Assembly (NCBI GenBank): GCA_019752335.1
Contig: JAIEMJ010000001.1
Span: 124,001 to 188,000, forward strand
Length of the DNA: 64,000 nt
Source: Bryobacteraceae bacterium
Lineage (GTDB): Bacteria; Acidobacteriota; Terriglobia; Bryobacterales; Bryobacteraceae
Reading direction: 5' to 3'
How positions within the stretch are numbered: position 1 is the first letter of the stretch; each line of letters opens with the position of its first letter. Below the pieces are notes generated by a model that was not told the DNA's origin, did no database searches, and worked only from the letters and a program-made list of their open reading frames with translations. Of this stretch, positions 1 to 64,000 are shown one piece after another. The translations under genes and the position numbers were made by a program.

Positions 1-1
1 C

Positions 2-496
2 TGCCTGAGTAACATGAAGCTCGCGGATATGCTCGAAACGCGGCACACGATGTCGGCGACGGTACGGGACGAGGTTTCGCCGCAGTCCGCTGCTTGGGGC
101 TATCAGTTGGGCTCAGTGTATATCCGCAAAGTGCATTTCCGTGACGTGGGCATGATTCGCCAGATCGAAGAGAAGGTAGTGAATCGCTTGCGCCAGGTGA
201 CGTCGGCGATTCATCAGGCCGGGGCGAATCAGGTGAGCGTGATTGCCAGCTCAGCGGAACGCGAGTCCTCGATCGAGTTCGGCAAAGCGGCGGCGATTCG
301 CCCGAATACCTTGGGCAACGCGCTAAAGGAGATCACCCAGGAACCGGCGGTGGCGAGCGCGCTGTTCGAGATTCTCGAAACGCAGAAACTGCTGGCCAGT
401 GACGCGCGGATCACCTTACTTCCGGAGGGCCAGTTACTCTTGCCCGAGCTACTGGCCGCCCAATCACGACCGCCCGCCAAGCTGCCCAAGCAGTAA
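2..496 (+). CDS. SPFH/Band 7 domain protein, C-terminal part
   Basis: The reading frame is open to the left edge, so the first Met seen (position 14) is probably internal and the gene starts outside the window. The visible 164 residues fit the C-terminal part of a prohibitin/flotillin-like SPFH domain: a beta-rich stretch (VYIRKVHFRD) is followed by a long helix rich in Ala, Glu and Gln and by a short Pro-rich tail. SPFH proteins form membrane-associated oligomeric scaffolds. The stop lies inside the 3' end of the convergent PIG-L gene, a 33-bp overlap. The family call is moderate because the N-terminal half is missing. Confidence 0.6.
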   Translation, partial: CLSNMKLADMLETRHTMSATVRDEVSPQSAAWGYQLGSVYIRKVHFRDVGMIRQIEEKVVNRLRQVTSAIHQAGANQVSVIASSAERESSIEFGKAAAIRPNTLGNALKEITQEPAVASALFEILETQKLLASDARITLLPEGQLLLPELLAAQSRPPAKLPKQ

Positions 497-1219
497 CTCC
501 TGCAGTTTGGGAGTCCGCGGATAAGGATGACCGAGATACTGGCGGAAGCCTTCGCCCATGGTCAGGCCGGCTGAGGCGCCGCGTTTGCGGGTCCACTCTT
601 CCATGGTGGTGAGGTAGTTGTCCATGCCGTGATGCGCCTTCAGCCAATTGCGCTGGCTCTCATGGCAGGCGAGCAGGTCGCGCTTTGTGGCGAAGACCTC
701 GGCGACGTCGACGACGAAGTCCGGCGGCACGGGGCGGCCTTCGCGGTCGAGGCCTTCTACGGGGTCCATGAAGTAGAGGTGCGGAATCCAGTCGAGGGCC
801 GGGGCGTTCTGCGGCGTGTGGTAGTTGGGTGCGCCGGCGGCGAAGCAGGCGTCGCGGACCAGCAGCGAGACCATCTCGTGGTCGGCCAGATAGTCCGAGG
901 GGGCGGAGGTGAGGACGATCTCCGGGCGCAGTTCGCGGAGGAGGCCCGTGGTCTGGCGGCGACTCGGGTCGTCGTTGAAGATGGCCAGGTCGTGGAAGCC
1001 GCCCCAGCGGTACTGCGCGCCGATCATGGCCGCGGCTTTGGCGGCTTCGCCCTTGCGGATCCTCGCGGTCTCTTCCGGGGTGTACTCCCGGCTACCGCAG
1101 TTGCCGTCACTCATGGTGACGAAGGTGAGTTCGTGGCCGAGCGCGGCGAGTTTGGCGCAGGTACCGCCGGCCAGGATCTCGATATCATCCGGGTGTGCGT
1201 GGATCGCTAGAATTCTCAT
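464..1219 (-). CDS. PIG-L/LmbE family deacetylase
   Basis: This 251-residue protein has the zinc site of the PIG-L/LmbE family: HPDD at residues 9-12 and the later ligand H114 in the sequence DYLADHE. The family removes N-acetyl groups from sugars or sugar conjugates such as GlcNAc-PI, GlcNAc-malate and mycothiol precursors. The substrate cannot be told from sequence; BshB-like and lincosamide-type paralogs share these motifs. The start is firm because the zinc site lies only eight residues from Met1. That ATG overlaps, on the other strand, the start codon of the radical SAM gene. Confidence 0.88.
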   Translation of the reverse strand: MRILAIHAHPDDIEILAGGTCAKLAALGHELTFVTMSDGNCGSREYTPEETARIRKGEAAKAAAMIGAQYRWGGFHDLAIFNDDPSRRQTTGLLRELRPEIVLTSAPSDYLADHEMVSLLVRDACFAAGAPNYHTPQNAPALDWIPHLYFMDPVEGLDREGRPVPPDFVVDVAEVFATKRDLLACHESQRNWLKAHHGMDNYLTTMEEWTRKRGASAGLTMGEGFRQYLGHPYPRTPKLQELLLGQLGGRS

Positions 1220-2072
1220 GTCTCTTCCTTACTCTAAAGCCTTTGCGGACGCCCGCATGATCCTGAGCCGCACCAGCGGCTTTATCGCCGAGGCGGGCTT
1301 CACGCATTCGCTCACCCCGGCGCGGAACTGCACCTTCGGCTGCAGCTACTGCTACGTGCCGACGATGCGCGTCCAGGGCGGGCTGAAGCCGGAGGACTGG
1401 CAGCGCTGGGGCCAGTTTACGACCTACAAACAAAACGCGGCGGTTTTGTTGCGGCGCGAACTGCGGCCCGGGCAAGTGATCTACTGCTCCCCGCTGGTGG
1501 ACCCGTATCAGCCCGGCGAAGCGTTGATGCCCGAGGTGCTGCGGGAACTGATCGCGCAGCCGCCGGCGGTCTTCGTGATTCAGACGAGGTCACCGGGGAT
1601 CCTGCGCGATCTGGAGTTGCTGCAGGCCCTCGCTGCGCGTTGCACGCTGCGAGTGAGCTTCTCCATCACCAGCAACCGGGCCGACGTGCTGCGCCGCTAC
1701 GAGCCGAAGTGCGCGCCTTACGCGGAGCGCTTGCAAACGGTCGCGGCTTTGCATGAACACGGCATCCCGACGTTCGTCACCCTGGCGCCGCTGTTGCCTT
1801 GCGACGCCGAGGCTTTGCTGTCCGACGTGATGCGGGTGTCGCCCAATGGCCTGATCGCGGACCCGCTGCACATTCGCGCGACCAAGCCGCGCGGCGCCAC
1901 GACGCGCGATATTGCCCTGGTGATCGCGGACCGGCAAAACGAGGGAAAATGGTTTGACGCCTCGTTTCAGGCGGCCCTCGTGGACGACTTACGCACGCGG
2001 GCGACCCGCGCCGGTCGAGCCTTCGCCACCGGCCCAGAAGGATTCTCATGGTTAGCACGCAAGATGTCTTGA
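1218..2072 (+). CDS. SPL-family radical SAM protein
   Basis: The 284-residue product carries the CxxxCxxC iron-sulfur motif at C38, C42 and C45, followed by YVPTM, as in the spore photoproduct lyase-like radical SAM family (COG1533). It would bind a 4Fe-4S cluster and cleave S-adenosylmethionine; the substrate is unknown. The ATG at 1218 shares the tetranucleotide CATG with the start of the divergent deacetylase. The next in-frame ATG at 1257 would also keep the motif, so the start is not certain. The 3' end overlaps the next gene by 25 nt, implying co-transcription with the aldehyde dehydrogenase. Confidence 0.85.
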   Translation: MSLPYSKAFADARMILSRTSGFIAEAGFTHSLTPARNCTFGCSYCYVPTMRVQGGLKPEDWQRWGQFTTYKQNAAVLLRRELRPGQVIYCSPLVDPYQPGEALMPEVLRELIAQPPAVFVIQTRSPGILRDLELLQALAARCTLRVSFSITSNRADVLRRYEPKCAPYAERLQTVAALHEHGIPTFVTLAPLLPCDAEALLSDVMRVSPNGLIADPLHIRATKPRGATTRDIALVIADRQNEGKWFDASFQAALVDDLRTRATRAGRAFATGPEGFSWLARKMS

Positions 2073-3559
2073 ACCGGCTGGGTATCGCCCGCCTGAACCC
2101 CGGCGCCGCTACCGGCGACTGGATTGCCACGCACGGCCCGGAACTGATCTCCTATTCGCCGATCAATGGCCAGGAGTTGGGGCGCGTCCAGACGGCGCAA
2201 CGGCAGGATCTGGAGCAGGTGATCGCGGTGGCAACCGAGGCATTTCACGCTTGGCGCATGATGCCCGCGCCACAACGCGGCATGATTGTGCGCGAGATTG
2301 GCCTGGAACTGCGCGAGCACCTGGATGACCTGGGCGCCCTGGTGAGCCTGGAGATGGGCAAGATCCTCGCCGAAGGGCGCGGCGAAGTGCAGGAGATGAT
2401 CGACGTGGCGGACTTCGCCGTGGGGCTGTCGCGCCAACTGTATGGGCTCACCATGCACAGTGAGCGGCCTGGCCATCGCATGTACGAACAGTGGCACCCG
2501 CTGGGACATGTGGGCGTGATTACGGCCTTCAATTTTCCCGCGGCCGTGTGGGCCTGGAACGCGCTGATCGCGGCGGTGTGCGGCGATTGCATCGTCTGGA
2601 AGCCGTCCGAGCAGACGCCGCTGACGGCGATCGCGGTGCAGCACATCTGTGACCGCGTGCTGGCGCGGCATGGCTTGAAGGGCATCTTCAACCTGGTGAT
2701 CGGGAGTGTCGGCGACATCGGTGAGCCGATGCTGGCGGATCGCCGGTTTCCGCTGATCAGCGCGACGGGCTCCTGCCGGATGGGGCGTCGCGTGGGCGCG
2801 GTGGTGGGGGAGCGGCTGGGCCGCACGCTGCTCGAATTGGGCGGCAACAACGGCATCATCGTGATGGACGATGCCGATGTGGAACTTGCCGCGCGTGCGG
2901 CTCTCTTTGGCGCCGTGGGTACGGCCGGGCAACGTTGCACGTCGCTGCGGCGGCTCTTTCTGCATCGCCAGATCGCGGGGCCTATGATGGAGCGGCTGAA
3001 GGCGGCCTATGCGCAGGTGAAGATCGGCCATCCGCTGGAGGCGGGGACGTTGATGGGTCCGCTGATCAACCGGCAGGCGGTGGAGACGATGCAGGCGGGC
3101 TTGGCGACGATCCGGGAGCAGGGCGGGGAAGTGCTCTACGGCGGGCGGGCGCTGGAAGGCTGCTACGTGGAGCCCACCATCGTGCGCGCGCCAGCGCCGC
3201 TGCCGATTATGCAAGAGGAGATCTTCGCGCCGATCCTGTATGTGGTGGAGTTCGATCATCTGGACCAGGCCATGGCCTGGCACAACGACGTGCCGCAGGG
3301 CCTGTCGTCGGCGATGTTCACCGGCGGTCTGATTCCGGCCGAAACATTTTTGAGCCATCGCGGTTCGGACTGCGGGATCGCCAACATCAACATCGGCACC
3401 AGCGGCGCCGAGATCGGCGGGGCGTTTGGGGGGGAGAAGGATACGGGCGGCGGGCGCGAATCGGGGTCCGACAGTTGGAAGGCTTACATGCGGCGGCAGA
3501 CGGTGACGATCAACTGGTCGCGCGATTTGCCTTTGGCGCAAGGGATCCAATTCGGTTGA
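2048..3559 (+). CDS. ALDH7-type aldehyde dehydrogenase (aminoadipate semialdehyde/piperideine-6-carboxylate type)
   Basis: This full-length aldehyde dehydrogenase (503 aa) has the expected catalytic set: FNFP with N162, WKPSE at 184-188, E263 in LELGGNN, and the nucleophile C297 in GQRCTS. The LELGGNN signature, in place of the common LELGGK, is typical of the ALDH7/antiquitin group, which oxidises alpha-aminoadipic semialdehyde in lysine breakdown. Its role here is inferred from the subfamily; no other lysine-catabolism gene is adjacent. It overlaps the radical SAM gene, so the two are probably one transcript. Confidence 0.88.
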   Translation: MVSTQDVLNRLGIARLNPGAATGDWIATHGPELISYSPINGQELGRVQTAQRQDLEQVIAVATEAFHAWRMMPAPQRGMIVREIGLELREHLDDLGALVSLEMGKILAEGRGEVQEMIDVADFAVGLSRQLYGLTMHSERPGHRMYEQWHPLGHVGVITAFNFPAAVWAWNALIAAVCGDCIVWKPSEQTPLTAIAVQHICDRVLARHGLKGIFNLVIGSVGDIGEPMLADRRFPLISATGSCRMGRRVGAVVGERLGRTLLELGGNNGIIVMDDADVELAARAALFGAVGTAGQRCTSLRRLFLHRQIAGPMMERLKAAYAQVKIGHPLEAGTLMGPLINRQAVETMQAGLATIREQGGEVLYGGRALEGCYVEPTIVRAPAPLPIMQEEIFAPILYVVEFDHLDQAMAWHNDVPQGLSSAMFTGGLIPAETFLSHRGSDCGIANINIGTSGAEIGGAFGGEKDTGGGRESGSDSWKAYMRRQTVTINWSRDLPLAQGIQFG

Positions 3560-3589
3560 GGAGTAGAGGACAAGCGCGACCAGACCGAC

Positions 3590-3624
3590 TTGCTTTCCGC
3601 GGACCTTCGTATATACACTTGTAT
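3590..3624 (+). promoter_or_regulatory. brnTA promoter with palindromic operator candidate
   Basis: A -35-like TTGCTT (3590-3595) lies 16 bp before a -10-like TATACA (3612-3617). The -10 overlaps two small symmetries: GTATATAC (3609-3616) and ATACA-CT-TGTAT (3613-3624). BrnA antitoxins are known to repress their own operon through DNA binding, so this is a reasonable operator candidate. Predicted transcription would begin near 3624, close to the TTG start of brnT. Assignment is by eye. Confidence 0.45.
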
Positions 3625-3918
3625 TGACCGATGCAATTGAATGGGACCCGAACAAGGATCGAGCTAACCTCGTCAAGCATGGGATCGATTTCGCCTTGGC
3701 GGCGCTCGATGTTCACCGATCCTCACGTGACGTTGAGAGAAGATCGAATAGACGAGACGGGCGAGCGGCGTTGGCATGCTCTTGGGTTGGCCGCCGGTTT
3801 AGAGCCAATTCTGTTGGTTGTTCATGTTTACAGGGAGGCAAACGATGGCGAAGAAATTGTCCGCATCATCTCGGCCAGAAAAGCTCGTAAGAGTGAGCGC
3901 CGAGCGTATCTTCAGTAG
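3624..3918 (+). pseudogene. brnT: BrnT-like ribonuclease toxin, disrupted by a frameshift
   Basis: The first reading frame (TTG at 3624) gives the BrnT N-terminus: IEWDPNKDRANLVKHGIDF. The remainder of the family (FTDPHVTLRED, GERRWHALG, and the terminal IISARKA, RRAYLQ) is read one base out of phase, ending at 3918. The switch lies about 3700-3712, where removal of one base in the GGCGGCGCTC stretch would restore a continuous protein of usual length (about 95-97 aa). BrnT is a RelE-fold RNase toxin. Continuing in the first frame gives an unrelated tail ending at 3890. It could be a true inactivating mutation, a programmed shift or a sequencing error. Confidence 0.75.
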
Positions 3919-4189
3919 AACGATTACTAAGGCACAGCGCGAGCGGCTGGCGCGACTGGCCAAGCAGCCGGACTCCGCGATCGACGTGTCCGACATACCT
4001 CCGTTGACCGATGAGCAACTCGCGCAAATGGTGCCGTACCGGCTGCGATCCAAGACGACCCTGATTTCTTTTCGCGTCCAGAACGATGTCTTTGCGTGGC
4101 TGAAGTCGAAGGGGCCGGGTCATTTGAGCCGGATCAATGCGATTCTCGCCAACGTGATGGACGCCGAGCAGCGGCTGAAGAACGGTTGA
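3845..4189 (+). CDS. brnA: BrnA-family antitoxin
   Basis: The 114-residue protein shows BrnA hallmarks: an N-terminal linker ending in IDVSDIPPLTDEQLA, then ISFRVQNDVFAWLKSKGPGH and SRINAILANVM, which form the ribbon-helix-helix DNA-binding and dimerisation part. BrnA neutralises BrnT and represses the operon. The ATG at 3845 is preferred because GGGAGG (3833-3838) lies 6 nt upstream; a more upstream frame start at 3818 has no such site. The gene overlaps the 3' end of brnT by 74 nt and appears intact although the toxin is frameshifted. Confidence 0.85.
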   Translation: MAKKLSASSRPEKLVRVSAERIFSRTITKAQRERLARLAKQPDSAIDVSDIPPLTDEQLAQMVPYRLRSKTTLISFRVQNDVFAWLKSKGPGHLSRINAILANVMDAEQRLKNG

Positions 4190-4198
4190 TCCAGCGGT

Positions 4199-5506
4199 TC
4201 AGATCACCTCGAAGTAGCGCTCTAGCTCCCACGCCGTGACTGACTTCTCGTACTGCCGCCATTCCCATTCGCGGGTGGCGGCGTAGTGTTCGACAAACTC
4301 GTCGCCGAAGGCTTTGCGGGCGAAGGCGCTTTCGCGGAAGAGCCAGGTGGCTTCTAGTAGATTCGAGGGCAGTGGGCGGCCCACACCGGTCTTGTAGCCG
4401 TTCGTGATTGGCTCGGGCGGCGAGAGACGGCGGGTGACGCCGTCGAGGCCAGCGGCTAGCGACGCCGCCATGGTGAGATAGGGATTCATGTCGGCGCCGG
4501 GGACGCGCATTTCGACGCGGCCGGACTTCACGCCGCCTGGCAAGGCGCGCACTGCCACGGTGCGATTGTCGACGCCCCAGGTGGCGTTCACTGGCGCCCA
4601 GGCGCCTGGCACCATGCGCTTGTACGAGTTCACGGTGGGGCAATAGAGGACCATCAGTTCCGGAAGGTGTTCCAGCAGGCCGGCGATGTAGTGGCGCATG
4701 GGGTCGGCGATGGAGCCGTCCGGGCGGACGAAAATGTTCTGGCGGGTGGTGGAGTCCCAGAGGCTTTGGTGGACATGGCCGCCGGAGCCCGGCAGCGCGG
4801 CGTTCCACTTGGCCATGAAGCAGGCCATCAGGCCATCGCGCAGGGCGATCTCCTTGGCGGCGGTCTTGAAGAGGGCAGCTTTGTCCGCGGCGGCGAGGGC
4901 GGTGTCGACGGTGATGGCGGCTTCGAAGCCGCCGGGGCCGGTTTCGGTGTGGAGGCCTTCGAGCTCTACGTCGAAGGCGGCCATCTGGTCGAGCAGGTCA
5001 TGCATCAATGGCGCCTGGGCCGAGGTGCGTAGCAGGCTGTAGCCGAACATGCCGGGCGAGAGGTTTTTGAGGCCGGTGTAGTTCTTTTCGGCGATCGTCT
5101 GGGGCGTCTCCTCGAAAAGCCAGAACTCGAACTCGGCGGCCATACGGGCTTCGTAGCCGGCGCGGGAGACGGAGTCAACGACGCGCTGCAGGACGCTGCG
5201 GGGCGCGAGGGGCAGGCGTTCTCCGGCGGCGGTGAACATGTCGAGCAGGTAGAGATCGGTGGCCTCTTCCCAGGGGATCTGGCGTTTCGTCGAGAGGTCA
5301 ATGCGGGCGAAGGCATCGGGGTAGCCGGTATGCGGACCGGTGTAGCGGACGTTGTCGTAAACGGCGTCGGCGCAGTCCCAGCCGAAGATGACGTCGCAGA
5401 AGCCGAGTCCGGATTGGGCGGCGGACTCAAACTTGTCGCGGCTGAGGTACTTGCCGCGCAGGATCCCGTCGAGGTCGAAGACGCCGACTTTAACGTGAGA
5501 TGACAT
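4199..5506 (-). CDS. glutamine synthetase family ligase
   Basis: At 435 aa the protein has the glutamine synthetase catalytic domain: AAEFEFWLF with E125 and E127, HTETGPGGFEAAI around 186-198, GSGGHVHQS (240-248), NSYKRMVPGAWAP near 310 and a VEMRVPGADMNPYL segment near 350. These bind ATP, metals and glutamate. The short N-terminal domain and sequence style resemble GlnA-like enzymes such as gamma-glutamylpolyamine or glutamate-amine ligases rather than a classical GlnA; the substrate is not determined. No adenylylation-site check was possible. The start has GAGG about 8 nt upstream. It is divergent from the SurA-like gene across 199 bp and convergent with brnA. Confidence 0.8.
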   Translation of the reverse strand: MSSHVKVGVFDLDGILRGKYLSRDKFESAAQSGLGFCDVIFGWDCADAVYDNVRYTGPHTGYPDAFARIDLSTKRQIPWEEATDLYLLDMFTAAGERLPLAPRSVLQRVVDSVSRAGYEARMAAEFEFWLFEETPQTIAEKNYTGLKNLSPGMFGYSLLRTSAQAPLMHDLLDQMAAFDVELEGLHTETGPGGFEAAITVDTALAAADKAALFKTAAKEIALRDGLMACFMAKWNAALPGSGGHVHQSLWDSTTRQNIFVRPDGSIADPMRHYIAGLLEHLPELMVLYCPTVNSYKRMVPGAWAPVNATWGVDNRTVAVRALPGGVKSGRVEMRVPGADMNPYLTMAASLAAGLDGVTRRLSPPEPITNGYKTGVGRPLPSNLLEATWLFRESAFARKAFGDEFVEHYAATREWEWRQYEKSVTAWELERYFEVI

Positions 5507-5667
5507 TTTTTACCTCGCAAGGCGGGAAGTTGGAGTGACAGGCGTGAACGCGAGGCCCGGTGGGTACACGGGCGGGGCGCTGGAATGAGAGAGTTGGGGC
5601 CATGGCATGCCGCGTGCAAGCGCGAAGATTCAGGATACAACGATGGCTTGTCTTGATACCGGTAAAT

Positions 5668-5697
5668 TTGTCGAATTCGCGTGGCTTCCGATACAAT
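5668..5697 (+). promoter_or_regulatory. promoter of the SurA-like gene (leaderless candidate)
   Basis: TTGTCG (5668-5673) and TACAAT (5692-5697) are separated by 18 bp and match sigma70-type boxes in 4/6 and 5/6 positions. The -10 box ends only 8 nt before the ATG at 5706, and there is no clear Shine-Dalgarno sequence, so the transcript would begin at or next to the start codon. Confidence 0.5.
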
Positions 5698-5705
5698 GGG
5701 GGCTT

Positions 5706-6878
5706 ATGCCTCGTAAGTTTCTGATGACGTTCGCCAGCCTGGCCACTGTATTGGCGGCGGCCGATGTGCAGACCGTGGAAGAGATCATCGCCAAGGTAAA
5801 CGGCGACATCGTCACCCGTGGCGAGATTGAGCGCACCAAGCGCCAACTTGAGGAGATGCTGAAGTCGCGGAAGATCACCGGCACCGAAGCGGACCGGATT
5901 CGCGAGGAGGCCACCAAGAACGCGCTGCGCGACCGCATCGACTCGCTGTTGCTGGTGAATCGCGGCAAGGAGCTCAACATCAATATCGACGGCGAGGTGA
6001 GCAAGTACGTCGCGGATCTGATGAAGCAGACCAAGGAAGTGGACCCGGATAAGTTCGCCGCGATTGTGCGCGCGCAGACGGGGCAGTCCTTTGAGGACTG
6101 GAAGAACGAGACCAAAAATCAGATGCTGACGCAGCGCGTAATCGGGCAAGAGGTGAATCGCAAGATCAACGTGAGCAAGCAGGAGATTGAGAAGGTCTAC
6201 AACGAGAACAAGGACAAGTTCCTGCGCAAGGATCAGGTCTTCCTGCGCGAACTCTTCCTGACGACGGCGGGCAAGACGCCCGCCGAGGAAGCAGCCATCG
6301 AAAAGAAGGCTAAGGACCTGGTGGCCCGGGCGCGGAAGAACGAGAAGTTTGGCGACCTGGTGCGCGACAATTCCGAAGCCGAGAGCACACAGAACGGCGG
6401 CGACATCGGTGGCTACGAAAAGGGACAACTGGATCCGGTGCTGGAAGCGTTGGTGTGGGAACAGAACAAAGGCTACGTGACGGATCCGGTGAAGCGTCCG
6501 AATGGCTGGCTGATCCTGCGCGTGGAAGAGCGCTTCAAGGCGGGGCAAGCGACCCTGGAAGAGGTGGAAGGCGACATTCGCGATCGGCTTTACGGCGAGC
6601 GCATGCAGCCGGAGATTCGCAAGTACCTGACGGAGCTGCGGACGAATGCTTTCCTCGAGATTCGCGAAGGCTGGCTGGATTCGGCGCCCGCGCCGGGCAA
6701 GAGCACGGCGTGGAGCGAACCCGCCGCGTTGAAGCCAGAGACGATCACCAAGGGCGAACTCGAAGCCCGCACGCGCCGCCGCCGCCTGCTGTGGGCCGTG
6801 CCGATTCCGGGCACCTCCACGTCGATGAAAAAAGGCGGCGAGTCGGGCACGTCGAAGTCGAAGACGGTGAAGCAGTAA
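5706..6878 (+). CDS. SurA/PpiC-type peptidyl-prolyl cis-trans isomerase
   Basis: The 390-residue protein begins with a signal peptide (about residues 1-19) and then a SurA N-terminal chaperone domain (about 25-165, starting EEIIAKVNGDIVTRGEIERT). A single parvulin rotamase domain follows at about 177-275, with the conserved end NGGDIGGYEKGQLDP and NGWLILRVEER. The C-terminal 60 residues are Lys/Arg/Ser-rich. Such proteins assist folding of outer membrane proteins in the periplasm. The ATG at 5706 is chosen because it begins the signal peptide and sits behind a promoter-like sequence. The YhaM-type gene starts 6 nt after the stop and may share the transcript. Confidence 0.88.
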   Translation: MPRKFLMTFASLATVLAAADVQTVEEIIAKVNGDIVTRGEIERTKRQLEEMLKSRKITGTEADRIREEATKNALRDRIDSLLLVNRGKELNINIDGEVSKYVADLMKQTKEVDPDKFAAIVRAQTGQSFEDWKNETKNQMLTQRVIGQEVNRKINVSKQEIEKVYNENKDKFLRKDQVFLRELFLTTAGKTPAEEAAIEKKAKDLVARARKNEKFGDLVRDNSEAESTQNGGDIGGYEKGQLDPVLEALVWEQNKGYVTDPVKRPNGWLILRVEERFKAGQATLEEVEGDIRDRLYGERMQPEIRKYLTELRTNAFLEIREGWLDSAPAPGKSTAWSEPAALKPETITKGELEARTRRRRLLWAVPIPGTSTSMKKGGESGTSKSKTVKQ

Positions 6879-6884
6879 GTCATT

Positions 6885-7949
6885 TTGAAGACTCCCTATA
6901 TTTCCGACCTGCAGCCCGATCAGGTAACCACGGGCGTGTTTCTGGTGAGCGTGAAGGACATTCGCCAGAAGAAGTCCGGCGATCCGTTTCTCTCGCTGAT
7001 CCTGGCTGATAAGACCGGCGAGATCGACGCCAAGATGTGGGACAACGTCGTGGAGGTGATGGACACCTTTGAGCGCGACGCTTTTGTCCGCGTGCGCGGC
7101 TTGCCGCAGATCTTTCAGAACAAGCTCCAGCTCACCATCCACAAACTGCAAGCGGTACCGGACAGCGAAGTGGAACTGGGTGACTTCTTTCCTGCCTCTC
7201 GCCGCGATCCCGGTGAGATGTTCGCCGAACTCAATGCGCAGGTGAACGCGATGCAGAATCCGCACCTGCGGGCCCTGCTGCGGGCTTTTCTGGACGATCC
7301 GGAGATCGCCCGGCTGTACCGCTTAGCGCCCGCGGCGAAGAGCATTCACCATGCCTGGCTGAGCGGACTGCTTGAGCACGTGCTGTCGCTGTGTACGCTG
7401 GCGAAGGTGACGGCGAAGCACTATGCCGGGATCGACGAAGATCTGTTACTGACCGGCGTCGTGCTGCACGATATCGGCAAGATCCACGAATTGGGCTACG
7501 AGCGCTCTTTCCTGTACACCACGGAAGGCCAACTGCTGGGGCACATCGTGATCGCGATGCGCATGGTGGATGAGAAGGCCAGGCAAGTGCCGGGCTTCCC
7601 GCCGAAGTTGCTCACGTTGGTGCAGCATTTGGTGGCGTCGCACCATGGGACGCTGGAATTCGGCTCGCCGAAGGTGCCCTTGTTTCCGGAGGCGATGCTG
7701 TTGCATCACTTGGACAATCTCGACTCCAAGATGGAGACCATGCGGGGGCTAATCGAGAAGGATGCGCGGATTGCGGGGCATTGGACCGGCTACAGTTCGT
7801 CTTTGGATCGGGCGGTGCTGAAGAAGGATCTTTATCTGGCTGAGGCTTTGCCGCCCGCTCCCGCGCCTGTCAAGGCTCCAGTGCGTCCGGCGAACTCGTC
7901 TCCGTTTGCGGACAAGCTCAATCTGGCCTTGCAGTCGGACCCGAAGTAG
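6885..7949 (+). CDS. YhaM-type 3'-5' exoribonuclease (OB-fold plus HD domain)
   Basis: The protein (354 aa) has an OB-fold nucleic acid-binding region (about 12-95, with GVFLVSVKDIRQKKSGDPF) and then an HD phosphohydrolase domain with H155/H156, EH at 164-165, HDIGKIHELGYE (195-206) and later HHG and HHLDNLDSKM. This order is that of the YhaM family, a Mn-dependent 3' exonuclease acting on RNA and ssDNA. The start is TTG at 6885; no ATG gives the conserved N-terminus. The C-terminal 35 residues are Pro/Ala-rich. It follows the SurA-like gene closely. Confidence 0.87.
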   Translation: MKTPYISDLQPDQVTTGVFLVSVKDIRQKKSGDPFLSLILADKTGEIDAKMWDNVVEVMDTFERDAFVRVRGLPQIFQNKLQLTIHKLQAVPDSEVELGDFFPASRRDPGEMFAELNAQVNAMQNPHLRALLRAFLDDPEIARLYRLAPAAKSIHHAWLSGLLEHVLSLCTLAKVTAKHYAGIDEDLLLTGVVLHDIGKIHELGYERSFLYTTEGQLLGHIVIAMRMVDEKARQVPGFPPKLLTLVQHLVASHHGTLEFGSPKVPLFPEAMLLHHLDNLDSKMETMRGLIEKDARIAGHWTGYSSSLDRAVLKKDLYLAEALPPAPAPVKAPVRPANSSPFADKLNLALQSDPK

Positions 7950-7997
7950 CGGTTTTCCGAAAAAGCGCCTGGAAAACGGCATCAATCGCGAACGGGC

Positions 7998-8017
7998 CCC
8001 ACCTCTTACGAGGTGGG
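7998..8017. repeat. REP-like palindrome, class 1, single copy (A)
   Basis: CCCACCTC-TTAC-GAGGTGGG forms a perfect 8-bp stem with a TTAC loop (GTAA on the other strand). It lies between two convergent genes and is followed by no T-tract, so it is not a standard intrinsic terminator. The same design recurs at 19423-19442, 27373-27392 and 27450-27469. Upstream sequence (aaaaagcgcc) resembles that before the copy at 19423. Confidence 0.7.
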
Positions 8018-8075
8018 CTCCTCGGGGTCAAAAGTAAGTAAGGTAACCATTCAATTCGAGCGGTTGAAGGGTCAG

Positions 8076-9008
8076 TTAGACCATTTTGCGCTTGCGTAGT
8101 TCGTCGACACTGACGGCGAGGATGATGACGGCGCCGATGGTGGCTTGTTGGACGAAGGGTTGGATCCCCAGGAGGTCGCAGCCGTTGGAGAGCAGGCCCA
8201 TGATGAAGGCACCGATCAGCGTGCCGACGACGCCTCCCTCGCCACCTCGCAAACTGCCGCCGCCGATGACGACCGCGGCGATCGCTGGTAGCTCGTAGCC
8301 TTGGCCCGCGGTGGGCTGGCCAGTCATCAGACGGGAGCTTTCGATCATGCCCGCCAGGCCCGTGAGCAGTCCGCAGAGGCCGTAGATCACCGTCGTATGG
8401 AAGCGGACGGGGATGCCGGCGTAGAAGGCGGCGTCCGGGTTACTGCCGATGGCAAAGGCATAGCGCCCGAGCTTCGTGTGCTCCAGAATCACGTGGACCG
8501 CGCCCGCGATTATCAGCAGGAGCAGCAGCACGAACGGCACTCCGGCGACCGAGCCTTCGCCCAGGAAGGAGAACTCCTTGGGGACGTTCTGCACGGGCAT
8601 GCCGTTGGTGAGGATGAGGGCGAAGCCGCGGATGATGAGCAGCGTGCCGAGGGTGACGATGAAGGGGTTGATGCGCAGGCGAGTGGTGAGCGCGCCGTTC
8701 AACAGGCCGGCGAGGCAGCCCGTCAGTACGCCGACGGCGATGCCGGCCAGGACGGGGAAGCCGCTGGTCATGGTCATGGTGCCCAGGCAGCCGGCGAGGG
8801 CCAGAATGGAGCCCACCGACAGGTCAATGCCGCCAGTGATGATCACCATGGTCATCCCCAGGGCCATGATGTTGATGACGGCCGTTTGCCGTACGACGCT
8901 CGATAGATTCGTGGACGTGAAGAAGTTCGGCGTGGCGATGATGAGGCCGATGAATAGAGCAATCAGGGTGAGGAACGGCAACAGGCGTTGCCATAACGAT
9001 GTTCGCAT
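8076..9008 (-). CDS. sugar ABC transporter permease (RbsC-like)
   Basis: The 310-residue membrane protein matches the BPD_transp_2 branched-chain/ribose permease family, with the signatures IITGGIDLSVGSILAL near residues 57-72 and about eight to ten hydrophobic segments. It would form the channel of an ABC importer for a pentose or other monosaccharide. It directly follows the ATPase gene with no spacer. No periplasmic substrate-binding protein gene is seen next to either gene, which is unusual because most ribose-type operons include one. The sugar is unknown. Confidence 0.88.
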   Translation of the reverse strand: MRTSLWQRLLPFLTLIALFIGLIIATPNFFTSTNLSSVVRQTAVINIMALGMTMVIITGGIDLSVGSILALAGCLGTMTMTSGFPVLAGIAVGVLTGCLAGLLNGALTTRLRINPFIVTLGTLLIIRGFALILTNGMPVQNVPKEFSFLGEGSVAGVPFVLLLLLIIAGAVHVILEHTKLGRYAFAIGSNPDAAFYAGIPVRFHTTVIYGLCGLLTGLAGMIESSRLMTGQPTAGQGYELPAIAAVVIGGGSLRGGEGGVVGTLIGAFIMGLLSNGCDLLGIQPFVQQATIGAVIILAVSVDELRKRKMV

Positions 9009-10493
9009 TTAATGCACACTCTCTTTGAAGGCGGCCAGATGCATGATCTCTTCCTGCGTGCAGCCGGCGGGTAATTCGCCCGTGAACTGGCCTTGTTTCA
9101 TCACCAGAATCCGGTCGGCGACGGAGATCAGCTCGGGTAGTTCGGAGCTCACCATGAGGATCGCTGCGCCTTGGCGGGCGAGGTCCTCCATCAGGGCGAA
9201 GACCTCGGCCTTGGCGCCGACGTCGATGCCGCGGGTGGGCTCGTCGAAGAGGAAGACGCCGGCTTCGCGCGCAAGCCACTTGGCGATGGCGACTTTCTGC
9301 TGATTGCCTCCGGAGAGCCGGCCAGCCAACTGCCGGGGGCCAGCGGCTTTGACGCGGAGGCGTTCCAGGAAGCGGGTCTCGAGGGCGCGTTCGGCGCTCT
9401 GATTGAGGACGCCGTACTGGCTGACGCGATGGAGGCTGGCGAGGGTGATGTTCTGGCCGATGGGCAGGCCGAGGGCGAGGCCGGTCCGTTGGCGGTCCTC
9501 GGTGATGTAGGCGAGTCCGGCGGCGACGGCTTCGCGGGGCGAGCGAAGCTGGCGGGTGACGCCGTCGACGGCGATGGTGCCGGACGAGATGGCGTCGATG
9601 CCGAAGATGGCGCGGCAGAGTTCAGTGCGGCCGGCGCCGATGAGTCCGCCGATGCCGAGGATTTCGCCGGCGTGGACTTCGAGGCTGAGATTCTTGAGGA
9701 GCGGGGGACGGCTGAGGCCTTGCACAGAGAGCCGCACCGGGCCGCGGGCGATGCGTTCGCGTTGATAGACGGCGCTGACTTCGCGGCCGACCATGTGGCG
9801 GATGAGCTGGTCCATGCTGAGGTCCGCCAGGGGACTGGTGTGGACGGTTTCGCCGTCGCGCAGGACGGTGACATGGTCGCCGATGGTACGCAGTTCTTCG
9901 AGGCGATGGGTGATGTAGATGACGCCCACGCCGCGGGCCTTCAGTTGCGCGACGATGCGGAAGACTTCGCGCGTTTCGGCTTCGGAGAGCGACGAAGTCG
10001 GTTCGTCAAAGATCAGCAGACTGGAGCCGTGGCGGATGGCGCGGCAGATTTCAACCATCTGTTTGCCGGCGGGGCTCAATTCGCGCACCTGGGCTTCGGC
10101 GCGGAGGGGAAAGCCGTATTGCTCGATAAGTTCGCGTGCTTCGCGCAGCAGCTTCTGGCGGGGGACAAAGCCATAGCGCGCGGTCTCCCGGCCCAGGAAG
10201 ATGTTTTCGGCCACGGTGAGGTGCGGGGCTAGCAGGCTCTCCTGATGCACCATGGAGATGCCGGCTTCGGCGGCGTCGCGGGGGCTCCGGAAGTTTACGG
10301 GTTGGCCGCGCCAGAGGAGCCGGCCCTCATCGGCGGACTGCATCCCGGCGACGATCTTCATCAGCGTGCTCTTGCCCGCGCCGTTCTCGCCCATGAGCAG
10401 GTGGACTTCACCGGCCTGGACGCGCAGGGCGCCTTTGCGGAGCGCGGTGACGCCGCCGAATCGCTTCTGAATGCCGTCGAGCTCAAGCAACAT
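9009..10493 (-). CDS. sugar ABC transporter ATP-binding protein (RbsA-like, double ATPase)
   Basis: This 494-residue protein has two fused ATPase modules. The first has Walker A GENGAGKST (35-43) and Walker B LLIFDEPTSSL. The second has the degenerate nucleotide loop GIGGLIGAGRTEL and the signature LSGGNQQKVAIAKWL. The asymmetric pair with one weakened site is normal for RbsA/MglA/XylG proteins, which energise monosaccharide import. Its start overlaps the MFS gene end by 11 nt and its stop touches the permease start, so the three are translationally close. Substrate is not predicted. Confidence 0.9.
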   Translation of the reverse strand: MLLELDGIQKRFGGVTALRKGALRVQAGEVHLLMGENGAGKSTLMKIVAGMQSADEGRLLWRGQPVNFRSPRDAAEAGISMVHQESLLAPHLTVAENIFLGRETARYGFVPRQKLLREARELIEQYGFPLRAEAQVRELSPAGKQMVEICRAIRHGSSLLIFDEPTSSLSEAETREVFRIVAQLKARGVGVIYITHRLEELRTIGDHVTVLRDGETVHTSPLADLSMDQLIRHMVGREVSAVYQRERIARGPVRLSVQGLSRPPLLKNLSLEVHAGEILGIGGLIGAGRTELCRAIFGIDAISSGTIAVDGVTRQLRSPREAVAAGLAYITEDRQRTGLALGLPIGQNITLASLHRVSQYGVLNQSAERALETRFLERLRVKAAGPRQLAGRLSGGNQQKVAIAKWLAREAGVFLFDEPTRGIDVGAKAEVFALMEDLARQGAAILMVSSELPELISVADRILVMKQGQFTGELPAGCTQEEIMHLAAFKESVH

Positions 10494-11766
10494 GCAAGCT
10501 TTTGAGTGTATCAGTCCGGCGTGCGTGGTCTGGTTCGGGTAGCCAGCCGCGCCAGTCCGCCCAGAGCCAGGTTACCGCGGTGAGCAAGGCCATGCTGCCG
10601 GCCCAGGCACCAATCGTACGCGGACTCATGCGCAGGGAGGCGAGCCCCGCCACCATCATCGAGATCATCATCATCGACCAGACCACCGTCTCAATCGCCG
10701 AGAAGACGCGGCCGCGGTACTCGTCGCGGACGTGGCGCAGGACCTGCGCGTTGTTCAGGATGCTGGAGATCGCTGAGCCCGCGCGGGAGAGCGCGATGAA
10801 GAGCATGGCGAGCCAGAAGGAGGTCATCTGGGAGAAGGCGACGTAGAAGAGTCCGTGGAGGACGAAGCAGAGGGCGACGGTCTTCTTGTAGGTAGCGAAG
10901 TCGAGGCGTTTGCCGAGCCAATGGGCGAAGACGCCGCCGGCCACGAGGCCGAGCGCGGCGGCGCCCCACAGGGTGCCGATGCCGGTGGCGCCGCGATGGA
11001 AGACGCGTTCACCGAAGAGGCTGAAGAGGATCTGCGCGGCGCCGCCGCCGATGGCCCAGCCGACGCCGGAGAGCAGAATCGCCAGGATCAGCGGTTGGCT
11101 GCGGATGTAGCGCAGGCCGTCCTTGTAGTCGCTCCAGGGGTGCGGCTTCTGTTCTTCGGTGGCGGGCCGCAGGGCGCGGAAGTGCCCGAGCGGCGAACGC
11201 AGATGCGAGATGCACCAGGCGGAGAAGAGGAAGGAGACGGCGTTTAGGAAGAAGGCGATGGTGTAGCCGAGTCCGTCGACGCTGAGGCCGCCCAGGAACG
11301 CTCCGATGGCGGTGTTGAGCCATTGGGTGGTGAGGGTGACGGAGTTGGCGGTGTGCAGCTCTTCGGCGCTCGCGATGGTGGGCAGAATGGCGGCGCGGCC
11401 GCTGGTGAAGAAGGGCGAGGCGAACATGAGGCAAGCGGAGAGAACGTAGAGCAGTAGGGGACTGGTTTGCCCTTCGCAGAAGATGAACAGCAGGGCGACG
11501 AGGGCGCGGCAGAGGTCGCTGACGATCATGACGCGCTTGCGATCCCAGCGGTCCAGCAGGACGCCGGAGAGGGGGCCGGCGATGAGCATGGGGAGTCCGC
11601 GGGCGATGAGTGCGGTGGCGAGCACGAGGCCGGCGTCGCCGTAGTGCAGGGCGAGGCTGAAGACGGCGAGGTTATTGAAGTGGTCGCCGATTTCGCTCAC
11701 CACCTGGCCGCACCACGTGTAGCGGTAGTTGCGATTGCGCGTCAGCAGTCCGGCGAATCCGGTCAA
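10483..11766 (-). CDS. MFS transporter (EntS-like group)
   Basis: The 427-residue protein has about twelve hydrophobic segments and the MFS loop LLDRWDRKRVMIVSDLCRA between helices 2 and 3. The N-terminus (TGFAGLLTRNRNYRYTWCGQ) resembles the MFS_3 drug/siderophore exporter group. The open frame runs far upstream, but TTG at 11766 is the likely start because it forms a TTGA overlap with the stop of the EamA gene and precedes the conserved N-terminus. The substrate is unknown. Confidence 0.82.
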   Translation of the reverse strand: MTGFAGLLTRNRNYRYTWCGQVVSEIGDHFNNLAVFSLALHYGDAGLVLATALIARGLPMLIAGPLSGVLLDRWDRKRVMIVSDLCRALVALLFIFCEGQTSPLLLYVLSACLMFASPFFTSGRAAILPTIASAEELHTANSVTLTTQWLNTAIGAFLGGLSVDGLGYTIAFFLNAVSFLFSAWCISHLRSPLGHFRALRPATEEQKPHPWSDYKDGLRYIRSQPLILAILLSGVGWAIGGGAAQILFSLFGERVFHRGATGIGTLWGAAALGLVAGGVFAHWLGKRLDFATYKKTVALCFVLHGLFYVAFSQMTSFWLAMLFIALSRAGSAISSILNNAQVLRHVRDEYRGRVFSAIETVVWSMMMISMMVAGLASLRMSPRTIGAWAGSMALLTAVTWLWADWRGWLPEPDHARRTDTLKSLHVA

Positions 11767-12683
11767 CGCCCGCGCTCCACGAGCAGGACGCCCGCGAGCA
11801 CGAGGGCAGCCGAGCCGATGACCACGAGGGTGAGGGACTCGCCCAGGAGCACCCAACCCAGGAGGCTGGCCAGGATCGGCTGCGTGTAGGAGAAGGCGGC
11901 GATGCGCGAGGCGGGCACCCAGGCGAGGGCGTAGTAGAAGATCAGATAGGCGAGCACGGACGAGAACGCGGCCATGTAGAAGATGCCGGCCCAGACGGGC
12001 CAAGCGAGCGACGCCCAGGCGACGTGGCGGCCGGTGAGCCAGACGACGGGGAGCATAGCGAGGCCGCTGAGCATGTAGGCGAAGCCGGTCATGGTGAAGG
12101 TGCCGAGGCGCTGGGTATAGTCCTTGCCGAAGACGGAGAAGCCGGCAAAGAGGAGGGTGCTGGCGTAGATGAAGAGGTCGCCGGTGGTGGTGGCCCCGCT
12201 GCCGCCGCCTTTGGAGAGTTGGAGGAGTCCGACGCCGGAGAAGGCGACGGCGAGTCCGCTGAGCTTCATGGCGTTGAGCTTCTCCTGGCCGCGCAGGGCG
12301 GCCAGGAGCAACACCTGGATCGGCGCGACGGCGGCGATGATAGCGGCGTGGGCGACGCTGGTTTGGCCCATGCCCATCACGAAGAAGATCTGGTTCATGG
12401 CGACGCCGCAGAGGCCCAGGATGAGCATGGCGGGCAAGTCCTGCCGGCGCCAACGTCCTTCGCCTTTGAGGAGAAAGACCGGGAAGACGCAGAGGCCCGC
12501 GATCACGGTGCGGAGGGCCGCCAGGGGCAGGACCGGCACGTGGCGCGCGACGGACTTGGCCACGATGTAGTTCAAGGCCCAGATGAAGGTCATCAGTCCG
12601 ATGAGCAGGTAGAGTTTGGTGCGGCTGGGGCGTTGCGCGACGGCGGCCGTGGCGGGGGCGGGCAGGGAGATGGCCGTGCTCAA
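11763..12683 (-). CDS. EamA/DMT-family transporter
   Basis: This 306-residue membrane protein has ten predicted hydrophobic helices in two EamA halves, the first beginning FIWALNYIVAKS and the second near LLFAGFSVFGKDY. DMT proteins commonly export amino acids or other metabolites. Its gene overlaps the enolase-superfamily gene by 4 nt (ATGA) and the MFS gene by 4 nt, so it is part of the same leftward operon. Linkage with a likely amino acid racemase makes an amino-acid substrate possible, but this is inference. Confidence 0.83.
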   Translation of the reverse strand: MSTAISLPAPATAAVAQRPSRTKLYLLIGLMTFIWALNYIVAKSVARHVPVLPLAALRTVIAGLCVFPVFLLKGEGRWRRQDLPAMLILGLCGVAMNQIFFVMGMGQTSVAHAAIIAAVAPIQVLLLAALRGQEKLNAMKLSGLAVAFSGVGLLQLSKGGGSGATTTGDLFIYASTLLFAGFSVFGKDYTQRLGTFTMTGFAYMLSGLAMLPVVWLTGRHVAWASLAWPVWAGIFYMAAFSSVLAYLIFYYALAWVPASRIAAFSYTQPILASLLGWVLLGESLTLVVIGSAALVLAGVLLVERGR

Positions 12684-13795
12684 GTCAGCACTTCCTCCCG
12701 CACCTGCACGCTCTTCAAGAAGTCATGGTCGATCTGGTAGCCGAAGCCGGGTTCGTCGTTGATGGCGATGGTGCCGCGCGGTGACACGGTGACCCAAGGC
12801 TCGATGATGTCGCGCTTCCAATAGCGTTCGCTGGCGGAGACGTCGCCGGGCAGGACGAAGTTGGGCAAAGTGGAGAGCGCGATGTTATGAGCGCGGCCGA
12901 TGCCGCTTTCGAGCATACCGCCGCACCAGACCGGCACATTGTGTTGCTGGCAGACGTCGTGGACGCGTTTGGCTTCGCCGAAGCCGCCCACGCGGCCGAG
13001 CTTGATGTTGATGATGCCGCAGGCGCGCATCTCGATGGCTTGGCGCGCGTGATGGGCGGAGCGGATGCACTCGTCGAGGCAGATGGGGGTTTTGAGGCGG
13101 GCTTGCAGGGGAACGTGGTCAATGATTTCGTCGTGGGCAAGCGGTTGCTCGATCATCATCAGGTAGAAGTCGTCGAGTTTTTGTAAGTGGTCAATATCGG
13201 CGAGCGTATAGGCGGAATTGGCGTCGGCCATCAAGGCGATCCGCGGAAACTCGCGCCTTACTTCGCGGATCACTTCGACGTCCCAGCCGGGGGCGATCTT
13301 CATTTTGATGCGCTGGTAACCGGCGTTCACTTCGGTCTCAATTTTCTTGAGTAACTGCGGCACGCTATCTTGAATGCCGATGGAGACGCCGCAGGGAATT
13401 TCGCGGCGGGCGCCGCCGCCGATCATCTGGTGGAGCGGCAGGTTCTTGAGGCGCGCCTCGAGATCCCAGACGGCCGCCTCGACGCCACCGCGGGCCATAT
13501 TGTGGCCGCGGATGTGCGCGGTGCGTGCGTTGACGTCTTCGGCGGAGCCGAGCTCATGCCCGAGTAAGCGCGGGGCGACGTAGTTCTTGCCGATGAGCCA
13601 GGCGGCGTCTACCCATTCTTCGTTGTAGAAAGGGTTCTCGCCACAGGTCATTTCGCCCCAGCCGGAAACACCGTTGGCTTGGACCTCCACCAGGACGATG
13701 GAGCGCGAGTAAGTGCGGCCGAAGCTGGTTTGAAAGAAATGCACGAGCGGCATTTCGATTTGGCGTAAGATGATGCGGTCTAATTTGATTCCCAT
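12680..13795 (-). CDS. enolase-superfamily OSBS/N-succinylamino acid racemase-like enzyme (MenC type 2)
   Basis: The 371-residue protein has the complete catalytic set of the muconate-lactonizing subgroup: K164 and K166 (the KMK motif), metal ligands D191, E216 and D241, and K265. The spacing equals that of Amycolatopsis N-succinylamino acid racemase shifted by about two residues. Family members make o-succinylbenzoate, racemise N-succinylamino acids, or do both. No other menaquinone genes are here, whereas a COG3375-type GNAT gene is immediately upstream. That pairing is known from the pathway converting D- to L-amino acids via N-succinyl intermediates, so racemase is the preferred call. Confidence 0.82.
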   Translation of the reverse strand: MGIKLDRIILRQIEMPLVHFFQTSFGRTYSRSIVLVEVQANGVSGWGEMTCGENPFYNEEWVDAAWLIGKNYVAPRLLGHELGSAEDVNARTAHIRGHNMARGGVEAAVWDLEARLKNLPLHQMIGGGARREIPCGVSIGIQDSVPQLLKKIETEVNAGYQRIKMKIAPGWDVEVIREVRREFPRIALMADANSAYTLADIDHLQKLDDFYLMMIEQPLAHDEIIDHVPLQARLKTPICLDECIRSAHHARQAIEMRACGIINIKLGRVGGFGEAKRVHDVCQQHNVPVWCGGMLESGIGRAHNIALSTLPNFVLPGDVSASERYWKRDIIEPWVTVSPRGTIAINDEPGFGYQIDHDFLKSVQVREEVLT

Positions 13796-14532
13796 GGTCC
13801 TAGTAAGTAAGTGCCTGTTTCAGAATTGGATTCCACGCCGATGACGGCGAGGCCTTCGCGGAAGTAGCGGGTGAAATCGGCGCCGGCGGCGGCTTGGATG
13901 GCGCGGGCCTTTTCGGGGTCGCGCATTTTGATTTCGGCGATGTCGGCCGGGATGCTGATGCGCGCTTCCACGGAGGGACGCGAGTAAGTGCCGCCGGCGG
14001 TGACGGTGCGGGCGCGTTCGCCGTTGATGTGCCATTCGGCGATGCAACGATCAGTCGGAAGGCCGCCGTGTAAGTGGCTTGAGGTGGTGCCGTATTGGTT
14101 GTAGACGAAGCGACGCACGACGGCGCCAAGGCGCTCGACGTTGAAGAAGGCATTCTTCAGTTCGAGGGGGTCAAAGGTCCACTCGATCAGGTCGAAGCCG
14201 CGGGCGATGGCCTCTTCGCGCTGGGCGAGCTTGAGACGCCGGCCGAGGCCGAAGTTGCGGTAGTCCTTGAGAACGCCCAGCATGTGGCTGTGGATGTAAC
14301 TCTTGCCGCCGGGCTTCACGCCGGGAATAGCGAGCAGAAAGGCGACCATTTTCGTACGGTCAAAAGCGCCGAAGACCTGGCCGCCGATTTTGGTGGAGAC
14401 GACGAATAGGCGCACGGGCAGGAGGTCAATATCCTCGAAGCCCCAAATGGTTTTCTGTAACTGCACCGCGTCACGGAATTCGTTCTGCTCCGTTAGCGCG
14501 CGGATTTCAAGGCGATCTTCGCTTCCTGCCAC
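13780..14532 (-). CDS. GNAT-family acyltransferase (COG3375-like)
   Basis: This 250-residue protein looks like the COG3375 GNAT group: QKTIWGFEDIDLLPVRLF near the N-terminus, SHMLGVLKDYRNFGLGRRLK as the acetyl/succinyl-CoA pyrophosphate loop, and WTFDPLELKNAFFN, then YGTTSSHLHGGLPTDR. In Geobacillus-type clusters such a protein succinylates D-amino acids before racemisation. Its gene overlaps the racemase-like gene by 16 nt and the mazG gene by 40 nt. The expected desuccinylase (M20 family) is not in the window, so the pathway role is inference. Confidence 0.75.
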   Translation of the reverse strand: MAGSEDRLEIRALTEQNEFRDAVQLQKTIWGFEDIDLLPVRLFVVSTKIGGQVFGAFDRTKMVAFLLAIPGVKPGGKSYIHSHMLGVLKDYRNFGLGRRLKLAQREEAIARGFDLIEWTFDPLELKNAFFNVERLGAVVRRFVYNQYGTTSSHLHGGLPTDRCIAEWHINGERARTVTAGGTYSRPSVEARISIPADIAEIKMRDPEKARAIQAAAGADFTRYFREGLAVIGVESNSETGTYLLGPWESN

Positions 14533-15317
14533 AATAACTCCATCTCTTCGATATTCGATTCAGCGAACGGACGCCCCATTTCGGCGAGCCGGGCTTCCAC
14601 GTAGCCGAAACGGCCGCGGAACTTCGCGTTCGACTTGCGTAGGGCCTGCTCGGGGTCTACCTTGAGGAACCTGGCCAGGTTCACCATCACAAAAAGAATG
14701 TCGCCGAACTCGTCTTCAATTTCGGATGCGACGCCGCCGCGGCGGGCTTCGGCTAACTCAGCGAGTTCTTCGCGCAGCTTGTCGAAGACGGGCTCGATGG
14801 CGGGCCAGTCGAAGCCTTGGCCAGCAGCCTTCGACGAGATCTGCGCCGCTTCGGTTAAGGCGGGCTGGGCGCGGGAGATGCCGGACAGCAAGGTGCCGGG
14901 GGCGAGCCCTTTGGCGGACTTCTCTTCGGCCTTGATCTGGTCCCAGTTGCGTTTGACGTCTTCGGCGGTTTCGGCGACGGTTTCGGCAAAGATATGGGGA
15001 TGGCGGCGGATGAGCTTCTGGTTGATGGCGGCGAGGCAGTCTTCGATGCGGAAGTGTCCGGCTTCAGCGGCCATTTGGGCGAAGAAGACGGGCTGCAGCA
15101 GCAGGTCGCCAAGCTCTTCGCGGAGTTCGGGCCAGTCCCGGGCGTCGATGGCGTCGAGGACTTCGTAGGTCTCTTCGAGCAGATAGGGCTTGATGGTGTC
15201 GAAGGTCTGTTTCTGGTCCCAGGGGCAGCCGTCCGGGGCGCGGAGTCGCGCCATCAGAGCGACAAGTTCATTGAACTGGTCGCCGGGGGGGGCGGGTGGC
15301 GTGGGAGCTGCACTCAT
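14493..15317 (-). CDS. mazG: nucleoside triphosphate pyrophosphohydrolase MazG
   Basis: The protein (274 aa, normal for two-domain MazG) has CPWDQKQTFDTIKPYLLEE with the metal-binding glutamates at E48/E49/E52 and E67/E68 with D71, then a second helical module with EDEFGDILFVMVNLARF. MazG hydrolyses NTPs or dNTPs to monophosphates and pyrophosphate, a clean-up function in the cytoplasm. It is the first gene of the leftward seven-gene run. A possible promoter on its strand has TTGATT and TACATT separated by 15 bp (plus-strand 15356-15382). Confidence 0.93.
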   Translation of the reverse strand: MSAAPTPPAPPGDQFNELVALMARLRAPDGCPWDQKQTFDTIKPYLLEETYEVLDAIDARDWPELREELGDLLLQPVFFAQMAAEAGHFRIEDCLAAINQKLIRRHPHIFAETVAETAEDVKRNWDQIKAEEKSAKGLAPGTLLSGISRAQPALTEAAQISSKAAGQGFDWPAIEPVFDKLREELAELAEARRGGVASEIEDEFGDILFVMVNLARFLKVDPEQALRKSNAKFRGRFGYVEARLAEMGRPFAESNIEEMELLWQEAKIALKSAR

Positions 15318-15373
15318 GGATTTGCTAATCGGCTCGACAAAGAGGGGAAACCTCTAATGTAACATCCAGGGGC

Positions 15374-15379
15374 TACAAT
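15374..15379 (+). promoter_or_regulatory. -10-like box before the triple-repeat protein
   Basis: TACAAT ends 11 nt before the ATG at 15391 and no strong Shine-Dalgarno sequence lies between. No good -35 box is seen. It sits opposite the putative mazG promoter, so the two divergent transcripts may share this 73-bp interval. Confidence 0.35.
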
Positions 15380-15390
15380 CAAGGTACCTC

Positions 15391-15945
15391 ATGAAATCAA
15401 CATTGCTTATTTCAGTCCTGTTCCTGACGGCTTCCGGCGCGTTCGCCCAGAAGTACGACTATCGCCTGCTGGCGACGAGCAAAACGTCTTCGATGGAAAA
15501 GGAGATGAATGCGGCGGCGGAGTCCGGCTTTGTGTTTGGCGGGGTGATGGGCGGCGAGTCGGCTTGGGGCGGCAAGGAAGTGGTGGTGGTGATGACCAAG
15601 GGGACGAAGGAGGCGGGCGGCAAGCGGTATCTGCTGCTGGCGGCGTCGAAGACCAGCACGCTCGAGAAGGAGATGCGGCAGGCGGGCGAGGAGGGCTTCG
15701 AGTACAAGGGGCAGACGGTGTTTGAGAGCGCTTTCGGGGGGCAAGAGGTATCGGTGATTTTGGAGAAGGGCGGCACGGGCCGGCGCATCGACTATAAACT
15801 GCTTTCGACGACGAAGACGTCGACGATGGAGAAGGAACTGAAGCTGGCGGGCGATAGCGGCTATGAGTTCCTGGGCGTCGTGGTCGGCAAGACGGCCTTC
15901 GGCGGGCGGGAAGTGATCAGCATTCTGCAAAAGACAGAAAAATAG
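15391..15945 (+). CDS. secreted protein with three tandem ~49-residue repeats
   Basis: The 184-residue protein has a signal peptide cut after SGAFA (about residue 19). It then contains three homologous units at about 22-70, 78-126 and 132-181. Each unit reads roughly (Y/R)xYxLLxxxKTSxxEKEMxxAxxxGFxFxG, then a bridge ending AFGGxEVxxIL. The pattern (beta strand, helix with Glu/Lys, a G(F/Y)E turn, closing strand) is like DUF4177-type folds, but this is a resemblance by eye. No catalytic residues are obvious. It stands alone between divergent mazG and the DUF1549 gene 56 nt downstream. Function is unknown. Confidence 0.7.
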   Translation: MKSTLLISVLFLTASGAFAQKYDYRLLATSKTSSMEKEMNAAAESGFVFGGVMGGESAWGGKEVVVVMTKGTKEAGGKRYLLLAASKTSTLEKEMRQAGEEGFEYKGQTVFESAFGGQEVSVILEKGGTGRRIDYKLLSTTKTSTMEKELKLAGDSGYEFLGVVVGKTAFGGREVISILQKTEK

Positions 15946-16001
15946 GGTTCCCGGGCGGAACTCTGCCGGGGCGAGTGGGGTTCAGGCGAGAGGAGGCGAG
16001 A

Positions 16002-17942
16002 ATGTTTAAACCGCAGTTACAAGCGGCCGTGGCGGTGCTGATTTGCCCGTCGCTTATGATTCCGCAGACGCTGACTCCGGAGGAGATTCTGGAGCATGCC
16101 AACTGTGTTTTCTACGGTCCGCGGCATGACACCTTCGCGCTGGCTGGCGTGATTGCGCGCGGCGGGAAGGCGCGGGCGACAGCGGTGGATGGGCTCACTT
16201 CCGAGGTGGCGGCGCGGCTCGAAACTACTTATGCGATCCCCGGAGGCAGCCGGACCAACACCAAGCTGCAGTTGGACCAACTGGGGTTGGTGGATCGCTA
16301 TACGTTTCAAGCGATGAATGACGCCGGCGTGGCGCCGGCCGAACTGACGAGCGACGCGGAGTTCTGCCGCCGGGTGTCGCTGGACCTGACGGGGCGCATC
16401 CCCACGGCGGACCGGTTGCTGCAGTTCCTGGCCGATCCGGCTACCGATAAGCGCCCGAAGTATGTGGAGGAGTTGCTCGCGTCGCCGGCCTTCGTCGATA
16501 AGTGGACGATGTACTTTGGCGACCACCTGCAGAATAACTCCGAGAATTCGCAGATTCGACGGTATGACTCCGGGGTGACGGCTTTCAATAACTTCATTCG
16601 GTCGTCGGTGCAGAGCAACAAACCGTATGACCAGTGGGTGCGGGAGATGCTGACGGCCACCGGCGCGAACAGCTATGAGAAGGGCGAATTAAATTATCTG
16701 ATTGGCGGGGTGGTGTCGGGTACGGCGCCGGTGCAGGACATCTACGATCAGCAGACGGCGAACATCGCGAAGAACTTTTTGGGGATCGCGCATATGGACT
16801 GTGTCTTGTGCCACAACGGTCGCGGGCATCTGGATACGTTGAGCCTGTGGGGCCGGGGCATCCTGCGGACGCAGGCCTGGCAGCAGTCGTCGTATCTGTC
16901 GCGGACGAATCCGGACCGGGTGCAGGTGACGGCGGGGCAAACGAATCCGTATTACTGGAGCATCAGTGAGAATACGGGCCGCTCGACGCGCGATTATCAA
17001 CTGAATACGACGACCGGCAACCGCCCGGCGCGGGCGCCGTTGGCGGGCCAGCCCGTGGGCGTGACGCCGCGCTATCTCTTCACCGATACGGCGCCCAATC
17101 CGGGGGAGAATTACCGGATGGCGCTGGCGCGGCAACTGACGGCGGACCCGCAGTTCAGCCGGGCGACGGTGAACTACCTGTGGGCGTACTTCTTTGGGCG
17201 CGGGATCGTCGATCCGCCGGATCAGTTCGATCCATTGCGGCAGGATCCGAATAATCCGCCGCCCGCGCCATGGGTGTTGCAGCCGAGCCATCCGGAGTTG
17301 CTGAATCAGTTGGGGGCAGGCTTCGTTGACAGCAAGTATGACCTGAAGTGGATCATGCGGACGATCGTGAATTCGCAGACCTACCAGCTCAGCGCGCGTT
17401 ACAGCGGCACGTGGAATCCCGATTGGGAGAAGCTCTTCGCGCGGCACAATGTGCGCCGGCTATGGGGCGAGGAGGTACACGACGCGCTGGCGCTTTCGAC
17501 GAACATCCTGCCCAGCTACACGATTCCGAATTACGGCGCGTTTACGTTCGCCATGACCTTCCCGGAGCCGCTGGATACGCCCGGTCCGCGCTACGCGAAT
17601 GTCGTCAATTTCCTCGACTCGTTTCTGCGCGGGGATCGCGATACGGAGGCGCGGCGTCCGGATGGCTCGATTGCGCAGGCGTTGTCGATGATGAACGACC
17701 CGTATGTGATGATGCGCGTGCAATCGAATGGACCAGCGACGAGTCTGCTGGTGCGCAATCTGAGTTTGCCGAATGATCAACTGATCACGAACCTGTTTCT
17801 CGCGGTGCTGTCGCGCTATCCCACCGCGGCGGAGCGGACCGTAGCTTTGGCGAATCTGAGTAACGCGAGTACGCGCAGCGCCGAGGCGGAGAACCTGTTG
17901 TGGTCGCTGTTTAACAAAGTGGATTTTCTCTTCAACTACTAA
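16002..17942 (+). CDS. secreted DUF1549/DUF1553 domain protein with a CxxCH motif
   Basis: The 646-residue protein has an N-terminal signal peptide, a DUF1549 domain (about 115-290, with EFCRRVSLDLTGRIPTADRL) and a DUF1553 domain (about 360-600, with YFFGRGIVDPPDQFDP). The sequence CVLCH at 267-271 could bind heme c, but in this family it may not. AGGAGG (15991-15996) fixes the ATG at 16002 rather than the open frame upstream. The paired DUF1501 gene follows after 12 nt. Such pairs are abundant in planctomycetes and acidobacteria; their biochemical role is not established. Confidence 0.88.
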   Translation: MFKPQLQAAVAVLICPSLMIPQTLTPEEILEHANCVFYGPRHDTFALAGVIARGGKARATAVDGLTSEVAARLETTYAIPGGSRTNTKLQLDQLGLVDRYTFQAMNDAGVAPAELTSDAEFCRRVSLDLTGRIPTADRLLQFLADPATDKRPKYVEELLASPAFVDKWTMYFGDHLQNNSENSQIRRYDSGVTAFNNFIRSSVQSNKPYDQWVREMLTATGANSYEKGELNYLIGGVVSGTAPVQDIYDQQTANIAKNFLGIAHMDCVLCHNGRGHLDTLSLWGRGILRTQAWQQSSYLSRTNPDRVQVTAGQTNPYYWSISENTGRSTRDYQLNTTTGNRPARAPLAGQPVGVTPRYLFTDTAPNPGENYRMALARQLTADPQFSRATVNYLWAYFFGRGIVDPPDQFDPLRQDPNNPPPAPWVLQPSHPELLNQLGAGFVDSKYDLKWIMRTIVNSQTYQLSARYSGTWNPDWEKLFARHNVRRLWGEEVHDALALSTNILPSYTIPNYGAFTFAMTFPEPLDTPGPRYANVVNFLDSFLRGDRDTEARRPDGSIAQALSMMNDPYVMMRVQSNGPATSLLVRNLSLPNDQLITNLFLAVLSRYPTAAERTVALANLSNASTRSAEAENLLWSLFNKVDFLFNY

Positions 17943-17954
17943 CGGAGGTTCCGT

Positions 17955-19352
17955 ATGAGCCAGGAAAAGTTCGATCGCTTGCTGCGCCGTTTTCCCCACC
18001 CCCATCGTTGGGGCTTCAGCCGTCCGCACGTGAGCCGGCGGCAGTTCTTCGAGGTGGGCGGGTTGTTGGGTTCCTATCTGATGCTGCACCCGCAGCAGGC
18101 GGCGGCGCAGGTCCGGGTGACGTCGCAGAATGTGACAACGATCAACAAGGCAAAGAACGTCATCTTCATCTTGTTGACCGGCGCGCCGAGCCACGTGGAC
18201 ACGTTTGACCTGAAGGTGACGGCCGGGACGACACCTACGTCCTTCACGCCCACGATGATCGACGGCGTGAACTGGCCCACGGGGTTGATGCCCAAGATCG
18301 GCGCGCGGCTGGGCGATTTGGCCATTGTGCGTTCGATGCGTTCCTGGGCCCTGGTGCATCTGCTTGCGCAGCAATGGACGCAGGTGGGCCGCAATCCGGC
18401 TGCGGCTTTGGGCGACATTGCGCCGAACATTGGGAGCCTGGTGGCGCTGGAACTGGAAAAGCAGCGTACGCCGTCGCAGATCTTCCCGGCGTTCCTCGCT
18501 TTGAACGCCGCGGGCGCCGCCGGACCGGGCTATCTGCCGGGCAGCTTTGCGCCGTTCAAAGTGATTCCGTCGGCCACTGGCCTTCCCAACACGACGAACA
18601 GCGAAGGACAGACACGCGCCAACGATATGTATAGCCGGCTGCGCGCGCTGGACGAACCGCTGCGGGTGAATTCGCCCCTCGGCAAAGACGTGGCGGACTA
18701 TGACGCGTTTTACCAGTCGGCGCGCAATCTGATGTACAGCCCGGCGGTGGATACGGCGTTCAAGTTCTCGACGACCGACGCGGCGCGGTACGGGACGTCG
18801 GCCTTTGGCAACGCCTGTCTAGTGGCGAAGCAGCTACTCGCGGCGAATTCGGGGACGCGCTTCATCCAGATTAACTACGGCAACTGGGACATGCACAACG
18901 ACATTTACGAGACGGCAGTGGGCCAGAACCTGCCTACGCTGACGAAGGCGCTCGATAACGGCTACGCGGCGTTGATTGACGATTTGAAGTCGACCGGGCT
19001 GTTGCGGGACACGCTGGTGGTGATGGTGGGTGAGTTCGGCCGGACGGTAGGGCGCTTGAATAGCTCGAACGGGCGGGATCACTATTTGCAGCAATTCGCG
19101 GTCTTCGCGGGCGGCGGGGTCCGTGGCGGGCGCGTGTTGGGGCAGACGAATGCGGATGGGTCGGACGTGACGGACTTTGGGTGGTCGCGCCAGCGGTATA
19201 TTCGGCCGGAGGATGTGGAAGCTTCGATCTACTCGGCGCTAGGGATCAACTGGACGAACATTCGCTACGACGATCCGTTTGGCCGCGGCTTTGAGTACGT
19301 ACCGTTCTCGGAGAATGACCTCTACGGTCCGATCAACGAACTGTGGGCTTGA
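17955..19352 (+). CDS. DUF1501 protein with Tat signal
   Basis: This 465-residue protein carries a twin-arginine export signal, SRRQFF at residues 27-32, followed by a hydrophobic stretch ending in QQAAAQ. The rest matches the DUF1501 family, related to the alkaline-phosphatase/sulfatase fold, with VIFILLTGAPSHVDTFDLK near 72-90 and LVVMVGEFGRTVGRLN near 355-370. It follows the DUF1549/DUF1553 gene by 12 nt with a GGAGG-type ribosome site between. The two are presumably co-expressed and exported by different routes. Confidence 0.88.
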   Translation: MSQEKFDRLLRRFPHPHRWGFSRPHVSRRQFFEVGGLLGSYLMLHPQQAAAQVRVTSQNVTTINKAKNVIFILLTGAPSHVDTFDLKVTAGTTPTSFTPTMIDGVNWPTGLMPKIGARLGDLAIVRSMRSWALVHLLAQQWTQVGRNPAAALGDIAPNIGSLVALELEKQRTPSQIFPAFLALNAAGAAGPGYLPGSFAPFKVIPSATGLPNTTNSEGQTRANDMYSRLRALDEPLRVNSPLGKDVADYDAFYQSARNLMYSPAVDTAFKFSTTDAARYGTSAFGNACLVAKQLLAANSGTRFIQINYGNWDMHNDIYETAVGQNLPTLTKALDNGYAALIDDLKSTGLLRDTLVVMVGEFGRTVGRLNSSNGRDHYLQQFAVFAGGGVRGGRVLGQTNADGSDVTDFGWSRQRYIRPEDVEASIYSALGINWTNIRYDDPFGRGFEYVPFSENDLYGPINELWA

Positions 19353-19422
19353 AGCTAGTAACCCGTCTGGAGAGGGCTTGCGAGACGCGGGGAGTTCTGG
19401 CCGGAAAAGCGCCGAAACGTGC

Positions 19423-19442
19423 CCCATCGCTTACGCGATGGG
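19423..19442. repeat. REP-like palindrome, class 1, single copy (B)
   Basis: CCCATCGC-TTAC-GCGATGGG is a perfect 8-bp stem with a TTAC loop. It lies in the convergent interval between the DUF1501 gene and the gluconate dehydrogenase subunit-like gene. The preceding text (gaaaagcgcc) resembles that before the copy at 7998. There is no T-tract. Confidence 0.7.
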
Positions 19443-19479
19443 CTCTACGGTGTTCGTCGACGGTGACGTTCATGCGGCG

Positions 19480-20001
19480 CTAGCGGCTGGCGACGGGGAG
19501 CCAGTAGAGATTGCTGGAGCCGCGGCCGCGGGAGGCTTCGGCCCATTGCCGGGAGTTGACGGTGGCTTGGTAGAAGGCTTGCTTGGCGGCGCGGAGGAAG
19601 CGCTCGTAGGGGTCCTGGGCCAACTCTGGATGGGCCGTGCCGCCGGGGGCGTTGCCGAGGGTCCAGGGTTTGTTGAGGGGCGTAAGGTCGGGCTTAGCGG
19701 CGTAGCGGGCCAGGCCTTGGCGGTAGAGCGTTTGGACGTCGATGCCGGAGCGGCTGAGCAGGAAGTCAAGGAATTCGGGGGCTTGGGCTTCGAGGGCTCC
19801 GGGGCGGCCTTCGTAGGCGGGGACGAGTGTGTCGCCCAGGGTGCGGAAGGACTTCAGTTCGGCCGGGGTGAAGAAGCGCGACCAGCCTTCGGCGACGGCG
19901 TCGGCGGCGGAGAGGGGTAGCGTCTCCTGGGTGAAGCCTCGTTCGGGCAGGGTGCCGAGGCCGAGGAGGGCGGCGATGATTTGGCGGCGGTCAGGCGTCA
20001 T
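19480..20001 (-). CDS. gluconate 2-dehydrogenase subunit 3-like protein
   Basis: The 173-residue protein has RR near the N-terminus (DRRQIIAALLG), which looks like a short Tat or signal sequence. It then shows the subunit 3 pattern: FTPAELKSFRTLGDTLVP, PEFLDFLLSR and the C-terminal AKQAFYQATVNSRQW. In gluconate dehydrogenases the small subunit pairs with a flavoprotein and a cytochrome subunit; neither is seen beside it here. It lies 11 nt downstream of the CurA-like gene, so its partner may be encoded elsewhere. Confidence 0.65.
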   Translation of the reverse strand: MTPDRRQIIAALLGLGTLPERGFTQETLPLSAADAVAEGWSRFFTPAELKSFRTLGDTLVPAYEGRPGALEAQAPEFLDFLLSRSGIDVQTLYRQGLARYAAKPDLTPLNKPWTLGNAPGGTAHPELAQDPYERFLRAAKQAFYQATVNSRQWAEASRGRGSSNLYWLPVASR

Positions 20002-20012
20002 TTGCTTTCAGC

Positions 20013-21023
20013 TTACCTCTCTGGCGACACGCGGACGAGCATCTTGCCGGTGTTGTCGCCGCGTAGTAGTCCGAGGAAGGCGGCGGGGGCGTTTTCCAGG
20101 CCGTCGACGAAGGTCTCGCGGTACTTCAGCTTGCCCTCGCGCAGCCAGCCACCCATTTCGATGAGCGCTTCGCGGGCCTGGTCGAGATACTGCATGACGA
20201 GGAAGCCGCGGACGGTGGCCGTCTTGACCAGAATCTGCGAAAGATTGCGCGGCCCGAGTTCCGCCTCGGTATTGTTGTACTGCGAAATCTGCCCGCAAAT
20301 CGCGATGCGCGCATTGGGGTTGAGCAAACCGAAGACGGCGTCAGTGATGGCGCCACCGACGTTGTCGAAGTAGCAGTCGATGCCTTTGGAGCAGAGATCC
20401 TTGAGCTTTTCGTAATGGTTGGGCGAGGTCTTGTAGTTGTAGGCGGAATCGAAGCCCAGTTCGCTGGTGAGCCACTTCACCTTGTCGTCACTGCCGGCGA
20501 TGCCGACGACGTTGCAGCCCTTCAATCGGGCGATCTGGCCCACGATAGAACCGACGGCGCCGGCGGCGCCCGAGACGACGACGGTTTCGCCGCGCATGGG
20601 TTTGCAGATGTCGAGCAGGCCGAAGTAGGCCGTTAAGCCGGGCATGCCCATCACGCTGAGGGCGGCAGACAAAGGACCAGCCTGGGGATCGAGCTTGCGG
20701 AGTTGCTTGCCGGGCACGATGCCGTACTGCTGCCAGCCAACGAAGGCCTCGGCGTAGTCCCCGTAGGAGAAGTTCGGGTCGTGCGAGCGGAGAACGCGGC
20801 CGATGGTGCCGCCGACCATGACGTCGCCGACCTGCATGGGCGCGGCGTAGCTCTTGCCTTCGCTCATGCGGCCGCGCATGTAGGGGTCGACGGACAGGTA
20901 GACGACTTCGAGGAGGACTTCGCCTTCCTTCAGGTCGGGCAATTCCGTCTGCACGAGGCGAAAGTCAGAGAGTTTGGGTGCGCCCACCGGGCGCGACGCC
21001 ATCAGGACTTGTTTGTTGAGCAT
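20013..21023 (-). CDS. NADP-dependent oxidoreductase, MDR family (CurA/LTB4DH-like)
   Basis: The protein (336 aa) fits zinc-free medium-chain reductases of the curcumin/leukotriene B4 reductase group: LSVDPYMRGRMSEGKSYA near the N-terminus, the cofactor loop VVSGAAGAVGSIVGQIA near 150, GIDCYFDNVGG near 218-228, and the C-terminal KLKYRETFVDGLENAP. These enzymes reduce C=C bonds of enones with NADPH. The physiological substrate is not predictable. The RodZ-like gene ends 11 nt upstream. Confidence 0.88.
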   Translation of the reverse strand: MLNKQVLMASRPVGAPKLSDFRLVQTELPDLKEGEVLLEVVYLSVDPYMRGRMSEGKSYAAPMQVGDVMVGGTIGRVLRSHDPNFSYGDYAEAFVGWQQYGIVPGKQLRKLDPQAGPLSAALSVMGMPGLTAYFGLLDICKPMRGETVVVSGAAGAVGSIVGQIARLKGCNVVGIAGSDDKVKWLTSELGFDSAYNYKTSPNHYEKLKDLCSKGIDCYFDNVGGAITDAVFGLLNPNARIAICGQISQYNNTEAELGPRNLSQILVKTATVRGFLVMQYLDQAREALIEMGGWLREGKLKYRETFVDGLENAPAAFLGLLRGDNTGKMLVRVSPER

Positions 21024-21034
21024 CCCGTTAAACG

Positions 21035-21934
21035 CTAAGTAGAGGAGGTGGTCTTGGCAGGCTCACTGCTCACGGGAGCGGGCTCCGGTGCTTTGGGCTT
21101 AGGAGCGGGCTGGCGTACCTGGTAGTTCTCCGTGTCGAAGACGACGGTGCGAACTTCGCCGCTGGAGCCGAGGCCCGGCAGCGGGCGGCCGTTCTGCTTC
21201 ACTTCGATGCCACCGGCGTTACCGGTGAGCAACTCAGCATTGCTGGCGTTTTCGATGGCCTGGGATTGGCCGGGTTCAATGAGCCCCATGTAGATGTTCT
21301 TGCCGTCGGCGACGAGCTTGATCCATGTCTGCTCCCGGGCACTAATGACAATCTGGAGGCGGCCCGAGCCCAGGTTGGTGGCCTGGACGACGGCGGTGCC
21401 CAATTGCGTGGTACTGGCCGGGGGCGGTGTCGATACATTAACGGAGGGCGCTTGTGTGGAGGGCTGCGAGACGGCTTCCGTGGTGGGCGCCGCGGGTTCG
21501 CTGACTCCGGGGCGTCTGGTGGCCAAGTATGAGACAGAACCGACCAGCAACAGAGCGGCTACGGCGAGCCAGCGTTTGGAGGTTCGTCCGTCGTCGAAAG
21601 AGACCGGGAAGGGCGCCGGTTCGGAGGGTGGCGCGAGGGTAGGAGCGAGACTGGGAATCACTTTGGCCGGTGCGGCGGGAACGATCTCCTGGACCGGTTC
21701 GGGCGGCAATTCCCGGCGAAGAGTGGTGGTGACTTCGTCGGCGGAGATGCCGAGATACTCGGCGTACTGGCGGACGAAACTGCGGTAAAAAAAGTCCTGC
21801 GGGAGGGTTCGCGTGTCTTCTGTTTCGATCGCTTCGAGGTAACGTGCACTAATGCGTGTTTCGCGGGCAATGTCTGCCAGCGGGATTCCGAGGCGCTCGC
21901 GTTCTTGGCGAAGTTTATGGCCGATTGAGGGCAT
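21035..21934 (-). CDS. RodZ-like membrane-anchored helix-turn-helix protein
   Basis: The 299-residue protein has an N-terminal HTH_25 domain (about 5-75: LRQERERLGIPLADIARETR, ARYLEAIETED), a Pro/Ala-rich cytoplasmic linker, one transmembrane segment (about 122-138), a second low-complexity linker and a DUF4115-like beta domain (about 190-265, LQIVISAREQTWIKLVADG). This order is that of RodZ, which links MreB to the cell envelope and controls shape. No mreB or rod genes are adjacent, so the name rests on architecture only. It is divergent from a glycosyltransferase gene over 100 bp. Confidence 0.78.
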   Translation of the reverse strand: MPSIGHKLRQERERLGIPLADIARETRISARYLEAIETEDTRTLPQDFFYRSFVRQYAEYLGISADEVTTTLRRELPPEPVQEIVPAAPAKVIPSLAPTLAPPSEPAPFPVSFDDGRTSKRWLAVAALLLVGSVSYLATRRPGVSEPAAPTTEAVSQPSTQAPSVNVSTPPPASTTQLGTAVVQATNLGSGRLQIVISAREQTWIKLVADGKNIYMGLIEPGQSQAIENASNAELLTGNAGGIEVKQNGRPLPGLGSSGEVRTVVFDTENYQVRQPAPKPKAPEPAPVSSEPAKTTSST

Positions 21935-21982
21935 GGTGCGTATATTCTCTGCCTAACGGTTATACTATCCCATAAAGTGATT

Positions 21983-22004
21983 CATCCACCCCCACTTGTG
22001 GATG
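21983..22004. promoter_or_regulatory. inverted repeat in the divergent rodZ-like/GT2 interval
   Basis: CATCCAC (21983-21989) and GTGGATG (21998-22004) form a perfect 7-bp dyad with an 8-nt spacer. A TATACT box lies nearby at 21961-21966. The dyad is centrally placed in the shared upstream region, so it could be an operator for either gene or a hairpin in the 5' leader of the glycosyltransferase mRNA. Confidence 0.35.
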
Positions 22005-22034
22005 TAAAACCATTGTTCTGTCTTATTTTTCCAC

Positions 22035-23054
22035 ATGATTTCCGTGATTCTTGTCAATTGGAACCGCCGGGAGCTGCTTCGGGCGGCTTTGGAGTCCCTT
22101 TCGACGCAGGAAAATGTAGTCTTTGAGGCTATTGTAGTCGATAACGGATCGCAGGATGGGTCACTGGAGATGATTTCTGCGTTCGAGGGCGGCTATCCTT
22201 TGCGCCTGATCCGCAACGCGGAAAACCGGGGTTTTTGCGCCGCCAACAATCAGGGAATCGCGGTGGCGCAGGGACATCTGATTGCGCTGCTGAATAACGA
22301 CGCCGTCGCGGAGCCGGGTTGGCTGTATCAATTGGAAAAGGCTTGCGAGGAGCGTACGGAAATCGGCATGGTGGCGTCGAAGATTCTGGTTTACGAGGAT
22401 CCGCAGCGGCTGGACAAGGTGGGCCATTTGATTTACCCGGATGGGCAGAATCGGGGGCGGGGCAGCGGCGAGGTGGATCGCGGGCAGTACGACGGGCTGG
22501 CGGATTGCCTGTGGCCGGACGGGTGCGCGGCGATGTACCGGAAGGCTATGCTGGACGAGGTGGGGGGCTTTGACGAAGACTTCTTCGCCTACGCCGACGA
22601 TGCGGATCTGGGGATGCGCGGCCGCCTGGCGGGCTGGGACTGTGTTTTCGCGCCGCTGGCGCGGGTGCGTCACCATCGTGGCGCGACGCTGGGATTGGGG
22701 TCGGCTCGCAGGCTGGTGTTGATCGAACGGAACCGGGTGCTGTTGGCGGCGAAGCTGTTTCCGTGGCGTCTGCTGCTGCTCAACCCGTTCTACTATCTGC
22801 TACGCTTGTCAGCGGGAGCCTTGGCGGGCGTTCGCGGCGAAGGTGAAACGAACCGTTACCCGGGTTGGCGCGGCAAGGCGCGCATCATCGGGGCTCTGCT
22901 GCGCGGGGATCTGGAAGCACTTGCACTTTTGCCTCGTATCCTTGCCAAACGAAAGGAGATTCGACGATTTCGAAAGCGAAGCGACGCCGAAGTGTTGCAC
23001 CTGCTCAGGCAGCATCGGATCTCACTCAAGGAAATCAGCACGCAGGCGGTGTAG
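22035..23054 (+). CDS. family 2 glycosyltransferase
   Basis: The 339-residue protein has the GT-A fold signatures VILVNWNRRELL at the start, VVDNGSQDGS (34-43) and LNND (86-89) as the DxD-like nucleotide-sugar/metal site, then DGCAAMYRKAMLDEVGGFDE, typical of rhamnosyltransferase-like GT2 enzymes. The C-terminal part from about 235 is more hydrophobic. It opens an operon with two methyltransferase genes, suggesting synthesis and decoration of a surface glycan. Sugar donor and acceptor are unknown. Confidence 0.88.
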   Translation: MISVILVNWNRRELLRAALESLSTQENVVFEAIVVDNGSQDGSLEMISAFEGGYPLRLIRNAENRGFCAANNQGIAVAQGHLIALLNNDAVAEPGWLYQLEKACEERTEIGMVASKILVYEDPQRLDKVGHLIYPDGQNRGRGSGEVDRGQYDGLADCLWPDGCAAMYRKAMLDEVGGFDEDFFAYADDADLGMRGRLAGWDCVFAPLARVRHHRGATLGLGSARRLVLIERNRVLLAAKLFPWRLLLLNPFYYLLRLSAGALAGVRGEGETNRYPGWRGKARIIGALLRGDLEALALLPRILAKRKEIRRFRKRSDAEVLHLLRQHRISLKEISTQAV

Positions 23055-23056
23055 AG

Positions 23057-24079
23057 GTGTTTGCGCCGCGGGCGCTGGAGCCGGTGGCGGCGCCTGAGGA
23101 CGCCCGGGCCGCGGTGACGCAGTGTCCGGCGTGTGAGGAGTCCTGCGTGCGCACGCTGTTCAGCGGGAGTGACCGGCTGTATCGCACCACCACGAAGACC
23201 TTTTACGTGGTGGAGTGTGTGCGTTGCCGGCTGATCCGGCTAGACCCGCAGCCGACCCCGGCGGAGTTGCGTGAGTTTTACCCCGCCAATTACTGGTTCG
23301 AGCCCGAAGCCGACAGCGCTTCGCGTCTGGCCGAAGCCTACCGTCACTTCGTGATTCGGGACCACGTCAACTTCGCCTTGGGGGCGCTGCGCTCCGTGGG
23401 GCCCCTGAATGGGCGTCAGCCTGTGTTGCTCGACGTCGGCTGCGGCGGTGGCCTCTTCATCCATCACATTCAGCGCGCGGGCTATCCGGTGCTGGGACTG
23501 GACTTCTCGATCGACGCCGCCGAACTGGCCTGGCGGCGTCATCATGTGCCGGCTTTTGTCGGCACGCTGACGCAGGCGCCGCTGGCGCCGGGCCGTTGCG
23601 GCGTCGTGACGATGTTTCACGTGCTGGAGCATCTCTTCCATCCGACGGAGTATCTGGAGGCGGCCCACGAACTGCTGCACCCCGAGGGACGCTTGATTAT
23701 TCAGGTGCCGAACGCCGCCTGCCTGCAGTTCCTGCTGCTGGGCGAGCATTGGAATGGCCTGGACGTGCCGCGGCATCTGTGGGACTTCCGTCCGGACGAT
23801 CTGGAGGTGTTGCTGGACCAATGCGGCTTCGAGAGCGTGCGTCACAAGCACTTCAACTTACGCGATAACCCGGCCGGGATGGCGACGTCGCTGGCACCGG
23901 GCCTGGATCCGATGTCGCGGCGCATCCGCGGCGTACAAGAGTCCTCGGCCGGGAGGCTCGCAAAGGACTTGACTTACCTGGGCCTGACCATGGCTTGCCT
24001 GCCGTTTACCTTGTTGGAGGCTGCCTGCCGTGCGGGATCCAGCATTATGGTGGAAGCGCGCAAGAAAAAAGGCGCATGA
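23057..24079 (+). CDS. class I SAM-dependent methyltransferase with N-terminal zinc-ribbon-like cysteines
   Basis: The likely start is GTG at 23057, two bases after the previous stop; the open frame is longer but its upstream part overlaps the glycosyltransferase gene out of phase. The 340-residue product has a CPACEESC...CVRCRL cysteine cluster near residues 23-60 and then a Methyltransf_23-like core with LLDVGCGGGLF near 125 and FHVLEHLFHP near 185. Proteins of this layout often act on sugars or glycolipids in surface polysaccharide loci. Its stop overlaps the next start by 4 nt. Confidence 0.8.
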   Translation: MFAPRALEPVAAPEDARAAVTQCPACEESCVRTLFSGSDRLYRTTTKTFYVVECVRCRLIRLDPQPTPAELREFYPANYWFEPEADSASRLAEAYRHFVIRDHVNFALGALRSVGPLNGRQPVLLDVGCGGGLFIHHIQRAGYPVLGLDFSIDAAELAWRRHHVPAFVGTLTQAPLAPGRCGVVTMFHVLEHLFHPTEYLEAAHELLHPEGRLIIQVPNAACLQFLLLGEHWNGLDVPRHLWDFRPDDLEVLLDQCGFESVRHKHFNLRDNPAGMATSLAPGLDPMSRRIRGVQESSAGRLAKDLTYLGLTMACLPFTLLEAACRAGSSIMVEARKKKGA

Positions 24080-24801
24080 TCTATTCGCGGGTGCAGGCCT
24101 GGCTGCCGGACTGGCTCTATCGCTACCTGCTGCACTTCGACGCGGCGCTCGACGCGGCGGTGCGGGAGTTCGCTGCGTCGTTGCCGGCCGGGGTACGGGT
24201 GCTGGATGCGGGGGCCGGCGAGGCCCGGCACGCCGGGTACTTCAGTTCGCAACGATATACCGCGATCGACTTGGCTGTCGGCGACGCTACCTGGGACTAC
24301 ACGCGGGTGGACGCCTGGGGCGATCTGACGTCGCTGCCGTTTCGGGATGCGGCGTTCGCGGCTGCGCTGAACGTCGTCACCTTGGAGCATGTACGGGAAC
24401 CGGCCCAAGTGCTGCGGGAACTGGCGCGCGTGCTGGAGCCGGGGGGACGGCTGCTGCTGGTGGTGCCGCACGAATGGGAAGTCCACCAGGCGCCGCATGA
24501 TTACTTCCGTTATACGCGTTACGGGCTGGAGTACTTGCTGACGCAAGCGGGGCTGGAGGTGCAGGAGATGTCGCCCGTCGGCGGCTATTTCCGCCTGATG
24601 TCGCGGCGACTGCTGAATGGGCTACAGTTTTTTCCGGGGCTCGCGTTTCCGCTGGCCGCGGTACTGCTGGCGCCCATGGCCTTGATTCTGCCTTGGTTTG
24701 ACGGTCTAGACGTCGAGAAGAACTTTACGCTCGGCTACATCTGCGTGGCGCGCCGGCCCGTGAGGGACGGAGGGACCGGCGTGAACCCGCACGCCGATTA
24801 G
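24076..24801 (+). CDS. class I SAM-dependent methyltransferase
   Basis: The 241-residue protein starts at ATG 24076, in an ATGA overlap with the preceding methyltransferase. The core shows VLDAGAGEARHAGYF as the SAM-binding loop near residue 42, VTLEHVREPAQVLRELARVL as the acidic motif and post-motif helix, and a C-terminal hydrophobic stretch (LAAVLLAPMALILPW) that may associate with the membrane. The paired arrangement with another methyltransferase and a GT2 gene suggests modification of a lipid-linked or surface sugar. Substrate is unknown. Confidence 0.82.
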   Translation: MIYSRVQAWLPDWLYRYLLHFDAALDAAVREFAASLPAGVRVLDAGAGEARHAGYFSSQRYTAIDLAVGDATWDYTRVDAWGDLTSLPFRDAAFAAALNVVTLEHVREPAQVLRELARVLEPGGRLLLVVPHEWEVHQAPHDYFRYTRYGLEYLLTQAGLEVQEMSPVGGYFRLMSRRLLNGLQFFPGLAFPLAAVLLAPMALILPWFDGLDVEKNFTLGYICVARRPVRDGGTGVNPHAD

Positions 24802-24806
24802 AAGCC

Positions 24807-25073
24807 TCAGCTTTTGGCTTTGGGCGGCACGTAGCCGGGCGGGAACGAGGAGCCTTCGCCGTAGAAGTAATTCTCCATTTGCTGGAGGAGGAATTCCTGG
24901 GCTTCCTTGGTGCCGAGATTGAGACGATATTCGTTCATGATCATCTTCATCTGCTCCATCCAGAGCTTCCAGGCCTCTTTCGAAACGCTGTCGTAGATGC
25001 GTTGGCCGAGGGGGTGATTCTCGAAAGGAATCTCATCCAGGCCATACATTTCCCGATTGAACTTGACGCACAT
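24807..25073 (-). CDS. yggX: YggX-type oxidative damage protection / Fe(II) trafficking protein
   Basis: The 88-residue product matches the YggX family: CVKFNREMYGLDEIPF, LGQRIYDSVSKEAWKLW, and NEYRLNLGTKEAQEFLLQQ followed by ENYFYGEG. The ATG at 25073 gives an N-terminus with the conserved Cys at position 2, as in most homologs; an open frame extends 23 codons upstream without similarity. YggX proteins protect iron-sulfur enzymes from oxidative damage in the cytoplasm. It is convergent with the methyltransferase gene with only 5 nt between stops. Confidence 0.88.
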   Translation of the reverse strand: MCVKFNREMYGLDEIPFENHPLGQRIYDSVSKEAWKLWMEQMKMIMNEYRLNLGTKEAQEFLLQQMENYFYGEGSSFPPGYVPPKAKS

Positions 25074-25186
25074 CACGCGCCGTCCGGTCCGGTTGGGTTC
25101 CTCTTGTAGAAATGCCCCAGTCGCTCCCGCGCCACAACCCATAAAGTTTCACGCCTCCTGTGTAAACTCCAGGATAGCGTAAGGCT

Positions 25187-25528
25187 TTAGGCGGCGGGAA
25201 TCGCTTCGTCGACGGATTGGGGCACCGCTTCGGCGACCGTCGCGCGGCGGGAGCGCTGATTGGCGAGATACGTGGAGATCATCATGGGACGAGGGGCGCC
25301 CTTCTCCATGTCGCGCTGGACCGCCTTTTGGTAGCGCTTGAGCGTCTCGCGCTTGGCTGAGTCCCGCAACTGACAGCCTTCGATGTCGAGCAGGATCTCG
25401 ATCTCCCAAGGCTGAAACGTATTGCGCGTTACATTTCCTCGCAGAAGTTCGTTCATCAGTTTGTTGAACTGATTGAGCAAGACTTCGCTGTCAATCTCCG
25501 ATACGTCACGACGAAACCAGTTAGTCAT
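25187..25528 (-). CDS. conserved small hypothetical protein
   Basis: The likely start is ATG at 25528, preceded by GGAGAG; the upstream continuation of the frame to 25594 lacks a better site. The 113-residue protein is mostly helical, with a hydrophilic N-terminus (TNWFRRDVSEIDSEVLLNQF), the segment FQPWEIEILLDIEGCQL, then a Lys/Arg-rich helix and an Ala-rich tail. The sequence is reminiscent of small acidobacterial proteins of unknown function, but I cannot name a family. It sits behind yggX-like DNA with its own spacing, so co-transcription is uncertain. Confidence 0.6.
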   Translation of the reverse strand: MTNWFRRDVSEIDSEVLLNQFNKLMNELLRGNVTRNTFQPWEIEILLDIEGCQLRDSAKRETLKRYQKAVQRDMEKGAPRPMMISTYLANQRSRRATVAEAVPQSVDEAIPAA

Positions 25529-25664
25529 GGGTCTCTCCACTGTGCTATTTCCCATCACTTGAACATCGGCGTGTTTGACGGAAAACTTGAACAAAAATCG
25601 GAGGTTCTAGACCTTAGGTTTTTTACCGTGAATGGAATCAACGAGATCGAGGCCTAAACGGTGG

Positions 25665-26048
25665 TTAGTTCTTGGCAGCCGGGGGCGCGGGCTTTTCGCG
25701 TTTCACCACGAAATGGACGGGCTCGTTGATGCCGAAGGCCAGCATCATCTTCATCTCGTCTTCCACGACGACACCCTGGTAGTGGAAAACCATGTTCTGT
25801 CCGGAGAATTGGTAGCGCAATTGGAAGCTGAGCTTGCCGTCCGTATAGAGCCCGGCGCTGACGGGGACCTGACCTTGCGGCCCGACGGCCGTGCCGGTGA
25901 CTTTCTCGCCCTCGGTCTTGAGGTCAAAAGACATGGGTACATCGCCGCGGGGGGTAACGATCTTACCCGCCCACTTGCCGTCCACATCGGCGGCGAAAGA
26001 GGCGGCCACGGAGAGGGCCGCGATGACGATTGCTCGGTAGAAACGCAT
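25665..26048 (-). CDS. secreted small beta-rich protein
   Basis: This 127-residue protein starts with a clear signal peptide (RFYRAIVIAALSVAASFAAD). The mature part is short and beta-rich: DGKWAGKIVTPRGDVPMSFDLK, GEKVTGTAVGPQG, GKLSFQL, MVFHYQGVV, ending in a Pro/Ala tail. This looks like the lipocalin-like small secreted proteins common in Solibacter relatives, but no established family name is supported. A single gene with 95 bp to the neighbour on its 5' side. Function is unknown. Confidence 0.7.
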   Translation of the reverse strand: MRFYRAIVIAALSVAASFAADVDGKWAGKIVTPRGDVPMSFDLKTEGEKVTGTAVGPQGQVPVSAGLYTDGKLSFQLRYQFSGQNMVFHYQGVVVEDEMKMMLAFGINEPVHFVVKREKPAPPAAKN

Positions 26049-26143
26049 GAAAAATCCTTTGTGAAGAGTCTCAACCTACTATCGGCCGCAAAGCTGCGTG
26101 GGTCCAGTAGGCTGAAAGTCCAAGCGGTTCCAGCCGGGTGGTA

Positions 26144-27334
26144 CTAGGGCCGGGAGTCGTTGAGAATGCGGGCGAAGGATCTGGTTTCGAGCGCCTGCGA
26201 GCTTAAGCCGGTGAGGGCTGTGATTTCGCCCTCGGTGAGGGCGCCGCAGGCGCGCGCGCGAAGGAAGTAATCGAGGAGGCCTTGGGCGCTGGCGACGTCG
26301 TCGAAGCGATTGCCGGCGAGGGTGGCTTGGGCGGCGGCGGTCAAAAAGGTGCGGAGACGGCGGCCGTTCTCCTCCTGGCTGCGCTCGTAGAAGCTGTAGA
26401 CGGCGGCGTAGCGGGAGACGAGTTGCGCGGGGTGCAGGTCCCAGCTTTGGTGAAAGCCGAACTGGAGCGAGTGGTGGATGTGCTGGAGGTGCAGGCGCCA
26501 GCCTTCCTGAACGGACTCGCGATTGGCCGGGTTCTCTGGATTCGCTTTGTCGACCGGGGCGGGAAAGACCGTCGTGACGCCGTCCACCAAAGCGATGCCG
26601 GTGCCTCCGTAGGCGGCTTGCATCGTGGCGCGCAGATGATCGCAGAGGGGATGGAGCAGATGCTGCTCCTGGACGGGGATGCCGCACCAGGCCAGATAGT
26701 CGTAGGCGCCGAGGTGAGCTCCGATGACGCGGCCGGCGCCGGCCTCGCGAAGTTGTGGCAGGCACTGGGTGGCGGCGGGGGTCTCGATCATGATTTCGAG
26801 GCCGATGGGCGCGAGGCCCAATTCGCCCTCGAGTTCGCGGAGAACACGAACGAAGAATTCCACCTGCTTGGGCGACTCGACCTTGGGTAGGGTGACACGA
26901 AAGCCAGGGGGCAAGCGGCCGGCGGCGCGGAGAAACAAGTCCAGCGTGCGCAAGCAGCGATGGCCGGTTTCGGCGTTCAGGCAACGGACGCGCAGGCCGA
27001 GCAGATGGCCGGGCGAACCGAGCGCTTGGGCCGCGGAGGTGGCGTAGTGGTCCTCTTCGGCGTCCGAGCGGGGGCCGAAGCCGTCCTCGAAGTCGATGCG
27101 TAGGTCCTCGACGGGGGCGCTGGCGAGCTTGGCGGCGAGGCGGCTGGCCACCGTCGGCGAGGTGCCGTCTGGCGGACCATAGCGCCGCAGAGTGTCGAGC
27201 GCGCGGGCGCCCAGCTTCGCGGCAAGGCCAGGCGCGAAGAGTTGCGCGCCGCCGTAGACGGTGTGGACGGGCTGGCGATCACGGACGGCGGGGATGGGCG
27301 CCGGCAGGTCGGGCGGCAGGGTCATGTCAGGCAA
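26144..27334 (-). CDS. DUF6986 / HpcH-HpaI aldolase-like lyase
   Basis: The 396-residue protein has a TIM-barrel pattern of citrate lyase beta-like aldolases: IDFEDGFGPRSDAEED near 79-94 (acidic metal region), RVTLPKVESPKQVEFF near 146-161, LEIMIETPAA near 179-188 (metal-binding Glu) and GAHLGAYDYLA near 206. It resembles the DUF6986 group. The reaction is probably C-C bond cleavage of a CoA or oxoacid substrate with a divalent metal, but is not known. It stands alone upstream of a REP-rich interval. Confidence 0.7.
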   Translation of the reverse strand: MPDMTLPPDLPAPIPAVRDRQPVHTVYGGAQLFAPGLAAKLGARALDTLRRYGPPDGTSPTVASRLAAKLASAPVEDLRIDFEDGFGPRSDAEEDHYATSAAQALGSPGHLLGLRVRCLNAETGHRCLRTLDLFLRAAGRLPPGFRVTLPKVESPKQVEFFVRVLRELEGELGLAPIGLEIMIETPAATQCLPQLREAGAGRVIGAHLGAYDYLAWCGIPVQEQHLLHPLCDHLRATMQAAYGGTGIALVDGVTTVFPAPVDKANPENPANRESVQEGWRLHLQHIHHSLQFGFHQSWDLHPAQLVSRYAAVYSFYERSQEENGRRLRTFLTAAAQATLAGNRFDDVASAQGLLDYFLRARACGALTEGEITALTGLSSQALETRSFARILNDSRP

Positions 27335-27369
27335 GCTCCGTTGGCGAACGATATGCCGGCTTCGCCAAA

Positions 27370-27472
27370 CAGCCCACCGCGTGAGCGGTGGGTTACATTG
27401 TCTGACCGGCGAGAAGCCCAGCTAAATAGGCATATTCCCCGCACGGTAACCCATCGCTCACGCGATGGGCTG
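27370..27472. repeat. REPIN-like inverted pair of class 1 palindromes (C and D)
   Basis: Copy C (27370-27396) and copy D (27446-27472) are 27-nt elements in opposite orientation. C folds as CCCACCGC-GTGA-GCGGTGGG and D, read on the minus strand, as CCCATCGC-GTGA-GCGATGGG. They differ only by a C-G to T-A change on both sides of the stem, so pairing is kept. The 49-bp middle shows no gene. The element fills most of the interval upstream of the DUF6986 gene. Confidence 0.8.
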
Positions 27473-27552
27473 TCAGGGATCCCAGCACATTTTGGCTGGA
27501 TGAACGGAGCTTGGATCCTTGGGCTTCTTGATGTCTGACAGCTTGCGGAGCG

Positions 27553-27581
27553 ATCCCCTCCCTTACGGTCGGGGTTCGTTA
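27553..27581. repeat. REP-like element, class 2, single copy (E)
   Basis: The 29-nt sequence is identical to the right arm of the class 2 pair at 39936-39964 and nearly so to that at 31296-31321. It contains the core CCCTTACGG. No left partner is seen within 150 bp, so it is an orphan arm. With elements C/D it makes the 293-bp interval 27335-27627 almost entirely repeat-derived. Confidence 0.75.
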
Positions 27582-27627
27582 GGGTGGCTGGAATCGTCGG
27601 CGAAATGCGGCGCATGCGGCGATGGAT

Positions 27628-28368
27628 TTAGCTGAAGAGGCGTCCGAAGTACTCTGGGAGGATCTTGCGCCACCAGGGCCAATCGTGGGTGACGTCGTGA
27701 CCCCAGACGTCGAGTTGGTTGGGGATGCCTTTGGACGAAAGAATCCCAGAGAGCTGGCGCGCGCGGCCGGGGGCTTCGTAGTTGCCTTGGCCGGTGAAGA
27801 TCATGATGCGTTTGCCGTGGTGGCGTAGGACGTCGAGGTGATAGCCCTCGTACATGCCGCCGACGAAGTCTACCGGGTTATTGAAGTAGACGTCCTGGTT
27901 GTAGTAGCCATTGAAGTAATTGCGCAGATCGTAGCTGCCGCTGATGAGCATGGCGCCGCTGAAGAGGTCCGGGTGTTTGAAGAAGGTATTGGCGGCTAGA
28001 GACGCGCCCAGGCTGATGCCCATGATCATGGGCTTGACGTCGCCGCCGCCGCAGTCAGCGCGGATGAGCGGCAGCACTTCCTCGGTGAGGTAGCCATCGT
28101 AGCGGCGCAGCCAGGAGATCTTCTCCTGGGGAGAAGCATGGTCATTCAGCAGGGCCAGCTTGTTGACGCTGTCGACGGAGTAGAGCTTCACCTTGCCCTG
28201 GTCAAGGAACCAGCGCACGGAGTCAACCAACTGGAAGCGTTCGTACTCCAGGAAGTCGGCGGCCGCGGTGGGCAGCATCAGGACGGGCGGGCCGTAGTGG
28301 CCGTACGCCACAAGCGGCATGTGCTGGAACAGGCGTTCGCTATACCAGCCGGTAATCTCTCTACGCAT
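27628..28368 (-). CDS. alpha/beta-hydrolase, esterase family
   Basis: The 246-residue protein is an alpha/beta-hydrolase of the esterase D/S-formylglutathione hydrolase-like type. The nucleophile is S119 in MGISLGASLA; the acid and histidine are probably in GQGNYEA and WGHDVTHDW near the end. The N-terminus lacks a signal peptide, so it is cytoplasmic. The substrate is not known. The next gene on the same strand ends 10 nt downstream of its stop region in the upstream direction, so it may be co-transcribed with the oxidoreductase. Confidence 0.75.
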   Translation of the reverse strand: MRREITGWYSERLFQHMPLVAYGHYGPPVLMLPTAAADFLEYERFQLVDSVRWFLDQGKVKLYSVDSVNKLALLNDHASPQEKISWLRRYDGYLTEEVLPLIRADCGGGDVKPMIMGISLGASLAANTFFKHPDLFSGAMLISGSYDLRNYFNGYYNQDVYFNNPVDFVGGMYEGYHLDVLRHHGKRIMIFTGQGNYEAPGRARQLSGILSSKGIPNQLDVWGHDVTHDWPWWRKILPEYFGRLFS

Positions 28369-28377
28369 GGGTCTCTC

Positions 28378-29394
28378 TTAGTTTCCAATCTCAATGACGA
28401 TTTTTCCGAAGTGCTGGCCGCTGGCCAGATAGTCAAAAGCCTGCCGGGCAGCGGCGAAGGGGAAGACGCGGTCGACGACGGGACGGGTGCCGGCCAGGGT
28501 GTAGGCGCGCAGCAGCGCCTCAAACATGTCGCGATTGCCGACGAAGACGCCGTTCACGCGCAGATTCTGCATTAGCACGGGAACGACGCTGAGTTCTGTG
28601 GAACTGGCGCCGCCGAGGACGCCAATGACGGCGATGTGTCCGCCGAGGCGAACGGCGCGGAGGCTTTGGTTGAGGGTACCCGCGCCGCCGACTTCAACGA
28701 CATGATCCACGCCGACGCCGCCGGTGAGTTCGCGGACGGCCTTATCCCATTGCGGCGTCTTCTTGTAGTTGATGCCGTCGGAAGCGCCCAGGGCGCGGGC
28801 GCGGGCGAGCTTCTCGTCGCTGGAGGAAGTGACAATGACGCGGGCGCCGAGGAGGCGGGCGGTTTGCAGGGCGGCGATGGAGAGTCCGCCGGTGCCTTGG
28901 ATGAGCACCGTCTCACCGGCGGCGAGTTGGCCGCGCTCGACGAGCGCGTGCCAGGCGGTGACGGCGGTGCAGGGCAGCGTGGCGGCTTCGTGGTCCGTTA
29001 AGTAGGCCGGCGTATGGACGAGCCCTTCGGCGGCGAAGAGGCGCTGTTCGCTGAGTGTGCCATCGTGCGGGCCGCCGAGGGTGCCGGCGGAGCGCTCGCG
29101 ATTGGCGGGGCCCGAGATCCAGGTCTGCGAGAAGATGCCCATGACACGGTCACCCGGCTGGACGCGGGTGACGCCTTCGCCCACGGCGAGGACGACGCCG
29201 GCGCCGTCGGAGCAGGGAATCAGCGGCAGCTTCAGCTTGGGGTTGTAGACGCCTTGCACCATCATCAGGTCGCGGTAGTTGAGGGAGACGGCTTTGATCT
29301 GGACGAGTGCCTGTCCAGGTCCTGGCGCGGGGACGGGGCGTTCGGCGAGTTGGAGATGATCGAGGCCGAAGCTTTCTACCTGGTAGCAACGCAT
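28378..29394 (-). CDS. MDR-family NAD(P)-dependent alcohol dehydrogenase/quinone reductase
   Basis: The 338-residue protein has the MDR fold: a GroES-like N-terminal domain with KAVSLNYRDLMMVQGVY, CSDGAGVVLAVGEGVT and then the nucleotide loop IQGTGGLSIAALQTARLLGA. The zinc-ligand pattern of classical alcohol dehydrogenases is incomplete, so a quinone-oxidoreductase-like activity is as likely. The ATG at 29394 is chosen because it begins the conserved MRCYQV; the open frame continues upstream across the divergent SDR gene and is not coding there. Confidence 0.85.
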   Translation of the reverse strand: MRCYQVESFGLDHLQLAERPVPAPGPGQALVQIKAVSLNYRDLMMVQGVYNPKLKLPLIPCSDGAGVVLAVGEGVTRVQPGDRVMGIFSQTWISGPANRERSAGTLGGPHDGTLSEQRLFAAEGLVHTPAYLTDHEAATLPCTAVTAWHALVERGQLAAGETVLIQGTGGLSIAALQTARLLGARVIVTSSSDEKLARARALGASDGINYKKTPQWDKAVRELTGGVGVDHVVEVGGAGTLNQSLRAVRLGGHIAVIGVLGGASSTELSVVPVLMQNLRVNGVFVGNRDMFEALLRAYTLAGTRPVVDRVFPFAAARQAFDYLASGQHFGKIVIEIGN

Positions 29395-29415
29395 CAATGA
29401 TAGTGTAGCGTTACG

Positions 29416-30204
29416 ATGACGGTGAAAGATCAAGTCTGTGTGGTGACGGGCGGCGCGAACGGGATTGGCCGCGCGCTGGCGGAGCGATTCGCCGCCGAAG
29501 GCGCCCGCGCCGTGGTGGTGGCCGATCTGGACCTGGCGGCGGCGCAACGAGTCGCTGGGGGCTTTGGGGGTATGGCGATCGCTTGCGATGTGGCGGTGGA
29601 AGCGGATCTCGTCAAGCTGATGGAAGCCGTGGAGTCTGCTTACGGGCCCATCGGACTTTTCTGTTCGAACGCGGGCATCGGCATGGAAGGCGGACTCGAG
29701 GTGAGCGACGCCGCGTGGGATCGCATTATGCGCATCAACTTCATGTCGCATGTGTGGCTGGCGCGACACTTGGTGCCGCGGATGCTGCGCGCCGGTGGCG
29801 GCGCGATGTTACAGACGGTGTCGGCGGCGGGGCTTTTGACGCAGTTGGGCTCGGCGCCCTATGCGGTGTCGAAACATGCGGCGATGAGCTTCGCGGAGTG
29901 GCTGGCGATTACGTTTGGTGCGCGGGGCCTGAAGGTCTTCGCGCTGTGTCCGCAAGGCGTGCGGACGGCGTTGCTCGAAGAGGCGAGCCAAGGGTCAATG
30001 AATTTTTTGGTGGAGACGGCCTTGGAGCCCGCGGCGGTGGCGTCGGCGGTGATTGAGGGTCTGGCTAGCGAGAAATTCCTCATTCTGCCGCATCCGGATG
30101 TAGCAGAATACTTCAGGCGCAAGGGCGCGGACTATGATCGTTGGCTGCGCGGGATGCAGCGGCTGCAAAAAGAGACCGGCATCGAAGAAATCATGCAAGC
30201 GTAG
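29416..30204 (+). CDS. short-chain dehydrogenase/reductase
   Basis: This 262-residue protein has the SDR cofactor motif TGGANGIGRA (11-20), the SNAG motif (84-87) and the catalytic triad S136, Y149 and K153 (YAVSK). It would reduce a carbonyl or oxidise an alcohol with NAD(P)H; the C-terminal PHPDVAEYFRRKGADYDRW is typical of a group with unknown substrates. Only 21 bp separate its start from the divergent MDR gene, so both promoters must overlap coding DNA or this short interval. Confidence 0.88.
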   Translation: MTVKDQVCVVTGGANGIGRALAERFAAEGARAVVVADLDLAAAQRVAGGFGGMAIACDVAVEADLVKLMEAVESAYGPIGLFCSNAGIGMEGGLEVSDAAWDRIMRINFMSHVWLARHLVPRMLRAGGGAMLQTVSAAGLLTQLGSAPYAVSKHAAMSFAEWLAITFGARGLKVFALCPQGVRTALLEEASQGSMNFLVETALEPAAVASAVIEGLASEKFLILPHPDVAEYFRRKGADYDRWLRGMQRLQKETGIEEIMQA

Positions 30205-30326
30205 CTGAAAAAAGTAACCACTAGTACTTATCTTTTGATTTCCAGACGAGTACAATAGGGTGGTTCGGCCAGAAGTATGCTAAGCCGTTCGACCCTGTTC
30301 ATGATTGAGGCTTTGATTCCTGTCGT

Positions 30327-30662
30327 ATGTCCCCCACGATTGTTTCTCCCGATATCGATGTCGACCAATCTGGTCAGCTTGGTGACGACCATGCGGATCT
30401 TTTCCACGTGGTACTTTTAGACGACGACGACCACACCTACGACTATGTGATCGAAATGCTGCAAAAGCTCTTTCTGCTCTCCCCCGGCTCGGCGTATAAC
30501 CATGCGGTGGAAGTGGATGCCACTGGCCGTACGGTGATCCTCACGTGTGAACGCGAGCCCGCCGAGTTTGCCCGCGAACAAGTGCATAGCTATGGCGCCG
30601 ACTGGCGCATGCCGAAGAGCCAGGGCTCGATGTCAGCCCAGCTTGAACCCGCGGCTGGCTGA
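30327..30662 (+). CDS. clpS: ClpS-like Clp protease adaptor with altered N-degron pocket
   Basis: The 111-residue protein fits ClpS in length and fold: an unstructured acidic N-terminus, VVLLDDDDHTYDYVIEMLQKLF, a central loop, then ILTCEREPAEFAREQVHSYG. ClpS delivers N-end-rule substrates to ClpA or ClpC. Compared with E. coli, Asn34 aligns with Asp, the gatekeeper Met40 with Tyr, and the pocket His66 lies in a divergent AVEVDATG segment. Substrate choice may therefore differ. No clpA gene is adjacent; a Clp-like ATPase lies at 45617-46819. A weak promoter (TACAAT at 30251-30256) lies upstream. Confidence 0.83.
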   Translation: MSPTIVSPDIDVDQSGQLGDDHADLFHVVLLDDDDHTYDYVIEMLQKLFLLSPGSAYNHAVEVDATGRTVILTCEREPAEFAREQVHSYGADWRMPKSQGSMSAQLEPAAG

Positions 30663-31084
30663 TGCCGCTTTCTTCCCACCTGCGAGCGTCCTTGATGCTC
30701 ACCGCCGGCGCCACGGCCTTTGTCTTTCTTTTTGTGACGAGGCTGTTGAATGCGTCGATGGCGGATCCCAACTTTGTTCGTGGGGACAATCCTTTTGAGA
30801 TTCTTTCGTTGCTGGCTTGCGTCGGCGCGCCGCTGTTTAGCCTGGTGGCGGCGATGGGCTTCGCTTTCCGGTTCGGTTGGGCCCGCAAGGCGGCGCGCAC
30901 GGCCTTGGTCCTGTTCGCGCTCGCCGCTTGCGGTCTGCTCGCGATGTTGATCATCTCGGGTGCGGAAGAGAGCAGCCAGACTAGTGCGCTTTTCTCGGCC
31001 GAGAGTTGGACTGCCGCCGCCTGTGTCGCTGGCGCCACCGGCATCTTCCTGCTTTTGCGTTGGGCGCCGCAGAAGTCGAAGTAG
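30662..31084 (+). CDS. small integral membrane protein
   Basis: The 140-residue protein has about four hydrophobic helices (near 10-28, 46-67, 77-99, 115-133) and a charged C-terminus RWAPQKSK. Its ATG at 30662 overlaps the last base of the clpS stop codon, so it is translationally coupled to clpS. I do not recognise the family. Coupling to clpS may indicate a role in membrane protein turnover, but nothing in the sequence confirms this. Confidence 0.6.
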   Translation: MPLSSHLRASLMLTAGATAFVFLFVTRLLNASMADPNFVRGDNPFEILSLLACVGAPLFSLVAAMGFAFRFGWARKAARTALVLFALAACGLLAMLIISGAEESSQTSALFSAESWTAAACVAGATGIFLLLRWAPQKSK

Positions 31085-31193
31085 CTTCCCATCCGTTGTG
31101 CTTTTTTGCTGGGTTTTCGGGGAAAATCCGCTACTTTGCCCCACCTCTGAGTCTGAGCTGAGAGGCTCAGAAAAAATCGGCAGACGTGCCCAC

Positions 31194-31321
31194 AACGAAC
31201 CCCGACCGTAAGGGAGGGGAAGTCTGGCTTGGGCGCCTATTCATGAAACAGGAGATTTCATTGGGCTTTTTGATCGATGAATGCCTGCAGCGCGATCCCC
31301 TCCCTTACGGTCGGGGTTCGT
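31194..31321. repeat. REPIN-like inverted pair of class 2 elements (F and G)
   Basis: The left arm F (31194-31220) and right arm G (31296-31321) are inverted copies with the core CCGTAAGGG. They bound a 75-bp middle that contains gggctttttgatcga, a motif shared in part with the other pair at 39834-39964. A flank motif atcggcagacgt lies just left of both pairs. The element occupies most of the 308-bp convergent interval 31085-31392; the remainder contains the dyad GAGTCTGAGCTGAGAGGCTC-like repeats (CTGAG direct copies) but no gene. Confidence 0.8.
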
Positions 31322-31392
31322 CAGGAGGTCCAAGACCGCAGGCCGCACAGTTTTTCTGAGCGTTTAACGCGGCGGGCTGTCCAGATTTCACG

Positions 31393-33069
31393 TCAGTTGC
31401 CGGGGACGGTGAGGGTGACCGGAATGACGAGTGGTGTGGCGCCGCCGAGGTACACGGTGACGGCTCCGGTGTAGCTGCCGGGAGCGAGGCCAGCGGCGTT
31501 GGCGGCAACACTGACCGCGCCGGGGAGAGGACCGCCCGTGACGGAGGTGGTGAGCCACGTGCCGCCCGTTTGGGTGCTGGCGTAAGCGCTGAAGCTGGGG
31601 GGCGTTTTGATGCCGGTGAAGTTGAGGTCGATGCGTTGAGGGGGTCCGCCGGGGACGAAGGTGAGGGCCGTGGTGGGCGAGTCGAGCGCGGCGGTGGGCA
31701 GAGTCTGTTTGTCGAATTGGGACTTCAGCCAAGCGCGGCGGCCCTCTACCAGAGTTTGGATTCCCGGCGCACTGCCGAAGCCACGGCCGGGCTGAGTGGC
31801 AGACGTCAAGGGTGCGGTGATGGCTCTGGCGAAGTCGTCCTGGCTGACTAGCAACTGCTTGTCGGCGACGACGTAGGGGCGAATCAGGTCACGCAGGGTG
31901 TTGGCGCGCGTGAGTAGGCCGTCGCCCAGGGCGTCGCGATCGAGGAAGGCGCGGTAAATCTGGCGATAGCGTTCGAGGTACTCGGGGACGGCCCAGAGCT
32001 TGGTGGCCAGGGGTCGCGTGGCGGGTGCGGCGTTACCGGCGCCCGGAAACGGGCCTGGCTGTCCCGGTGGTAGGCCGGGGGGCGGCATGCCGCCGGGTGG
32101 TCCGCCACCGCCGGGCCCGCCATTGGCTTGTACGAACTCCGTGGGCAACTCGACCGCGGCTTGGCCGGTTGCGCCGCCCGGGAATGCTCCAAAGGCGAGG
32201 CTCGGGTCCCAGACGATCCACACCCAGCGCCTATCCGAGGGGCGGCGGTAGATGTTGAAATTCTGGCTCATCACGACGTAGCTATCGAGGTTGACGGTGA
32301 GATTGTCGAGCGCGAGCGCGGTGAGGGCGCTGTCGATATCCATCAGCGGTTCGAGCTTCGTCTTCAATTCGGCGGCTGGGGTTTGGCCGATGATGCGGCA
32401 GAGCTCAATCAGGTCCGACCAGTCGTCGGCGTCTTCGTTGGTCTGCTTCTCCCAGACATCCTTGTACTTGACTTTGTCCTCGCCGAGGTAGTCGAAGGTG
32501 GCGCCTATGTTGGCCTTGTAGAGGTTGCCGGTGTCTTCGTTCTTGCCGAAGTAGTTCTTGAGGAAGTCGCTGTTGACGACTTCGCCGAGCACGTAGAGGC
32601 CAAGGTACTCGTCGTTGACGTAGAGGGCGGCGTAGTTGGCGCGGGGCGCCTTCAGGCCGAAAGCGGCGGCGATTTCGTAGTAGAGATTTTCGCGGACCAA
32701 GCTGGGGTCGTTGATGCCGTTGCTCAGGTTGAACGCGCCGATGCCCTCAATCTTTTGCCCTTTGACGAATTCGTTCAGCTTGATGCGGAAGGGCTTTTTG
32801 AGCGTGCGCGCGCCGCTGTAGGAGCTGTTGCCTTTGAAGCGTACGCCGACGGAGGCGAACTGGTAGGGGCCCCACTCGAGTGAGGCCTCCAGGTATTCCG
32901 CCTCTTGTTCGGTGCCGAGGTAGTTCTTGGCCAATTGCTCCCAGTAGCCGGGCTGGGCGAAGCGCAGGCGGATCTCGTGGACCTTGTCGCCGTTCCAGGC
33001 AAAGTGGGGCGGCGGGGTCTGGGCCAGGAGGGTGACGGCGGCCAGGCAGAAAAGAGCAATCGCTTTCAT
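31393..33069 (-). CDS. CotH kinase family secreted protein with BACON-like C-terminus
   Basis: The 558-residue protein begins with a signal peptide ending at LLAQ. The body has the CotH kinase-like fold: RLRFAQPGYWEQLAKNYLG, VGVRFKGNSSYSGARTLKKPFRIKL, NLSNGINDPSLVRENLYYE, YVNDEYLGLYVLGEVV, LDNLTVNLDSYVVMSQNFNIYR and WIVWDPSLAFG. A Gly/Pro-rich stretch follows at about 315-350. The last 90 residues look like a BACON/Ig-like beta domain. CotH-type proteins phosphorylate secreted proteins in spore-formers; in acidobacteria the role is unknown. Confidence 0.8.
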   Translation of the reverse strand: MKAIALFCLAAVTLLAQTPPPHFAWNGDKVHEIRLRFAQPGYWEQLAKNYLGTEQEAEYLEASLEWGPYQFASVGVRFKGNSSYSGARTLKKPFRIKLNEFVKGQKIEGIGAFNLSNGINDPSLVRENLYYEIAAAFGLKAPRANYAALYVNDEYLGLYVLGEVVNSDFLKNYFGKNEDTGNLYKANIGATFDYLGEDKVKYKDVWEKQTNEDADDWSDLIELCRIIGQTPAAELKTKLEPLMDIDSALTALALDNLTVNLDSYVVMSQNFNIYRRPSDRRWVWIVWDPSLAFGAFPGGATGQAAVELPTEFVQANGGPGGGGPPGGMPPPGLPPGQPGPFPGAGNAAPATRPLATKLWAVPEYLERYRQIYRAFLDRDALGDGLLTRANTLRDLIRPYVVADKQLLVSQDDFARAITAPLTSATQPGRGFGSAPGIQTLVEGRRAWLKSQFDKQTLPTAALDSPTTALTFVPGGPPQRIDLNFTGIKTPPSFSAYASTQTGGTWLTTSVTGGPLPGAVSVAANAAGLAPGSYTGAVTVYLGGATPLVIPVTLTVPGN

Positions 33070-33136
33070 GGGACTGTCACAGCTTACGGGATCCGCGCCC
33101 CATGAGTTGCCACATTTACCGAGTCTTTACGATTCT

Positions 33137-33457
33137 TTAGGAGCCGGGCGCTCGGTAGGCGGACGGGAGCGCCAAGGCCTGGTCCACTTCGTCGATGGTG
33201 AGTAGCGGCGTCGTGCGTAGTTTGACGAGGCCGGAAGCGCTGACCAGGAGCGACAGGGCGGCGACCGCGATGTTGTCCGGGGCGTCGACGATGAGCACCA
33301 CGTCGTCGGTGCCGAAGGAGAAGTAGAAGGAGTCCACTTTACCTTTCACTGACTTCACCGCGGCGGCGACCGCGGCCTTGCGGCCAGAGGCTTTGTCTTT
33401 GGCGAGGCCCTTAAGGCCCTCGGCGGTGTAGGAGGCTTGAATCAGGTATTTGGCCAT
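33137..33457 (-). CDS. GYD domain protein
   Basis: The ATG at 33457 gives a 106-residue protein beginning AKYLIQASYTAEGLKGLAKD, the hallmark N-terminus of GYD/DUF1330-like ferredoxin-fold proteins, followed by SFYFSFGTDDVVLIVDAPD and the long C-terminal helix with LTIDEVDQAL. The open frame extends upstream but is antisense to the CocE gene there. Function of the family is not established; they are small cytoplasmic proteins often near transporters and hydrolases. It is divergent from the CocE gene by 61 nt. Confidence 0.75.
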   Translation of the reverse strand: MAKYLIQASYTAEGLKGLAKDKASGRKAAVAAAVKSVKGKVDSFYFSFGTDDVVLIVDAPDNIAVAALSLLVSASGLVKLRTTPLLTIDEVDQALALPSAYRAPGS

Positions 33458-33518
33458 GACTGAGGAGTGTACACCCTGCCTTGGCCCGAAGCAAAGGTTT
33501 TGTGTGACGCTAAACCTT

Positions 33519-35414
33519 ATGTACGCCTTGCTTCTGCTTCTGACGCTCAACGCGCAACAGTATCCGGCCTTTCGTTCGGAGACGCCCGCCCAGGTGGCCA
33601 TTCCGCCGGGTTCGTTTGAGTATCGCCGGGAAAATGCGATGATCCCCATGCGCGATGGTGTGAAGCTCTTCACGGTGATCCTGGTGCCCAAGGGCGCTAA
33701 GAACGCGCCGATGCTGCTGACGCGGACTCCTTACGACGCCAAGGCGCTCACCAGCCACGCGCAGAGCGCTCATCTGGGTCCGGTGCTGACGGGCTACGAC
33801 AATGCCGTTGACGTGATCGTGGAGGGCGGCTATATCCGGGTGGTGCAGGACGTTCGCGGCAAGTATGGCTCGGAGGGCGATTACGTGATGAACCGGCCGC
33901 TGAGCGGTCCGCGGAATCCGACGCCGGTAGACCATTCGACGGACACCTACGACACGATTGAATGGCTGACGAAGCACGTGCCGGAGTCGAACGGCAAGGT
34001 GGGGATTCTGGGAATCTCTTACAACGGCTTTCTGCCGCTGATGGCGCTGGTGAATCCGCATCCGGCGTTGAAGGTGGCGGTGCCGATGAATCCGATGGTG
34101 GATGGCTGGCGGGGTGATGACTGGTTCCACAACGGCGCATTCCGGCAGCAGATGATGGCCTACATCTGGAACCAGCAAGCGACGCGGGAGGGCGATCCGG
34201 CCAGCAGTTGGTGGACTACGCATTTTGACGAGTACGACATGTTCCTGCAAGCGGGGTCAGCCGGCGACCTGGCGAAACTGCGGGGACTGGATCAGATGGG
34301 CTTCTGGAACAAGCTGGTGGAGCATCCGTCCTACGACGCCTTCTGGCGCGAGCAAGCCATGGATCGTGTGCTGGCGGCGCTGCCCCTGAAGGTGCCCACG
34401 ATGCTGGTGCATAGCCTGTGGGATCAGGAGGACATCTACGGCGCGCCCGCGGTCTACAAGGCGCTGGAGCCCAAAGACACGGGGAACGATAAGCTCTTTC
34501 TGGTGCTGGGGCCCTGGCACCACGGCCAGCAGATTGGCGAGGCGAGCACGTTAGGGGCGTTGCGCTTCCACAGCGATACCGGCCGCACGTTTCGCCGCGA
34601 GATTCTGCGGCCCTTTCTCGACGCCTATTTGAAGGACGGCGCGCCCAAGGCCGATATTGCACCGGTGACTGCGTTTGAGACGGGCACCAATACCTGGCGG
34701 CGTCTGCCGGCGTGGCCACCGGCCGGGACGTCATCGCGGAAGTTGTACTTGCAAGGCGGCGACGCGCTGGCCTTCTCGCCGCCGGCGAGCGGCGAGGCGT
34801 ACACGGAGTACGTCTCTGACCCACGCAAGCCGGTGCCGTTTCGGGCGCGTCCGATTCAGCCGGTCGCCTACGACAATGGACGGACGTGGCCTTTCTGGCT
34901 GGTGGACGATCAGCGCGAAGCGTCGGGCCGGACGGACGTGGTGTCCTTCGTTTCGGAGGCGCTCACCGAGCCGCTGAAGCTGACCGGTGAGCCGCTGGTG
35001 AATCTGGTCGCCTCGACGACGGGCACGGATGCCGACTGGGTGGTGAAGCTGATCGACGTCTATCCCGATGAAGTCGCTGAGCAGCCATCGATGGGCGGTT
35101 ACCAGTTGATGATCGCGGCGGACATCTTCCGCGGCCGCTATCGGGAGAGCCTGGAGGTGGCCAGGCCGATTACGCCGGGTCAGCCGTTGGCCTATCGTTT
35201 TGCGCTGCCGAACGCGAACCACGTCGTGCTGCCGGGGCACCGGCTGATGGTGCAGGTGCAATCAAGCTGGTTTCCCCTGTATGACCGGAATCCGCAGAGC
35301 TTCGTGGCCAACATCTTTCTGGCCAAGCCGGGTGACTATCGAAAGGCGACGCAACGCATTCACCATGCTCCCGGGGCGTCCAGCTATTTGGAACTGCCCG
35401 TAGCGGGCCGCTAA
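33519..35414 (+). CDS. CocE/NonD-family hydrolase (alpha-amino acid ester hydrolase-like)
   Basis: The 631-residue protein starts at ATG 33519, which begins a short signal peptide (YALLLLLTLNAQQ); the frame upstream lacks similarity. The S15/CocE catalytic fold is present: VVQDVRGKYGSEGDY as the oxyanion region, the nucleophile S167 in GISYNGF, SLWDQEDIYG and GPWHHGQQ with the catalytic His, then a C-terminal beta domain (from about 420). Relatives hydrolyse amino acid esters, cephalosporins or acylated substrates, often in the periplasm. The substrate here is unknown. The gcv operon starts 29 nt after the stop. Confidence 0.85.
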   Translation: MYALLLLLTLNAQQYPAFRSETPAQVAIPPGSFEYRRENAMIPMRDGVKLFTVILVPKGAKNAPMLLTRTPYDAKALTSHAQSAHLGPVLTGYDNAVDVIVEGGYIRVVQDVRGKYGSEGDYVMNRPLSGPRNPTPVDHSTDTYDTIEWLTKHVPESNGKVGILGISYNGFLPLMALVNPHPALKVAVPMNPMVDGWRGDDWFHNGAFRQQMMAYIWNQQATREGDPASSWWTTHFDEYDMFLQAGSAGDLAKLRGLDQMGFWNKLVEHPSYDAFWREQAMDRVLAALPLKVPTMLVHSLWDQEDIYGAPAVYKALEPKDTGNDKLFLVLGPWHHGQQIGEASTLGALRFHSDTGRTFRREILRPFLDAYLKDGAPKADIAPVTAFETGTNTWRRLPAWPPAGTSSRKLYLQGGDALAFSPPASGEAYTEYVSDPRKPVPFRARPIQPVAYDNGRTWPFWLVDDQREASGRTDVVSFVSEALTEPLKLTGEPLVNLVASTTGTDADWVVKLIDVYPDEVAEQPSMGGYQLMIAADIFRGRYRESLEVARPITPGQPLAYRFALPNANHVVLPGHRLMVQVQSSWFPLYDRNPQSFVANIFLAKPGDYRKATQRIHHAPGASSYLELPVAGR

Positions 35415-35424
35415 AGGCCATTGC

Positions 35425-35430
35425 TATAGT
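35425..35430 (+). promoter_or_regulatory. -10-like box before gcvT
   Basis: TATAGT ends 13 nt before the preferred gcvT start at 35444. A GGGGA run lies between and may act as ribosome site. No -35 partner or glycine riboswitch is seen, and only 29 nt separate gcvT from the preceding stop, so regulation upstream of the operon must be minimal or lie inside the CocE gene. Confidence 0.3.
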
Positions 35431-35443
35431 GGGGATTCCGCTC

Positions 35444-36574
35444 ATGTCCCAAGATTCCGCCCCTCCCGCGCCCCTGAAACAGACTGCCTTGAACGCTACG
35501 CACCGGGACCACGGCGCCAAGATGGTCGATTTTGGCGGCTGGGACATGCCCGTGCAGTACTCGGGGCTGGTGGACGAGCACCATGCGGTCCGCCGGGCGG
35601 CTGGTCTGTTCGACGTCAGCCACATGGGCGAGATCGACATCCGCGGGCCGCAGGCGCTCGATTTGGTGGACCACATCTCGTCGAATTGGGCGGCGAAGCT
35701 ACAGACCGGCCAGGCGCATTACTCGGGCTTGCTGTATGAGACGGGCGGCTTCGTGGACGACATTTTGGTCCACAAAGTGGCCGATGACCATTACTTCATC
35801 TGCGTGAACGCCGGCAACCAGGAGAAGGACTTCGCGCACATCGTGGAGCACAATCGCTTCGACGCCACGGTGGAGCTTTCTTCGGATCGCTATACGCAGT
35901 TGGCTATTCAGGGTCCCCGGGCGCTGGAGGTGCTGCAGAAGCTCACCAAAACGCCGCTTGCCGCGATCAAGTATTACTGGTTCACCGACGGCGAGGTGGC
36001 GGGCACGCCGGCGCGGATTGCGCGGACGGGCTATACGGGCGAGGACGGGTTTGAGATTTATTTCGCGCCGGCGGAGTCGGCGCGGATTTGGCGGGCGTTG
36101 CTGGTGGCGGGCGAAGAGTTCGGACTGAAGCCGGCGGGGCTCGGCGCGCGGAATACGCTGCGTCTGGAAGCGAAGATGGCCCTCTATGGGCACGAGATCG
36201 ATGCCAGCATTTCGCCGCTCGAAGCCGGTCTCTCGTGGATTGTGAAATTCGACAAGCCGGACTTCATTGGCCGCGCGGCGCTGCTGGCGCAGAAGGGTCA
36301 ACTGACGCGGCAACTGGTGGGCTTCGAGATGACGGGGCGGGGCATTGGCCGTGACGGCTACGAGGCGCAGATCGGCGGGGTGAAGGCCGGTTGGGTGACG
36401 TCCGGCAGTCCGTCGCCGACGTTGTCAGCCGGTGGCACGCCGCGAAATATCGGATTATGTTATTTGCCCACGGCGCACACCGCGGTGGGTACGGAGTTTG
36501 AAATTCTGGTGCGCAACCAGCCTGTGGGTGCGGTGGTGGCGCCGACTCCGTTTTATAAGAGAGGCAAGGCTTAA
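35444..36574 (+). CDS. gcvT: aminomethyltransferase, glycine cleavage T-protein
   Basis: The 376-residue T-protein transfers the methylene group of the aminomethyl-lipoyl arm to tetrahydrofolate. It shows LFDVSHMGEIDIRGPQAL, the folate-binding stretch NRFDATVELSSDRY and TGYTGEDGFEIYFAP, then LEAKMALYGHEID. The start at 35444 is preferred over an in-frame GTG at 35429 because a purine-rich site precedes it. gcvH begins one base after its stop, and the whole cluster is a single operon. Confidence 0.95.
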   Translation: MSQDSAPPAPLKQTALNATHRDHGAKMVDFGGWDMPVQYSGLVDEHHAVRRAAGLFDVSHMGEIDIRGPQALDLVDHISSNWAAKLQTGQAHYSGLLYETGGFVDDILVHKVADDHYFICVNAGNQEKDFAHIVEHNRFDATVELSSDRYTQLAIQGPRALEVLQKLTKTPLAAIKYYWFTDGEVAGTPARIARTGYTGEDGFEIYFAPAESARIWRALLVAGEEFGLKPAGLGARNTLRLEAKMALYGHEIDASISPLEAGLSWIVKFDKPDFIGRAALLAQKGQLTRQLVGFEMTGRGIGRDGYEAQIGGVKAGWVTSGSPSPTLSAGGTPRNIGLCYLPTAHTAVGTEFEILVRNQPVGAVVAPTPFYKRGKA

Positions 36575-36575
36575 T

Positions 36576-36953
36576 ATGTATCCCGAAAATTACTCGTACA
36601 CCAAGGAACATGAGTGGGTGAGCGTGGAGGGTGGGGTGGGCACCATCGGCATCACGCACCACGCGCAGAAGGAGCTTGGCGACATTGTCTACGTGGACTT
36701 GCCGAAGCTCGGCGCGGCGCTGGCGTCGCACACCACGTTCGGTTCGGTGGAGAGCGTGAAGGCCGTTTCCGACATCTATTCGCCGGTGTCGGGCGAGGTA
36801 TTGGAAGTGAATACGTTACTCGCCACGCAGCCGGAAAAGCTCAATGAAGACCCGCACGGGGTGGCTTGGCTGGTGAAGATAAAGTTGTCCGCGCCGGACG
36901 AAGTAAAGAGTCTGATGAGCGCGGCGGACTATCTAAAGTATATCGGCGCATAA
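36576..36953 (+). CDS. gcvH: glycine cleavage H-protein
   Basis: The 125-residue H-protein carries the lipoyl-lysine K62 in the loop SVESVKAVSDIYSP, with the surrounding beta barrel GDIVYVDLPKLG and SGEVLEVNTLL. It shuttles reaction intermediates between the P, T and L proteins. The ATG at 36576 begins MYPENYSYTKEHEW, normal for the family; the longer frame upstream overlaps gcvT out of phase. It begins right after gcvT. Confidence 0.95.
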   Translation: MYPENYSYTKEHEWVSVEGGVGTIGITHHAQKELGDIVYVDLPKLGAALASHTTFGSVESVKAVSDIYSPVSGEVLEVNTLLATQPEKLNEDPHGVAWLVKIKLSAPDEVKSLMSAADYLKYIGA

Positions 36954-36980
36954 CTGCGTCTCTTCGTTTGAGGTAATCGA

Positions 36981-38294
36981 TTGCGATATCTGCCTAAGTC
37001 CGATTCTGAGCGCCAGGAGATGCTGGCCGTGATCGGCATGAAGTCCCTGGACGAGCTACACGCTCATTTGCCCGCCGACGCGGTGATCCAAAAGCCATTG
37101 GATATCGCGCCTGGCCTTTCCGAATACGAGATTGTCGACTACTTTAAGGCCCGTGCGGCGGAGTGCGCCTCGGGTTACACGTCGTTTCTGGGTGGGGGTG
37201 TCTACGCGCATTACCGTCCGGTGATGTGTGACGTGATCGCCTCACGCGGCGAGTTCCTCACGTCGTATACGCCGTACCAGGCCGAAATGGCGCAGGGCAC
37301 GCTGATGACGATCTTCGAGTTCCAAACGATGATCTGCCAACTGACGGGCATGGACGTGGCCAACGCCTCCATGTACGACGGTTCGACGGCGGTGCCCGAG
37401 GCGGCGATGATGGCTTGCCGGATCACCGGACGCGACAAGGTGGTGGTGGCGCGGAACGTGCATCCGGAGTACCGGCAGGTGCTCGATACTTACCTAAAGC
37501 GCCAGGGCCTGCCGGTGGAGACCGCGGCATACGACAGCAAGCGCGGCACGGTGGATCTGGACGACTTGGCCAAACACGTGGACGGCCACACGGCGGCGGT
37601 GATCGTGCAGTCGCCCAATTTCTTCGGCGGCATTGAGCACGCGGCGGCGATCGCGGAGATCGCGCACAAGGCCGGCGCGTTGCTGATCTGGGTGTTTACC
37701 GAAGCGGTGTCGCTGGGGCTGCTGGAGCCCGCCACCGAAGCCGATATCGTTTGCGGCGAGTTGCAGAGCTTCGCCATCTCGCCAAGCTACGGCGGACCTT
37801 ACGCCGGCGTAATCGCGACCAAGGAGAAATTCATCCGGCAGATCCCTGGCCGCCTGGCTGGCGAGACCCGCGATGCTGATGGTCGGCGCGCCTACTGCCT
37901 GACGCTCTCAACGCGCGAGCAACACATTCGCCGCGAAAAGGCGACGTCGAACATCTGTACGAATCAGGCGCTGATCGCGCTGATGGCGACGGTCTTCATG
38001 GGCGTCTACGGCAAGCAGGGCTTGCGTGACTTGGCGCACCAGAATCTTTCGAAAGCGCATTATCTGGCGAGTAAGTTGCCGCTGCGCTTTGACGGTCCGT
38101 TCTTCAATGAATTTGTCGCGAAGGCGAAAAACGGCTCGCCGGCGGGGCAGAACGCGGCGCTACGGGAGCGCAAGATCATCGGCGGCATTCCGCTGGGTGA
38201 CTTCTACCCGGAACTGGCGGACTGCGCGCTGTGGTGTGCGACCGAGATGAACAAGAAGCAGGAGATGGATTCCGTGGCCGAGGTGTGCGCATGA
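36981..38294 (+). CDS. gcvPA: glycine dehydrogenase (decarboxylating) subunit 1
   Basis: This 437-residue P-protein alpha subunit (PLP-fold without the PLP lysine) shows [14 protein letters not shown] at the start, [34 protein letters not shown] and [22 protein letters not shown]. It associates with GcvPB to form the active decarboxylase. The start is TTG at 36981 behind TTTGAGGTAATCGA, a reasonable ribosome site; no ATG gives the conserved N-terminus. Its stop overlaps gcvPB by 4 nt. The split P-protein is the type found in many non-enteric bacteria. Confidence 0.93.
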
Positions 38295-39796
38295 GTTTAG
38301 GCAAGACGGTTCAGATTCTCAACCAGAACGAGGGCTTGCTGTTTGAGTCCAGTTCGCCGGGCAAGATCGGCTACCAGTTGCCGCCGCTCGACGTGCCGGC
38401 CGTCGATCCGCGCAAGGTGCTGGGCGCGGGCAATACGCGGGATGAGATCACGGATTTCCCCGAAGTGAGCGAAGTGGAAGTGATCCGCCATTTCACGCGG
38501 CTTTCCACCTGGAATTATGGCATTGACCTCGGGCTCTTCCCGCTAGGCAGTTGTACGATGAAGTACAACCCGCGCGTGAATGAGCTCGTGGCCCGCACCG
38601 AGGGCCTGGCGTGGGCGCATCCTTATCAGCCCGAGGATCTCTCGCAGGGAGCCATGGCGATCACCGCGGAACTCGAGCGGGCCATCGGCGAGATTACGGG
38701 CATGGAGAGCGTCACGCTGCAGCCGGCCGCCGGTGCGCACGGCGAGATGACGGGCATTCTCGTCATTCGTTCCTACCTCGAAAAGCAGGGCAATCCGCGC
38801 AAGATCGTGCTGGTGCCGGACTCGGCGCACGGCACGAATCCGGCGACGGCGGCGATGGTGGGCTACGAGGTCCGTACGCTCAAGTCGAACGACAAAGGCA
38901 TGGTGGACCCCGCCACGCTCGACGCGGCCATGAACGAGGACGTCGCCGCTTTCATGGTGACGAATCCGAATACCGTGGGCGTCTTCGAAGAGAATATCGT
39001 CCGCATCGCGGGCATCGTGCATGCCAAGGGCGGGCAAGTCTACATGGACGGCGCCAACATGAATGCGCTGGTCGGCATTGCACGGCCGGGTGACTTCGGC
39101 ATGGACGTGATGCACTTGAATCTGCATAAGACGATGTCGACGCCGCATGGCGGTGGGGGACCCGGCGCGGGCGCCGTCGCCGCGCGCGCGCACCTCGAGC
39201 CCTACCTGCCGACGCCGCGCTTGAAGCAAGAGAATGGCGCTTGGACCTGGGACTACAACCGGCCCGACACGATCGGCAAGGTTCGGGCGTTTTATGGCAA
39301 CTTCGGCGTGCTGGTCCGCGCGCTGGCCTACATCATGGCCCACGGCGGACCCGGCTTGCGGAACGCGACCGTGGATGCGTTGCTCAACGCGAACTACCTG
39401 CGCAAACGCCTGGAGCCGCACTTCGACCTGCCCTACCAGTCGCCCTCCATGCACGAAGTGGTGTTTAGCCATTCGCGCCAGGAGAAGCGCGGCGTGAAGA
39501 CGATGGACATCGCCAAGCGCCTGATCGACTACGGCTTCCATCCTTACACCACGGCCTTTCCGATGATCGTGCCCGGCGCGATGATGATTGAGCCGACCGA
39601 GACGGAGCCCAAGCAAGAGCTCGACCTCTTCGTCGATGCCATGACGGCAATCGCCAAGGAGATTGAAGCCGATCCGGAGTTCGTGCTGAAAGCGCCTTAC
39701 AACACGCGCGTCAGCCGCGTGGATGAGACGCTGGCCGCGCGTAAGCCGGTGCTGCGTTGGCGTCCGCAGGTGCCCGTTAGCCGTGCCGCGGACTAG
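38291..39796 (+). CDS. gcvPB: glycine dehydrogenase (decarboxylating) subunit 2
   Basis: The 501-residue beta subunit binds PLP through K280 in [32 protein letters not shown] precedes it and [11 protein letters not shown] follows. It decarboxylates glycine and passes the methylamine to the H-protein lipoate. ATG at 38291 overlaps the gcvPA stop (ATGA). No L-protein (lpd) gene is in the cluster, which is normal because it is usually shared with other dehydrogenases. The C-terminus ends just before a repeat-rich interval. Confidence 0.95.
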
Positions 39797-39833
39797 GCTG
39801 TGACCGTGTGGTTTGTATCGGCAGACGTACCGC

Positions 39834-39964
39834 TAACGAACCCCGACCGTAAGGGAGGGGATGCTTGGCCCGCGGGCGTTTTTCTGCATACATCCGACTT
39901 TGAGCGGCTTTTTGACCGACGGGGCTTGCGAAGCTATCCCCTCCCTTACGGTCGGGGTTCGTTA
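39834..39964. repeat. REPIN-like inverted pair of class 2 elements (H and I)
   Basis: Arm H (39834-39862) and arm I (39936-39964) are perfect inverted copies over 29 nt, with the core CCGTAAGGG. The 73-bp middle has ggctttttgaccgac, close to the middle motif of the pair at 31194-31321, and the same flank motif atcggcagacgt lies left of arm H. This is the best-preserved member of the class. It lies between gcvPB and a co-directional GT39-like gene, so it may also separate transcripts. Confidence 0.85.
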
Positions 39965-39995
39965 CGGGGCCGGAAACCGCATGGTACTTTTTTGA

Positions 39996-40013
39996 GCCCC
40001 TTACGCGATGGGC
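39996..40013. repeat. truncated class 1 palindrome (J)
   Basis: The sequence reads GCCCC-TTAC-GCGATGGGC, identical to the copy at 19423 except that the left stem lost ATCGC. It cannot form the full stem and looks like a decayed or deleted copy, 32 bp after the class 2 pair. Confidence 0.55.
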
Positions 40014-40035
40014 TCGCCGAAGTGGAGTCCGCGCG

Positions 40036-41847
40036 GTGACCGTACCTCGGCTCGTTTCACTGCTGCTGCTAGTGGGGGCCGCCCTCGCGGCCCGCTTGGT
40101 CTTTCTGTCGCACCCCATCCAGGGCGACGACTACTACTATCTGGCCAGCGCCATGTACGGCCAGACTGACCCCCTGCACCCGCACCACGCGCACTACGTC
40201 TTTCAAGGTAAGGACGTCGATATGCGCGGCCATCCGCATCCGCCGCTGAACGCCTGGCTTTTGACGGGCATTCTGGCATTAACCGGAGAGCTGCGCGAAG
40301 CCACGCTGCATGGCTTCTATCTGCTGCTATCGCTATTGGCGGTCGGCAGCATGTGGGCGCTGGCGCGGCGCGAGTCGCCGCATCCGGTGCTGGCGACGGC
40401 GTTGGTGGTGGCGTCGCCGGCTTTTCTGGTGAGCGGCAATTCGCTCGAAAGTGACCTGCCGTTGTTCGCGTTTTGGCTCGGTGGCGTGGCGGCGTTTGTC
40501 TATCGGAAGACGTGGCTGGCGGTACCGCTACTGGCCTGTGCGGGCTTGGCGGCGTACCAGGCGGTGACGCTGGTGCCGATCCTCTGGTTGTACCTGTGGC
40601 TGAAGCAGCGCGATTGGCGCGCGGGCTGGATTCTTGCCTGCACGCCGGCTCTCGTGCTGATCGTCTGGACGATCTTTGAGCGGGTCACGGGCGGCGCGTT
40701 CCCGGTGGCGGTGGCGGCGGGGTACTTCAGCGAGTACGGCCTGCAACGCCTGTCGGCCAAGCTGCGCAATGCCGCCGCGCTGAGCGGCCATCTCTTTTTC
40801 GTCGTGGGGCCGCTGCTTACCGGCGCCATGGTGGGTACGCTCTGGAAGTACCGCCGCCGTTTCGATTCGACCCACTGGTTTCTGGTGGGCTGGCTGGGGA
40901 TCTTCTTCGCGGCGGCATTGGTGTTGTTCTTCGCGGGCTCCGCGCGGTATCTGCTGCCGCTGCTCCCCGCCGCTGCTCTACTGACGACCCGGGTACTGGC
41001 GGGCCGCACGCGACTCCTGGCGGCGGGGGTCGCCCTGCAGGCCTTGGTGGGAGCCGCACTGGCGGTGGCGAATTACCAGCATTGGAAGGGCTACCAGGAG
41101 TTCGTCGCGCGGCATCAGGGCGAGTTCGCCAATCGCCGCGTCTGGGTGAACGGCGAGTGGGGGCTGCGCTACTACGCCGAGGCGCTCGGCGGGCTCCCGC
41201 TGCGCCTGGGCCAAGCGGTGCAGCCCGGGGATCTGGTGCTGTCGAGCCAACTCGCTTACCCGATTCCTTACACCACCGGCGGCGGCACGCTGACGCCCTT
41301 CGCCCAGACGGCGATTACGCCGTCGATGCCGCTGCGGTTGGTGGGTTTGACGGCCCGTTCGGCCTGGTCGACGGCGAGCATGGGGCTGCTGCCGTTCGAC
41401 ATTTCGCGCGATCCGGTGGATGTGGTCCGCGCCGATATCGTCGTGGAAAAGCAGCCGACGCTCTCCTTCCTGGCGATGGGCGATCCGGCGGCCGAGAGCC
41501 ACTTGGTGAGCGGCATCTATCAGCTAGAGAGCGGCAAGTTTCGCTGGATGGGCGAGCAAGGCTCAGTTTTTTTGAAGGCGAACGGCGAGGTCGCGCCGCT
41601 GGAAGTGAAGCTCTACATTCCGGACGCCGCGCCGGCGCGCGAAGTGACGGTCGAGGTGGATGGCCGGGAGGTTGGCCGACAGCGCTATGCCGGCGCTGGC
41701 CTCTATGACTTGAAGACCGCGCCGGTGCATTGGCCGCGCAACCGCGCGCTGGTGACGGTGAAAGTAGACCAGGCTTTCGTCGCCCAGGGTGACACGCGAC
41801 GGTTGGGCATGATTCTGCAGGAGATTGGCTTTCGTGTGGCTCGCTAG
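40036..41847 (+). CDS. GT39/PMT-like membrane glycosyltransferase
   Basis: The 603-residue protein (GTG start at 40036) has about ten to twelve hydrophobic helices in its first 350 residues and a soluble C-terminal part. After the first helix come a loop with GDDYYYLASAMYG and RGHPHPPLNAWLL, which matches the acidic first loop of family 39 mannosyltransferases that bind a lipid-linked sugar. The C-terminal region has beta-like segments. It could transfer a sugar from polyprenyl phosphate to proteins or glycans. No polyprenyl donor gene is adjacent. Family assignment is by loop pattern only. Confidence 0.65.
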   Translation: MTVPRLVSLLLLVGAALAARLVFLSHPIQGDDYYYLASAMYGQTDPLHPHHAHYVFQGKDVDMRGHPHPPLNAWLLTGILALTGELREATLHGFYLLLSLLAVGSMWALARRESPHPVLATALVVASPAFLVSGNSLESDLPLFAFWLGGVAAFVYRKTWLAVPLLACAGLAAYQAVTLVPILWLYLWLKQRDWRAGWILACTPALVLIVWTIFERVTGGAFPVAVAAGYFSEYGLQRLSAKLRNAAALSGHLFFVVGPLLTGAMVGTLWKYRRRFDSTHWFLVGWLGIFFAAALVLFFAGSARYLLPLLPAAALLTTRVLAGRTRLLAAGVALQALVGAALAVANYQHWKGYQEFVARHQGEFANRRVWVNGEWGLRYYAEALGGLPLRLGQAVQPGDLVLSSQLAYPIPYTTGGGTLTPFAQTAITPSMPLRLVGLTARSAWSTASMGLLPFDISRDPVDVVRADIVVEKQPTLSFLAMGDPAAESHLVSGIYQLESGKFRWMGEQGSVFLKANGEVAPLEVKLYIPDAAPAREVTVEVDGREVGRQRYAGAGLYDLKTAPVHWPRNRALVTVKVDQAFVAQGDTRRLGMILQEIGFRVAR

Positions 41848-42562
41848 TTTTGCGCTGGCGCTGGCGGCGCTTGCCGCGGAGCACAATACGCTGACTCCAG
41901 CGGAGAAGGCGAGCGGTTGGACGCTCCTCTTCGATGGCCGCACCTACCAAGGCTGGGTGGACCCCGCCAGCAAAGAGCCACCCGGCGATAGCTGGAAGAT
42001 CGAGGACGGCTGCCTGGTGGCCACCCGGTCGCCGCGGATTCTCGAAGACCTGGTGACGGCGGCCGAGTACACGGATTTCGAATTCCTCTTTGATTGGCGG
42101 ATCGAACCAGGCGGCAACAGCGGCGTGAAGTACCGCATTCTGCGCAGCACTTTTCTGATTCACACGAAGCCCGGTTACCTCGAAGGGCAGCCTTCGCCGC
42201 GACGCGCCCTTAAGCCGGAGGAGCGCGGCCATACTTACTTGCACGCGCTCGAATTCCAACTGATTGACGATCAGCGCCACGCCGATGCTCAGCGAGGGCC
42301 AGATCGCGGCACGGGGGCGCTGTATGGCTACGCCGCGCCCTCCAAACATGCGGAGCGTCCGGCGGGCGAGTGGAACACGTCCCGTCTGATCGTGCGCGGT
42401 GAATTGGTGGAGCATTGGGTAAACGGGGTCCGCGTGCTGGCCTCGGCGCTGAGTGCGGACGTCCTAAGCAAGAGCAAGTCGCCGAGCGCGATCGCTCTGC
42501 AGAACCACGGCGACTCCAGTGTCGCCTTTCGCAACCTCAAGCTGAGGCCGCTTGTACAGTAG
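41834..42562 (+). CDS. DUF1080 family secreted hydrolase-like protein
   Basis: The 242-residue protein has a signal peptide ending LAALAAE, then the DUF1080 (3-keto-disaccharide hydrolase) fold: GWTLLFDGRTYQGWVDP, WKIEDGCLVA, FEFLFDWRIEPGGNSGVKYR, HALEFQLIDDQRHAD, GALYGYAAPS and WNTSRLIVRGELVEHWVNGV. Relatives degrade 3-keto sugars or similar glycans. GTG at 41834 is chosen because AGGAG (41819-41823) lies 10 nt upstream; the open frame also offers TTG at 41825. The gene overlaps the GT39-like gene by 14 nt, so the two are probably co-transcribed. Confidence 0.85.
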   Translation: MWLASFALALAALAAEHNTLTPAEKASGWTLLFDGRTYQGWVDPASKEPPGDSWKIEDGCLVATRSPRILEDLVTAAEYTDFEFLFDWRIEPGGNSGVKYRILRSTFLIHTKPGYLEGQPSPRRALKPEERGHTYLHALEFQLIDDQRHADAQRGPDRGTGALYGYAAPSKHAERPAGEWNTSRLIVRGELVEHWVNGVRVLASALSADVLSKSKSPSAIALQNHGDSSVAFRNLKLRPLVQ

Positions 42563-42670
42563 GTGATCTCTGCTAGGTCGTTAAATGTTCATGCCTTTAG
42601 CTGAAGATCCGGCTGGATGTTGAAAACAGGATAGATAGCAATAGGCCATTGGATTGCACATCTATGGGGC

Positions 42671-43129
42671 ATGATCCAAACTACACAACCTCTTGCGATG
42701 ATTCAACGTCCGAGCGCCGCTTTCATGGGCACCTCCTGGCTCGCCTTGCTCGCGGGAGCTCTTTGCTACAATATCGGGCTGTGGAACGCCCAAATGGAAT
42801 TGAACGAGAAGGGCTACTACTTCACGATTTTGATGTTCGGCCTCTTCGCCTCGGTCTCGCTGCAGAAGAGCGTCCGCGACAGGCTGGAAGGCATTCCGGT
42901 GACCGGCCTGTACCTCGGGTTAAGCTGGCTCTCGGCGGCGCTCTGTTTACTCCTGCTGGCCGTCGGACTCTGGAACGCGACCATCCTGCTGAGTGAGAAA
43001 GGCTTCTATGCGATGTCGTACCTGTTGAGCCTCTTTGGTTCGGTAGCCGTCCAGAAAAACGTTCGTGACGTGGCCGCGTTGCCGCCGCTTAGCGAGCCGC
43101 GCGAGATGCCAGTCGACGGGAAGAATTAG
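42671..43129 (+). CDS. YiaA/YiaB-type inner membrane protein
   Basis: The 152-residue protein has four hydrophobic helices in two repeated halves; each half ends with an EKG(Y/F)Y...SLQKxVRD-like stretch (ELNEKGYYF...KSVRDR and LSEKGFYAM...KNVRDV). This duplicated two-helix unit is the YiaA/YiaB family, whose function is unknown. It stands alone, 108 bp after the DUF1080 gene and 7 bp from the convergent subtilase gene. Confidence 0.8.
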   Translation: MIQTTQPLAMIQRPSAAFMGTSWLALLAGALCYNIGLWNAQMELNEKGYYFTILMFGLFASVSLQKSVRDRLEGIPVTGLYLGLSWLSAALCLLLLAVGLWNATILLSEKGFYAMSYLLSLFGSVAVQKNVRDVAALPPLSEPREMPVDGKN

Positions 43130-43136
43130 AGCGAAC

Positions 43137-45563
43137 CTAAGGTGTGGTGGCGCCGGTAATAGTGTACGAAATAGGCGCCAGTCCGCCGAAGGTCAATTGG
43201 AAGACGTTCGCGCGGGCCGTGTTGGCAAGGCGCAGACGGACCAGGCGCAGGTTGGGAAAGACGACGCCGGGCGCCAGATCAATGGTGGCGCCGGCGGAGG
43301 CCGTTCCCGTGAAACGAAGTTGGCCGTCGGTGGTGAGGGGGTAGCCCACCAGGTCCGTGACGCGCAGATACAGGTTGATCAGGGCGCCCGGCCGGGCGCG
43401 CGCGGGCGCTTGGTTGATCTCGAGCACCTGCGCCGGAATCAGCGTTGGGGCCGCGTACCAGTAGGGCATCAGGGCCGCGGAGTTAGTGCCTTCGACGACC
43501 ACTTGGCCCTGGTATTCGCCGCGCGGCAGCGGGGTCGGCGAACTCCAATAGGCGTAGACGGTCTTGGTCTGTCCCGGCGCCAGGGGCAAGGTGAAATTCG
43601 GCTCGGTGGTGAAGCTGCCCGGCGTGGCGGAGAAGGTGAGCGCCGGGGCCGAGTCATAGGGGACGGAGCGAATCCGGAAGGTGTCCGCGACGCGCCCGAG
43701 GTTGGTGATGGCGATCTGGCCATAGTGGCCCGAGCGCGCGCCGGAAATCGAGCCATTGCCGACGTCGAAGGTGAGTGAAGTCGGTAAGATGCTTACCGTA
43801 TTGCGCAGCGCGGTCTCCAGGTTCAGGACGCCGGTGCCGGTCTGCTGGACGCGCTCAATGAACTGGCCGCCGTTCACCATCAGCGGCGTCGCGCCGTTGA
43901 TCAGCAGCGAATTGTACTGATCCACGGTGAGCCCGGGACGAGCGCTGCGTAGCACGGCGGCGGCGCCCGCGACGATTGGTGAGGCGAAGCTGGTACCGCC
44001 GATGATGCTGTAGCCGTCCTCGGAATAGCCCTCGCCCTCAGGGTCCACCTTTTGGGTCGCGCTGTAGAGGTCATCACCCGTGGCGGTGAGGTCGGGCTTG
44101 ATGCGGAAGTCCGTGGTGGGGCCTTTGCTCGAGAAGGACGCCAGGCGCCGGTAGTCCTGGGTGAAGGCGGCTTGTTGGAAGGGCAGGGAAGCCGTGACCG
44201 GACCGGCCTTCACCGCGGCCTTAATGGCTGCGCCCGAAGCATAGCTGACAAGGACGGTGGGCAGCGTGGCCGTGCCGACGGAGGGGGTAAAGCCATCCGG
44301 GCGAGCCGCGTCGGTGTAAATCAGCGCGGCCACCGCGCCACCGGCTTTGGCGTTGTTGGCTTTTTCCTCGAAGGTACACACGCCACGCAGAATCAGCGCG
44401 ACCCTGCCCGTGAGGCTACCAGCGGCGGCCGGGGAGCAGAGGAAGCTGGTGGGATCGAGCGTTTCGACGTCGGCGACCGGGCCCGTCACGGCGGAAGTCG
44501 GCCGGGGGCCGGTGCCGGCGAAGGCCAGATAGGTCTGGCCCGCCACGGTGATGCTGTCGCCGAAGAATCGATCATTGCGGATCGCCCCGACGCTGATCAC
44601 GGAGGGCTGTTGGGCAAAGTCTGAGAGCGAATTGAGGCCAGGGCCAGCGTTGCCGGCCGCCACCACCACCATCACGCCGAAGCTCTTCAACCGCTCAAAG
44701 GCGACGCCGGGCAGGAGGTCCGGGCCGGTGGGGAATGGGAAGAGCGAACCGAAGCTGAGATTGATGACGTCCATCCCGTCAGAGAGCGCGTCGTCGAGGG
44801 CCTTCAAAATGGCGTCCTCGGCCGCGCTGTCCGAATTCAGCGGCGTGATTTTGTAGCCGCCAATCCACGCTTTCGGCGCTACTCCGGTAATGGATGCGAG
44901 CGGGCCGCGGTTGGGGACGCCAGCGGCGCACATCGCCACCGACGTGCCGTGGCCCTCACGGTCGCGGGCGTCGTCGGGTTCATCGAGTTCGTAAATGTCC
45001 TCGTAGCTGCGCGCGACGATGATCTTGGTATTGGTCAGCTTCAGGTTCTGGTCCGAGGAGGCACGCGGGAAACCGGGGGGGAAACGGAGAGCCGGGTCCT
45101 GAAAGCCGGGATGCTCTGGAGAGATACCCGTGTCGATGATGGCGATCTTGATTCCAGCCCCGGCGCGATCACGGCCGCCGATCAGGCTCCAGGCCGCGGG
45201 CACCTGGTGGAGGTTGAGGGCACGGTCCAGGCTTTTGCGGAAGAGACGGACGGGATAGACGTGCTTCACGCCCGGAAGCTGCTCCAGTTGCGCGGGATCC
45301 TGGCCGGCGGGGAGCCGTACGAACAGCGCGTTCATCAAGCTGTCGACCGAGGAAGTGACCTTGCCGCGCAAGGCCTGTACGGCGCTGCGAGCTTGCGCCT
45401 GTTCCGTCAGAATGAGGCGTTGACGGTCGCCTAAAGCGGCCTTGCCTTTGAGCCGGACTTCCGCGCCGAGGGGCGCTTCCGATAGCTCTACGATGTAACG
45501 GTCCGGCACTACCTGTGCCGTCGCCAATCCAACCCACAGCACCAACCCTAACCACGATTTCAT
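43137..45563 (-). CDS. secreted subtilisin-like serine protease with PA domain
   Basis: The 808-residue protein has a signal peptide (KSWLGLVLWVGLATA) and an inhibitor_I9-like prodomain (about 25-105). The S8 triad is D144 (AIIDTGIS), H205 (GHGTSVA) and S525 (GGTSFASP), with the oxyanion Asn at N305. A protease-associated domain (about 353-453, GVCTFEEKANNAKAGGAVAA) is inserted between H and S, as in lactocepin/C5a peptidase-type subtilases. The C-terminal part (from about 590) has beta-sandwich repeats. The ATG at 45563 is preferred because GAGAGGAG is upstream. It would be secreted and degrade proteins. Confidence 0.9.
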   Translation of the reverse strand: MKSWLGLVLWVGLATAQVVPDRYIVELSEAPLGAEVRLKGKAALGDRQRLILTEQAQARSAVQALRGKVTSSVDSLMNALFVRLPAGQDPAQLEQLPGVKHVYPVRLFRKSLDRALNLHQVPAAWSLIGGRDRAGAGIKIAIIDTGISPEHPGFQDPALRFPPGFPRASSDQNLKLTNTKIIVARSYEDIYELDEPDDARDREGHGTSVAMCAAGVPNRGPLASITGVAPKAWIGGYKITPLNSDSAAEDAILKALDDALSDGMDVINLSFGSLFPFPTGPDLLPGVAFERLKSFGVMVVVAAGNAGPGLNSLSDFAQQPSVISVGAIRNDRFFGDSITVAGQTYLAFAGTGPRPTSAVTGPVADVETLDPTSFLCSPAAAGSLTGRVALILRGVCTFEEKANNAKAGGAVAALIYTDAARPDGFTPSVGTATLPTVLVSYASGAAIKAAVKAGPVTASLPFQQAAFTQDYRRLASFSSKGPTTDFRIKPDLTATGDDLYSATQKVDPEGEGYSEDGYSIIGGTSFASPIVAGAAAVLRSARPGLTVDQYNSLLINGATPLMVNGGQFIERVQQTGTGVLNLETALRNTVSILPTSLTFDVGNGSISGARSGHYGQIAITNLGRVADTFRIRSVPYDSAPALTFSATPGSFTTEPNFTLPLAPGQTKTVYAYWSSPTPLPRGEYQGQVVVEGTNSAALMPYWYAAPTLIPAQVLEINQAPARARPGALINLYLRVTDLVGYPLTTDGQLRFTGTASAGATIDLAPGVVFPNLRLVRLRLANTARANVFQLTFGGLAPISYTITGATTP

Positions 45564-45616
45564 GCAAACTCCTCTCTCTACCATACGCCTGTCTGACCGG
45601 CGCTGGGAGAACAGAA

Positions 45617-46819
45617 CTAGCTGCGGCGGCTGGAGCGCGCCGATACCGTGCGGGTGCTTTCGAAGCCGACTGCATTGGCTAGCGCGGAGAGCGTGTGCGG
45701 CACGTGGTGATCAACAAGTTCCACCATAGCGTTGATCGGCAGCCCTTCGGCTTCCTTCGAGAAGACGAGCGTTTGGCCCTCGGCGCCACCCTCACCCGCG
45801 TGATCGACCCGGATGTAGTCGCCGCCGCGGATTTGCTCCGTGGCGATCAGATTCGATAGGGGCTGCACGAGGCAGCGCTCGATGGAGCGTTTGAGATGAC
45901 GGGCGCCGTAGCGCAGGTCAGTCCCTTCGCCGAGGAGGAAGTTCTTCGCGGCTTGGGTGGCGACAAAGACGAAGGCGCGGTCCGGGTTCGAAAGGAAAAT
46001 GCGTTGCTGGACGAAGCTCAACTCGATGTCGAGAATGCGCTCCAACTGGTCACTGCCGAGGGCCTTGAAGACGACGATCTTGTCGAGACGATTGATGAAC
46101 TCAGGCGTAAACTTGCGGCGGGCCGCGTCGACGCCGGTCTTGGCGACCTTGTCGTTCAGCTTGGTGGCGTCGCCGGCGGAGGCGGCCGCCTGGCCGTTCG
46201 CCGCCAAGGGCGCGAAGCCCAACTTCGGCGAGACCAGGTTGTTCATTTCCGTGACGCCGAGGTTGGACGTCATGAAGATCATGGCGCGTGAGAAATCGAC
46301 CTTGCGGTTGTCGCCCAAGGTGAGCGTGGCTTTGTCCAGGATGCCGAGGAGCAGATTCCACAGCGCGTCCGACGCCTTTTCGATCTCGTCAAAGAGGATG
46401 AAGCTGATCTTCAGGGTGTCCGTGTGATGGTGGTTCAGCACTTCCTGGCTGAGCAGCGGATGCGTCTCGCGGTGGCCGAGGTAGCCGGGGGGTGAGCCGA
46501 TCAGCTTGGCGATCTCGTGGCTGTGCTGGAACTCGGCGCAATCGATCTTGATGACGCTCTTCGAGTTCTTCACCAGACTCTCCGCGGTGGCTTCGACAAT
46601 GCGCGTCTTGCCGGAGCCCGTCGGGCCGAGGAAGAGGAAGTTGCCGACGGGGCGCCCGGGCGCACTCATGCCCGTTAGATGCATCTGGTAGATGTTGACG
46701 ATCTGCTGGATCGCCTCATCCTGCCCAACGATCAGGTGGCGTAGGTTACGGTCGAGGTCCGCGGCCTCGCGACCGGTCCGGTTGGGATCCAGGACTTGAT
46801 TCATTCTCAGGTTCGACAT
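45617..46819 (-). CDS. single-module Clp-like AAA ATPase
   Basis: The 400-residue protein contains one AAA module of the Clp/Hsp100 D2 type: Walker A GPTGSGKT (65-72), the pore-loop region GSPPGYLGH (108-116), Walker B FILFDE (140-145), the arginine-finger region FINRLDK (R244) and a C-terminal Clp D2-small domain. It lacks the N-domain and first AAA module of ClpA/ClpB and the zinc finger of ClpX. An LGF tripeptide at 200-202 lies where ClpP-docking loops occur in ClpA/ClpC. It may unfold proteins for ClpP or act alone. The start at 46819 is the second of two plausible Met codons. Confidence 0.75.
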   Translation of the reverse strand: MSNLRMNQVLDPNRTGREAADLDRNLRHLIVGQDEAIQQIVNIYQMHLTGMSAPGRPVGNFLFLGPTGSGKTRIVEATAESLVKNSKSVIKIDCAEFQHSHEIAKLIGSPPGYLGHRETHPLLSQEVLNHHHTDTLKISFILFDEIEKASDALWNLLLGILDKATLTLGDNRKVDFSRAMIFMTSNLGVTEMNNLVSPKLGFAPLAANGQAAASAGDATKLNDKVAKTGVDAARRKFTPEFINRLDKIVVFKALGSDQLERILDIELSFVQQRIFLSNPDRAFVFVATQAAKNFLLGEGTDLRYGARHLKRSIERCLVQPLSNLIATEQIRGGDYIRVDHAGEGGAEGQTLVFSKEAEGLPINAMVELVDHHVPHTLSALANAVGFESTRTVSARSSRRS

Positions 46820-47136
46820 AACTTTCCGCCCTGTCACCTCTCGCCTCTTTCTTTCGTCGGTCGCGGGATCCGACTTTAGTACCGCGCCATTCTTTGACCC
46901 AAACCTAAGCACTCTTGCTCTATCGGCGGTGCGGGGGAAAACAAAAGTGACGGGCCGGAGAATTCGATACCTAGCAATTCTCTTAGACCGGCAGCTTAGG
47001 AGTCCCCGCAGTTGGGGAGAGCGGGATTTGCCGCCATACCAGGAAGATCGGCCTGGGAGCAGCAGACTTTATCCCCAAGTTGGTGCCCATGGGAAACCTA
47101 CCTTCTTGCCCTAAGCCGTTATACTGAAATCAGTTC
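46820..47136. other. 317-bp divergent intergenic region without a gene
   Basis: This interval separates the AAA ATPase gene (leftward) from hemX (rightward). It has small dyads, for example GTCCCCGCAGTTGGGGA-like (CCCC...GGGG around 47002-47018), but no open frame with coding character and no recognised RNA motif. The right end holds the proposed hemX promoter. Confidence 0.5.
47120..47125 (+). promoter_or_regulatory. -10-like box before hemX
   Basis: TATACT ends 11 nt before the ATG at 47137; no -35 match at 16-18 bp is convincing and there is no Shine-Dalgarno sequence between. A transcript would begin within about 5 nt of the start codon. Confidence 0.35.
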
Positions 47137-47967
47137 ATGCTGGAGTTGTCCATCTTTTGGCTGCGTTTGGCGGTCGTGTTTTACGCGGCCGGGCTGTGTT
47201 CCAGCTTGGTCACCATCGTGCGCCGAGAGCAGTCGTTCTTCGCGCCAGCCCTGCATGCTTTCCGGGTGGGCCTGATTCTGCACTTCGTCTCGCTGGTGGA
47301 CCGCGCCTTCGCCGTCCGGCACTTTCCGGCGGATAACTTCTTCGAGACCATCTCGCTCTGCGGCTTCCTGCTGGGCCTGCTGTTTGTCTTCGCCCAGTTC
47401 CGTTACTCCTTTTCTTCGCTCGGACTCTTTCTGTTCCCTTTGGTGTTCGGCATGGCGCTGGTGGGGGCACTGGGCACCCCAGTCGGCGGGTGGGCGAGCG
47501 TCCGGATCCGCAGCGCCTGGCTGATTGTGCACGTCATGTTGGTGATTGCGGGCTATGCTTCGCTGCTGATCGCGGGCGGGGCTTCCATCTTTTACCTGGT
47601 GCAGGAGCGGCAACTGAAGGCCAAGAAGCTCGTCGGCGGACCCTTCGGCGCCCCGTCTTTGCCCGCGCTGATGACCTTGGACTCGCTGCTGGCTCGCACG
47701 ATGAACCTGGGCTTTGTCTTTACGACGTTGGGGGTGATTGTCATTGTGATCTGGGCTTTCATCGAGTCCGGTACGCGCTGGATTAGCGACCCCACGATTC
47801 TGATTTCGATGCTCACCTGGTTCGTCTATCTGGCCTTGATTTATTTGCGCACGGTGGCCGGCTGGCGCGGCCGGCGAGCCGCTTGGGTAACGCTATCCGT
47901 CCTGACGCTCTTCGCGCTCACCTGGGCGGCGCACATTGGCATACTCGGGACGGTATTTGCCCGATGA
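47137..47967 (+). CDS. hemX: HemX/CcsA-like membrane protein of the heme operon
   Basis: The 276-residue membrane protein has about eight helices and matches the cytochrome c assembly/HemX family: SFFAPALHAFRVGLILHFVSL, NFFETISLCGFLLGLL and a tryptophan-rich region near WASVRIRSAWLIVHVMLVIAGY with conserved His. In Bacillus, HemX sits in the heme operon and lowers HemA levels; CcsA relatives handle heme for cytochrome c. Position directly upstream of hemA (4-nt overlap) favours the HemX role. No ccsB/resB partner is adjacent. Confidence 0.8.
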   Translation: MLELSIFWLRLAVVFYAAGLCSSLVTIVRREQSFFAPALHAFRVGLILHFVSLVDRAFAVRHFPADNFFETISLCGFLLGLLFVFAQFRYSFSSLGLFLFPLVFGMALVGALGTPVGGWASVRIRSAWLIVHVMLVIAGYASLLIAGGASIFYLVQERQLKAKKLVGGPFGAPSLPALMTLDSLLARTMNLGFVFTTLGVIVIVIWAFIESGTRWISDPTILISMLTWFVYLALIYLRTVAGWRGRRAAWVTLSVLTLFALTWAAHIGILGTVFAR

Positions 47968-49223
47968 AATTTGCCATCACTGGCCTGAACCATAAATCGG
48001 CGCCGGTGGAGGTGCGCGAACGCGCCGCCGTCTCTGACGCGGCGTTGCCGGAGCGTTTGCGGGCCTTGCGGGCGATGCCAGGGGTGCATGAAGGGCTGAT
48101 TCTTTCCACCTGCAATCGGGTGGAGTTGGCGCTGGCGCTCGAAGACTCGCGGGATCCGAGTGACATTACGCCGTGCCTGTTCGGCATCGACGGTCATCGC
48201 GATCTGGCGAGCCATCTCTACACGCATACTGGCTCTGACGCCGTCCGCCATCTCTTCCGTGTCGCTTCCTCCCTGGACTCGCTGGTGGTCGGCGAGCCCC
48301 AGATCCTGGGCCAACTGAAAGACGCCTACTCGCGCGCCAAGGAGCTGCAGGCCTTGGGGCCATTCCTGGAGCCGATTCTGATGCGGGCCTTCTCGGTGGC
48401 CAAGCGCGTGCGCAGCGAGACCGATATTGGCGAGAGTGCCGTGTCGGTCTCCTACGCGGCCGTGGAACTGGCGCGCGAGATCTTCGGCGACCTGAAGGGC
48501 AAGAAGGTGCTGCTGCTGGGCGCGGGGAAGATGTCGGCGCTGACGGCGAAGCACCTGCGACGCTCTGGAACCGCGGAGATCTACGTGGCGAACCGGACGC
48601 CGGGACGAGCCTTTGAACTGGCGAACGAATTCGGTGGCTCCGTGGTCGAATGGGCGACGCTTGAACAGAGCCTGCCCGCCATGGACATCGTGATTGCCTC
48701 TACGGGCGCGAACTCCTACGTGGTGAGCGAGCCGCTGATGCGGCAAGTGATCGCGGCGCGGCGGCAACGGCCGATGTTCCTGATCGATATCGCTGTGCCG
48801 CGCAATATCGAGCCGGCCGTAAATACGATTGATAACGTCTTTCTCTACGATATCGACGACCTGCAGCAGGTGGTGGACCGCAACCTGGTGGCCCGGCAAA
48901 GCGCGGCGCGCGACGCCCAGCGCATTGTGGAAGAAGAGGTGGAGAAGCTCGATCTGCGCCTGAAGAGCCGTGGCGCGGCGCCTTGGATTGTCGCCTTGCA
49001 GGCGCAACTGGAAGAGCATCGCGCCTTTGAGGTGGAACGTCAACGGGCGAAGTTGGGTCCGCTCACGGCGCAGCAGGAAGAAGCCCTGGAGGCGCTGACG
49101 CGCGGTCTGGTGAATAAGATCGCCCACGGGGCGATCTCGGAGTTGCGGCGCGGCGCCGCGGCGGAGGACGATGCCGTGATTGAGCAGATCAAGCGCATTT
49201 TCAAGCTGGGCGGAAAGGCGTAA
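47964..49223 (+). CDS. hemA: glutamyl-tRNA reductase
   Basis: This 419-residue enzyme reduces glutamyl-tRNA to glutamate-1-semialdehyde, the first committed step of tetrapyrrole synthesis in the C5 pathway. The nucleophile is C50 in LSTCNRVE; GLNHKSAPVEVRER is the N-terminal signature; LLLGAGKMSALTAKHL is the NADPH-binding loop, and the C-terminal dimerisation helix ends LKRIFKLGG-like. The ATG at 47964 overlaps the hemX stop (ATGA). hemC follows directly. Confidence 0.95.
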   Translation: MKFAITGLNHKSAPVEVRERAAVSDAALPERLRALRAMPGVHEGLILSTCNRVELALALEDSRDPSDITPCLFGIDGHRDLASHLYTHTGSDAVRHLFRVASSLDSLVVGEPQILGQLKDAYSRAKELQALGPFLEPILMRAFSVAKRVRSETDIGESAVSVSYAAVELAREIFGDLKGKKVLLLGAGKMSALTAKHLRRSGTAEIYVANRTPGRAFELANEFGGSVVEWATLEQSLPAMDIVIASTGANSYVVSEPLMRQVIAARRQRPMFLIDIAVPRNIEPAVNTIDNVFLYDIDDLQQVVDRNLVARQSAARDAQRIVEEEVEKLDLRLKSRGAAPWIVALQAQLEEHRAFEVERQRAKLGPLTAQQEEALEALTRGLVNKIAHGAISELRRGAAAEDDAVIEQIKRIFKLGGKA

Positions 49224-50123
49224 ATGCTCACCATTGGCTCGCGCGGTTCGCAATTGGCTCTGTGGCAGGCCAACTACATCCTGAATCGGCTGGCGGCGCA
49301 GGGGATCGACGCGCGCATCCTGGTGATCCAGACGACCGGCGATCGCATCACCGACGTCTCGCTCTCGCAACTCGGCAGCCAGACGTCGACCAAGGGCCTT
49401 TTCACGAAGGAACTCGAAGAGGCGTTGCTCGATGGGCGCATCGACCTGGCGGTGCATTCGCTGAAGGACATGCCGACCGAATTGCCCGCGGGCCTGCGAC
49501 TGGCGGCCATCCCGGCGCGCGAAGACGTCCGCGACGCGTTGATCGGGAAGACCCTCGACGAATTGCCGTTGGGGGCCAAAGTGGGCACCTCGGCGTTACG
49601 GCGGCAGGCGCAGTTGCGCGCCTTGCGGCCGGACCTTGAGGTAGAAGACATTCGCGGCAACGTCGATACGCGCCTGCGCAAGTTGGACGAAGGGCAGTAC
49701 GACGCGATCATGCTGGCGGCGGCCGGTTTGCGCCGTCTGGGTTGGGGCGGCAGAATCTCGCAGTATCTGTCGCTGGAAGAGATGTGTCCGGCGGTAGGCC
49801 AGGGCGCGCTGGCGATTGAAACGACGGACGCCTTTCACGGCGTCGACCTGCTCGACGAGCCCCACACACGGGCGGCGGTGACCGCCGAGCGCGCTTTGCT
49901 GCGTGCGCTGGGTGGCGGCTGCCAGGTGCCGATCGGGGCGCACGCCTCGTATTCGGGCGGCACCCTGCACTTGCGCGCCGTGGTGGCGAGCGCCGACGGC
50001 GCGCTGCTGATTCGGCAAGAGGATCAGGGCCCGGCGGCGTCGGCGGCTGAGTTGGGCGCGCGGCTCGGTGATGCGCTGATCGAAGGCGGCGCCCGCGAGA
50101 TTTTGGACGATGCCGGCGCTTAG
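49224..50123 (+). CDS. hemC: porphobilinogen deaminase (hydroxymethylbilane synthase)
   Basis: The 299-residue enzyme joins four porphobilinogens. C233 in LGGGCQVPIGAH holds the dipyrromethane cofactor; D82 in LAVHSLKDMPTELP is the catalytic Asp; GTSALRRQAQL is also typical. Its ATG follows the hemA stop with no spacer, and its end overlaps hemD by 14 nt. Length and motifs are normal. Confidence 0.96.
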   Translation: MLTIGSRGSQLALWQANYILNRLAAQGIDARILVIQTTGDRITDVSLSQLGSQTSTKGLFTKELEEALLDGRIDLAVHSLKDMPTELPAGLRLAAIPAREDVRDALIGKTLDELPLGAKVGTSALRRQAQLRALRPDLEVEDIRGNVDTRLRKLDEGQYDAIMLAAAGLRRLGWGGRISQYLSLEEMCPAVGQGALAIETTDAFHGVDLLDEPHTRAAVTAERALLRALGGGCQVPIGAHASYSGGTLHLRAVVASADGALLIRQEDQGPAASAAELGARLGDALIEGGAREILDDAGA

Positions 50124-50841
50124 TGGCCGCACCGTGGTGGTGACGCGCGCCCCGCATCAGAGTGCGGCCTTTGTGCGGCTACTGGAAGCGGAAGGCGCCC
50201 GCGTGGTTCGTTTCCCGGTGATTGCGATTGCGGAGCCCGCGAGTTGGGCGCCCGTGGACGAGAGCATTGCGGCATTGCCGGGCTTTGCGTGGGTGGTGTT
50301 CACGTCGGCCAACGCGGTGGATGCTTTTCTGGGGCGCACGAACCTGGCGCCGGGTGTCCAGGTGGCTGCGGTGGGTCCGGCGACGGCACAGGCGTTGGCG
50401 CAGCGGGGCGTGGCCGTCCAACTAATGCCGGAGAGCCACGTCGCCGAAGGGCTGGCCGCCGAGTTCGCGCGCCTGGACCTGCGGGACCAGCGCGTGCTGT
50501 TGCCACGTGCCGCCGCGGCGCGCGACGTCCTGCCCGAAGCGCTGCGGCGACAGGGCGCCCTGGTGACAGCGGTAGACGTCTATCGCAACGTGCTGCCGGA
50601 CTCGCCGGGCGAGTTTCCGGCACAGCCGGACTGGATCACGTTTACCTCGGCTTCCACCGTGAAGAATCTGCTGGCGCTGGTGCCACGTGAGCTTTGGGGT
50701 GCGGCGAAGCTGGCTTCGATTGGGCCGGAGACGTCGGCGGCTTTGCGGAAGCATGGCCTGCCGGTGACGGTGGAAGCGGCGCCGTCGACGCAGGAAGCTT
50801 TGGTCCGTGTGATTGCCTTATGGGAGAATAGCGCTCAATGA
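50110..50841 (+). CDS. hemD: uroporphyrinogen-III synthase
   Basis: HemD (243 aa) cyclises hydroxymethylbilane to uroporphyrinogen III. It has the low-conservation two-domain HemD pattern: VVVTRAPHQSAAFVRLLEAEGA, WVVFTSANAVDAF, LPRAAAARDVLPEALR and WITFTSASTVKNLLAL. Start overlaps hemC by 14 nt and the stop overlaps the GNAT gene by 4 nt. The gene order hemX-A-C-D matches the Bacillus heme operon; hemB is not in the window. Confidence 0.9.
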   Translation: MPALSGRTVVVTRAPHQSAAFVRLLEAEGARVVRFPVIAIAEPASWAPVDESIAALPGFAWVVFTSANAVDAFLGRTNLAPGVQVAAVGPATAQALAQRGVAVQLMPESHVAEGLAAEFARLDLRDQRVLLPRAAAARDVLPEALRRQGALVTAVDVYRNVLPDSPGEFPAQPDWITFTSASTVKNLLALVPRELWGAAKLASIGPETSAALRKHGLPVTVEAAPSTQEALVRVIALWENSAQ

Positions 50842-51287
50842 TCAAAGTCCGTTTGGCGGGGTCCGCCGATGTGGCGCTGCTAGCGCAATTCAATTGCCAG
50901 ATGGCGCGGGAGACCGAGCAGAAGACACTCGACCTGGGTACGGTGACGGCCGGTGTCGCCAGCCTGGTGGCGCAACCGGCCTATGGTTTCTACATCATCG
51001 CGGAGCGCGATGGCGAGCCCGCGGGTTGCCTGATGATTACCTACGAATGGACGGATTGGCGCAACGGCGTCTTCTGGTGGATCCAGTCCGTGTACGTGCA
51101 TGAGCAGCACCGGCGGCAGGGAGTATTCCGGCATTTGCATGAGGACGTCCGCCGCCGGGCGAAGTCGGCGAAGAACGTGCGCGGCTTCCGGCTCTACGTC
51201 GAGAGCCACAACGAGGCGGCGCAAGCGACTTATCGCGGCCTCGGCTTCACCAACACCGGTTATCTGATGCTCGAGAGCCCGCTGTGA
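50838..51287 (+). CDS. GNAT-family N-acetyltransferase
   Basis: The 149-residue protein has the GNAT acyl-CoA loop near VYVHEQHRRQGVFRHLHEDV (Q/R-x-x-G-x-(F)-R pattern) and the C-terminal YRGLGFTNTGYLMLE. The acceptor is unknown. It overlaps hemD by 4 nt and the next membrane protein by 4 nt, so it is carried on the heme transcript, though a direct link to heme is not evident. Confidence 0.85.
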   Translation: MIKVRLAGSADVALLAQFNCQMARETEQKTLDLGTVTAGVASLVAQPAYGFYIIAERDGEPAGCLMITYEWTDWRNGVFWWIQSVYVHEQHRRQGVFRHLHEDVRRRAKSAKNVRGFRLYVESHNEAAQATYRGLGFTNTGYLMLESPL

Positions 51288-52813
51288 CTAGCCGTCTCAG
51301 GTACGTCTTACTCTGCGCGGCCGTCTTCCTGGGGACGTTCTTCTACCTGTATGACCTGGTGGGAGATGTCTTTCATCCGTCGCTGGACGAAGGCATTTAT
51401 CTCGAAGGGGGAGAGCGTGTTTTGGGCGGCCAGGTCCCCTATCGCGACTTCTTCGTCTTCACCGGACCCGTAATTTACTGGACGCAAGCGGCGCTCGAGA
51501 AGACGTTCGGCCGCCACATGCCGCTGTTGCGCTTGTCGGCGATGGGATCGCTGGCGGCGATGACGCTCGTCGTCTTCGCGCTGACGTTGCGCTTCACCGA
51601 TTGGGGTTACGGCTTAGGCGCGGCGGTGGTGTATTTAGGCTACTTGTCGGCGTCGACGTTTCTGGTGATCGTTAACCACCGCTGGCTATCGGCGGCGCTT
51701 GCCAGTCTGGCTTTATGGGCCGCCGTCGAGGCGGCGAAACGCACCGCCCGGCCGGCTTTGCTTTGGGGAGTGGCCGGGGTGGCCGCGGCGTTGGCCGCTT
51801 GGACGACGCCGACCTTCATCCTCGGCGTCGGCGTCTACCTGGGTTGGCTGATTTGGCGGGAACGCGAGTACCTGCTTCCGTTTTGTGGCGGCGTGCTGGT
51901 GGTGAGCCTGCCTTTGATCGGTTGGCTGGCCGCGCAGGGGGCGTTGCTGCCGATGATCGACAATTTGCTTTGGCTGGGGTCGCGGTATAGCAAGGCGAAC
52001 GCGGTGCCCTACGGGTACAACCCGGGAGGCATGGGCATTCGTTTTGGCGACCCCGCGTTGAACATCTACGGCAACATCATGACGGTGCTGGTCTCCGCGC
52101 GCTACTTTGTCGCGCCGATCGGTGCGCCGTTGGTGTTACTTGGCTATGCGGTGCTCGCCTGGCGGCGGCAACTGGACGCCCCGCGTCAGTTGCTGGCCCT
52201 CGGCGCCGCCGCCATCTTCGCGACGACGTATCCGCGCTGGGATATGAATCAGATGCTGTTCGTCATGGCTCCCTTCTGTGTCCTGGTGGCGATTCAGGCT
52301 TTCCGCCTGCCGGTGCTCGCTCAACCCGTGGTCTCCGTCATCTTCCTGATGTGGGCGGCGTTGAACTTTAGCAGCGCGCTCAGTGTGGGTAGCGAATTTC
52401 AGTCCTTTCCCACGCGGGCCGGGATCCAGCGCGGGCATCTGACGTTGCTGGAGGGCTATGAGAAACTGGAGCGCCTGATTCCGGAAGGCGCCACCCTGTT
52501 CGCGTTTCCCTATCAGCCTTCCCTGGGCTTCGCCTTGCACACGCGGAACCCGACTCGCTATGCGTTTCTGCAGCCAGGTATGATGTCGAAACAGGATGAA
52601 GCCAGGGCTCTCGGTGACCTGGAACGCCAGCCCCCGCGCTTCATTCTGCGCCAGTATTTTCCGGATGACCAGGTGTTGAATACGTGGCCCAACTCGGACC
52701 GTTCCACGTTGGCGATGGCTTCGATCCGTCAATACATTGACCGGCGCTATCGCTTCGTTGACGTCGTGCAGTCGATCTACTATCGCGTCGAAGTGCTGGA
52801 ACTGAATCCCTGA
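51284..52813 (+). CDS. GT39-like membrane glycosyltransferase
   Basis: The 509-residue protein (GTG start, overlapping the previous stop) has about ten to eleven helices. The first luminal loop reads HPSLDEGIYLEGGERVLGGQ and DFFVFTGPVIYW, the acidic D-E pattern of the ArnT/PMT-like family. The C-terminal 130 residues are soluble, beta/alpha. It probably uses polyprenyl-phosphate sugars to modify an outer surface molecule. No other such gene is adjacent. The gene ends the run that starts at hemX. Confidence 0.7.
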   Translation: MTSRLRYVLLCAAVFLGTFFYLYDLVGDVFHPSLDEGIYLEGGERVLGGQVPYRDFFVFTGPVIYWTQAALEKTFGRHMPLLRLSAMGSLAAMTLVVFALTLRFTDWGYGLGAAVVYLGYLSASTFLVIVNHRWLSAALASLALWAAVEAAKRTARPALLWGVAGVAAALAAWTTPTFILGVGVYLGWLIWREREYLLPFCGGVLVVSLPLIGWLAAQGALLPMIDNLLWLGSRYSKANAVPYGYNPGGMGIRFGDPALNIYGNIMTVLVSARYFVAPIGAPLVLLGYAVLAWRRQLDAPRQLLALGAAAIFATTYPRWDMNQMLFVMAPFCVLVAIQAFRLPVLAQPVVSVIFLMWAALNFSSALSVGSEFQSFPTRAGIQRGHLTLLEGYEKLERLIPEGATLFAFPYQPSLGFALHTRNPTRYAFLQPGMMSKQDEARALGDLERQPPRFILRQYFPDDQVLNTWPNSDRSTLAMASIRQYIDRRYRFVDVVQSIYYRVEVLELNP

Positions 52814-52859
52814 GTCGCGCCGGCGGCACCGGGCTGAGCTTCGCCGTCCCCGTTCTCGA

Positions 52860-52865
52860 TATAAT
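52860..52865 (+). promoter_or_regulatory. consensus -10 box before the MFS gene
   Basis: TATAAT ends 10 nt before the ATG at 52876. No -35 box matches well at the usual spacing. It is a full match to the -10 consensus and would place transcription at or next to the start codon. Confidence 0.45.
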
Positions 52866-52875
52866 CGAGCCCTAC

Positions 52876-54165
52876 ATGAAATACCGCTACCGGGCCCTCG
52901 GGTTCCTCTTTCTGCTCTCGGTGATCACCTACGTGGACCGGGTCTGCATCAATCTGCTGGGCAAGGATATGCAAAGCGAACTCGGCATCACGCCCGAGTA
53001 TTGGGGCATGATCCTCGGCGCGTTTGCTCTCTCATATGCCGTCTTCGAGATTCCGACGGGCGTGATGGCGGACCGGTCGGGTCCGCGGAAGACGGCGGCA
53101 CGGATTGTCGTCTGGTGGTCCATTTTCACAAGCCTCACCGGTTTTGTGCAGAATTTCTGGCAATTGATTTCGTGCCGCTTTCTCTTCGGCGCGGGGGAGG
53201 CCGGGGCCTATCCGACGAGTTCGGCGGCGATTTCGCGCTGGTTCCCGCTCCGGGAACGCGCCCGGGCCACCGGCATCGTCTGGATGGGGAGCCGCATTGG
53301 CGGGGCTATTTCGCCGATTATCGTCCTCACACTGGCCGAGCAGGTGGGCTGGCGCGGCACCTTTGGCGTCTTCGCGGTGCTGGGGGCCGTGTGGGTGGCG
53401 GTTTGGTATTGGTGGTTCCGCGATACGCCGAAGGAAAAGGCCGGAGTGACCGCGGAGGAATTGAAGGAAATTGGGCCGCCTTTTGAGAATCAGCCGCACG
53501 GTTTGCCTTGGGGCACCGTCCTGCGCGACAGCAACTTCATCACGCTGCTGGTGATGTATCACACCTACTGCTGGGGCTCGTTCTTCTATCTGAGTTGGCT
53601 CACCGACTATTTACGCTATGGCCGCGGGTACGACAACTCCGACCTGAAGGCGATCGCTTGGTTGCCCTTCGCCTGCGGCGCCTGTGGCAATCTCTTTGGC
53701 GGTTGGATGAGCGACCGATTGCGGCCCAAGATCGGCCTGAAATGGGCGCGCTGCAGCATCGGCGCCGGCGGACTCTTTCTCGGCGGCTGTTTCATGATGG
53801 CTACCCACTTTGTCCCCGGCAAACTGCTGCCCCTGGTTCTGCTTGCCTTAGGCTACGGCTCGCTCGACGCCATGCTGCCGGTCTCCTGGGCGGTTTGCCT
53901 GGACATTGGCCGGCGCTATGGCGGCTCGGTGAGTGGCGCCATGAATATGGCTGGGCAACTGGGCTCGTTCCTGTCGTCCGTCGCCTTCGGTTACATCGTG
54001 AAGTCGCTGCTGGCCGAGGGGTGGAGCAAGCCCGACGCCTACAACCTGCCCCTGCTGCCGTTCTCCATCATGCTACTGGTGAGCGCGGCGCTGTTTCTGC
54101 GCGTGGATCCCAATCGGCAATTGGTTCCCGGGGAGACGGCAGAGGCCGAGCCGCAAGCGGCTTAG
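52876..54165 (+). CDS. MFS transporter, anion:cation symporter (hexuronate/glucarate-like)
   Basis: The 429-residue protein has twelve hydrophobic helices and the ACS signatures VITYVDRVCINLLGKDM near 18-34 and GVMADRSGPRK (57-67). This family carries organic acids such as hexuronates, glucarate or tartrate with protons. A glucarate dehydratase gene lies about 9 kb downstream, but linkage is loose. Its 3' end overlaps the convergent WecA-like gene by 98 bp. Confidence 0.85.
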   Translation: MKYRYRALGFLFLLSVITYVDRVCINLLGKDMQSELGITPEYWGMILGAFALSYAVFEIPTGVMADRSGPRKTAARIVVWWSIFTSLTGFVQNFWQLISCRFLFGAGEAGAYPTSSAAISRWFPLRERARATGIVWMGSRIGGAISPIIVLTLAEQVGWRGTFGVFAVLGAVWVAVWYWWFRDTPKEKAGVTAEELKEIGPPFENQPHGLPWGTVLRDSNFITLLVMYHTYCWGSFFYLSWLTDYLRYGRGYDNSDLKAIAWLPFACGACGNLFGGWMSDRLRPKIGLKWARCSIGAGGLFLGGCFMMATHFVPGKLLPLVLLALGYGSLDAMLPVSWAVCLDIGRRYGGSVSGAMNMAGQLGSFLSSVAFGYIVKSLLAEGWSKPDAYNLPLLPFSIMLLVSAALFLRVDPNRQLVPGETAEAEPQAA

Positions 54166-55507
54166 GCGAATCCCGCAACGCCAGCGCGAGCGGAATCAGT
54201 GCGTGCGCCGTCTCGGGGTCCGGCGAGATTCCCTGGAACGCGACGTAATCGCCGCCTTCGAGCGGCACCCGTGTCTCCCAACCAGCCGGATGCCGCGTCC
54301 CTTCGGACGTCCACACCCGGCCGTTCAGGCTGAGGTACACGCGGCCTAGCCCCAGTTGTTCGCTGGCCGAATGCACGTGGCTCCAGTAGTCGTCCGGGGT
54401 TTGCGCCGCTGCGAGGCCGCTCTTCATCCGGTCGACGATAATCGCGTCGCGTACGATTTGCCGCCAGCGGTTGCTGAGCAAGGAGCGCCGTGCGGAGCGG
54501 AACTCGGTGAAGCCCAGTTGGCTCACCGCCACCCAGACCAGGGCCGCGAAGGCGACGACGAGAAACGCGGCCAGTTGTGGTCCGCTCTGGCTCGCCCACA
54601 GCGACACAATGCCAGCGATCCCGCAGCCCAAGTAACAGATCAACGCGACGTGCCGCGGGCGCAAGCCGCGCGCCAACAGGCGATGGTGAATGTGCCCGCG
54701 GTCCGCCCCGAAGATTGGTTGCATGTTGAGGAAGCGGCGTCCGATCGCGAGCCCGACATCGAGGAAGGGAAGAGTTAGCAGGAGCATCGGCGCGCCGATG
54801 CCGATGGCGGCCGCGGTCTTGAAGCTCCAGATCAGCCCGAAGCACCCCAAAAGAAAACCGATCGTGAGGCTGCCCGAGTCGCCCAGGAAGATCGTTGCGG
54901 GCTCGAAGTTATAGCGCAGGAAACCCAAGAGGCATCCGGCGAGCGGCGTCGTCACGATCGCCAGGAGCATGTTGCCGCCCAGCCAGGCCGCCGCGAACAT
55001 GGTCAGCGTGGCGAAGAGACTCACGCCGGCCGCCAGCCCATCTACGCCGTCGATCAGGTTCACCGCGTTCGTCGTCCCGACCAGCCACACCACCGTGAGC
55101 GGAATGCTCCACCATTCGTCGCTCCCCAGCCGGACCCCCGCCGCGTGCGCCGTCAGCGCCGCGGCGACTTCGGCCAGGATCTTCGTCACCGGCCGCAGAC
55201 CGCGCAGGTCGTCCACCAGCCCCACGAACAGCACCAGGCCGACGCCGGGCAGCAGCCGCAGGATCTGGTTCCAGTCGCCGCGCGTTTGCAGGCTCGCAGC
55301 CAGCGGTAGCAGCGCGAAGAGTGACAGGCTGACGCCGTAGGCCAGCATGATCGCCACGCCGCCCAGCCTCGGCACGGCTTTCGCGTGCTGCTTCCGCTCG
55401 TCGGGCTGATCGAGCCAGCCCCGAGCCATGCAGAGGTCGCGGACCCGGGGCGTCAAGAACCATGCCAGGCACGCCGAGATTGCGGTCAGAAACGCCAGTG
55501 AGTACAC
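54068..55507 (-). CDS. WecA/MraY-like polyprenyl-phosphate sugar-1-phosphate transferase with long C-terminal tail
   Basis: The 479-residue protein has the family motifs DD at 99-100 (metal), NxxNxxDGxDGL at 147-158, FLGDSGS (207-213) and HIHH (272-275). The membrane core ends near 330, after which about 140 residues form a soluble tail that ordinary WecA proteins lack. The start is GTG at 55507 behind AAGGAG (plus-strand 55514-55519), a site that overlaps the stop of the upstream small gene. It is the third gene of a NusG-like/RHH/WecA run. It would start a lipid-linked glycan. The last 33 codons lie antisense to the MFS gene. Confidence 0.88.
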   Translation of the reverse strand: MYSLAFLTAISACLAWFLTPRVRDLCMARGWLDQPDERKQHAKAVPRLGGVAIMLAYGVSLSLFALLPLAASLQTRGDWNQILRLLPGVGLVLFVGLVDDLRGLRPVTKILAEVAAALTAHAAGVRLGSDEWWSIPLTVVWLVGTTNAVNLIDGVDGLAAGVSLFATLTMFAAAWLGGNMLLAIVTTPLAGCLLGFLRYNFEPATIFLGDSGSLTIGFLLGCFGLIWSFKTAAAIGIGAPMLLLTLPFLDVGLAIGRRFLNMQPIFGADRGHIHHRLLARGLRPRHVALICYLGCGIAGIVSLWASQSGPQLAAFLVVAFAALVWVAVSQLGFTEFRSARRSLLSNRWRQIVRDAIIVDRMKSGLAAAQTPDDYWSHVHSASEQLGLGRVYLSLNGRVWTSEGTRHPAGWETRVPLEGGDYVAFQGISPDPETAHALIPLALALRDSPKPLAARPLPSPREPIADWDPRAETAPRSPVA

Positions 55508-55517
55508 GCTACGCTCC

Positions 55518-55790
55518 TTAAGCCGGGCTAGTTTCGGCCGCGGCGTCGATTTTTTGCCCCAACTGGCCCACCCGGGCCTCGAGTTGCGACAACATGGAGT
55601 GCAACTCCGCCAGCGCCTGCGTCGACGGCTCGCTCGATCCCGACCGGTCGGCTTGGCGCAGAACGGCGCTGCGGGCAAAGTCGGAAATACTGCGCGCGCC
55701 TTGCGCCCCGCAGGCCTCCCGGAGATAGGCGAACTCCTCGTCCGTCAGACGAAAATTCACCAGCCGGTTTCTTGGCTTCAAAATACTCAT
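55518..55790 (-). CDS. small ribbon-helix-helix-like protein with coiled-coil tail
   Basis: The 90-residue protein has an N-terminal segment NFRLTDEEFAYLREACGAQG...SISDFARSAVL (about 11-44), which fits a ribbon-helix-helix/CopG-type or MobC-like fold. The C-terminal half is a heptad-like helix (QALAELHSMLSQLEARVGQL). Its start overlaps the NusG-like gene by 4 nt (ATGA), so it is translated with it. This is the position that UpxZ occupies next to UpxY in Bacteroides capsule operons, though sequence similarity to UpxZ is not claimed. Confidence 0.65.
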   Translation of the reverse strand: MSILKPRNRLVNFRLTDEEFAYLREACGAQGARSISDFARSAVLRQADRSGSSEPSTQALAELHSMLSQLEARVGQLGQKIDAAAETSPA

Positions 55791-56308
55791 TGCTTTCCTC
55801 CCGCTGTCATCGACAGCTTGCTTTCGATCCGCCGGATGCGATCACGGTCCATCTCCACCGCTACCGACCTTTGGAGTAACTCCACACTCACCACCACCCG
55901 CCACTGCCCTTTCACTTCGAGCAGCAAACCGCGCACACCCTCTAACGGGCCCCCGGTTACTTCCACCCGGTCACCGCGCTCGAGATACTCGCAGGCCTCC
56001 AGGCGCAGGCCGCTTTCGATCACGCGACGCAGCGCGCTCAACTCGTCGTCACTCACCGGCGCCGCCGCCCGGCCGAAGCCCACGATCTCGCGCACGCCCG
56101 GCGTGGTTAGCACCGGCAGTCGACGTTCGCCGTCGAACCGGCAGAAGACGTAGCCCGGAAGCAAGGCGGTTTCGACGCGCTTGATCCGGTCGCTCCAGCG
56201 GCGCTCGCTGGTGACGATCGGAACGTAGGTCTCATAGCTCTTTTGCGTCAAGGCCGCCTCCACGGTGCGTTCGGCCTGAGGTTTGACGGAGAGGGCGTAC
56301 CAGTTCAT
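55787..56308 (-). CDS. NusG-like transcription antiterminator (UpxY/RfaH/LoaP group)
   Basis: The 173-residue protein has an NGN domain (about 1-100, NWYALSVKPQAERTVEAALTQ and ALLPGYVFCRFDG) and a KOW domain (about 110-140, RGDRVEVTGGPLEGVRG). A housekeeping NusG is usually next to rpl/secE genes; this one is next to a polyprenyl-sugar transferase, so it is likely a specialised factor that keeps RNA polymerase going through long polysaccharide operons. The start at 56308 gives the conserved MNWYAL N-terminus and has GGGAG upstream; a longer open frame is not supported. Confidence 0.85.
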   Translation of the reverse strand: MNWYALSVKPQAERTVEAALTQKSYETYVPIVTSERRWSDRIKRVETALLPGYVFCRFDGERRLPVLTTPGVREIVGFGRAAAPVSDDELSALRRVIESGLRLEACEYLERGDRVEVTGGPLEGVRGLLLEVKGQWRVVVSVELLQRSVAVEMDRDRIRRIESKLSMTAGGKQ

Positions 56309-56500
56309 CGTGCGAAACTCCCTTTCGGCGGTATGGCTTCCTTGCCGTGCCACACCAATCATCGGAATGCTTGCGCGCCCCAATGATTCGGCCAAATCAC
56401 TTTTGAGAGGTACCCCTCCGCTTTCTCCGGTCTATGCCGGATCGCCGATCTCTGGATCCAGTACTCAAGTTGGATCCGGCCTCGCCGATGAGAGCTTTTG

Positions 56501-57394
56501 ATGGATTCTGCTTTGCCCAATCCGCCCCGCGCCCGGCTTACTTCCACGGGTGTCAGCGTCCTGTTGCACGGCGGCCTCGTCGCACTGCTGCTCTTGCTCG
56601 GCGGGCCGGTTTGGCAGGTTGGACCGCGCCCCCGTCCGGTGACGCCCCTGTATCTGCCGACACCGCGTCCGGTGACGCTGTCATGGAAGCGCCCCGTCGC
56701 CGCGCGTCCACGGTCCACGCCCATTCCCCTGGCCGTTCCTCCCCTGCGCCCCACGGCGATACCCACACGGGCCGCCGTCAGGCCGCGTATCGAGCCCGCA
56801 CCAGAGGTTTCCACGCCCACGCAGATTCCCGCTGTCGCGATGCCTACGCTCGCCGCGAAGCGGTTGGTGGAAGTGGGTCTGCTCGATGCAAAACCCGCCC
56901 CCCTTCCTGAAACCGTGAAACGCGCCACCGGATCCGCCGGGTTCGACCGTGGCGCGGAGCCCGCCGCCGGGGGTTCGCGTCGCGCCGCCAGCGTGGGCTT
57001 CGATGACGCTTCGCCGGTGGTTTCGCCGGTGGTTTCGCCCCGGCGAGGGGCTTTGACGCAGGCGGCGGGCTTTGACCAGTCCGAGCCGGCCGTTCGCGCG
57101 GCCCTGCCCAAGGTCTCCACCACCCCGTTTGAAGCTTTGGAGATCCTCGAGAAGCCGCGGCCCGTCTATACCGAAGAGGCTCGCCGGCTACGCATTGAGG
57201 GCACCGTGCAACTCCGCGTCGTCTTTGGCGCGGCGGGGCAGATTCGTGTCGTGGATGTCGTCAAGGGCCTCGGCCATGGCTTGGACGAAGCGGCCGTCAG
57301 CGCCGCACAAGCGATTCGCTACCGGCCTGCGCGCCGTGATGGCCGGCCCGTCGACTCGCCGGCCGTAATTCAGATTCAATTTCAGATTGCTTAA
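56501..57394 (+). CDS. TonB-family energy transducer
   Basis: The 297-residue protein has one N-terminal hydrophobic helix (about 17-36) and a long Pro/Arg/Ala-rich periplasmic spacer, including a short SPVVSPVVSP repeat, and ends with a TonB C-terminal domain (about 215-297: YTEEARRLRIEGTVQLRVVFG, LGHGLDEAAVSAAQAIRYRP). TonB carries energy from the inner membrane to outer membrane receptors. ExbB and ExbD genes are not seen nearby. ATG at 56501 is preferred over TTG at 56498. It is divergent from the NusG-like gene over 192 bp, in which I see nothing definite. Confidence 0.83.
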   Translation: MDSALPNPPRARLTSTGVSVLLHGGLVALLLLLGGPVWQVGPRPRPVTPLYLPTPRPVTLSWKRPVAARPRSTPIPLAVPPLRPTAIPTRAAVRPRIEPAPEVSTPTQIPAVAMPTLAAKRLVEVGLLDAKPAPLPETVKRATGSAGFDRGAEPAAGGSRRAASVGFDDASPVVSPVVSPRRGALTQAAGFDQSEPAVRAALPKVSTTPFEALEILEKPRPVYTEEARRLRIEGTVQLRVVFGAAGQIRVVDVVKGLGHGLDEAAVSAAQAIRYRPARRDGRPVDSPAVIQIQFQIA

Positions 57395-57413
57395 CTTCCG
57401 GAGGATAATTCTG

Positions 57414-59021
57414 ATGACTTCCCGACTCCTGATCCCCTTGTTCGCCGCTCTCGCGCACGCTCAGCCTAACGCGGTAGACCGTTTGCTCGACGAAATCGTG
57501 AAGAACGAACGCGAGTTTCTTACCCGCATGCAAACCTTGAATCCGATCATGGAGACGTATCTCCAGGAGGAGCCCGATGGCCCGGACGAGGGCCCGCGCG
57601 ATGATCAGTATTTCCTCGGCCGGGTAAGCTTGGCGGGTGGCGTCGACTACGAATCCTTTCTCGATCCCGCCACGCAGCGCCAGCGCGCGCGCGGGAAGCA
57701 GATCCTCTTTAAGCCGGCCGGCTTTGCTCAAATGATGATTCCCGACGCGACCAACTTTGACCGGCAAACGTACAGCTTCGAGTTCGTCCGGCGTGAGTTT
57801 TTAGGCGAGGTGAGATGCCTCGTCTTCGACGTCTCCCCGCGCGTCGAGCATGCTCCCGGCCGCTTTATCGGCCGGATCTGGGTGGAGGATCGCGACCGGC
57901 GTATCGTGCGCGTCAATGGGACCTTCACGCCGGCGAAGGTATCGCGCTGGGGCGCCAACGTCGACCTCTACTTCAACTTCGATAGCTGGCGCGTCAACGT
58001 CGCCGCCGGGCGCTGGGTGCCGGCTTATGTGTACGTGGAAAATGCGAACCCGGTCACCACGAAGCAGCGCATTCCGAAATTCAAGGCGCAGACCCGCTTC
58101 TGGGGCTACGACGCCGGAGGTGGGAGTAAGCTGACCGAACTGACCAGCATGCTCATCGAGAGCGAGTCGGCGGTGGCCGATGGCGGTGGCCCGAAGCAAA
58201 ACACTCCCCTCGAAAGCCAGCGGATGTGGGAGCGCCAGGCGGAAGAAAACGTCCTCGAACGATTGGACAAGTCCGGCCTCCTCGCCCCCAAGGGCGACGT
58301 CGATAAGGTCTTGAACGCGGTGGTGAACAACTTACTGGCGACCAACAACCTGAACCTTGAGGTGGAGTGCCGCGTCCTGATGACCACACCGCTCGAGAGC
58401 TTCTCCGTGGGCCACGCCATCGTCATCAGCCGCGGGCTCATCGATGTCCTGCCCGATGAAGCGAGCCTGGCGATGGTGCTCGCCGCGGAACTCGCCCATA
58501 TTGCGTTGGGCCATCGCACGGAGACGCAGTTCGCCTTCGCCAATCGCACGATGCTCAGCGACACCCAAGTGCTCAACCGCTTCCGCTTCCGCCGTCCGGA
58601 CGCCGATGCGGCCGCCGCCGGACAGAAGGCGATCGGGGACCTGCGGAAGTCGCCTTACTCGGCTAAGCTCAACAATGCCGGACTCTTTCTGCAAGCCGTC
58701 GCCGCCCGCGCCCCTCGTTTGCCGGGTTTGATTCAAGCCAATCTGGGCAATCAACTCGCCTCCGGCGAGACGTTCGCGCGGCTGAGCGAACTCGCGAAGC
58801 AAGCCCCTCCCCTCGCCGCGGGCCAGATCGAGCAGATTGCTGCCCTGCCGCTCGGCTCGCGCGTCAAGGCGGACCCCTGGTCGAACCAACTCACGCTGCT
58901 CAAGACGAAGTCCGTCGAATTGCTCTCCGCCCGGGAGAAGCTCCCCTTCGAGGTCACCCCCTTCGTCCTCCATCTCACTCGGACGAGCCTGGGTAAACCA
59001 AACGGCGCCACCGGCGAATAG
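57414..59021 (+). CDS. secreted M48-like protein lacking the catalytic HExxH histidine
   Basis: The 535-residue protein has a signal peptide (TSRLLIPLFAALAHA) and an N-terminal beta-rich half. The region from about 320 resembles an M48 metallopeptidase, but the active-site HExxH is AELAH at 358-362: the first zinc histidine is Ala, and the third-ligand segment (PDADAAAAGQ) lacks the usual EAD. It is therefore probably non-catalytic. GGAGG (57400-57404) precedes ATG 57414 by 9 nt, which decides the start. It begins 19 nt after the tonB stop, so co-transcription is likely. Role unknown, possibly a scaffold in envelope maintenance. Confidence 0.75.
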   Translation: MTSRLLIPLFAALAHAQPNAVDRLLDEIVKNEREFLTRMQTLNPIMETYLQEEPDGPDEGPRDDQYFLGRVSLAGGVDYESFLDPATQRQRARGKQILFKPAGFAQMMIPDATNFDRQTYSFEFVRREFLGEVRCLVFDVSPRVEHAPGRFIGRIWVEDRDRRIVRVNGTFTPAKVSRWGANVDLYFNFDSWRVNVAAGRWVPAYVYVENANPVTTKQRIPKFKAQTRFWGYDAGGGSKLTELTSMLIESESAVADGGGPKQNTPLESQRMWERQAEENVLERLDKSGLLAPKGDVDKVLNAVVNNLLATNNLNLEVECRVLMTTPLESFSVGHAIVISRGLIDVLPDEASLAMVLAAELAHIALGHRTETQFAFANRTMLSDTQVLNRFRFRRPDADAAAAGQKAIGDLRKSPYSAKLNNAGLFLQAVAARAPRLPGLIQANLGNQLASGETFARLSELAKQAPPLAAGQIEQIAALPLGSRVKADPWSNQLTLLKTKSVELLSAREKLPFEVTPFVLHLTRTSLGKPNGATGE

Positions 59022-59068
59022 CACTTTCCGGTTGACTCCGCCCCCGCATCCGCGATTCAATTGATTCC

Positions 59069-60352
59069 ATGCACCGCCGCAATCTTCTTACCGCGGCGGC
59101 CACGTTCGCCGCTGCCTTTCAGAATTCCGCCGTCACTCAAGCCCAGGCCGCCGCGCAAGGCACCTGGGGCCAACCGGCCGACACCGTCGCCCGCGACGAA
59201 GACTTTTGGCTCAACATCCGCCACGCCTTCACCGTGGACCGGAATCTCATCAATCTGAACAACGGCGGCGTCAGCCCTTCGCCTAAGGTCGTGATGGAGA
59301 CGGAGAAGCGTTATCTCGAGATCTCCAACATGGGCCCCGCCTACTACATGTGGCGGATTCTCGGGCCGGAGCTCGAAGTGGTCCGCCGCCGCTTGGCCCA
59401 GTGCTTCGGCTGCGACACCGAGGAGATCGCCATCACCCGCAACGCGAGCGAAGCGCTCGAAAACGTCCAAATGGGCATGGATTTAAAGCCCGGCGACGAG
59501 ATCCTCACCACCAACCAGGACTATCCGCGCATGCTCACCACCTGGGGCCAGCGCGCTCGTCGCGAAGGCCTGGTGCTGACGCAGATTCCGTTCCCGGTGC
59601 CCGTGGCGAAGCTCGACGACCTCTACGAGCGCATTGAACGCGCCATCACGCCCAAAACCAAGGTGATTCACATTTGCCACATCACCAATCTCACCGGACA
59701 GATCTTCCCGGTCCGCAAGATTTGCCAGATGGCGCGCGCGCGTGGCATTGAAACCGTGGTCGACGGTGCGCACGCCTTTGGCCAGTTCCCGTTTACCCGC
59801 GACGAACTCGACTGCGATTACTATGGCACCAGCCTGCACAAGTGGATCCTGGCCCCCATCGGCACCGGCATGTTGTATGTCCGTAAGAATAAGATCGACA
59901 AGATCTGGCCCCTGATGGCCGCGCCCGATACACTTACGTCGAACATTCGTAAGTTCGAGGAGATTGGTACCCACCCGGCTTCGCAACGCAATTCGATCAC
60001 CGAGGCGGTAACGTTTCATGAGTCGATTGGTGTGGAGCGCAAGGCGGCGCGGTTCCGGTACCTGCGGAAGCGCTGGTCGAACCGTCTGCGCGACTTACCG
60101 GGCGTGAAGCTCCTTACGAGCGACGATCCCGAACAGAGCTGCGGCATCGGCCTCCTCTCCGTCGACGGCTTCAACGCGGGCGAATTGTCGAATCACCTGC
60201 TCGAAAAGCACCGCATCTTCACCGTCGCCATCAACCGGGAAGGCGAGTTTTCTGGCTTGCGCATCACCCCCAATGTCTATACGACGCTCGAAGAGATCGA
60301 CGACTTCTCGCGCGTCATGGAGAAGATCATCAAGGCCAAAAAGTTAGTCTAG
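59069..60352 (+). CDS. class V aminotransferase-like protein with Tat-like signal
   Basis: This 427-residue fold type I PLP enzyme has the PLP lysine K258 in GTSLHKWILAPIG and VDGAHAFG at 231-238. It resembles isopenicillin N epimerase/cysteine desulfurase-like enzymes; the reaction is unknown. The N-terminus HRRNLLTAAATFAAAFQ looks like a Tat signal, implying export of a folded cofactor-bearing enzyme to the periplasm. It stands 47 nt after the M48-like gene and is not clearly in its operon. Confidence 0.85.
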   Translation: MHRRNLLTAAATFAAAFQNSAVTQAQAAAQGTWGQPADTVARDEDFWLNIRHAFTVDRNLINLNNGGVSPSPKVVMETEKRYLEISNMGPAYYMWRILGPELEVVRRRLAQCFGCDTEEIAITRNASEALENVQMGMDLKPGDEILTTNQDYPRMLTTWGQRARREGLVLTQIPFPVPVAKLDDLYERIERAITPKTKVIHICHITNLTGQIFPVRKICQMARARGIETVVDGAHAFGQFPFTRDELDCDYYGTSLHKWILAPIGTGMLYVRKNKIDKIWPLMAAPDTLTSNIRKFEEIGTHPASQRNSITEAVTFHESIGVERKAARFRYLRKRWSNRLRDLPGVKLLTSDDPEQSCGIGLLSVDGFNAGELSNHLLEKHRIFTVAINREGEFSGLRITPNVYTTLEEIDDFSRVMEKIIKAKKLV

Positions 60353-60509
60353 GCGCGAGCTCCCATAGTGATCCACGGTAACCCGGCGGGAACCGGGTCC
60401 ACCACGAGGCCAGTCACGGCTGCGAGGGAGCCGAAGATCTGTAGAATCAATCACTCGCCGGTCCGTTTCGTCGGACGGTGGGCCCCGCCACCAGTTGCCG
60501 CCGACTTGA

Positions 60510-60515
60510 TAGAAT
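60510..60515 (+). promoter_or_regulatory. -10-like box before the SMP-30 gene
   Basis: TAGAAT ends 11 nt before the ATG at 60527. The 174-bp interval before it also has the dyad ACCCGG-cgggaa-CCGGGT (60381-60398), a small GC hairpin without T-tract, just after the aminotransferase-like gene. Confidence 0.35.
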
Positions 60516-60526
60516 GGGCGGCTGCC

Positions 60527-61510
60527 ATGAGACTTCTCCTGAGTATGCTGCCGCTGCTGATCTTTAACGCCTGCGCGCCGCGGGGCGGTTTCACTCCTCC
60601 CGCGGCGCGGGTAGAAGAGGCTACGGTGGCGACGACAGTTGCTTTCACGGAAGGCCCCACGGCCGACGATGCGGGCAATGTCTACTTCACGGAAATCATG
60701 AATCAGCGCATCCTGCGCATGACGCCTAATGGCCAAGTGTCCATTTTCCGGGAACCGAGCAATGCTGCCAATGGATTGGTGATCGACGCGGAGGGCCGTT
60801 TGGTCGCTTGCGAAGGCGCAGCCATGCGGGGCAACGCCGTTCACGGAAAGTCTCACTTGGCTGCCACGGCCGCGCTGAAGCCACGCGTCACGCGCACGGA
60901 TCTAAAGACGGGCGCCGTAGAAGTGCTAGCCGACAATTACGAAGGCAAGGCCTTCAACGGCCCGAACGACGTCACTTTCGATGGCCAAGGGCGGCTCTAC
61001 TTTACGGACTTACCGGGCGCCGCAGTCTACCGGATTGATCGCGACAAGAAACTCACCCGCCTTTTGGTGGCCCCGGAAGTTCAGCGTCCGAATGGCATTT
61101 CCATTACTCCGGATGACAAGACTCTCTATCTCGTCGAAGCCAACGGCGCGCAGAATGGCGCCCGGCTGATCCGGGCGTACGATTTGCAGCCGGACGGAAG
61201 CCTCAAAAATATGCGCATTCACTATAGCTTCTATCCGGGGCGTTCAGCGGACGGATTGTGCATGGATACGCAGGGGAACCTCTATGCCGCGGCGGGGCTG
61301 CACCAGCGCCGCGGCACTAGCGAGACGCTGGACACCCAAAGCGGCATTCACGTGATCAACTCCGAGGGCCAGCGGATTCGCTTTGTCTCCGTGCCGGAGG
61401 ATACGATTACGAACTGTACGTTCGGCGGACCCGATTGGAAGACGCTTTACGTCACCGCGGGCAAAGGCCTTTACACGGTGAAGAATGAAATCGCCGGCAC
61501 GCGGCGGTAA
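60527..61510 (+). CDS. SMP-30/gluconolactonase-like lipoprotein
   Basis: The 327-residue protein has a short hydrophobic N-terminus ending FNAC, a possible lipobox, so it may be a lipoprotein. The rest is a six-bladed beta-propeller of the SMP-30/strictosidine synthase family: AFTEGPTADDAGNVYFTE, ANGLVIDAEGRLVACEG, FNGPNDVTFDGQGRLYFTD, RPNGISITPDDKTLYLVE and ADGLCMDTQGNLYAA. Relatives hydrolyse sugar lactones using calcium. The GCC-ATG start at 60527 is the one that begins the signal. It is convergent with the RNA ligase gene. Confidence 0.85.
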   Translation: MRLLLSMLPLLIFNACAPRGGFTPPAARVEEATVATTVAFTEGPTADDAGNVYFTEIMNQRILRMTPNGQVSIFREPSNAANGLVIDAEGRLVACEGAAMRGNAVHGKSHLAATAALKPRVTRTDLKTGAVEVLADNYEGKAFNGPNDVTFDGQGRLYFTDLPGAAVYRIDRDKKLTRLLVAPEVQRPNGISITPDDKTLYLVEANGAQNGARLIRAYDLQPDGSLKNMRIHYSFYPGRSADGLCMDTQGNLYAAAGLHQRRGTSETLDTQSGIHVINSEGQRIRFVSVPEDTITNCTFGGPDWKTLYVTAGKGLYTVKNEIAGTRR

Positions 61511-61513
61511 AGG

Positions 61514-62581
61514 CTATAAATCGGTGGAGTCTTGTTCGGCGGCCTTGCCGAATAGGTATTGGTCGCCGACGTACTTGAGGATGACGCGGCCAATCTCGGG
61601 GTGAGTCCGCTCCACCACTGGCCGCACCACGACGCCTTCGCGGCCGTGCGTTCCGCCGGCGAGCGAGTCCCCATCCGAGAGCTGCTTGACGCGAGCCAGG
61701 GAGAACGGGCCGCGCTCCACCAGGGGCACGGTGGGAATGGCGTGGCGCTCGCAGCGCGCGAGGAATTCGTCGTAGCCCGCGAAGTCCGCGCCGCGCAGCA
61801 GGTCAAAGGCGCGAAACGCAATCGTGGACTGGCCATAGTGGTAGGCCTGGATGCCGTGCCCGAAAACTTCGCCATAGAGCACCGCGCGATTGTGCCCTTC
61901 GGCGAAAAGCTCGGCCAGCAAGGTACCGACGCCTGGCAAAGTGAACGGAAACCAGTAGGTGTTGGTGCCGAGTAACTCGGGCTCCGGCTCCTTCCGGCGA
62001 AGACCCTTGGAGCCCGCCATGCGGATCAGCGTCCGCTGCCCATCGACGGATTCGGCTACGCAGCCCACCCGGCAATTCGTGCCGTGGATTTTCTCCGTGA
62101 TGATCACCTCTTCGCCGGCCGCGAAAATGTTGGGATAGCTGCGCAGGTTCTCGATCTCGGTGTAGGACGGAAAGTGCGGATGGCTGCCGAGCGAATCGCC
62201 GGCGGTGGTGCGGACGGGAGGGAAGTATTTCTTCGCGCCATAGCGTTCCGCGACGTCGTCACCGACCTGCATACCGGGCTCAGCGGCGATCACGAGCCCA
62301 AACGAAGGCTCGCCCCGTAGACGCACGCGATGAATCACCAGGACCTTGTTGCCGTCGAGATCGGTCCGCTGGGCGAGGTAGTTGGTGACTCCGAGTGCTT
62401 CGGACACTTCCCGCGGCAGGACGGTGCCTTGCTCGAAATACACAATGGCATCGCCATCGCGGTAGGTGTTCTTCTTGATGATCACCTGCCAGCCGCCTAC
62501 GGTGGCCAGTTCCAGGGCGTCGGCATTGGGATGAGGCCGTACCGCCTCAATGGTCGTAACGATAACGCGAATGGTACTCAC
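61514..62581 (-). CDS. DraRnl-type ATP-dependent RNA ligase
   Basis: The 355-residue protein has an N-terminal OB-like domain (about 1-125) followed by a nucleotidyltransferase domain: motif I EKIHGTNCR with the adenylated lysine K164, motif III YGEVFG (236-241), motif IV EGVVVR (315-320) and motif V ILKYV (334-338). This order and the N-terminal OB domain match the Rnl5 type of Deinococcus radiodurans (DR_B0094), which seals nicks whose 3'-OH strand is RNA. The start is GTG at 62581. No RNA-repair partner (RtcB, kinase/phosphatase) is adjacent. Confidence 0.88.
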   Translation of the reverse strand: MSTIRVIVTTIEAVRPHPNADALELATVGGWQVIIKKNTYRDGDAIVYFEQGTVLPREVSEALGVTNYLAQRTDLDGNKVLVIHRVRLRGEPSFGLVIAAEPGMQVGDDVAERYGAKKYFPPVRTTAGDSLGSHPHFPSYTEIENLRSYPNIFAAGEEVIITEKIHGTNCRVGCVAESVDGQRTLIRMAGSKGLRRKEPEPELLGTNTYWFPFTLPGVGTLLAELFAEGHNRAVLYGEVFGHGIQAYHYGQSTIAFRAFDLLRGADFAGYDEFLARCERHAIPTVPLVERGPFSLARVKQLSDGDSLAGGTHGREGVVVRPVVERTHPEIGRVILKYVGDQYLFGKAAEQDSTDL

Positions 62582-62588
62582 TAGAACT

Positions 62589-62616
62589 AGTCTAAGCGCA
62601 CGGGTTGGAGTACTCT
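62589..62616. promoter_or_regulatory. divergent -10-like boxes between RNA ligase and thioredoxin-like genes
   Basis: On the minus strand TAGACT (plus-strand 62589-62594) ends 7 nt before the GTG of the ligase gene. On the plus strand TACTCT (62611-62616) ends 6 nt before the ATG at 62623. Both starts lack a ribosome-binding site, so both mRNAs may be leaderless. Confidence 0.3.
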
Positions 62617-62622
62617 CGAAGC

Positions 62623-63063
62623 ATGCTGTCCCTTCTTCTGCTCTTGACGCTGAATACGGAATTCGTGAGCCGCTTCGATCCCGCGCGCGACGCCGCGCAG
62701 GATTTGGTTGCCGCTCGTGAGATGGCCACGCGGGAAGGGAAGCACATCTTGCTCGATGTGGGCGGGAAGTGGTGCGTCTGGTGCCGTTACATGGATCGCT
62801 TTTTCGAGGAAACGCCGGAGTTGAAAGAGCTCCGCGCGAAGAATTTCGTGGTGATGAAAGTGAACTTCAGCCCGGATAACGAGAATAAGGAATTCCTGGG
62901 CCAATATCCGAAGATTCAGGGCTATCCGCATCTGTTCGTGCTCGATGCCACGGGAAAGCTGTTGGTTTCGCAAGAGACCGGGTCAATGGAACTGGAGAAA
63001 GCGCGCGGCTACGACATGAAGAAGATGCGGGCGTTTCTGGTGAAGTGGGGTCCGAAGAAGTAA
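62623..63063 (+). CDS. secreted thioredoxin-fold protein
   Basis: The 146-residue protein has a short hydrophobic N-terminus (LSLLLLLTLNTEF), probably a signal or anchor, then a thioredoxin-like fold with the redox motif WCVWC (C51, C54), the segment ENKEFLGQYPKIQGYPHLFVLDATG with cis-Pro after Tyr-Gly-like GY-P, and a C-terminal helix. It resembles thioredoxin_7/DUF255-like proteins that act in the periplasm. It is convergent with the glucarate dehydratase gene, with one base between stops. Confidence 0.8.
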   Translation: MLSLLLLLTLNTEFVSRFDPARDAAQDLVAAREMATREGKHILLDVGGKWCVWCRYMDRFFEETPELKELRAKNFVVMKVNFSPDNENKEFLGQYPKIQGYPHLFVLDATGKLLVSQETGSMELEKARGYDMKKMRAFLVKWGPKK

Positions 63064-63064
63064 G

Positions 63065-64000
63065 CTACCAGCGAGGCAGCACGCGCCGCCAGTTGGGGTC
63101 GACGTGTTCGCGCATCTCGGCTTCGTCGTCGCGGCGGCGGTAGGGGAGCTTTTCGTAGCGCTCGCGCAGACGCGCGAGTTGGTCATAGTCGAGCCGGACG
63201 CCGAGGCCTGGCTTATCCGGGATCGGCACGGTGCCATTGGTGAACTTCACCCGGCCGCCTTCAATCACTTCGTCCTGCTCAGTCTGCCACGGGTAATGGG
63301 TATCGCAGGCGTGGGTCAGATGCGGCGACGAGACCGCGGCGTGCGCCATGATCATCATGCTGACGCCGACGTGATTGTTGGAGTGCATCGATAGGCCGCG
63401 GCCCAACGTCTCGCAGGTGTTCGAGAGGCGCTGTTGACGGCGGATGCCGCCCCAGTAGTGCGGATCGCTGAGCACGATCTGCACGGCTTCGAGGTCGCGG
63501 GCGTGGACGACGTCGGCGAAGGTGGTGACGGCGACATTCGAGGCGAACTCGGTGTGAATGTCCTTGGCCTGCAAGCGCCGGCGGACCTCGGCCATGCCGG
63601 TGAGGTCAGCGCAGGGGTCTTCGAGATAACCGCCGTCCGAAAGTTCCTCGCGCAACGCGACGCCGATTTCGACGGACGTATCGACGCTCCACGCGCAGTT
63701 GGGGTCAATCCGCAGCGGTACCTTCGGGCCGAACTCCGCCCGCAGCGCCTGAATGGTGGCGATCTCTTCGGCGGGCTCTAAGACGCCGCCCTTCAGCTTG
63801 ATCTCGCGGAAGCCGTATTCGTCGATGAACATGTGCGCCTGGCGCACGATGCTACGGGCATCGAGACACTCGCCGTATTTGTCCTCGCGCGCGTCATCGC
63901 CGCGGCCGCCGCCGCCGGCGTGCTTATAGAAGAGATAAGCCGAGAAGGGCGCGGCGTCGCGCGCGCGGCCGCCGACGAGGTCGCAGAGGGGCTGGTTGAG
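63065..64000 (-). CDS. glucarate dehydratase-like enolase-superfamily enzyme, 5' part beyond the window
   Basis: The frame stays open to the right edge and continues as LNQPLCDLVGGRARDAAPFS, so the gene starts outside the window. The visible 311 residues carry the glucarate dehydratase catalytic set: KxK in REIKLKGG, RIDPNCAWS (metal Asp), LEDPC (metal Glu), a metal-binding Asn in EFASNVAVTTF and the catalytic His in SMHSNNHVGVSMMIM. The enzyme removes water from D-glucarate or L-idarate, giving 5-keto-4-deoxyglucarate. It may serve the same acid-sugar use as the MFS carrier at 52876. Confidence 0.85.
   Translation of the reverse strand, partial: LNQPLCDLVGGRARDAAPFSAYLFYKHAGGGGRGDDAREDKYGECLDARSIVRQAHMFIDEYGFREIKLKGGVLEPAEEIATIQALRAEFGPKVPLRIDPNCAWSVDTSVEIGVALREELSDGGYLEDPCADLTGMAEVRRRLQAKDIHTEFASNVAVTTFADVVHARDLEAVQIVLSDPHYWGGIRRQQRLSNTCETLGRGLSMHSNNHVGVSMMIMAHAAVSSPHLTHACDTHYPWQTEQDEVIEGGRVKFTNGTVPIPDKPGLGVRLDYDQLARLRERYEKLPYRRRDDEAEMREHVDPNWRRVLPRW

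Follow-up and report, generated by a model that had tools for sequence, protein, structure and literature searches.

What kind of element is the pair of long inverted arms near 39.8 kb of the 64,000-nucleotide stretch of a Bryobacteraceae bacterium analyzed here (the window), and how did it come to be there? An earlier note on this DNA had described it as REPIN-like. The answer that we consider fairly probable is that the arms are hairpins (F1) related to those of class 3 TnpA, a rare HUH/Y1 transposase, and that the doublets they form are often cargo of a ~203-bp unit that lands in the loops of a second hairpin family (F2).

The anatomy first reported for the locus holds when recomputed: the arms are 29 nt long and 100% complementary, with 73 nt between them (Table 1). 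The second member, at 31195-31321, has perfect 26-nt arms with 75 nt between. As had been said, it shares more than its arms with the first, since the left-flank motif ATCGGCAGACGT recurs there at 31176-31187 and GGCTTTTTGA-CGA is present in the middles of both pairs.

Table 1. Repeat features in the window, by position in the 64,000-nucleotide stretch
Feature	Position	Strand	Remarks
F2 hairpin CCCATCGCTCACGCGATGGG adjoining half copy	27450..27469	.	
Half copy: one arm and right part of middle	27516..27583	+	core 27555-27574
Whole 203-bp outer unit with inner hairpin pair (31.2 kb)	31162..31364	+	ends GAGGCTCAGAAAAAAT / AGTTTTTCTGAGCGTT
Left inner arm, 31.2-kb unit	31195..31220	+	
Right inner arm, 31.2-kb unit	31296..31321	-	
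Stretch absent from syntenic site in G001 (same genus)	39808..40035	.	
Left-flank motif ATCGGCAGACGT, common to both pairs	39817..39828	+	
Left arm, 39.8-kb pair	39834..39862	+	core CCCCGACCGTAAGGGAGGGG 39841-39860; foot ACGAA 39836-39840
Right arm, 39.8-kb pair (exact inverted copy)	39936..39964	-	core on minus strand 39938-39957
Decayed right outer end TACTTTTTTGAGCCCC	39985..40000	+	by eye; 6/16 mismatches, below end threshold

That these arms belong to a dispersed family, as the earlier note had supposed, is borne out by the whole genome (7.2 Mb). The 20-nt arm core CCCCGACCGTAAGGGAGGGG matches it 85 times at up to 3 mismatches, compared to 0 for a reversed-pattern control, and matches the window 5 times, compared to 0 in 100 shuffles; because both the shuffled window and the reversed genome pattern gave none, chance is excluded for the arms. 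The 85 matches fall at 54 places, 31 of them inverted REP-like doublets and 23 single arms. This is well above the ten or so copies, consistently paired, on which the earlier note had made the existence of a family depend. By hand count, 36 neighboring arm pairs lie less than 200 bp apart, 31 with their feet outside, 3 with feet inside, and 2 direct. The spacers between the 20-nt cores of the 31 pairs measure 66-78 nt in 18 cases, 106-116 in 6, and 27-39 in 5; the last two are 84 and 91. A covariance model of the hairpin gave 87 matches in the same genome at E ≤0.1, scoring 150 of 6258 candidates. Searched against GTDB genomes, the exact 26-nt arm pattern hit a single stretch, one isolated arm, in a Phycisphaerales MAG. 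The assembly of the window species is a draft, 97% complete, and contigs C2, C6, C10, C29, C30, C42, C43, and C45 end at or near the repeats. Because the assembly breaks there, the numbers of copies given are minima, and the gaps may hide the missing enzymes. The 54 places, and the 20 units considered below, were gathered by arm or outer-end patterns and so do not sample all repeats independently.

Taken singly, an arm is itself a REP-type hairpin, with a stem that covaries between species. Its form is a foot followed by CCNC-GA-CC-GNNA-GG-GA-GNGG. A pattern search of other genomes that made no demand on pairing gave, among the matches listed, 68 with a changed stem base; by hand count of these, again among the matches listed, 54 were compensated to another Watson-Crick pair, 10 were compensated to G-T, and 4 were broken. 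In two sets of distinct rows, whose counts lean towards structure because the scan of relatives requires most pairs and in which related rows are counted many times, 49 distinct hairpins showed both-side changes in 28 cells, with 97.6% of cells paired, and all 65 distinct rows had 28 such cells compared to 9.3 when shuffled (0/500 as high), with 95.6% paired. The 49-hairpin set leaves aside four hairpins whose differences are confined to foot or loop, as well as several decayed copies from the window species; the 65 rows comprise 42 from relatives, found by a scan requiring most pairs and GA opposite GA, and 23 from the species itself. For the 49 hairpins, the covariation score was 0.277, compared to 0.083 for shuffles (0/500 as high) and at most 0.080 with slid partners; the signal is mostly that of one pair (23 rows), to which two inner pairs add 5. 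The rows from the window species alone contain 2 both-side cells, a number reached by 16/500 shuffles. The fold of one hairpin by itself is no more stable than that of shuffled sequence (z -0.59), and the arm pair folds far better, the 131-nt strand reaching -49.5 kcal/mol as DNA (z -10.2). Among 200 genomes of the order, 107, from 53 of 75 genera, match the hairpin model at E ≤0.01; F1 hairpins are old and widespread.

Which enzyme might such hairpins serve? The expectation of a Y1-type transposase gene flanked by the same arms did not hold in the window species, where no ACGAACCCCGACC arm lies within 1 kb of any of the 20 Y1_Tnp genes on the contig sequence available (19 genes at ≤5 mismatches; the 20th, L057, at ≤3). 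Flanks lie partly or wholly outside the contigs for L057 and L073, which are at contig ends, and for L067, which has less than 1 kb on one side. A RAYT beside the arms was rejected within the same 1-kb reach. A Y1 transposase gene of another type, with no arms beside it, lies at 188851-189099 of contig C4, ~0.9 kb past the right end of the window.

Three of the 20 genes, on contigs C53, C4, and C15, form a branch separate from the rest. F2 hairpins, of the type CCCATCGC-GTNA-GCGATGGG (consensus AGCCCRYCGC-GTNA-GCGRYGGGCT), flank the C53 and C4 genes, and one was seen by eye beside the C15 gene; the GNNA loop is common to F1 and F2. The C53 gene, with its F2 hairpins, is an unbroken frame of 162 aa, and the frames on C4 and C15 are broken. 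These genes agree with class 3 TnpA as PMC6006769 describes it, on account of the flanking CnGA-foot hairpins, the high copy number in Solibacter usitatus, and the Y----Q motif. That paper, in the portion drawn on here, places Acidobacteria among the hosts, reports that the hairpins flank class 3 genes and are dispersed, with ~600 copies in S. usitatus, and suggests that class 3 TnpA may stand between IS200 transposases and RAYTs, a point for which experiments are still needed. A class 3 gene on C3 has neither F1 nor F2 hairpins; it is flanked on both sides by another repeat, of the GGGACCCGTCACTTCGTTCCGGGCTTGCC type (L140, ~1800-2470). On C39, a class 3 gene that appears to have an internal deletion is flanked by a structural F1 variant.

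In relatives, Y1 genes flanked by F1 hairpins do occur, and they belong to the class 3 TnpA branch rather than to the RAYTs. A search of 61 genomes with one class 3 protein found class 3 genes in 18. F1 hairpins are present at 12/29 class 3 loci of relatives, 6 of them with hairpins on both sides, where 25 of the 29 matches were scanned strictly and 4, all from one genome and none with F1, by a looser scan; the other 17 have different or F2-type hairpins, or none. The strict scan extended ≤1.5 kb to either side, yet its 22 hairpins are all no more than 280 bp from the gene. The motifs given in that part of PMC6006769 are NHVH, W[TA], and YV[VI]xEQ. Among 25 class 3 proteins, we found NHVH in 11, W[TAS] in 23, Y....QG in 24, and the narrow published Y motif in 5. 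With NCBIfam, two class 3 proteins fall between the RAYT and IS200 models, below both cut-offs; a search of solved structures with the class 3 protein gave nothing meaningful. In a tree of 26 class 3 proteins, hairpin type is clustered (shuffles as low: 10/500 for F1 and 4/500 for F2), which is clustering only, not a single origin. Feet differ: relatives mostly carry C[ACGT]GA, the same genus CAGAA or CTGAG, and the window species ACGAA. Because this foot is ACGA, not CnGA, we call F1 a relative or variant of the class 3 hairpin and not a strict member; because F1 flanks class 3 genes in relatives, we take the element to work like a REPIN of the class 3 system, not of GTAG/RAYT. The term "REPIN-like" can thus be kept as a description of how the element works and dropped as a claim of canonical membership, since there is no GTAG guide.

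The shared flanks had also been read as the mark of a defined unit. That reading is supported for 21 of the 31 pairs, in which an outer end (GAAGCTCAGAAAAAAT / ATTTTTTCTGAGCTTC) lies within 75 bp on both sides (13 pairs) or on one (8 pairs), compared to a background of 0.3% per flank; the other 10, at this threshold the 39.8-kb copy among them, have neither end. With at least one outer end framing 21/31, F1 pairs are often not the ends of the moving DNA. Because 10/31 lack an outer end, the doublet also existed alone or lost its frame. A foot-side outer end was found at 5 of the 23 single arms. Over 203/203 bp, from GAAGCTCAG to CTGAGCTTC, the copies C6:132689 and C23:70796 do not differ, and their flanks are unrelated except for TGA on both sides. 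Complete copies remain identical for 38 bp leftward and 48 bp rightward of the 20-nt cores, up to the outer ends, and their ATCGGCAGACGT motif stands after the left outer end and before the left arm.

We could delimit 20 units of 124-291 bp, after setting aside two overlapping double calls; the longest (L191, 291 bp) is doubtful, 16 measure 194-236 bp, and 13 contain an F1 pair. Identical triplets flank 10/20 units, compared to 1.9% of random intervals; matched TNA triplets flank 9/20 (0.025% of random intervals), and 11/20 are placed between the halves of an F2 hairpin (0.16%). TNA with a different middle base stands on the two sides of 4 units, including the 31.2-kb unit with its TGA / TAA, and TNA is missing on one or both sides at 7/20. 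Among the 10 oriented F1 units with TNA on both sides, the triplets match in 7, against 3.8 expected from reshuffling, and 2.9% of reshuffles reach that number. For these 10 F1 units the TNA on either side is certain, and a copied target is likely. In the orientation of the family, the matching triplets have three middle bases (TGA, TCA, and TTA). The clearest landing case is L015, which reads GCCCCGCCGC-TGA-unit-TGA-CGCGGCGGGCT; L039, 93% identical and in the same orientation, has TCA/TCA compared to the TGA/TGA of L015. A supposed difference in triplets between near-identical copies on C3 and C6 was rejected, as both read TGA/TGA when brought into one orientation. Outer ends also enclose F2 hairpins (L051, L187, and L193).

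The outer unit is MITE-like: short and gene-less, with terminal inverted repeats, sharp ends, and multiple copies. Outer-end matches number 36 in the genome of the window species, 0 in the same-genus genome, and 10 over 39 others (reversed control, 2), so that among 41 genomes the unit is abundant only in the window species. It looks recent and local for this reason. An autonomous IS with the same ends was not seen, in that none of the 48 outer-end matches formed an inward-facing pair 0.6-3 kb apart.

The 39.8-kb copy itself departs from this pattern. It lacks the left outer end, and its decayed right end is followed by TTA (40001-40003) and a right F2 half, CGCGATGGGCT (40004-40014). In G001, the neighboring genes are in place and 43 bp correspond to the 296 bp of window positions 39801-40096; in G002, 102 bp correspond to 354 bp and the site is empty; G021 has other sequence there. 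No arms were seen at the syntenic stretches of these three genomes. The segment missing from G001 is flanked by an 8-bp direct repeat, GTGACCGT, at 39800-39807 and 40036-40043; as a target duplication of the family this was rejected, and it is kept only as a one-copy observation. Relative to G001 the copy counts as an insertion, but it does not exemplify the outer unit cleanly.

Two inverted F1 hairpins with their feet outside make up a REPIN-like doublet, and class 3 TnpA, acting on hairpins of single-stranded DNA, may have made it, as the association with class 3 genes suggests. In the window species the doublet has often become cargo, its copies spreading as the ~203-bp unit, as the sharp ends and the identical copies in unlike flanks show. 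This unit tends to sit in the GTNA loop of F2, with TNA on both sides, an anatomy seen in roughly half the units. The outer ends could be acted on in trans by a cut-and-paste transposase that duplicates 3 bp, as the anatomy of the insertions suggests, and the 39.8-kb copy would be an older or truncated member. Counting against this explanation are the 8-bp repeat and the missing left outer end at that copy, which the TNA model leaves unexplained, the ACGA foot in place of CnGA, and the covariation within the window species, with its 2 both-side cells. So do the lack of an inward-facing pair 0.6-3 kb apart among the 48 outer-end matches, the modest excess of matching triplets, the 10/31 pairs with no outer end, and the fold of the single hairpin. 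One can further envision two unrelated transposition chemistries on one element, in which an HUH/Y1 class 3 enzyme makes the doublets and a cut-and-paste system wraps the doublet in ends of its own, uses the loop of a second class 3 REP, and builds REP-in-REP nests that offer new landing sites; this we put forward tentatively, and we lean against it.

Class 3 TnpA alone might instead move the whole nested unit, with outer ends, F1, and F2 all as single-stranded hairpin substrates, and with the TNA supplied by the F2 loop on one side and by the unit on the other. Class 3 genes are indeed present, with F2 hairpins beside them and an unbroken frame on C53; F1 and F2 have the same loop, the 48 outer-end matches yielded no other enzyme, and the triplets match only modestly more often than after reshuffling. 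Still, the three middle bases among the matched triplets speak against it, as does the fact that IS200-type HUH transposition is not known to copy its target. We regard this account as unlikely on balance. The older picture of a self-contained REPIN, whose 29-nt arms are its ends and which is moved by a RAYT, accords with the inverted doublets and conserved spacers, with the 10/31 pairs lacking outer ends, and with the presence of 20 Y1_Tnp genes, one of which lies beside a GTAG-tagged inverted hairpin of another family. For framed copies it is largely refuted, however, by identity that continues past the arms to the outer ends, and with no arm within 1 kb of those genes on the contigs at hand and no GTAG guide, we hold it to be quite improbable. 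That the hairpins are kept for a role in RNA, as a bidirectional terminator or a stabilizer of mRNA 3′ ends, with their spread secondary, seems to us more improbable still. The folds are very stable (-103 kcal/mol for the 203-nt unit as RNA, in addition to the value for the 131-nt DNA strand), and the 39.8-kb copy adjoins, just downstream, a gene resembling a glycine dehydrogenase subunit; but an Rfam search of the window matched no family at gathering score, and the element is not needed in G001, where the site is empty and the genes are in place.

Our preferred reading, F1 doublets as frequent cargo of a unit that lands in F2 loops, can be set beside known systems, as these are described in the parts of the papers drawn on here. 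With the class 3 TnpA system (PMC6006769) the family shares hairpins beside class 3 genes, many copies, the CnGA foot of relatives, and protein motifs that are similar in part; it differs in the ACGA foot of the window species, in having no intact cognate gene beside F1 there, and in the outer frame on many copies, which is absent from those parts of that account. REPIN/RAYT systems (PMC3733652 and PMC3116915) are alike in their inverted REP doublets with feet outside (HH), spacers mostly of 20-100 bp, and dispersal; unlike them (PMC3733652), F1 has no GTAG or CGTC tag and no RAYT beside it, and framed copies do not end at the arms. In GTAG-15 of A. variabilis and CGTC-1 of H. neapolitanus, a REP pair also sits inside an outer inverted repeat, whereas the relevant parts of PMC3733652 mention no flanking duplication or second REP as target. 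A preference for landing in REPs has precedents, in that IS elements of five families are reported to choose REP sequences (PMC1525189). IS1397, ISKpn1, IS621, and ISPpu9 are, like our unit, mobile and choose REP landing sites, but the unit here is ~0.2 kb long and gene-less and carries a REP doublet. REP counts for three Acidobacteriota are given in PMC12306157, which in the portion drawn on here does not treat class 3. Among the open-licence PMC papers listed, we found no gene-less mobile unit carrying a REP pair and, by titles and the starts of abstracts, no REP-carrying MITEs in Acidobacteria. For class 3 TnpA, these results add a covarying hairpin consensus and an association of gene and hairpin that spans many species, together with one species whose hairpin pair was captured as cargo. 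They also suggest that REP nests could grow, every landing site being itself a mobile repeat.

Several observations lie beside this argument. The window contains F2-type hairpins without an outer unit inside, at 7987-8019, 19412-19444, and 27450-27469, which are possible landing sites. On L071 (~1653-1714 and 2304), the Y1 gene stands between a GTAG-tagged 25-bp inverted hairpin and a matching inverted repeat, a distinct REP/RAYT set of canonical appearance within this genome. A tmRNA gene (L171, 1046-1397) adjoins an outer unit that encloses F2-type hairpin sequence. Finally, at the end of contig C42, a match to the Rfam family Intron_gpII (L206, 591-669; 40.2 bits compared to a cut-off of 40) lies just inside the end of an outer unit, and the start of C30, with no Rfam match itself, has sequence similar to this intron part after the same outer end; these repeats may be landing sites for group II introns as well.
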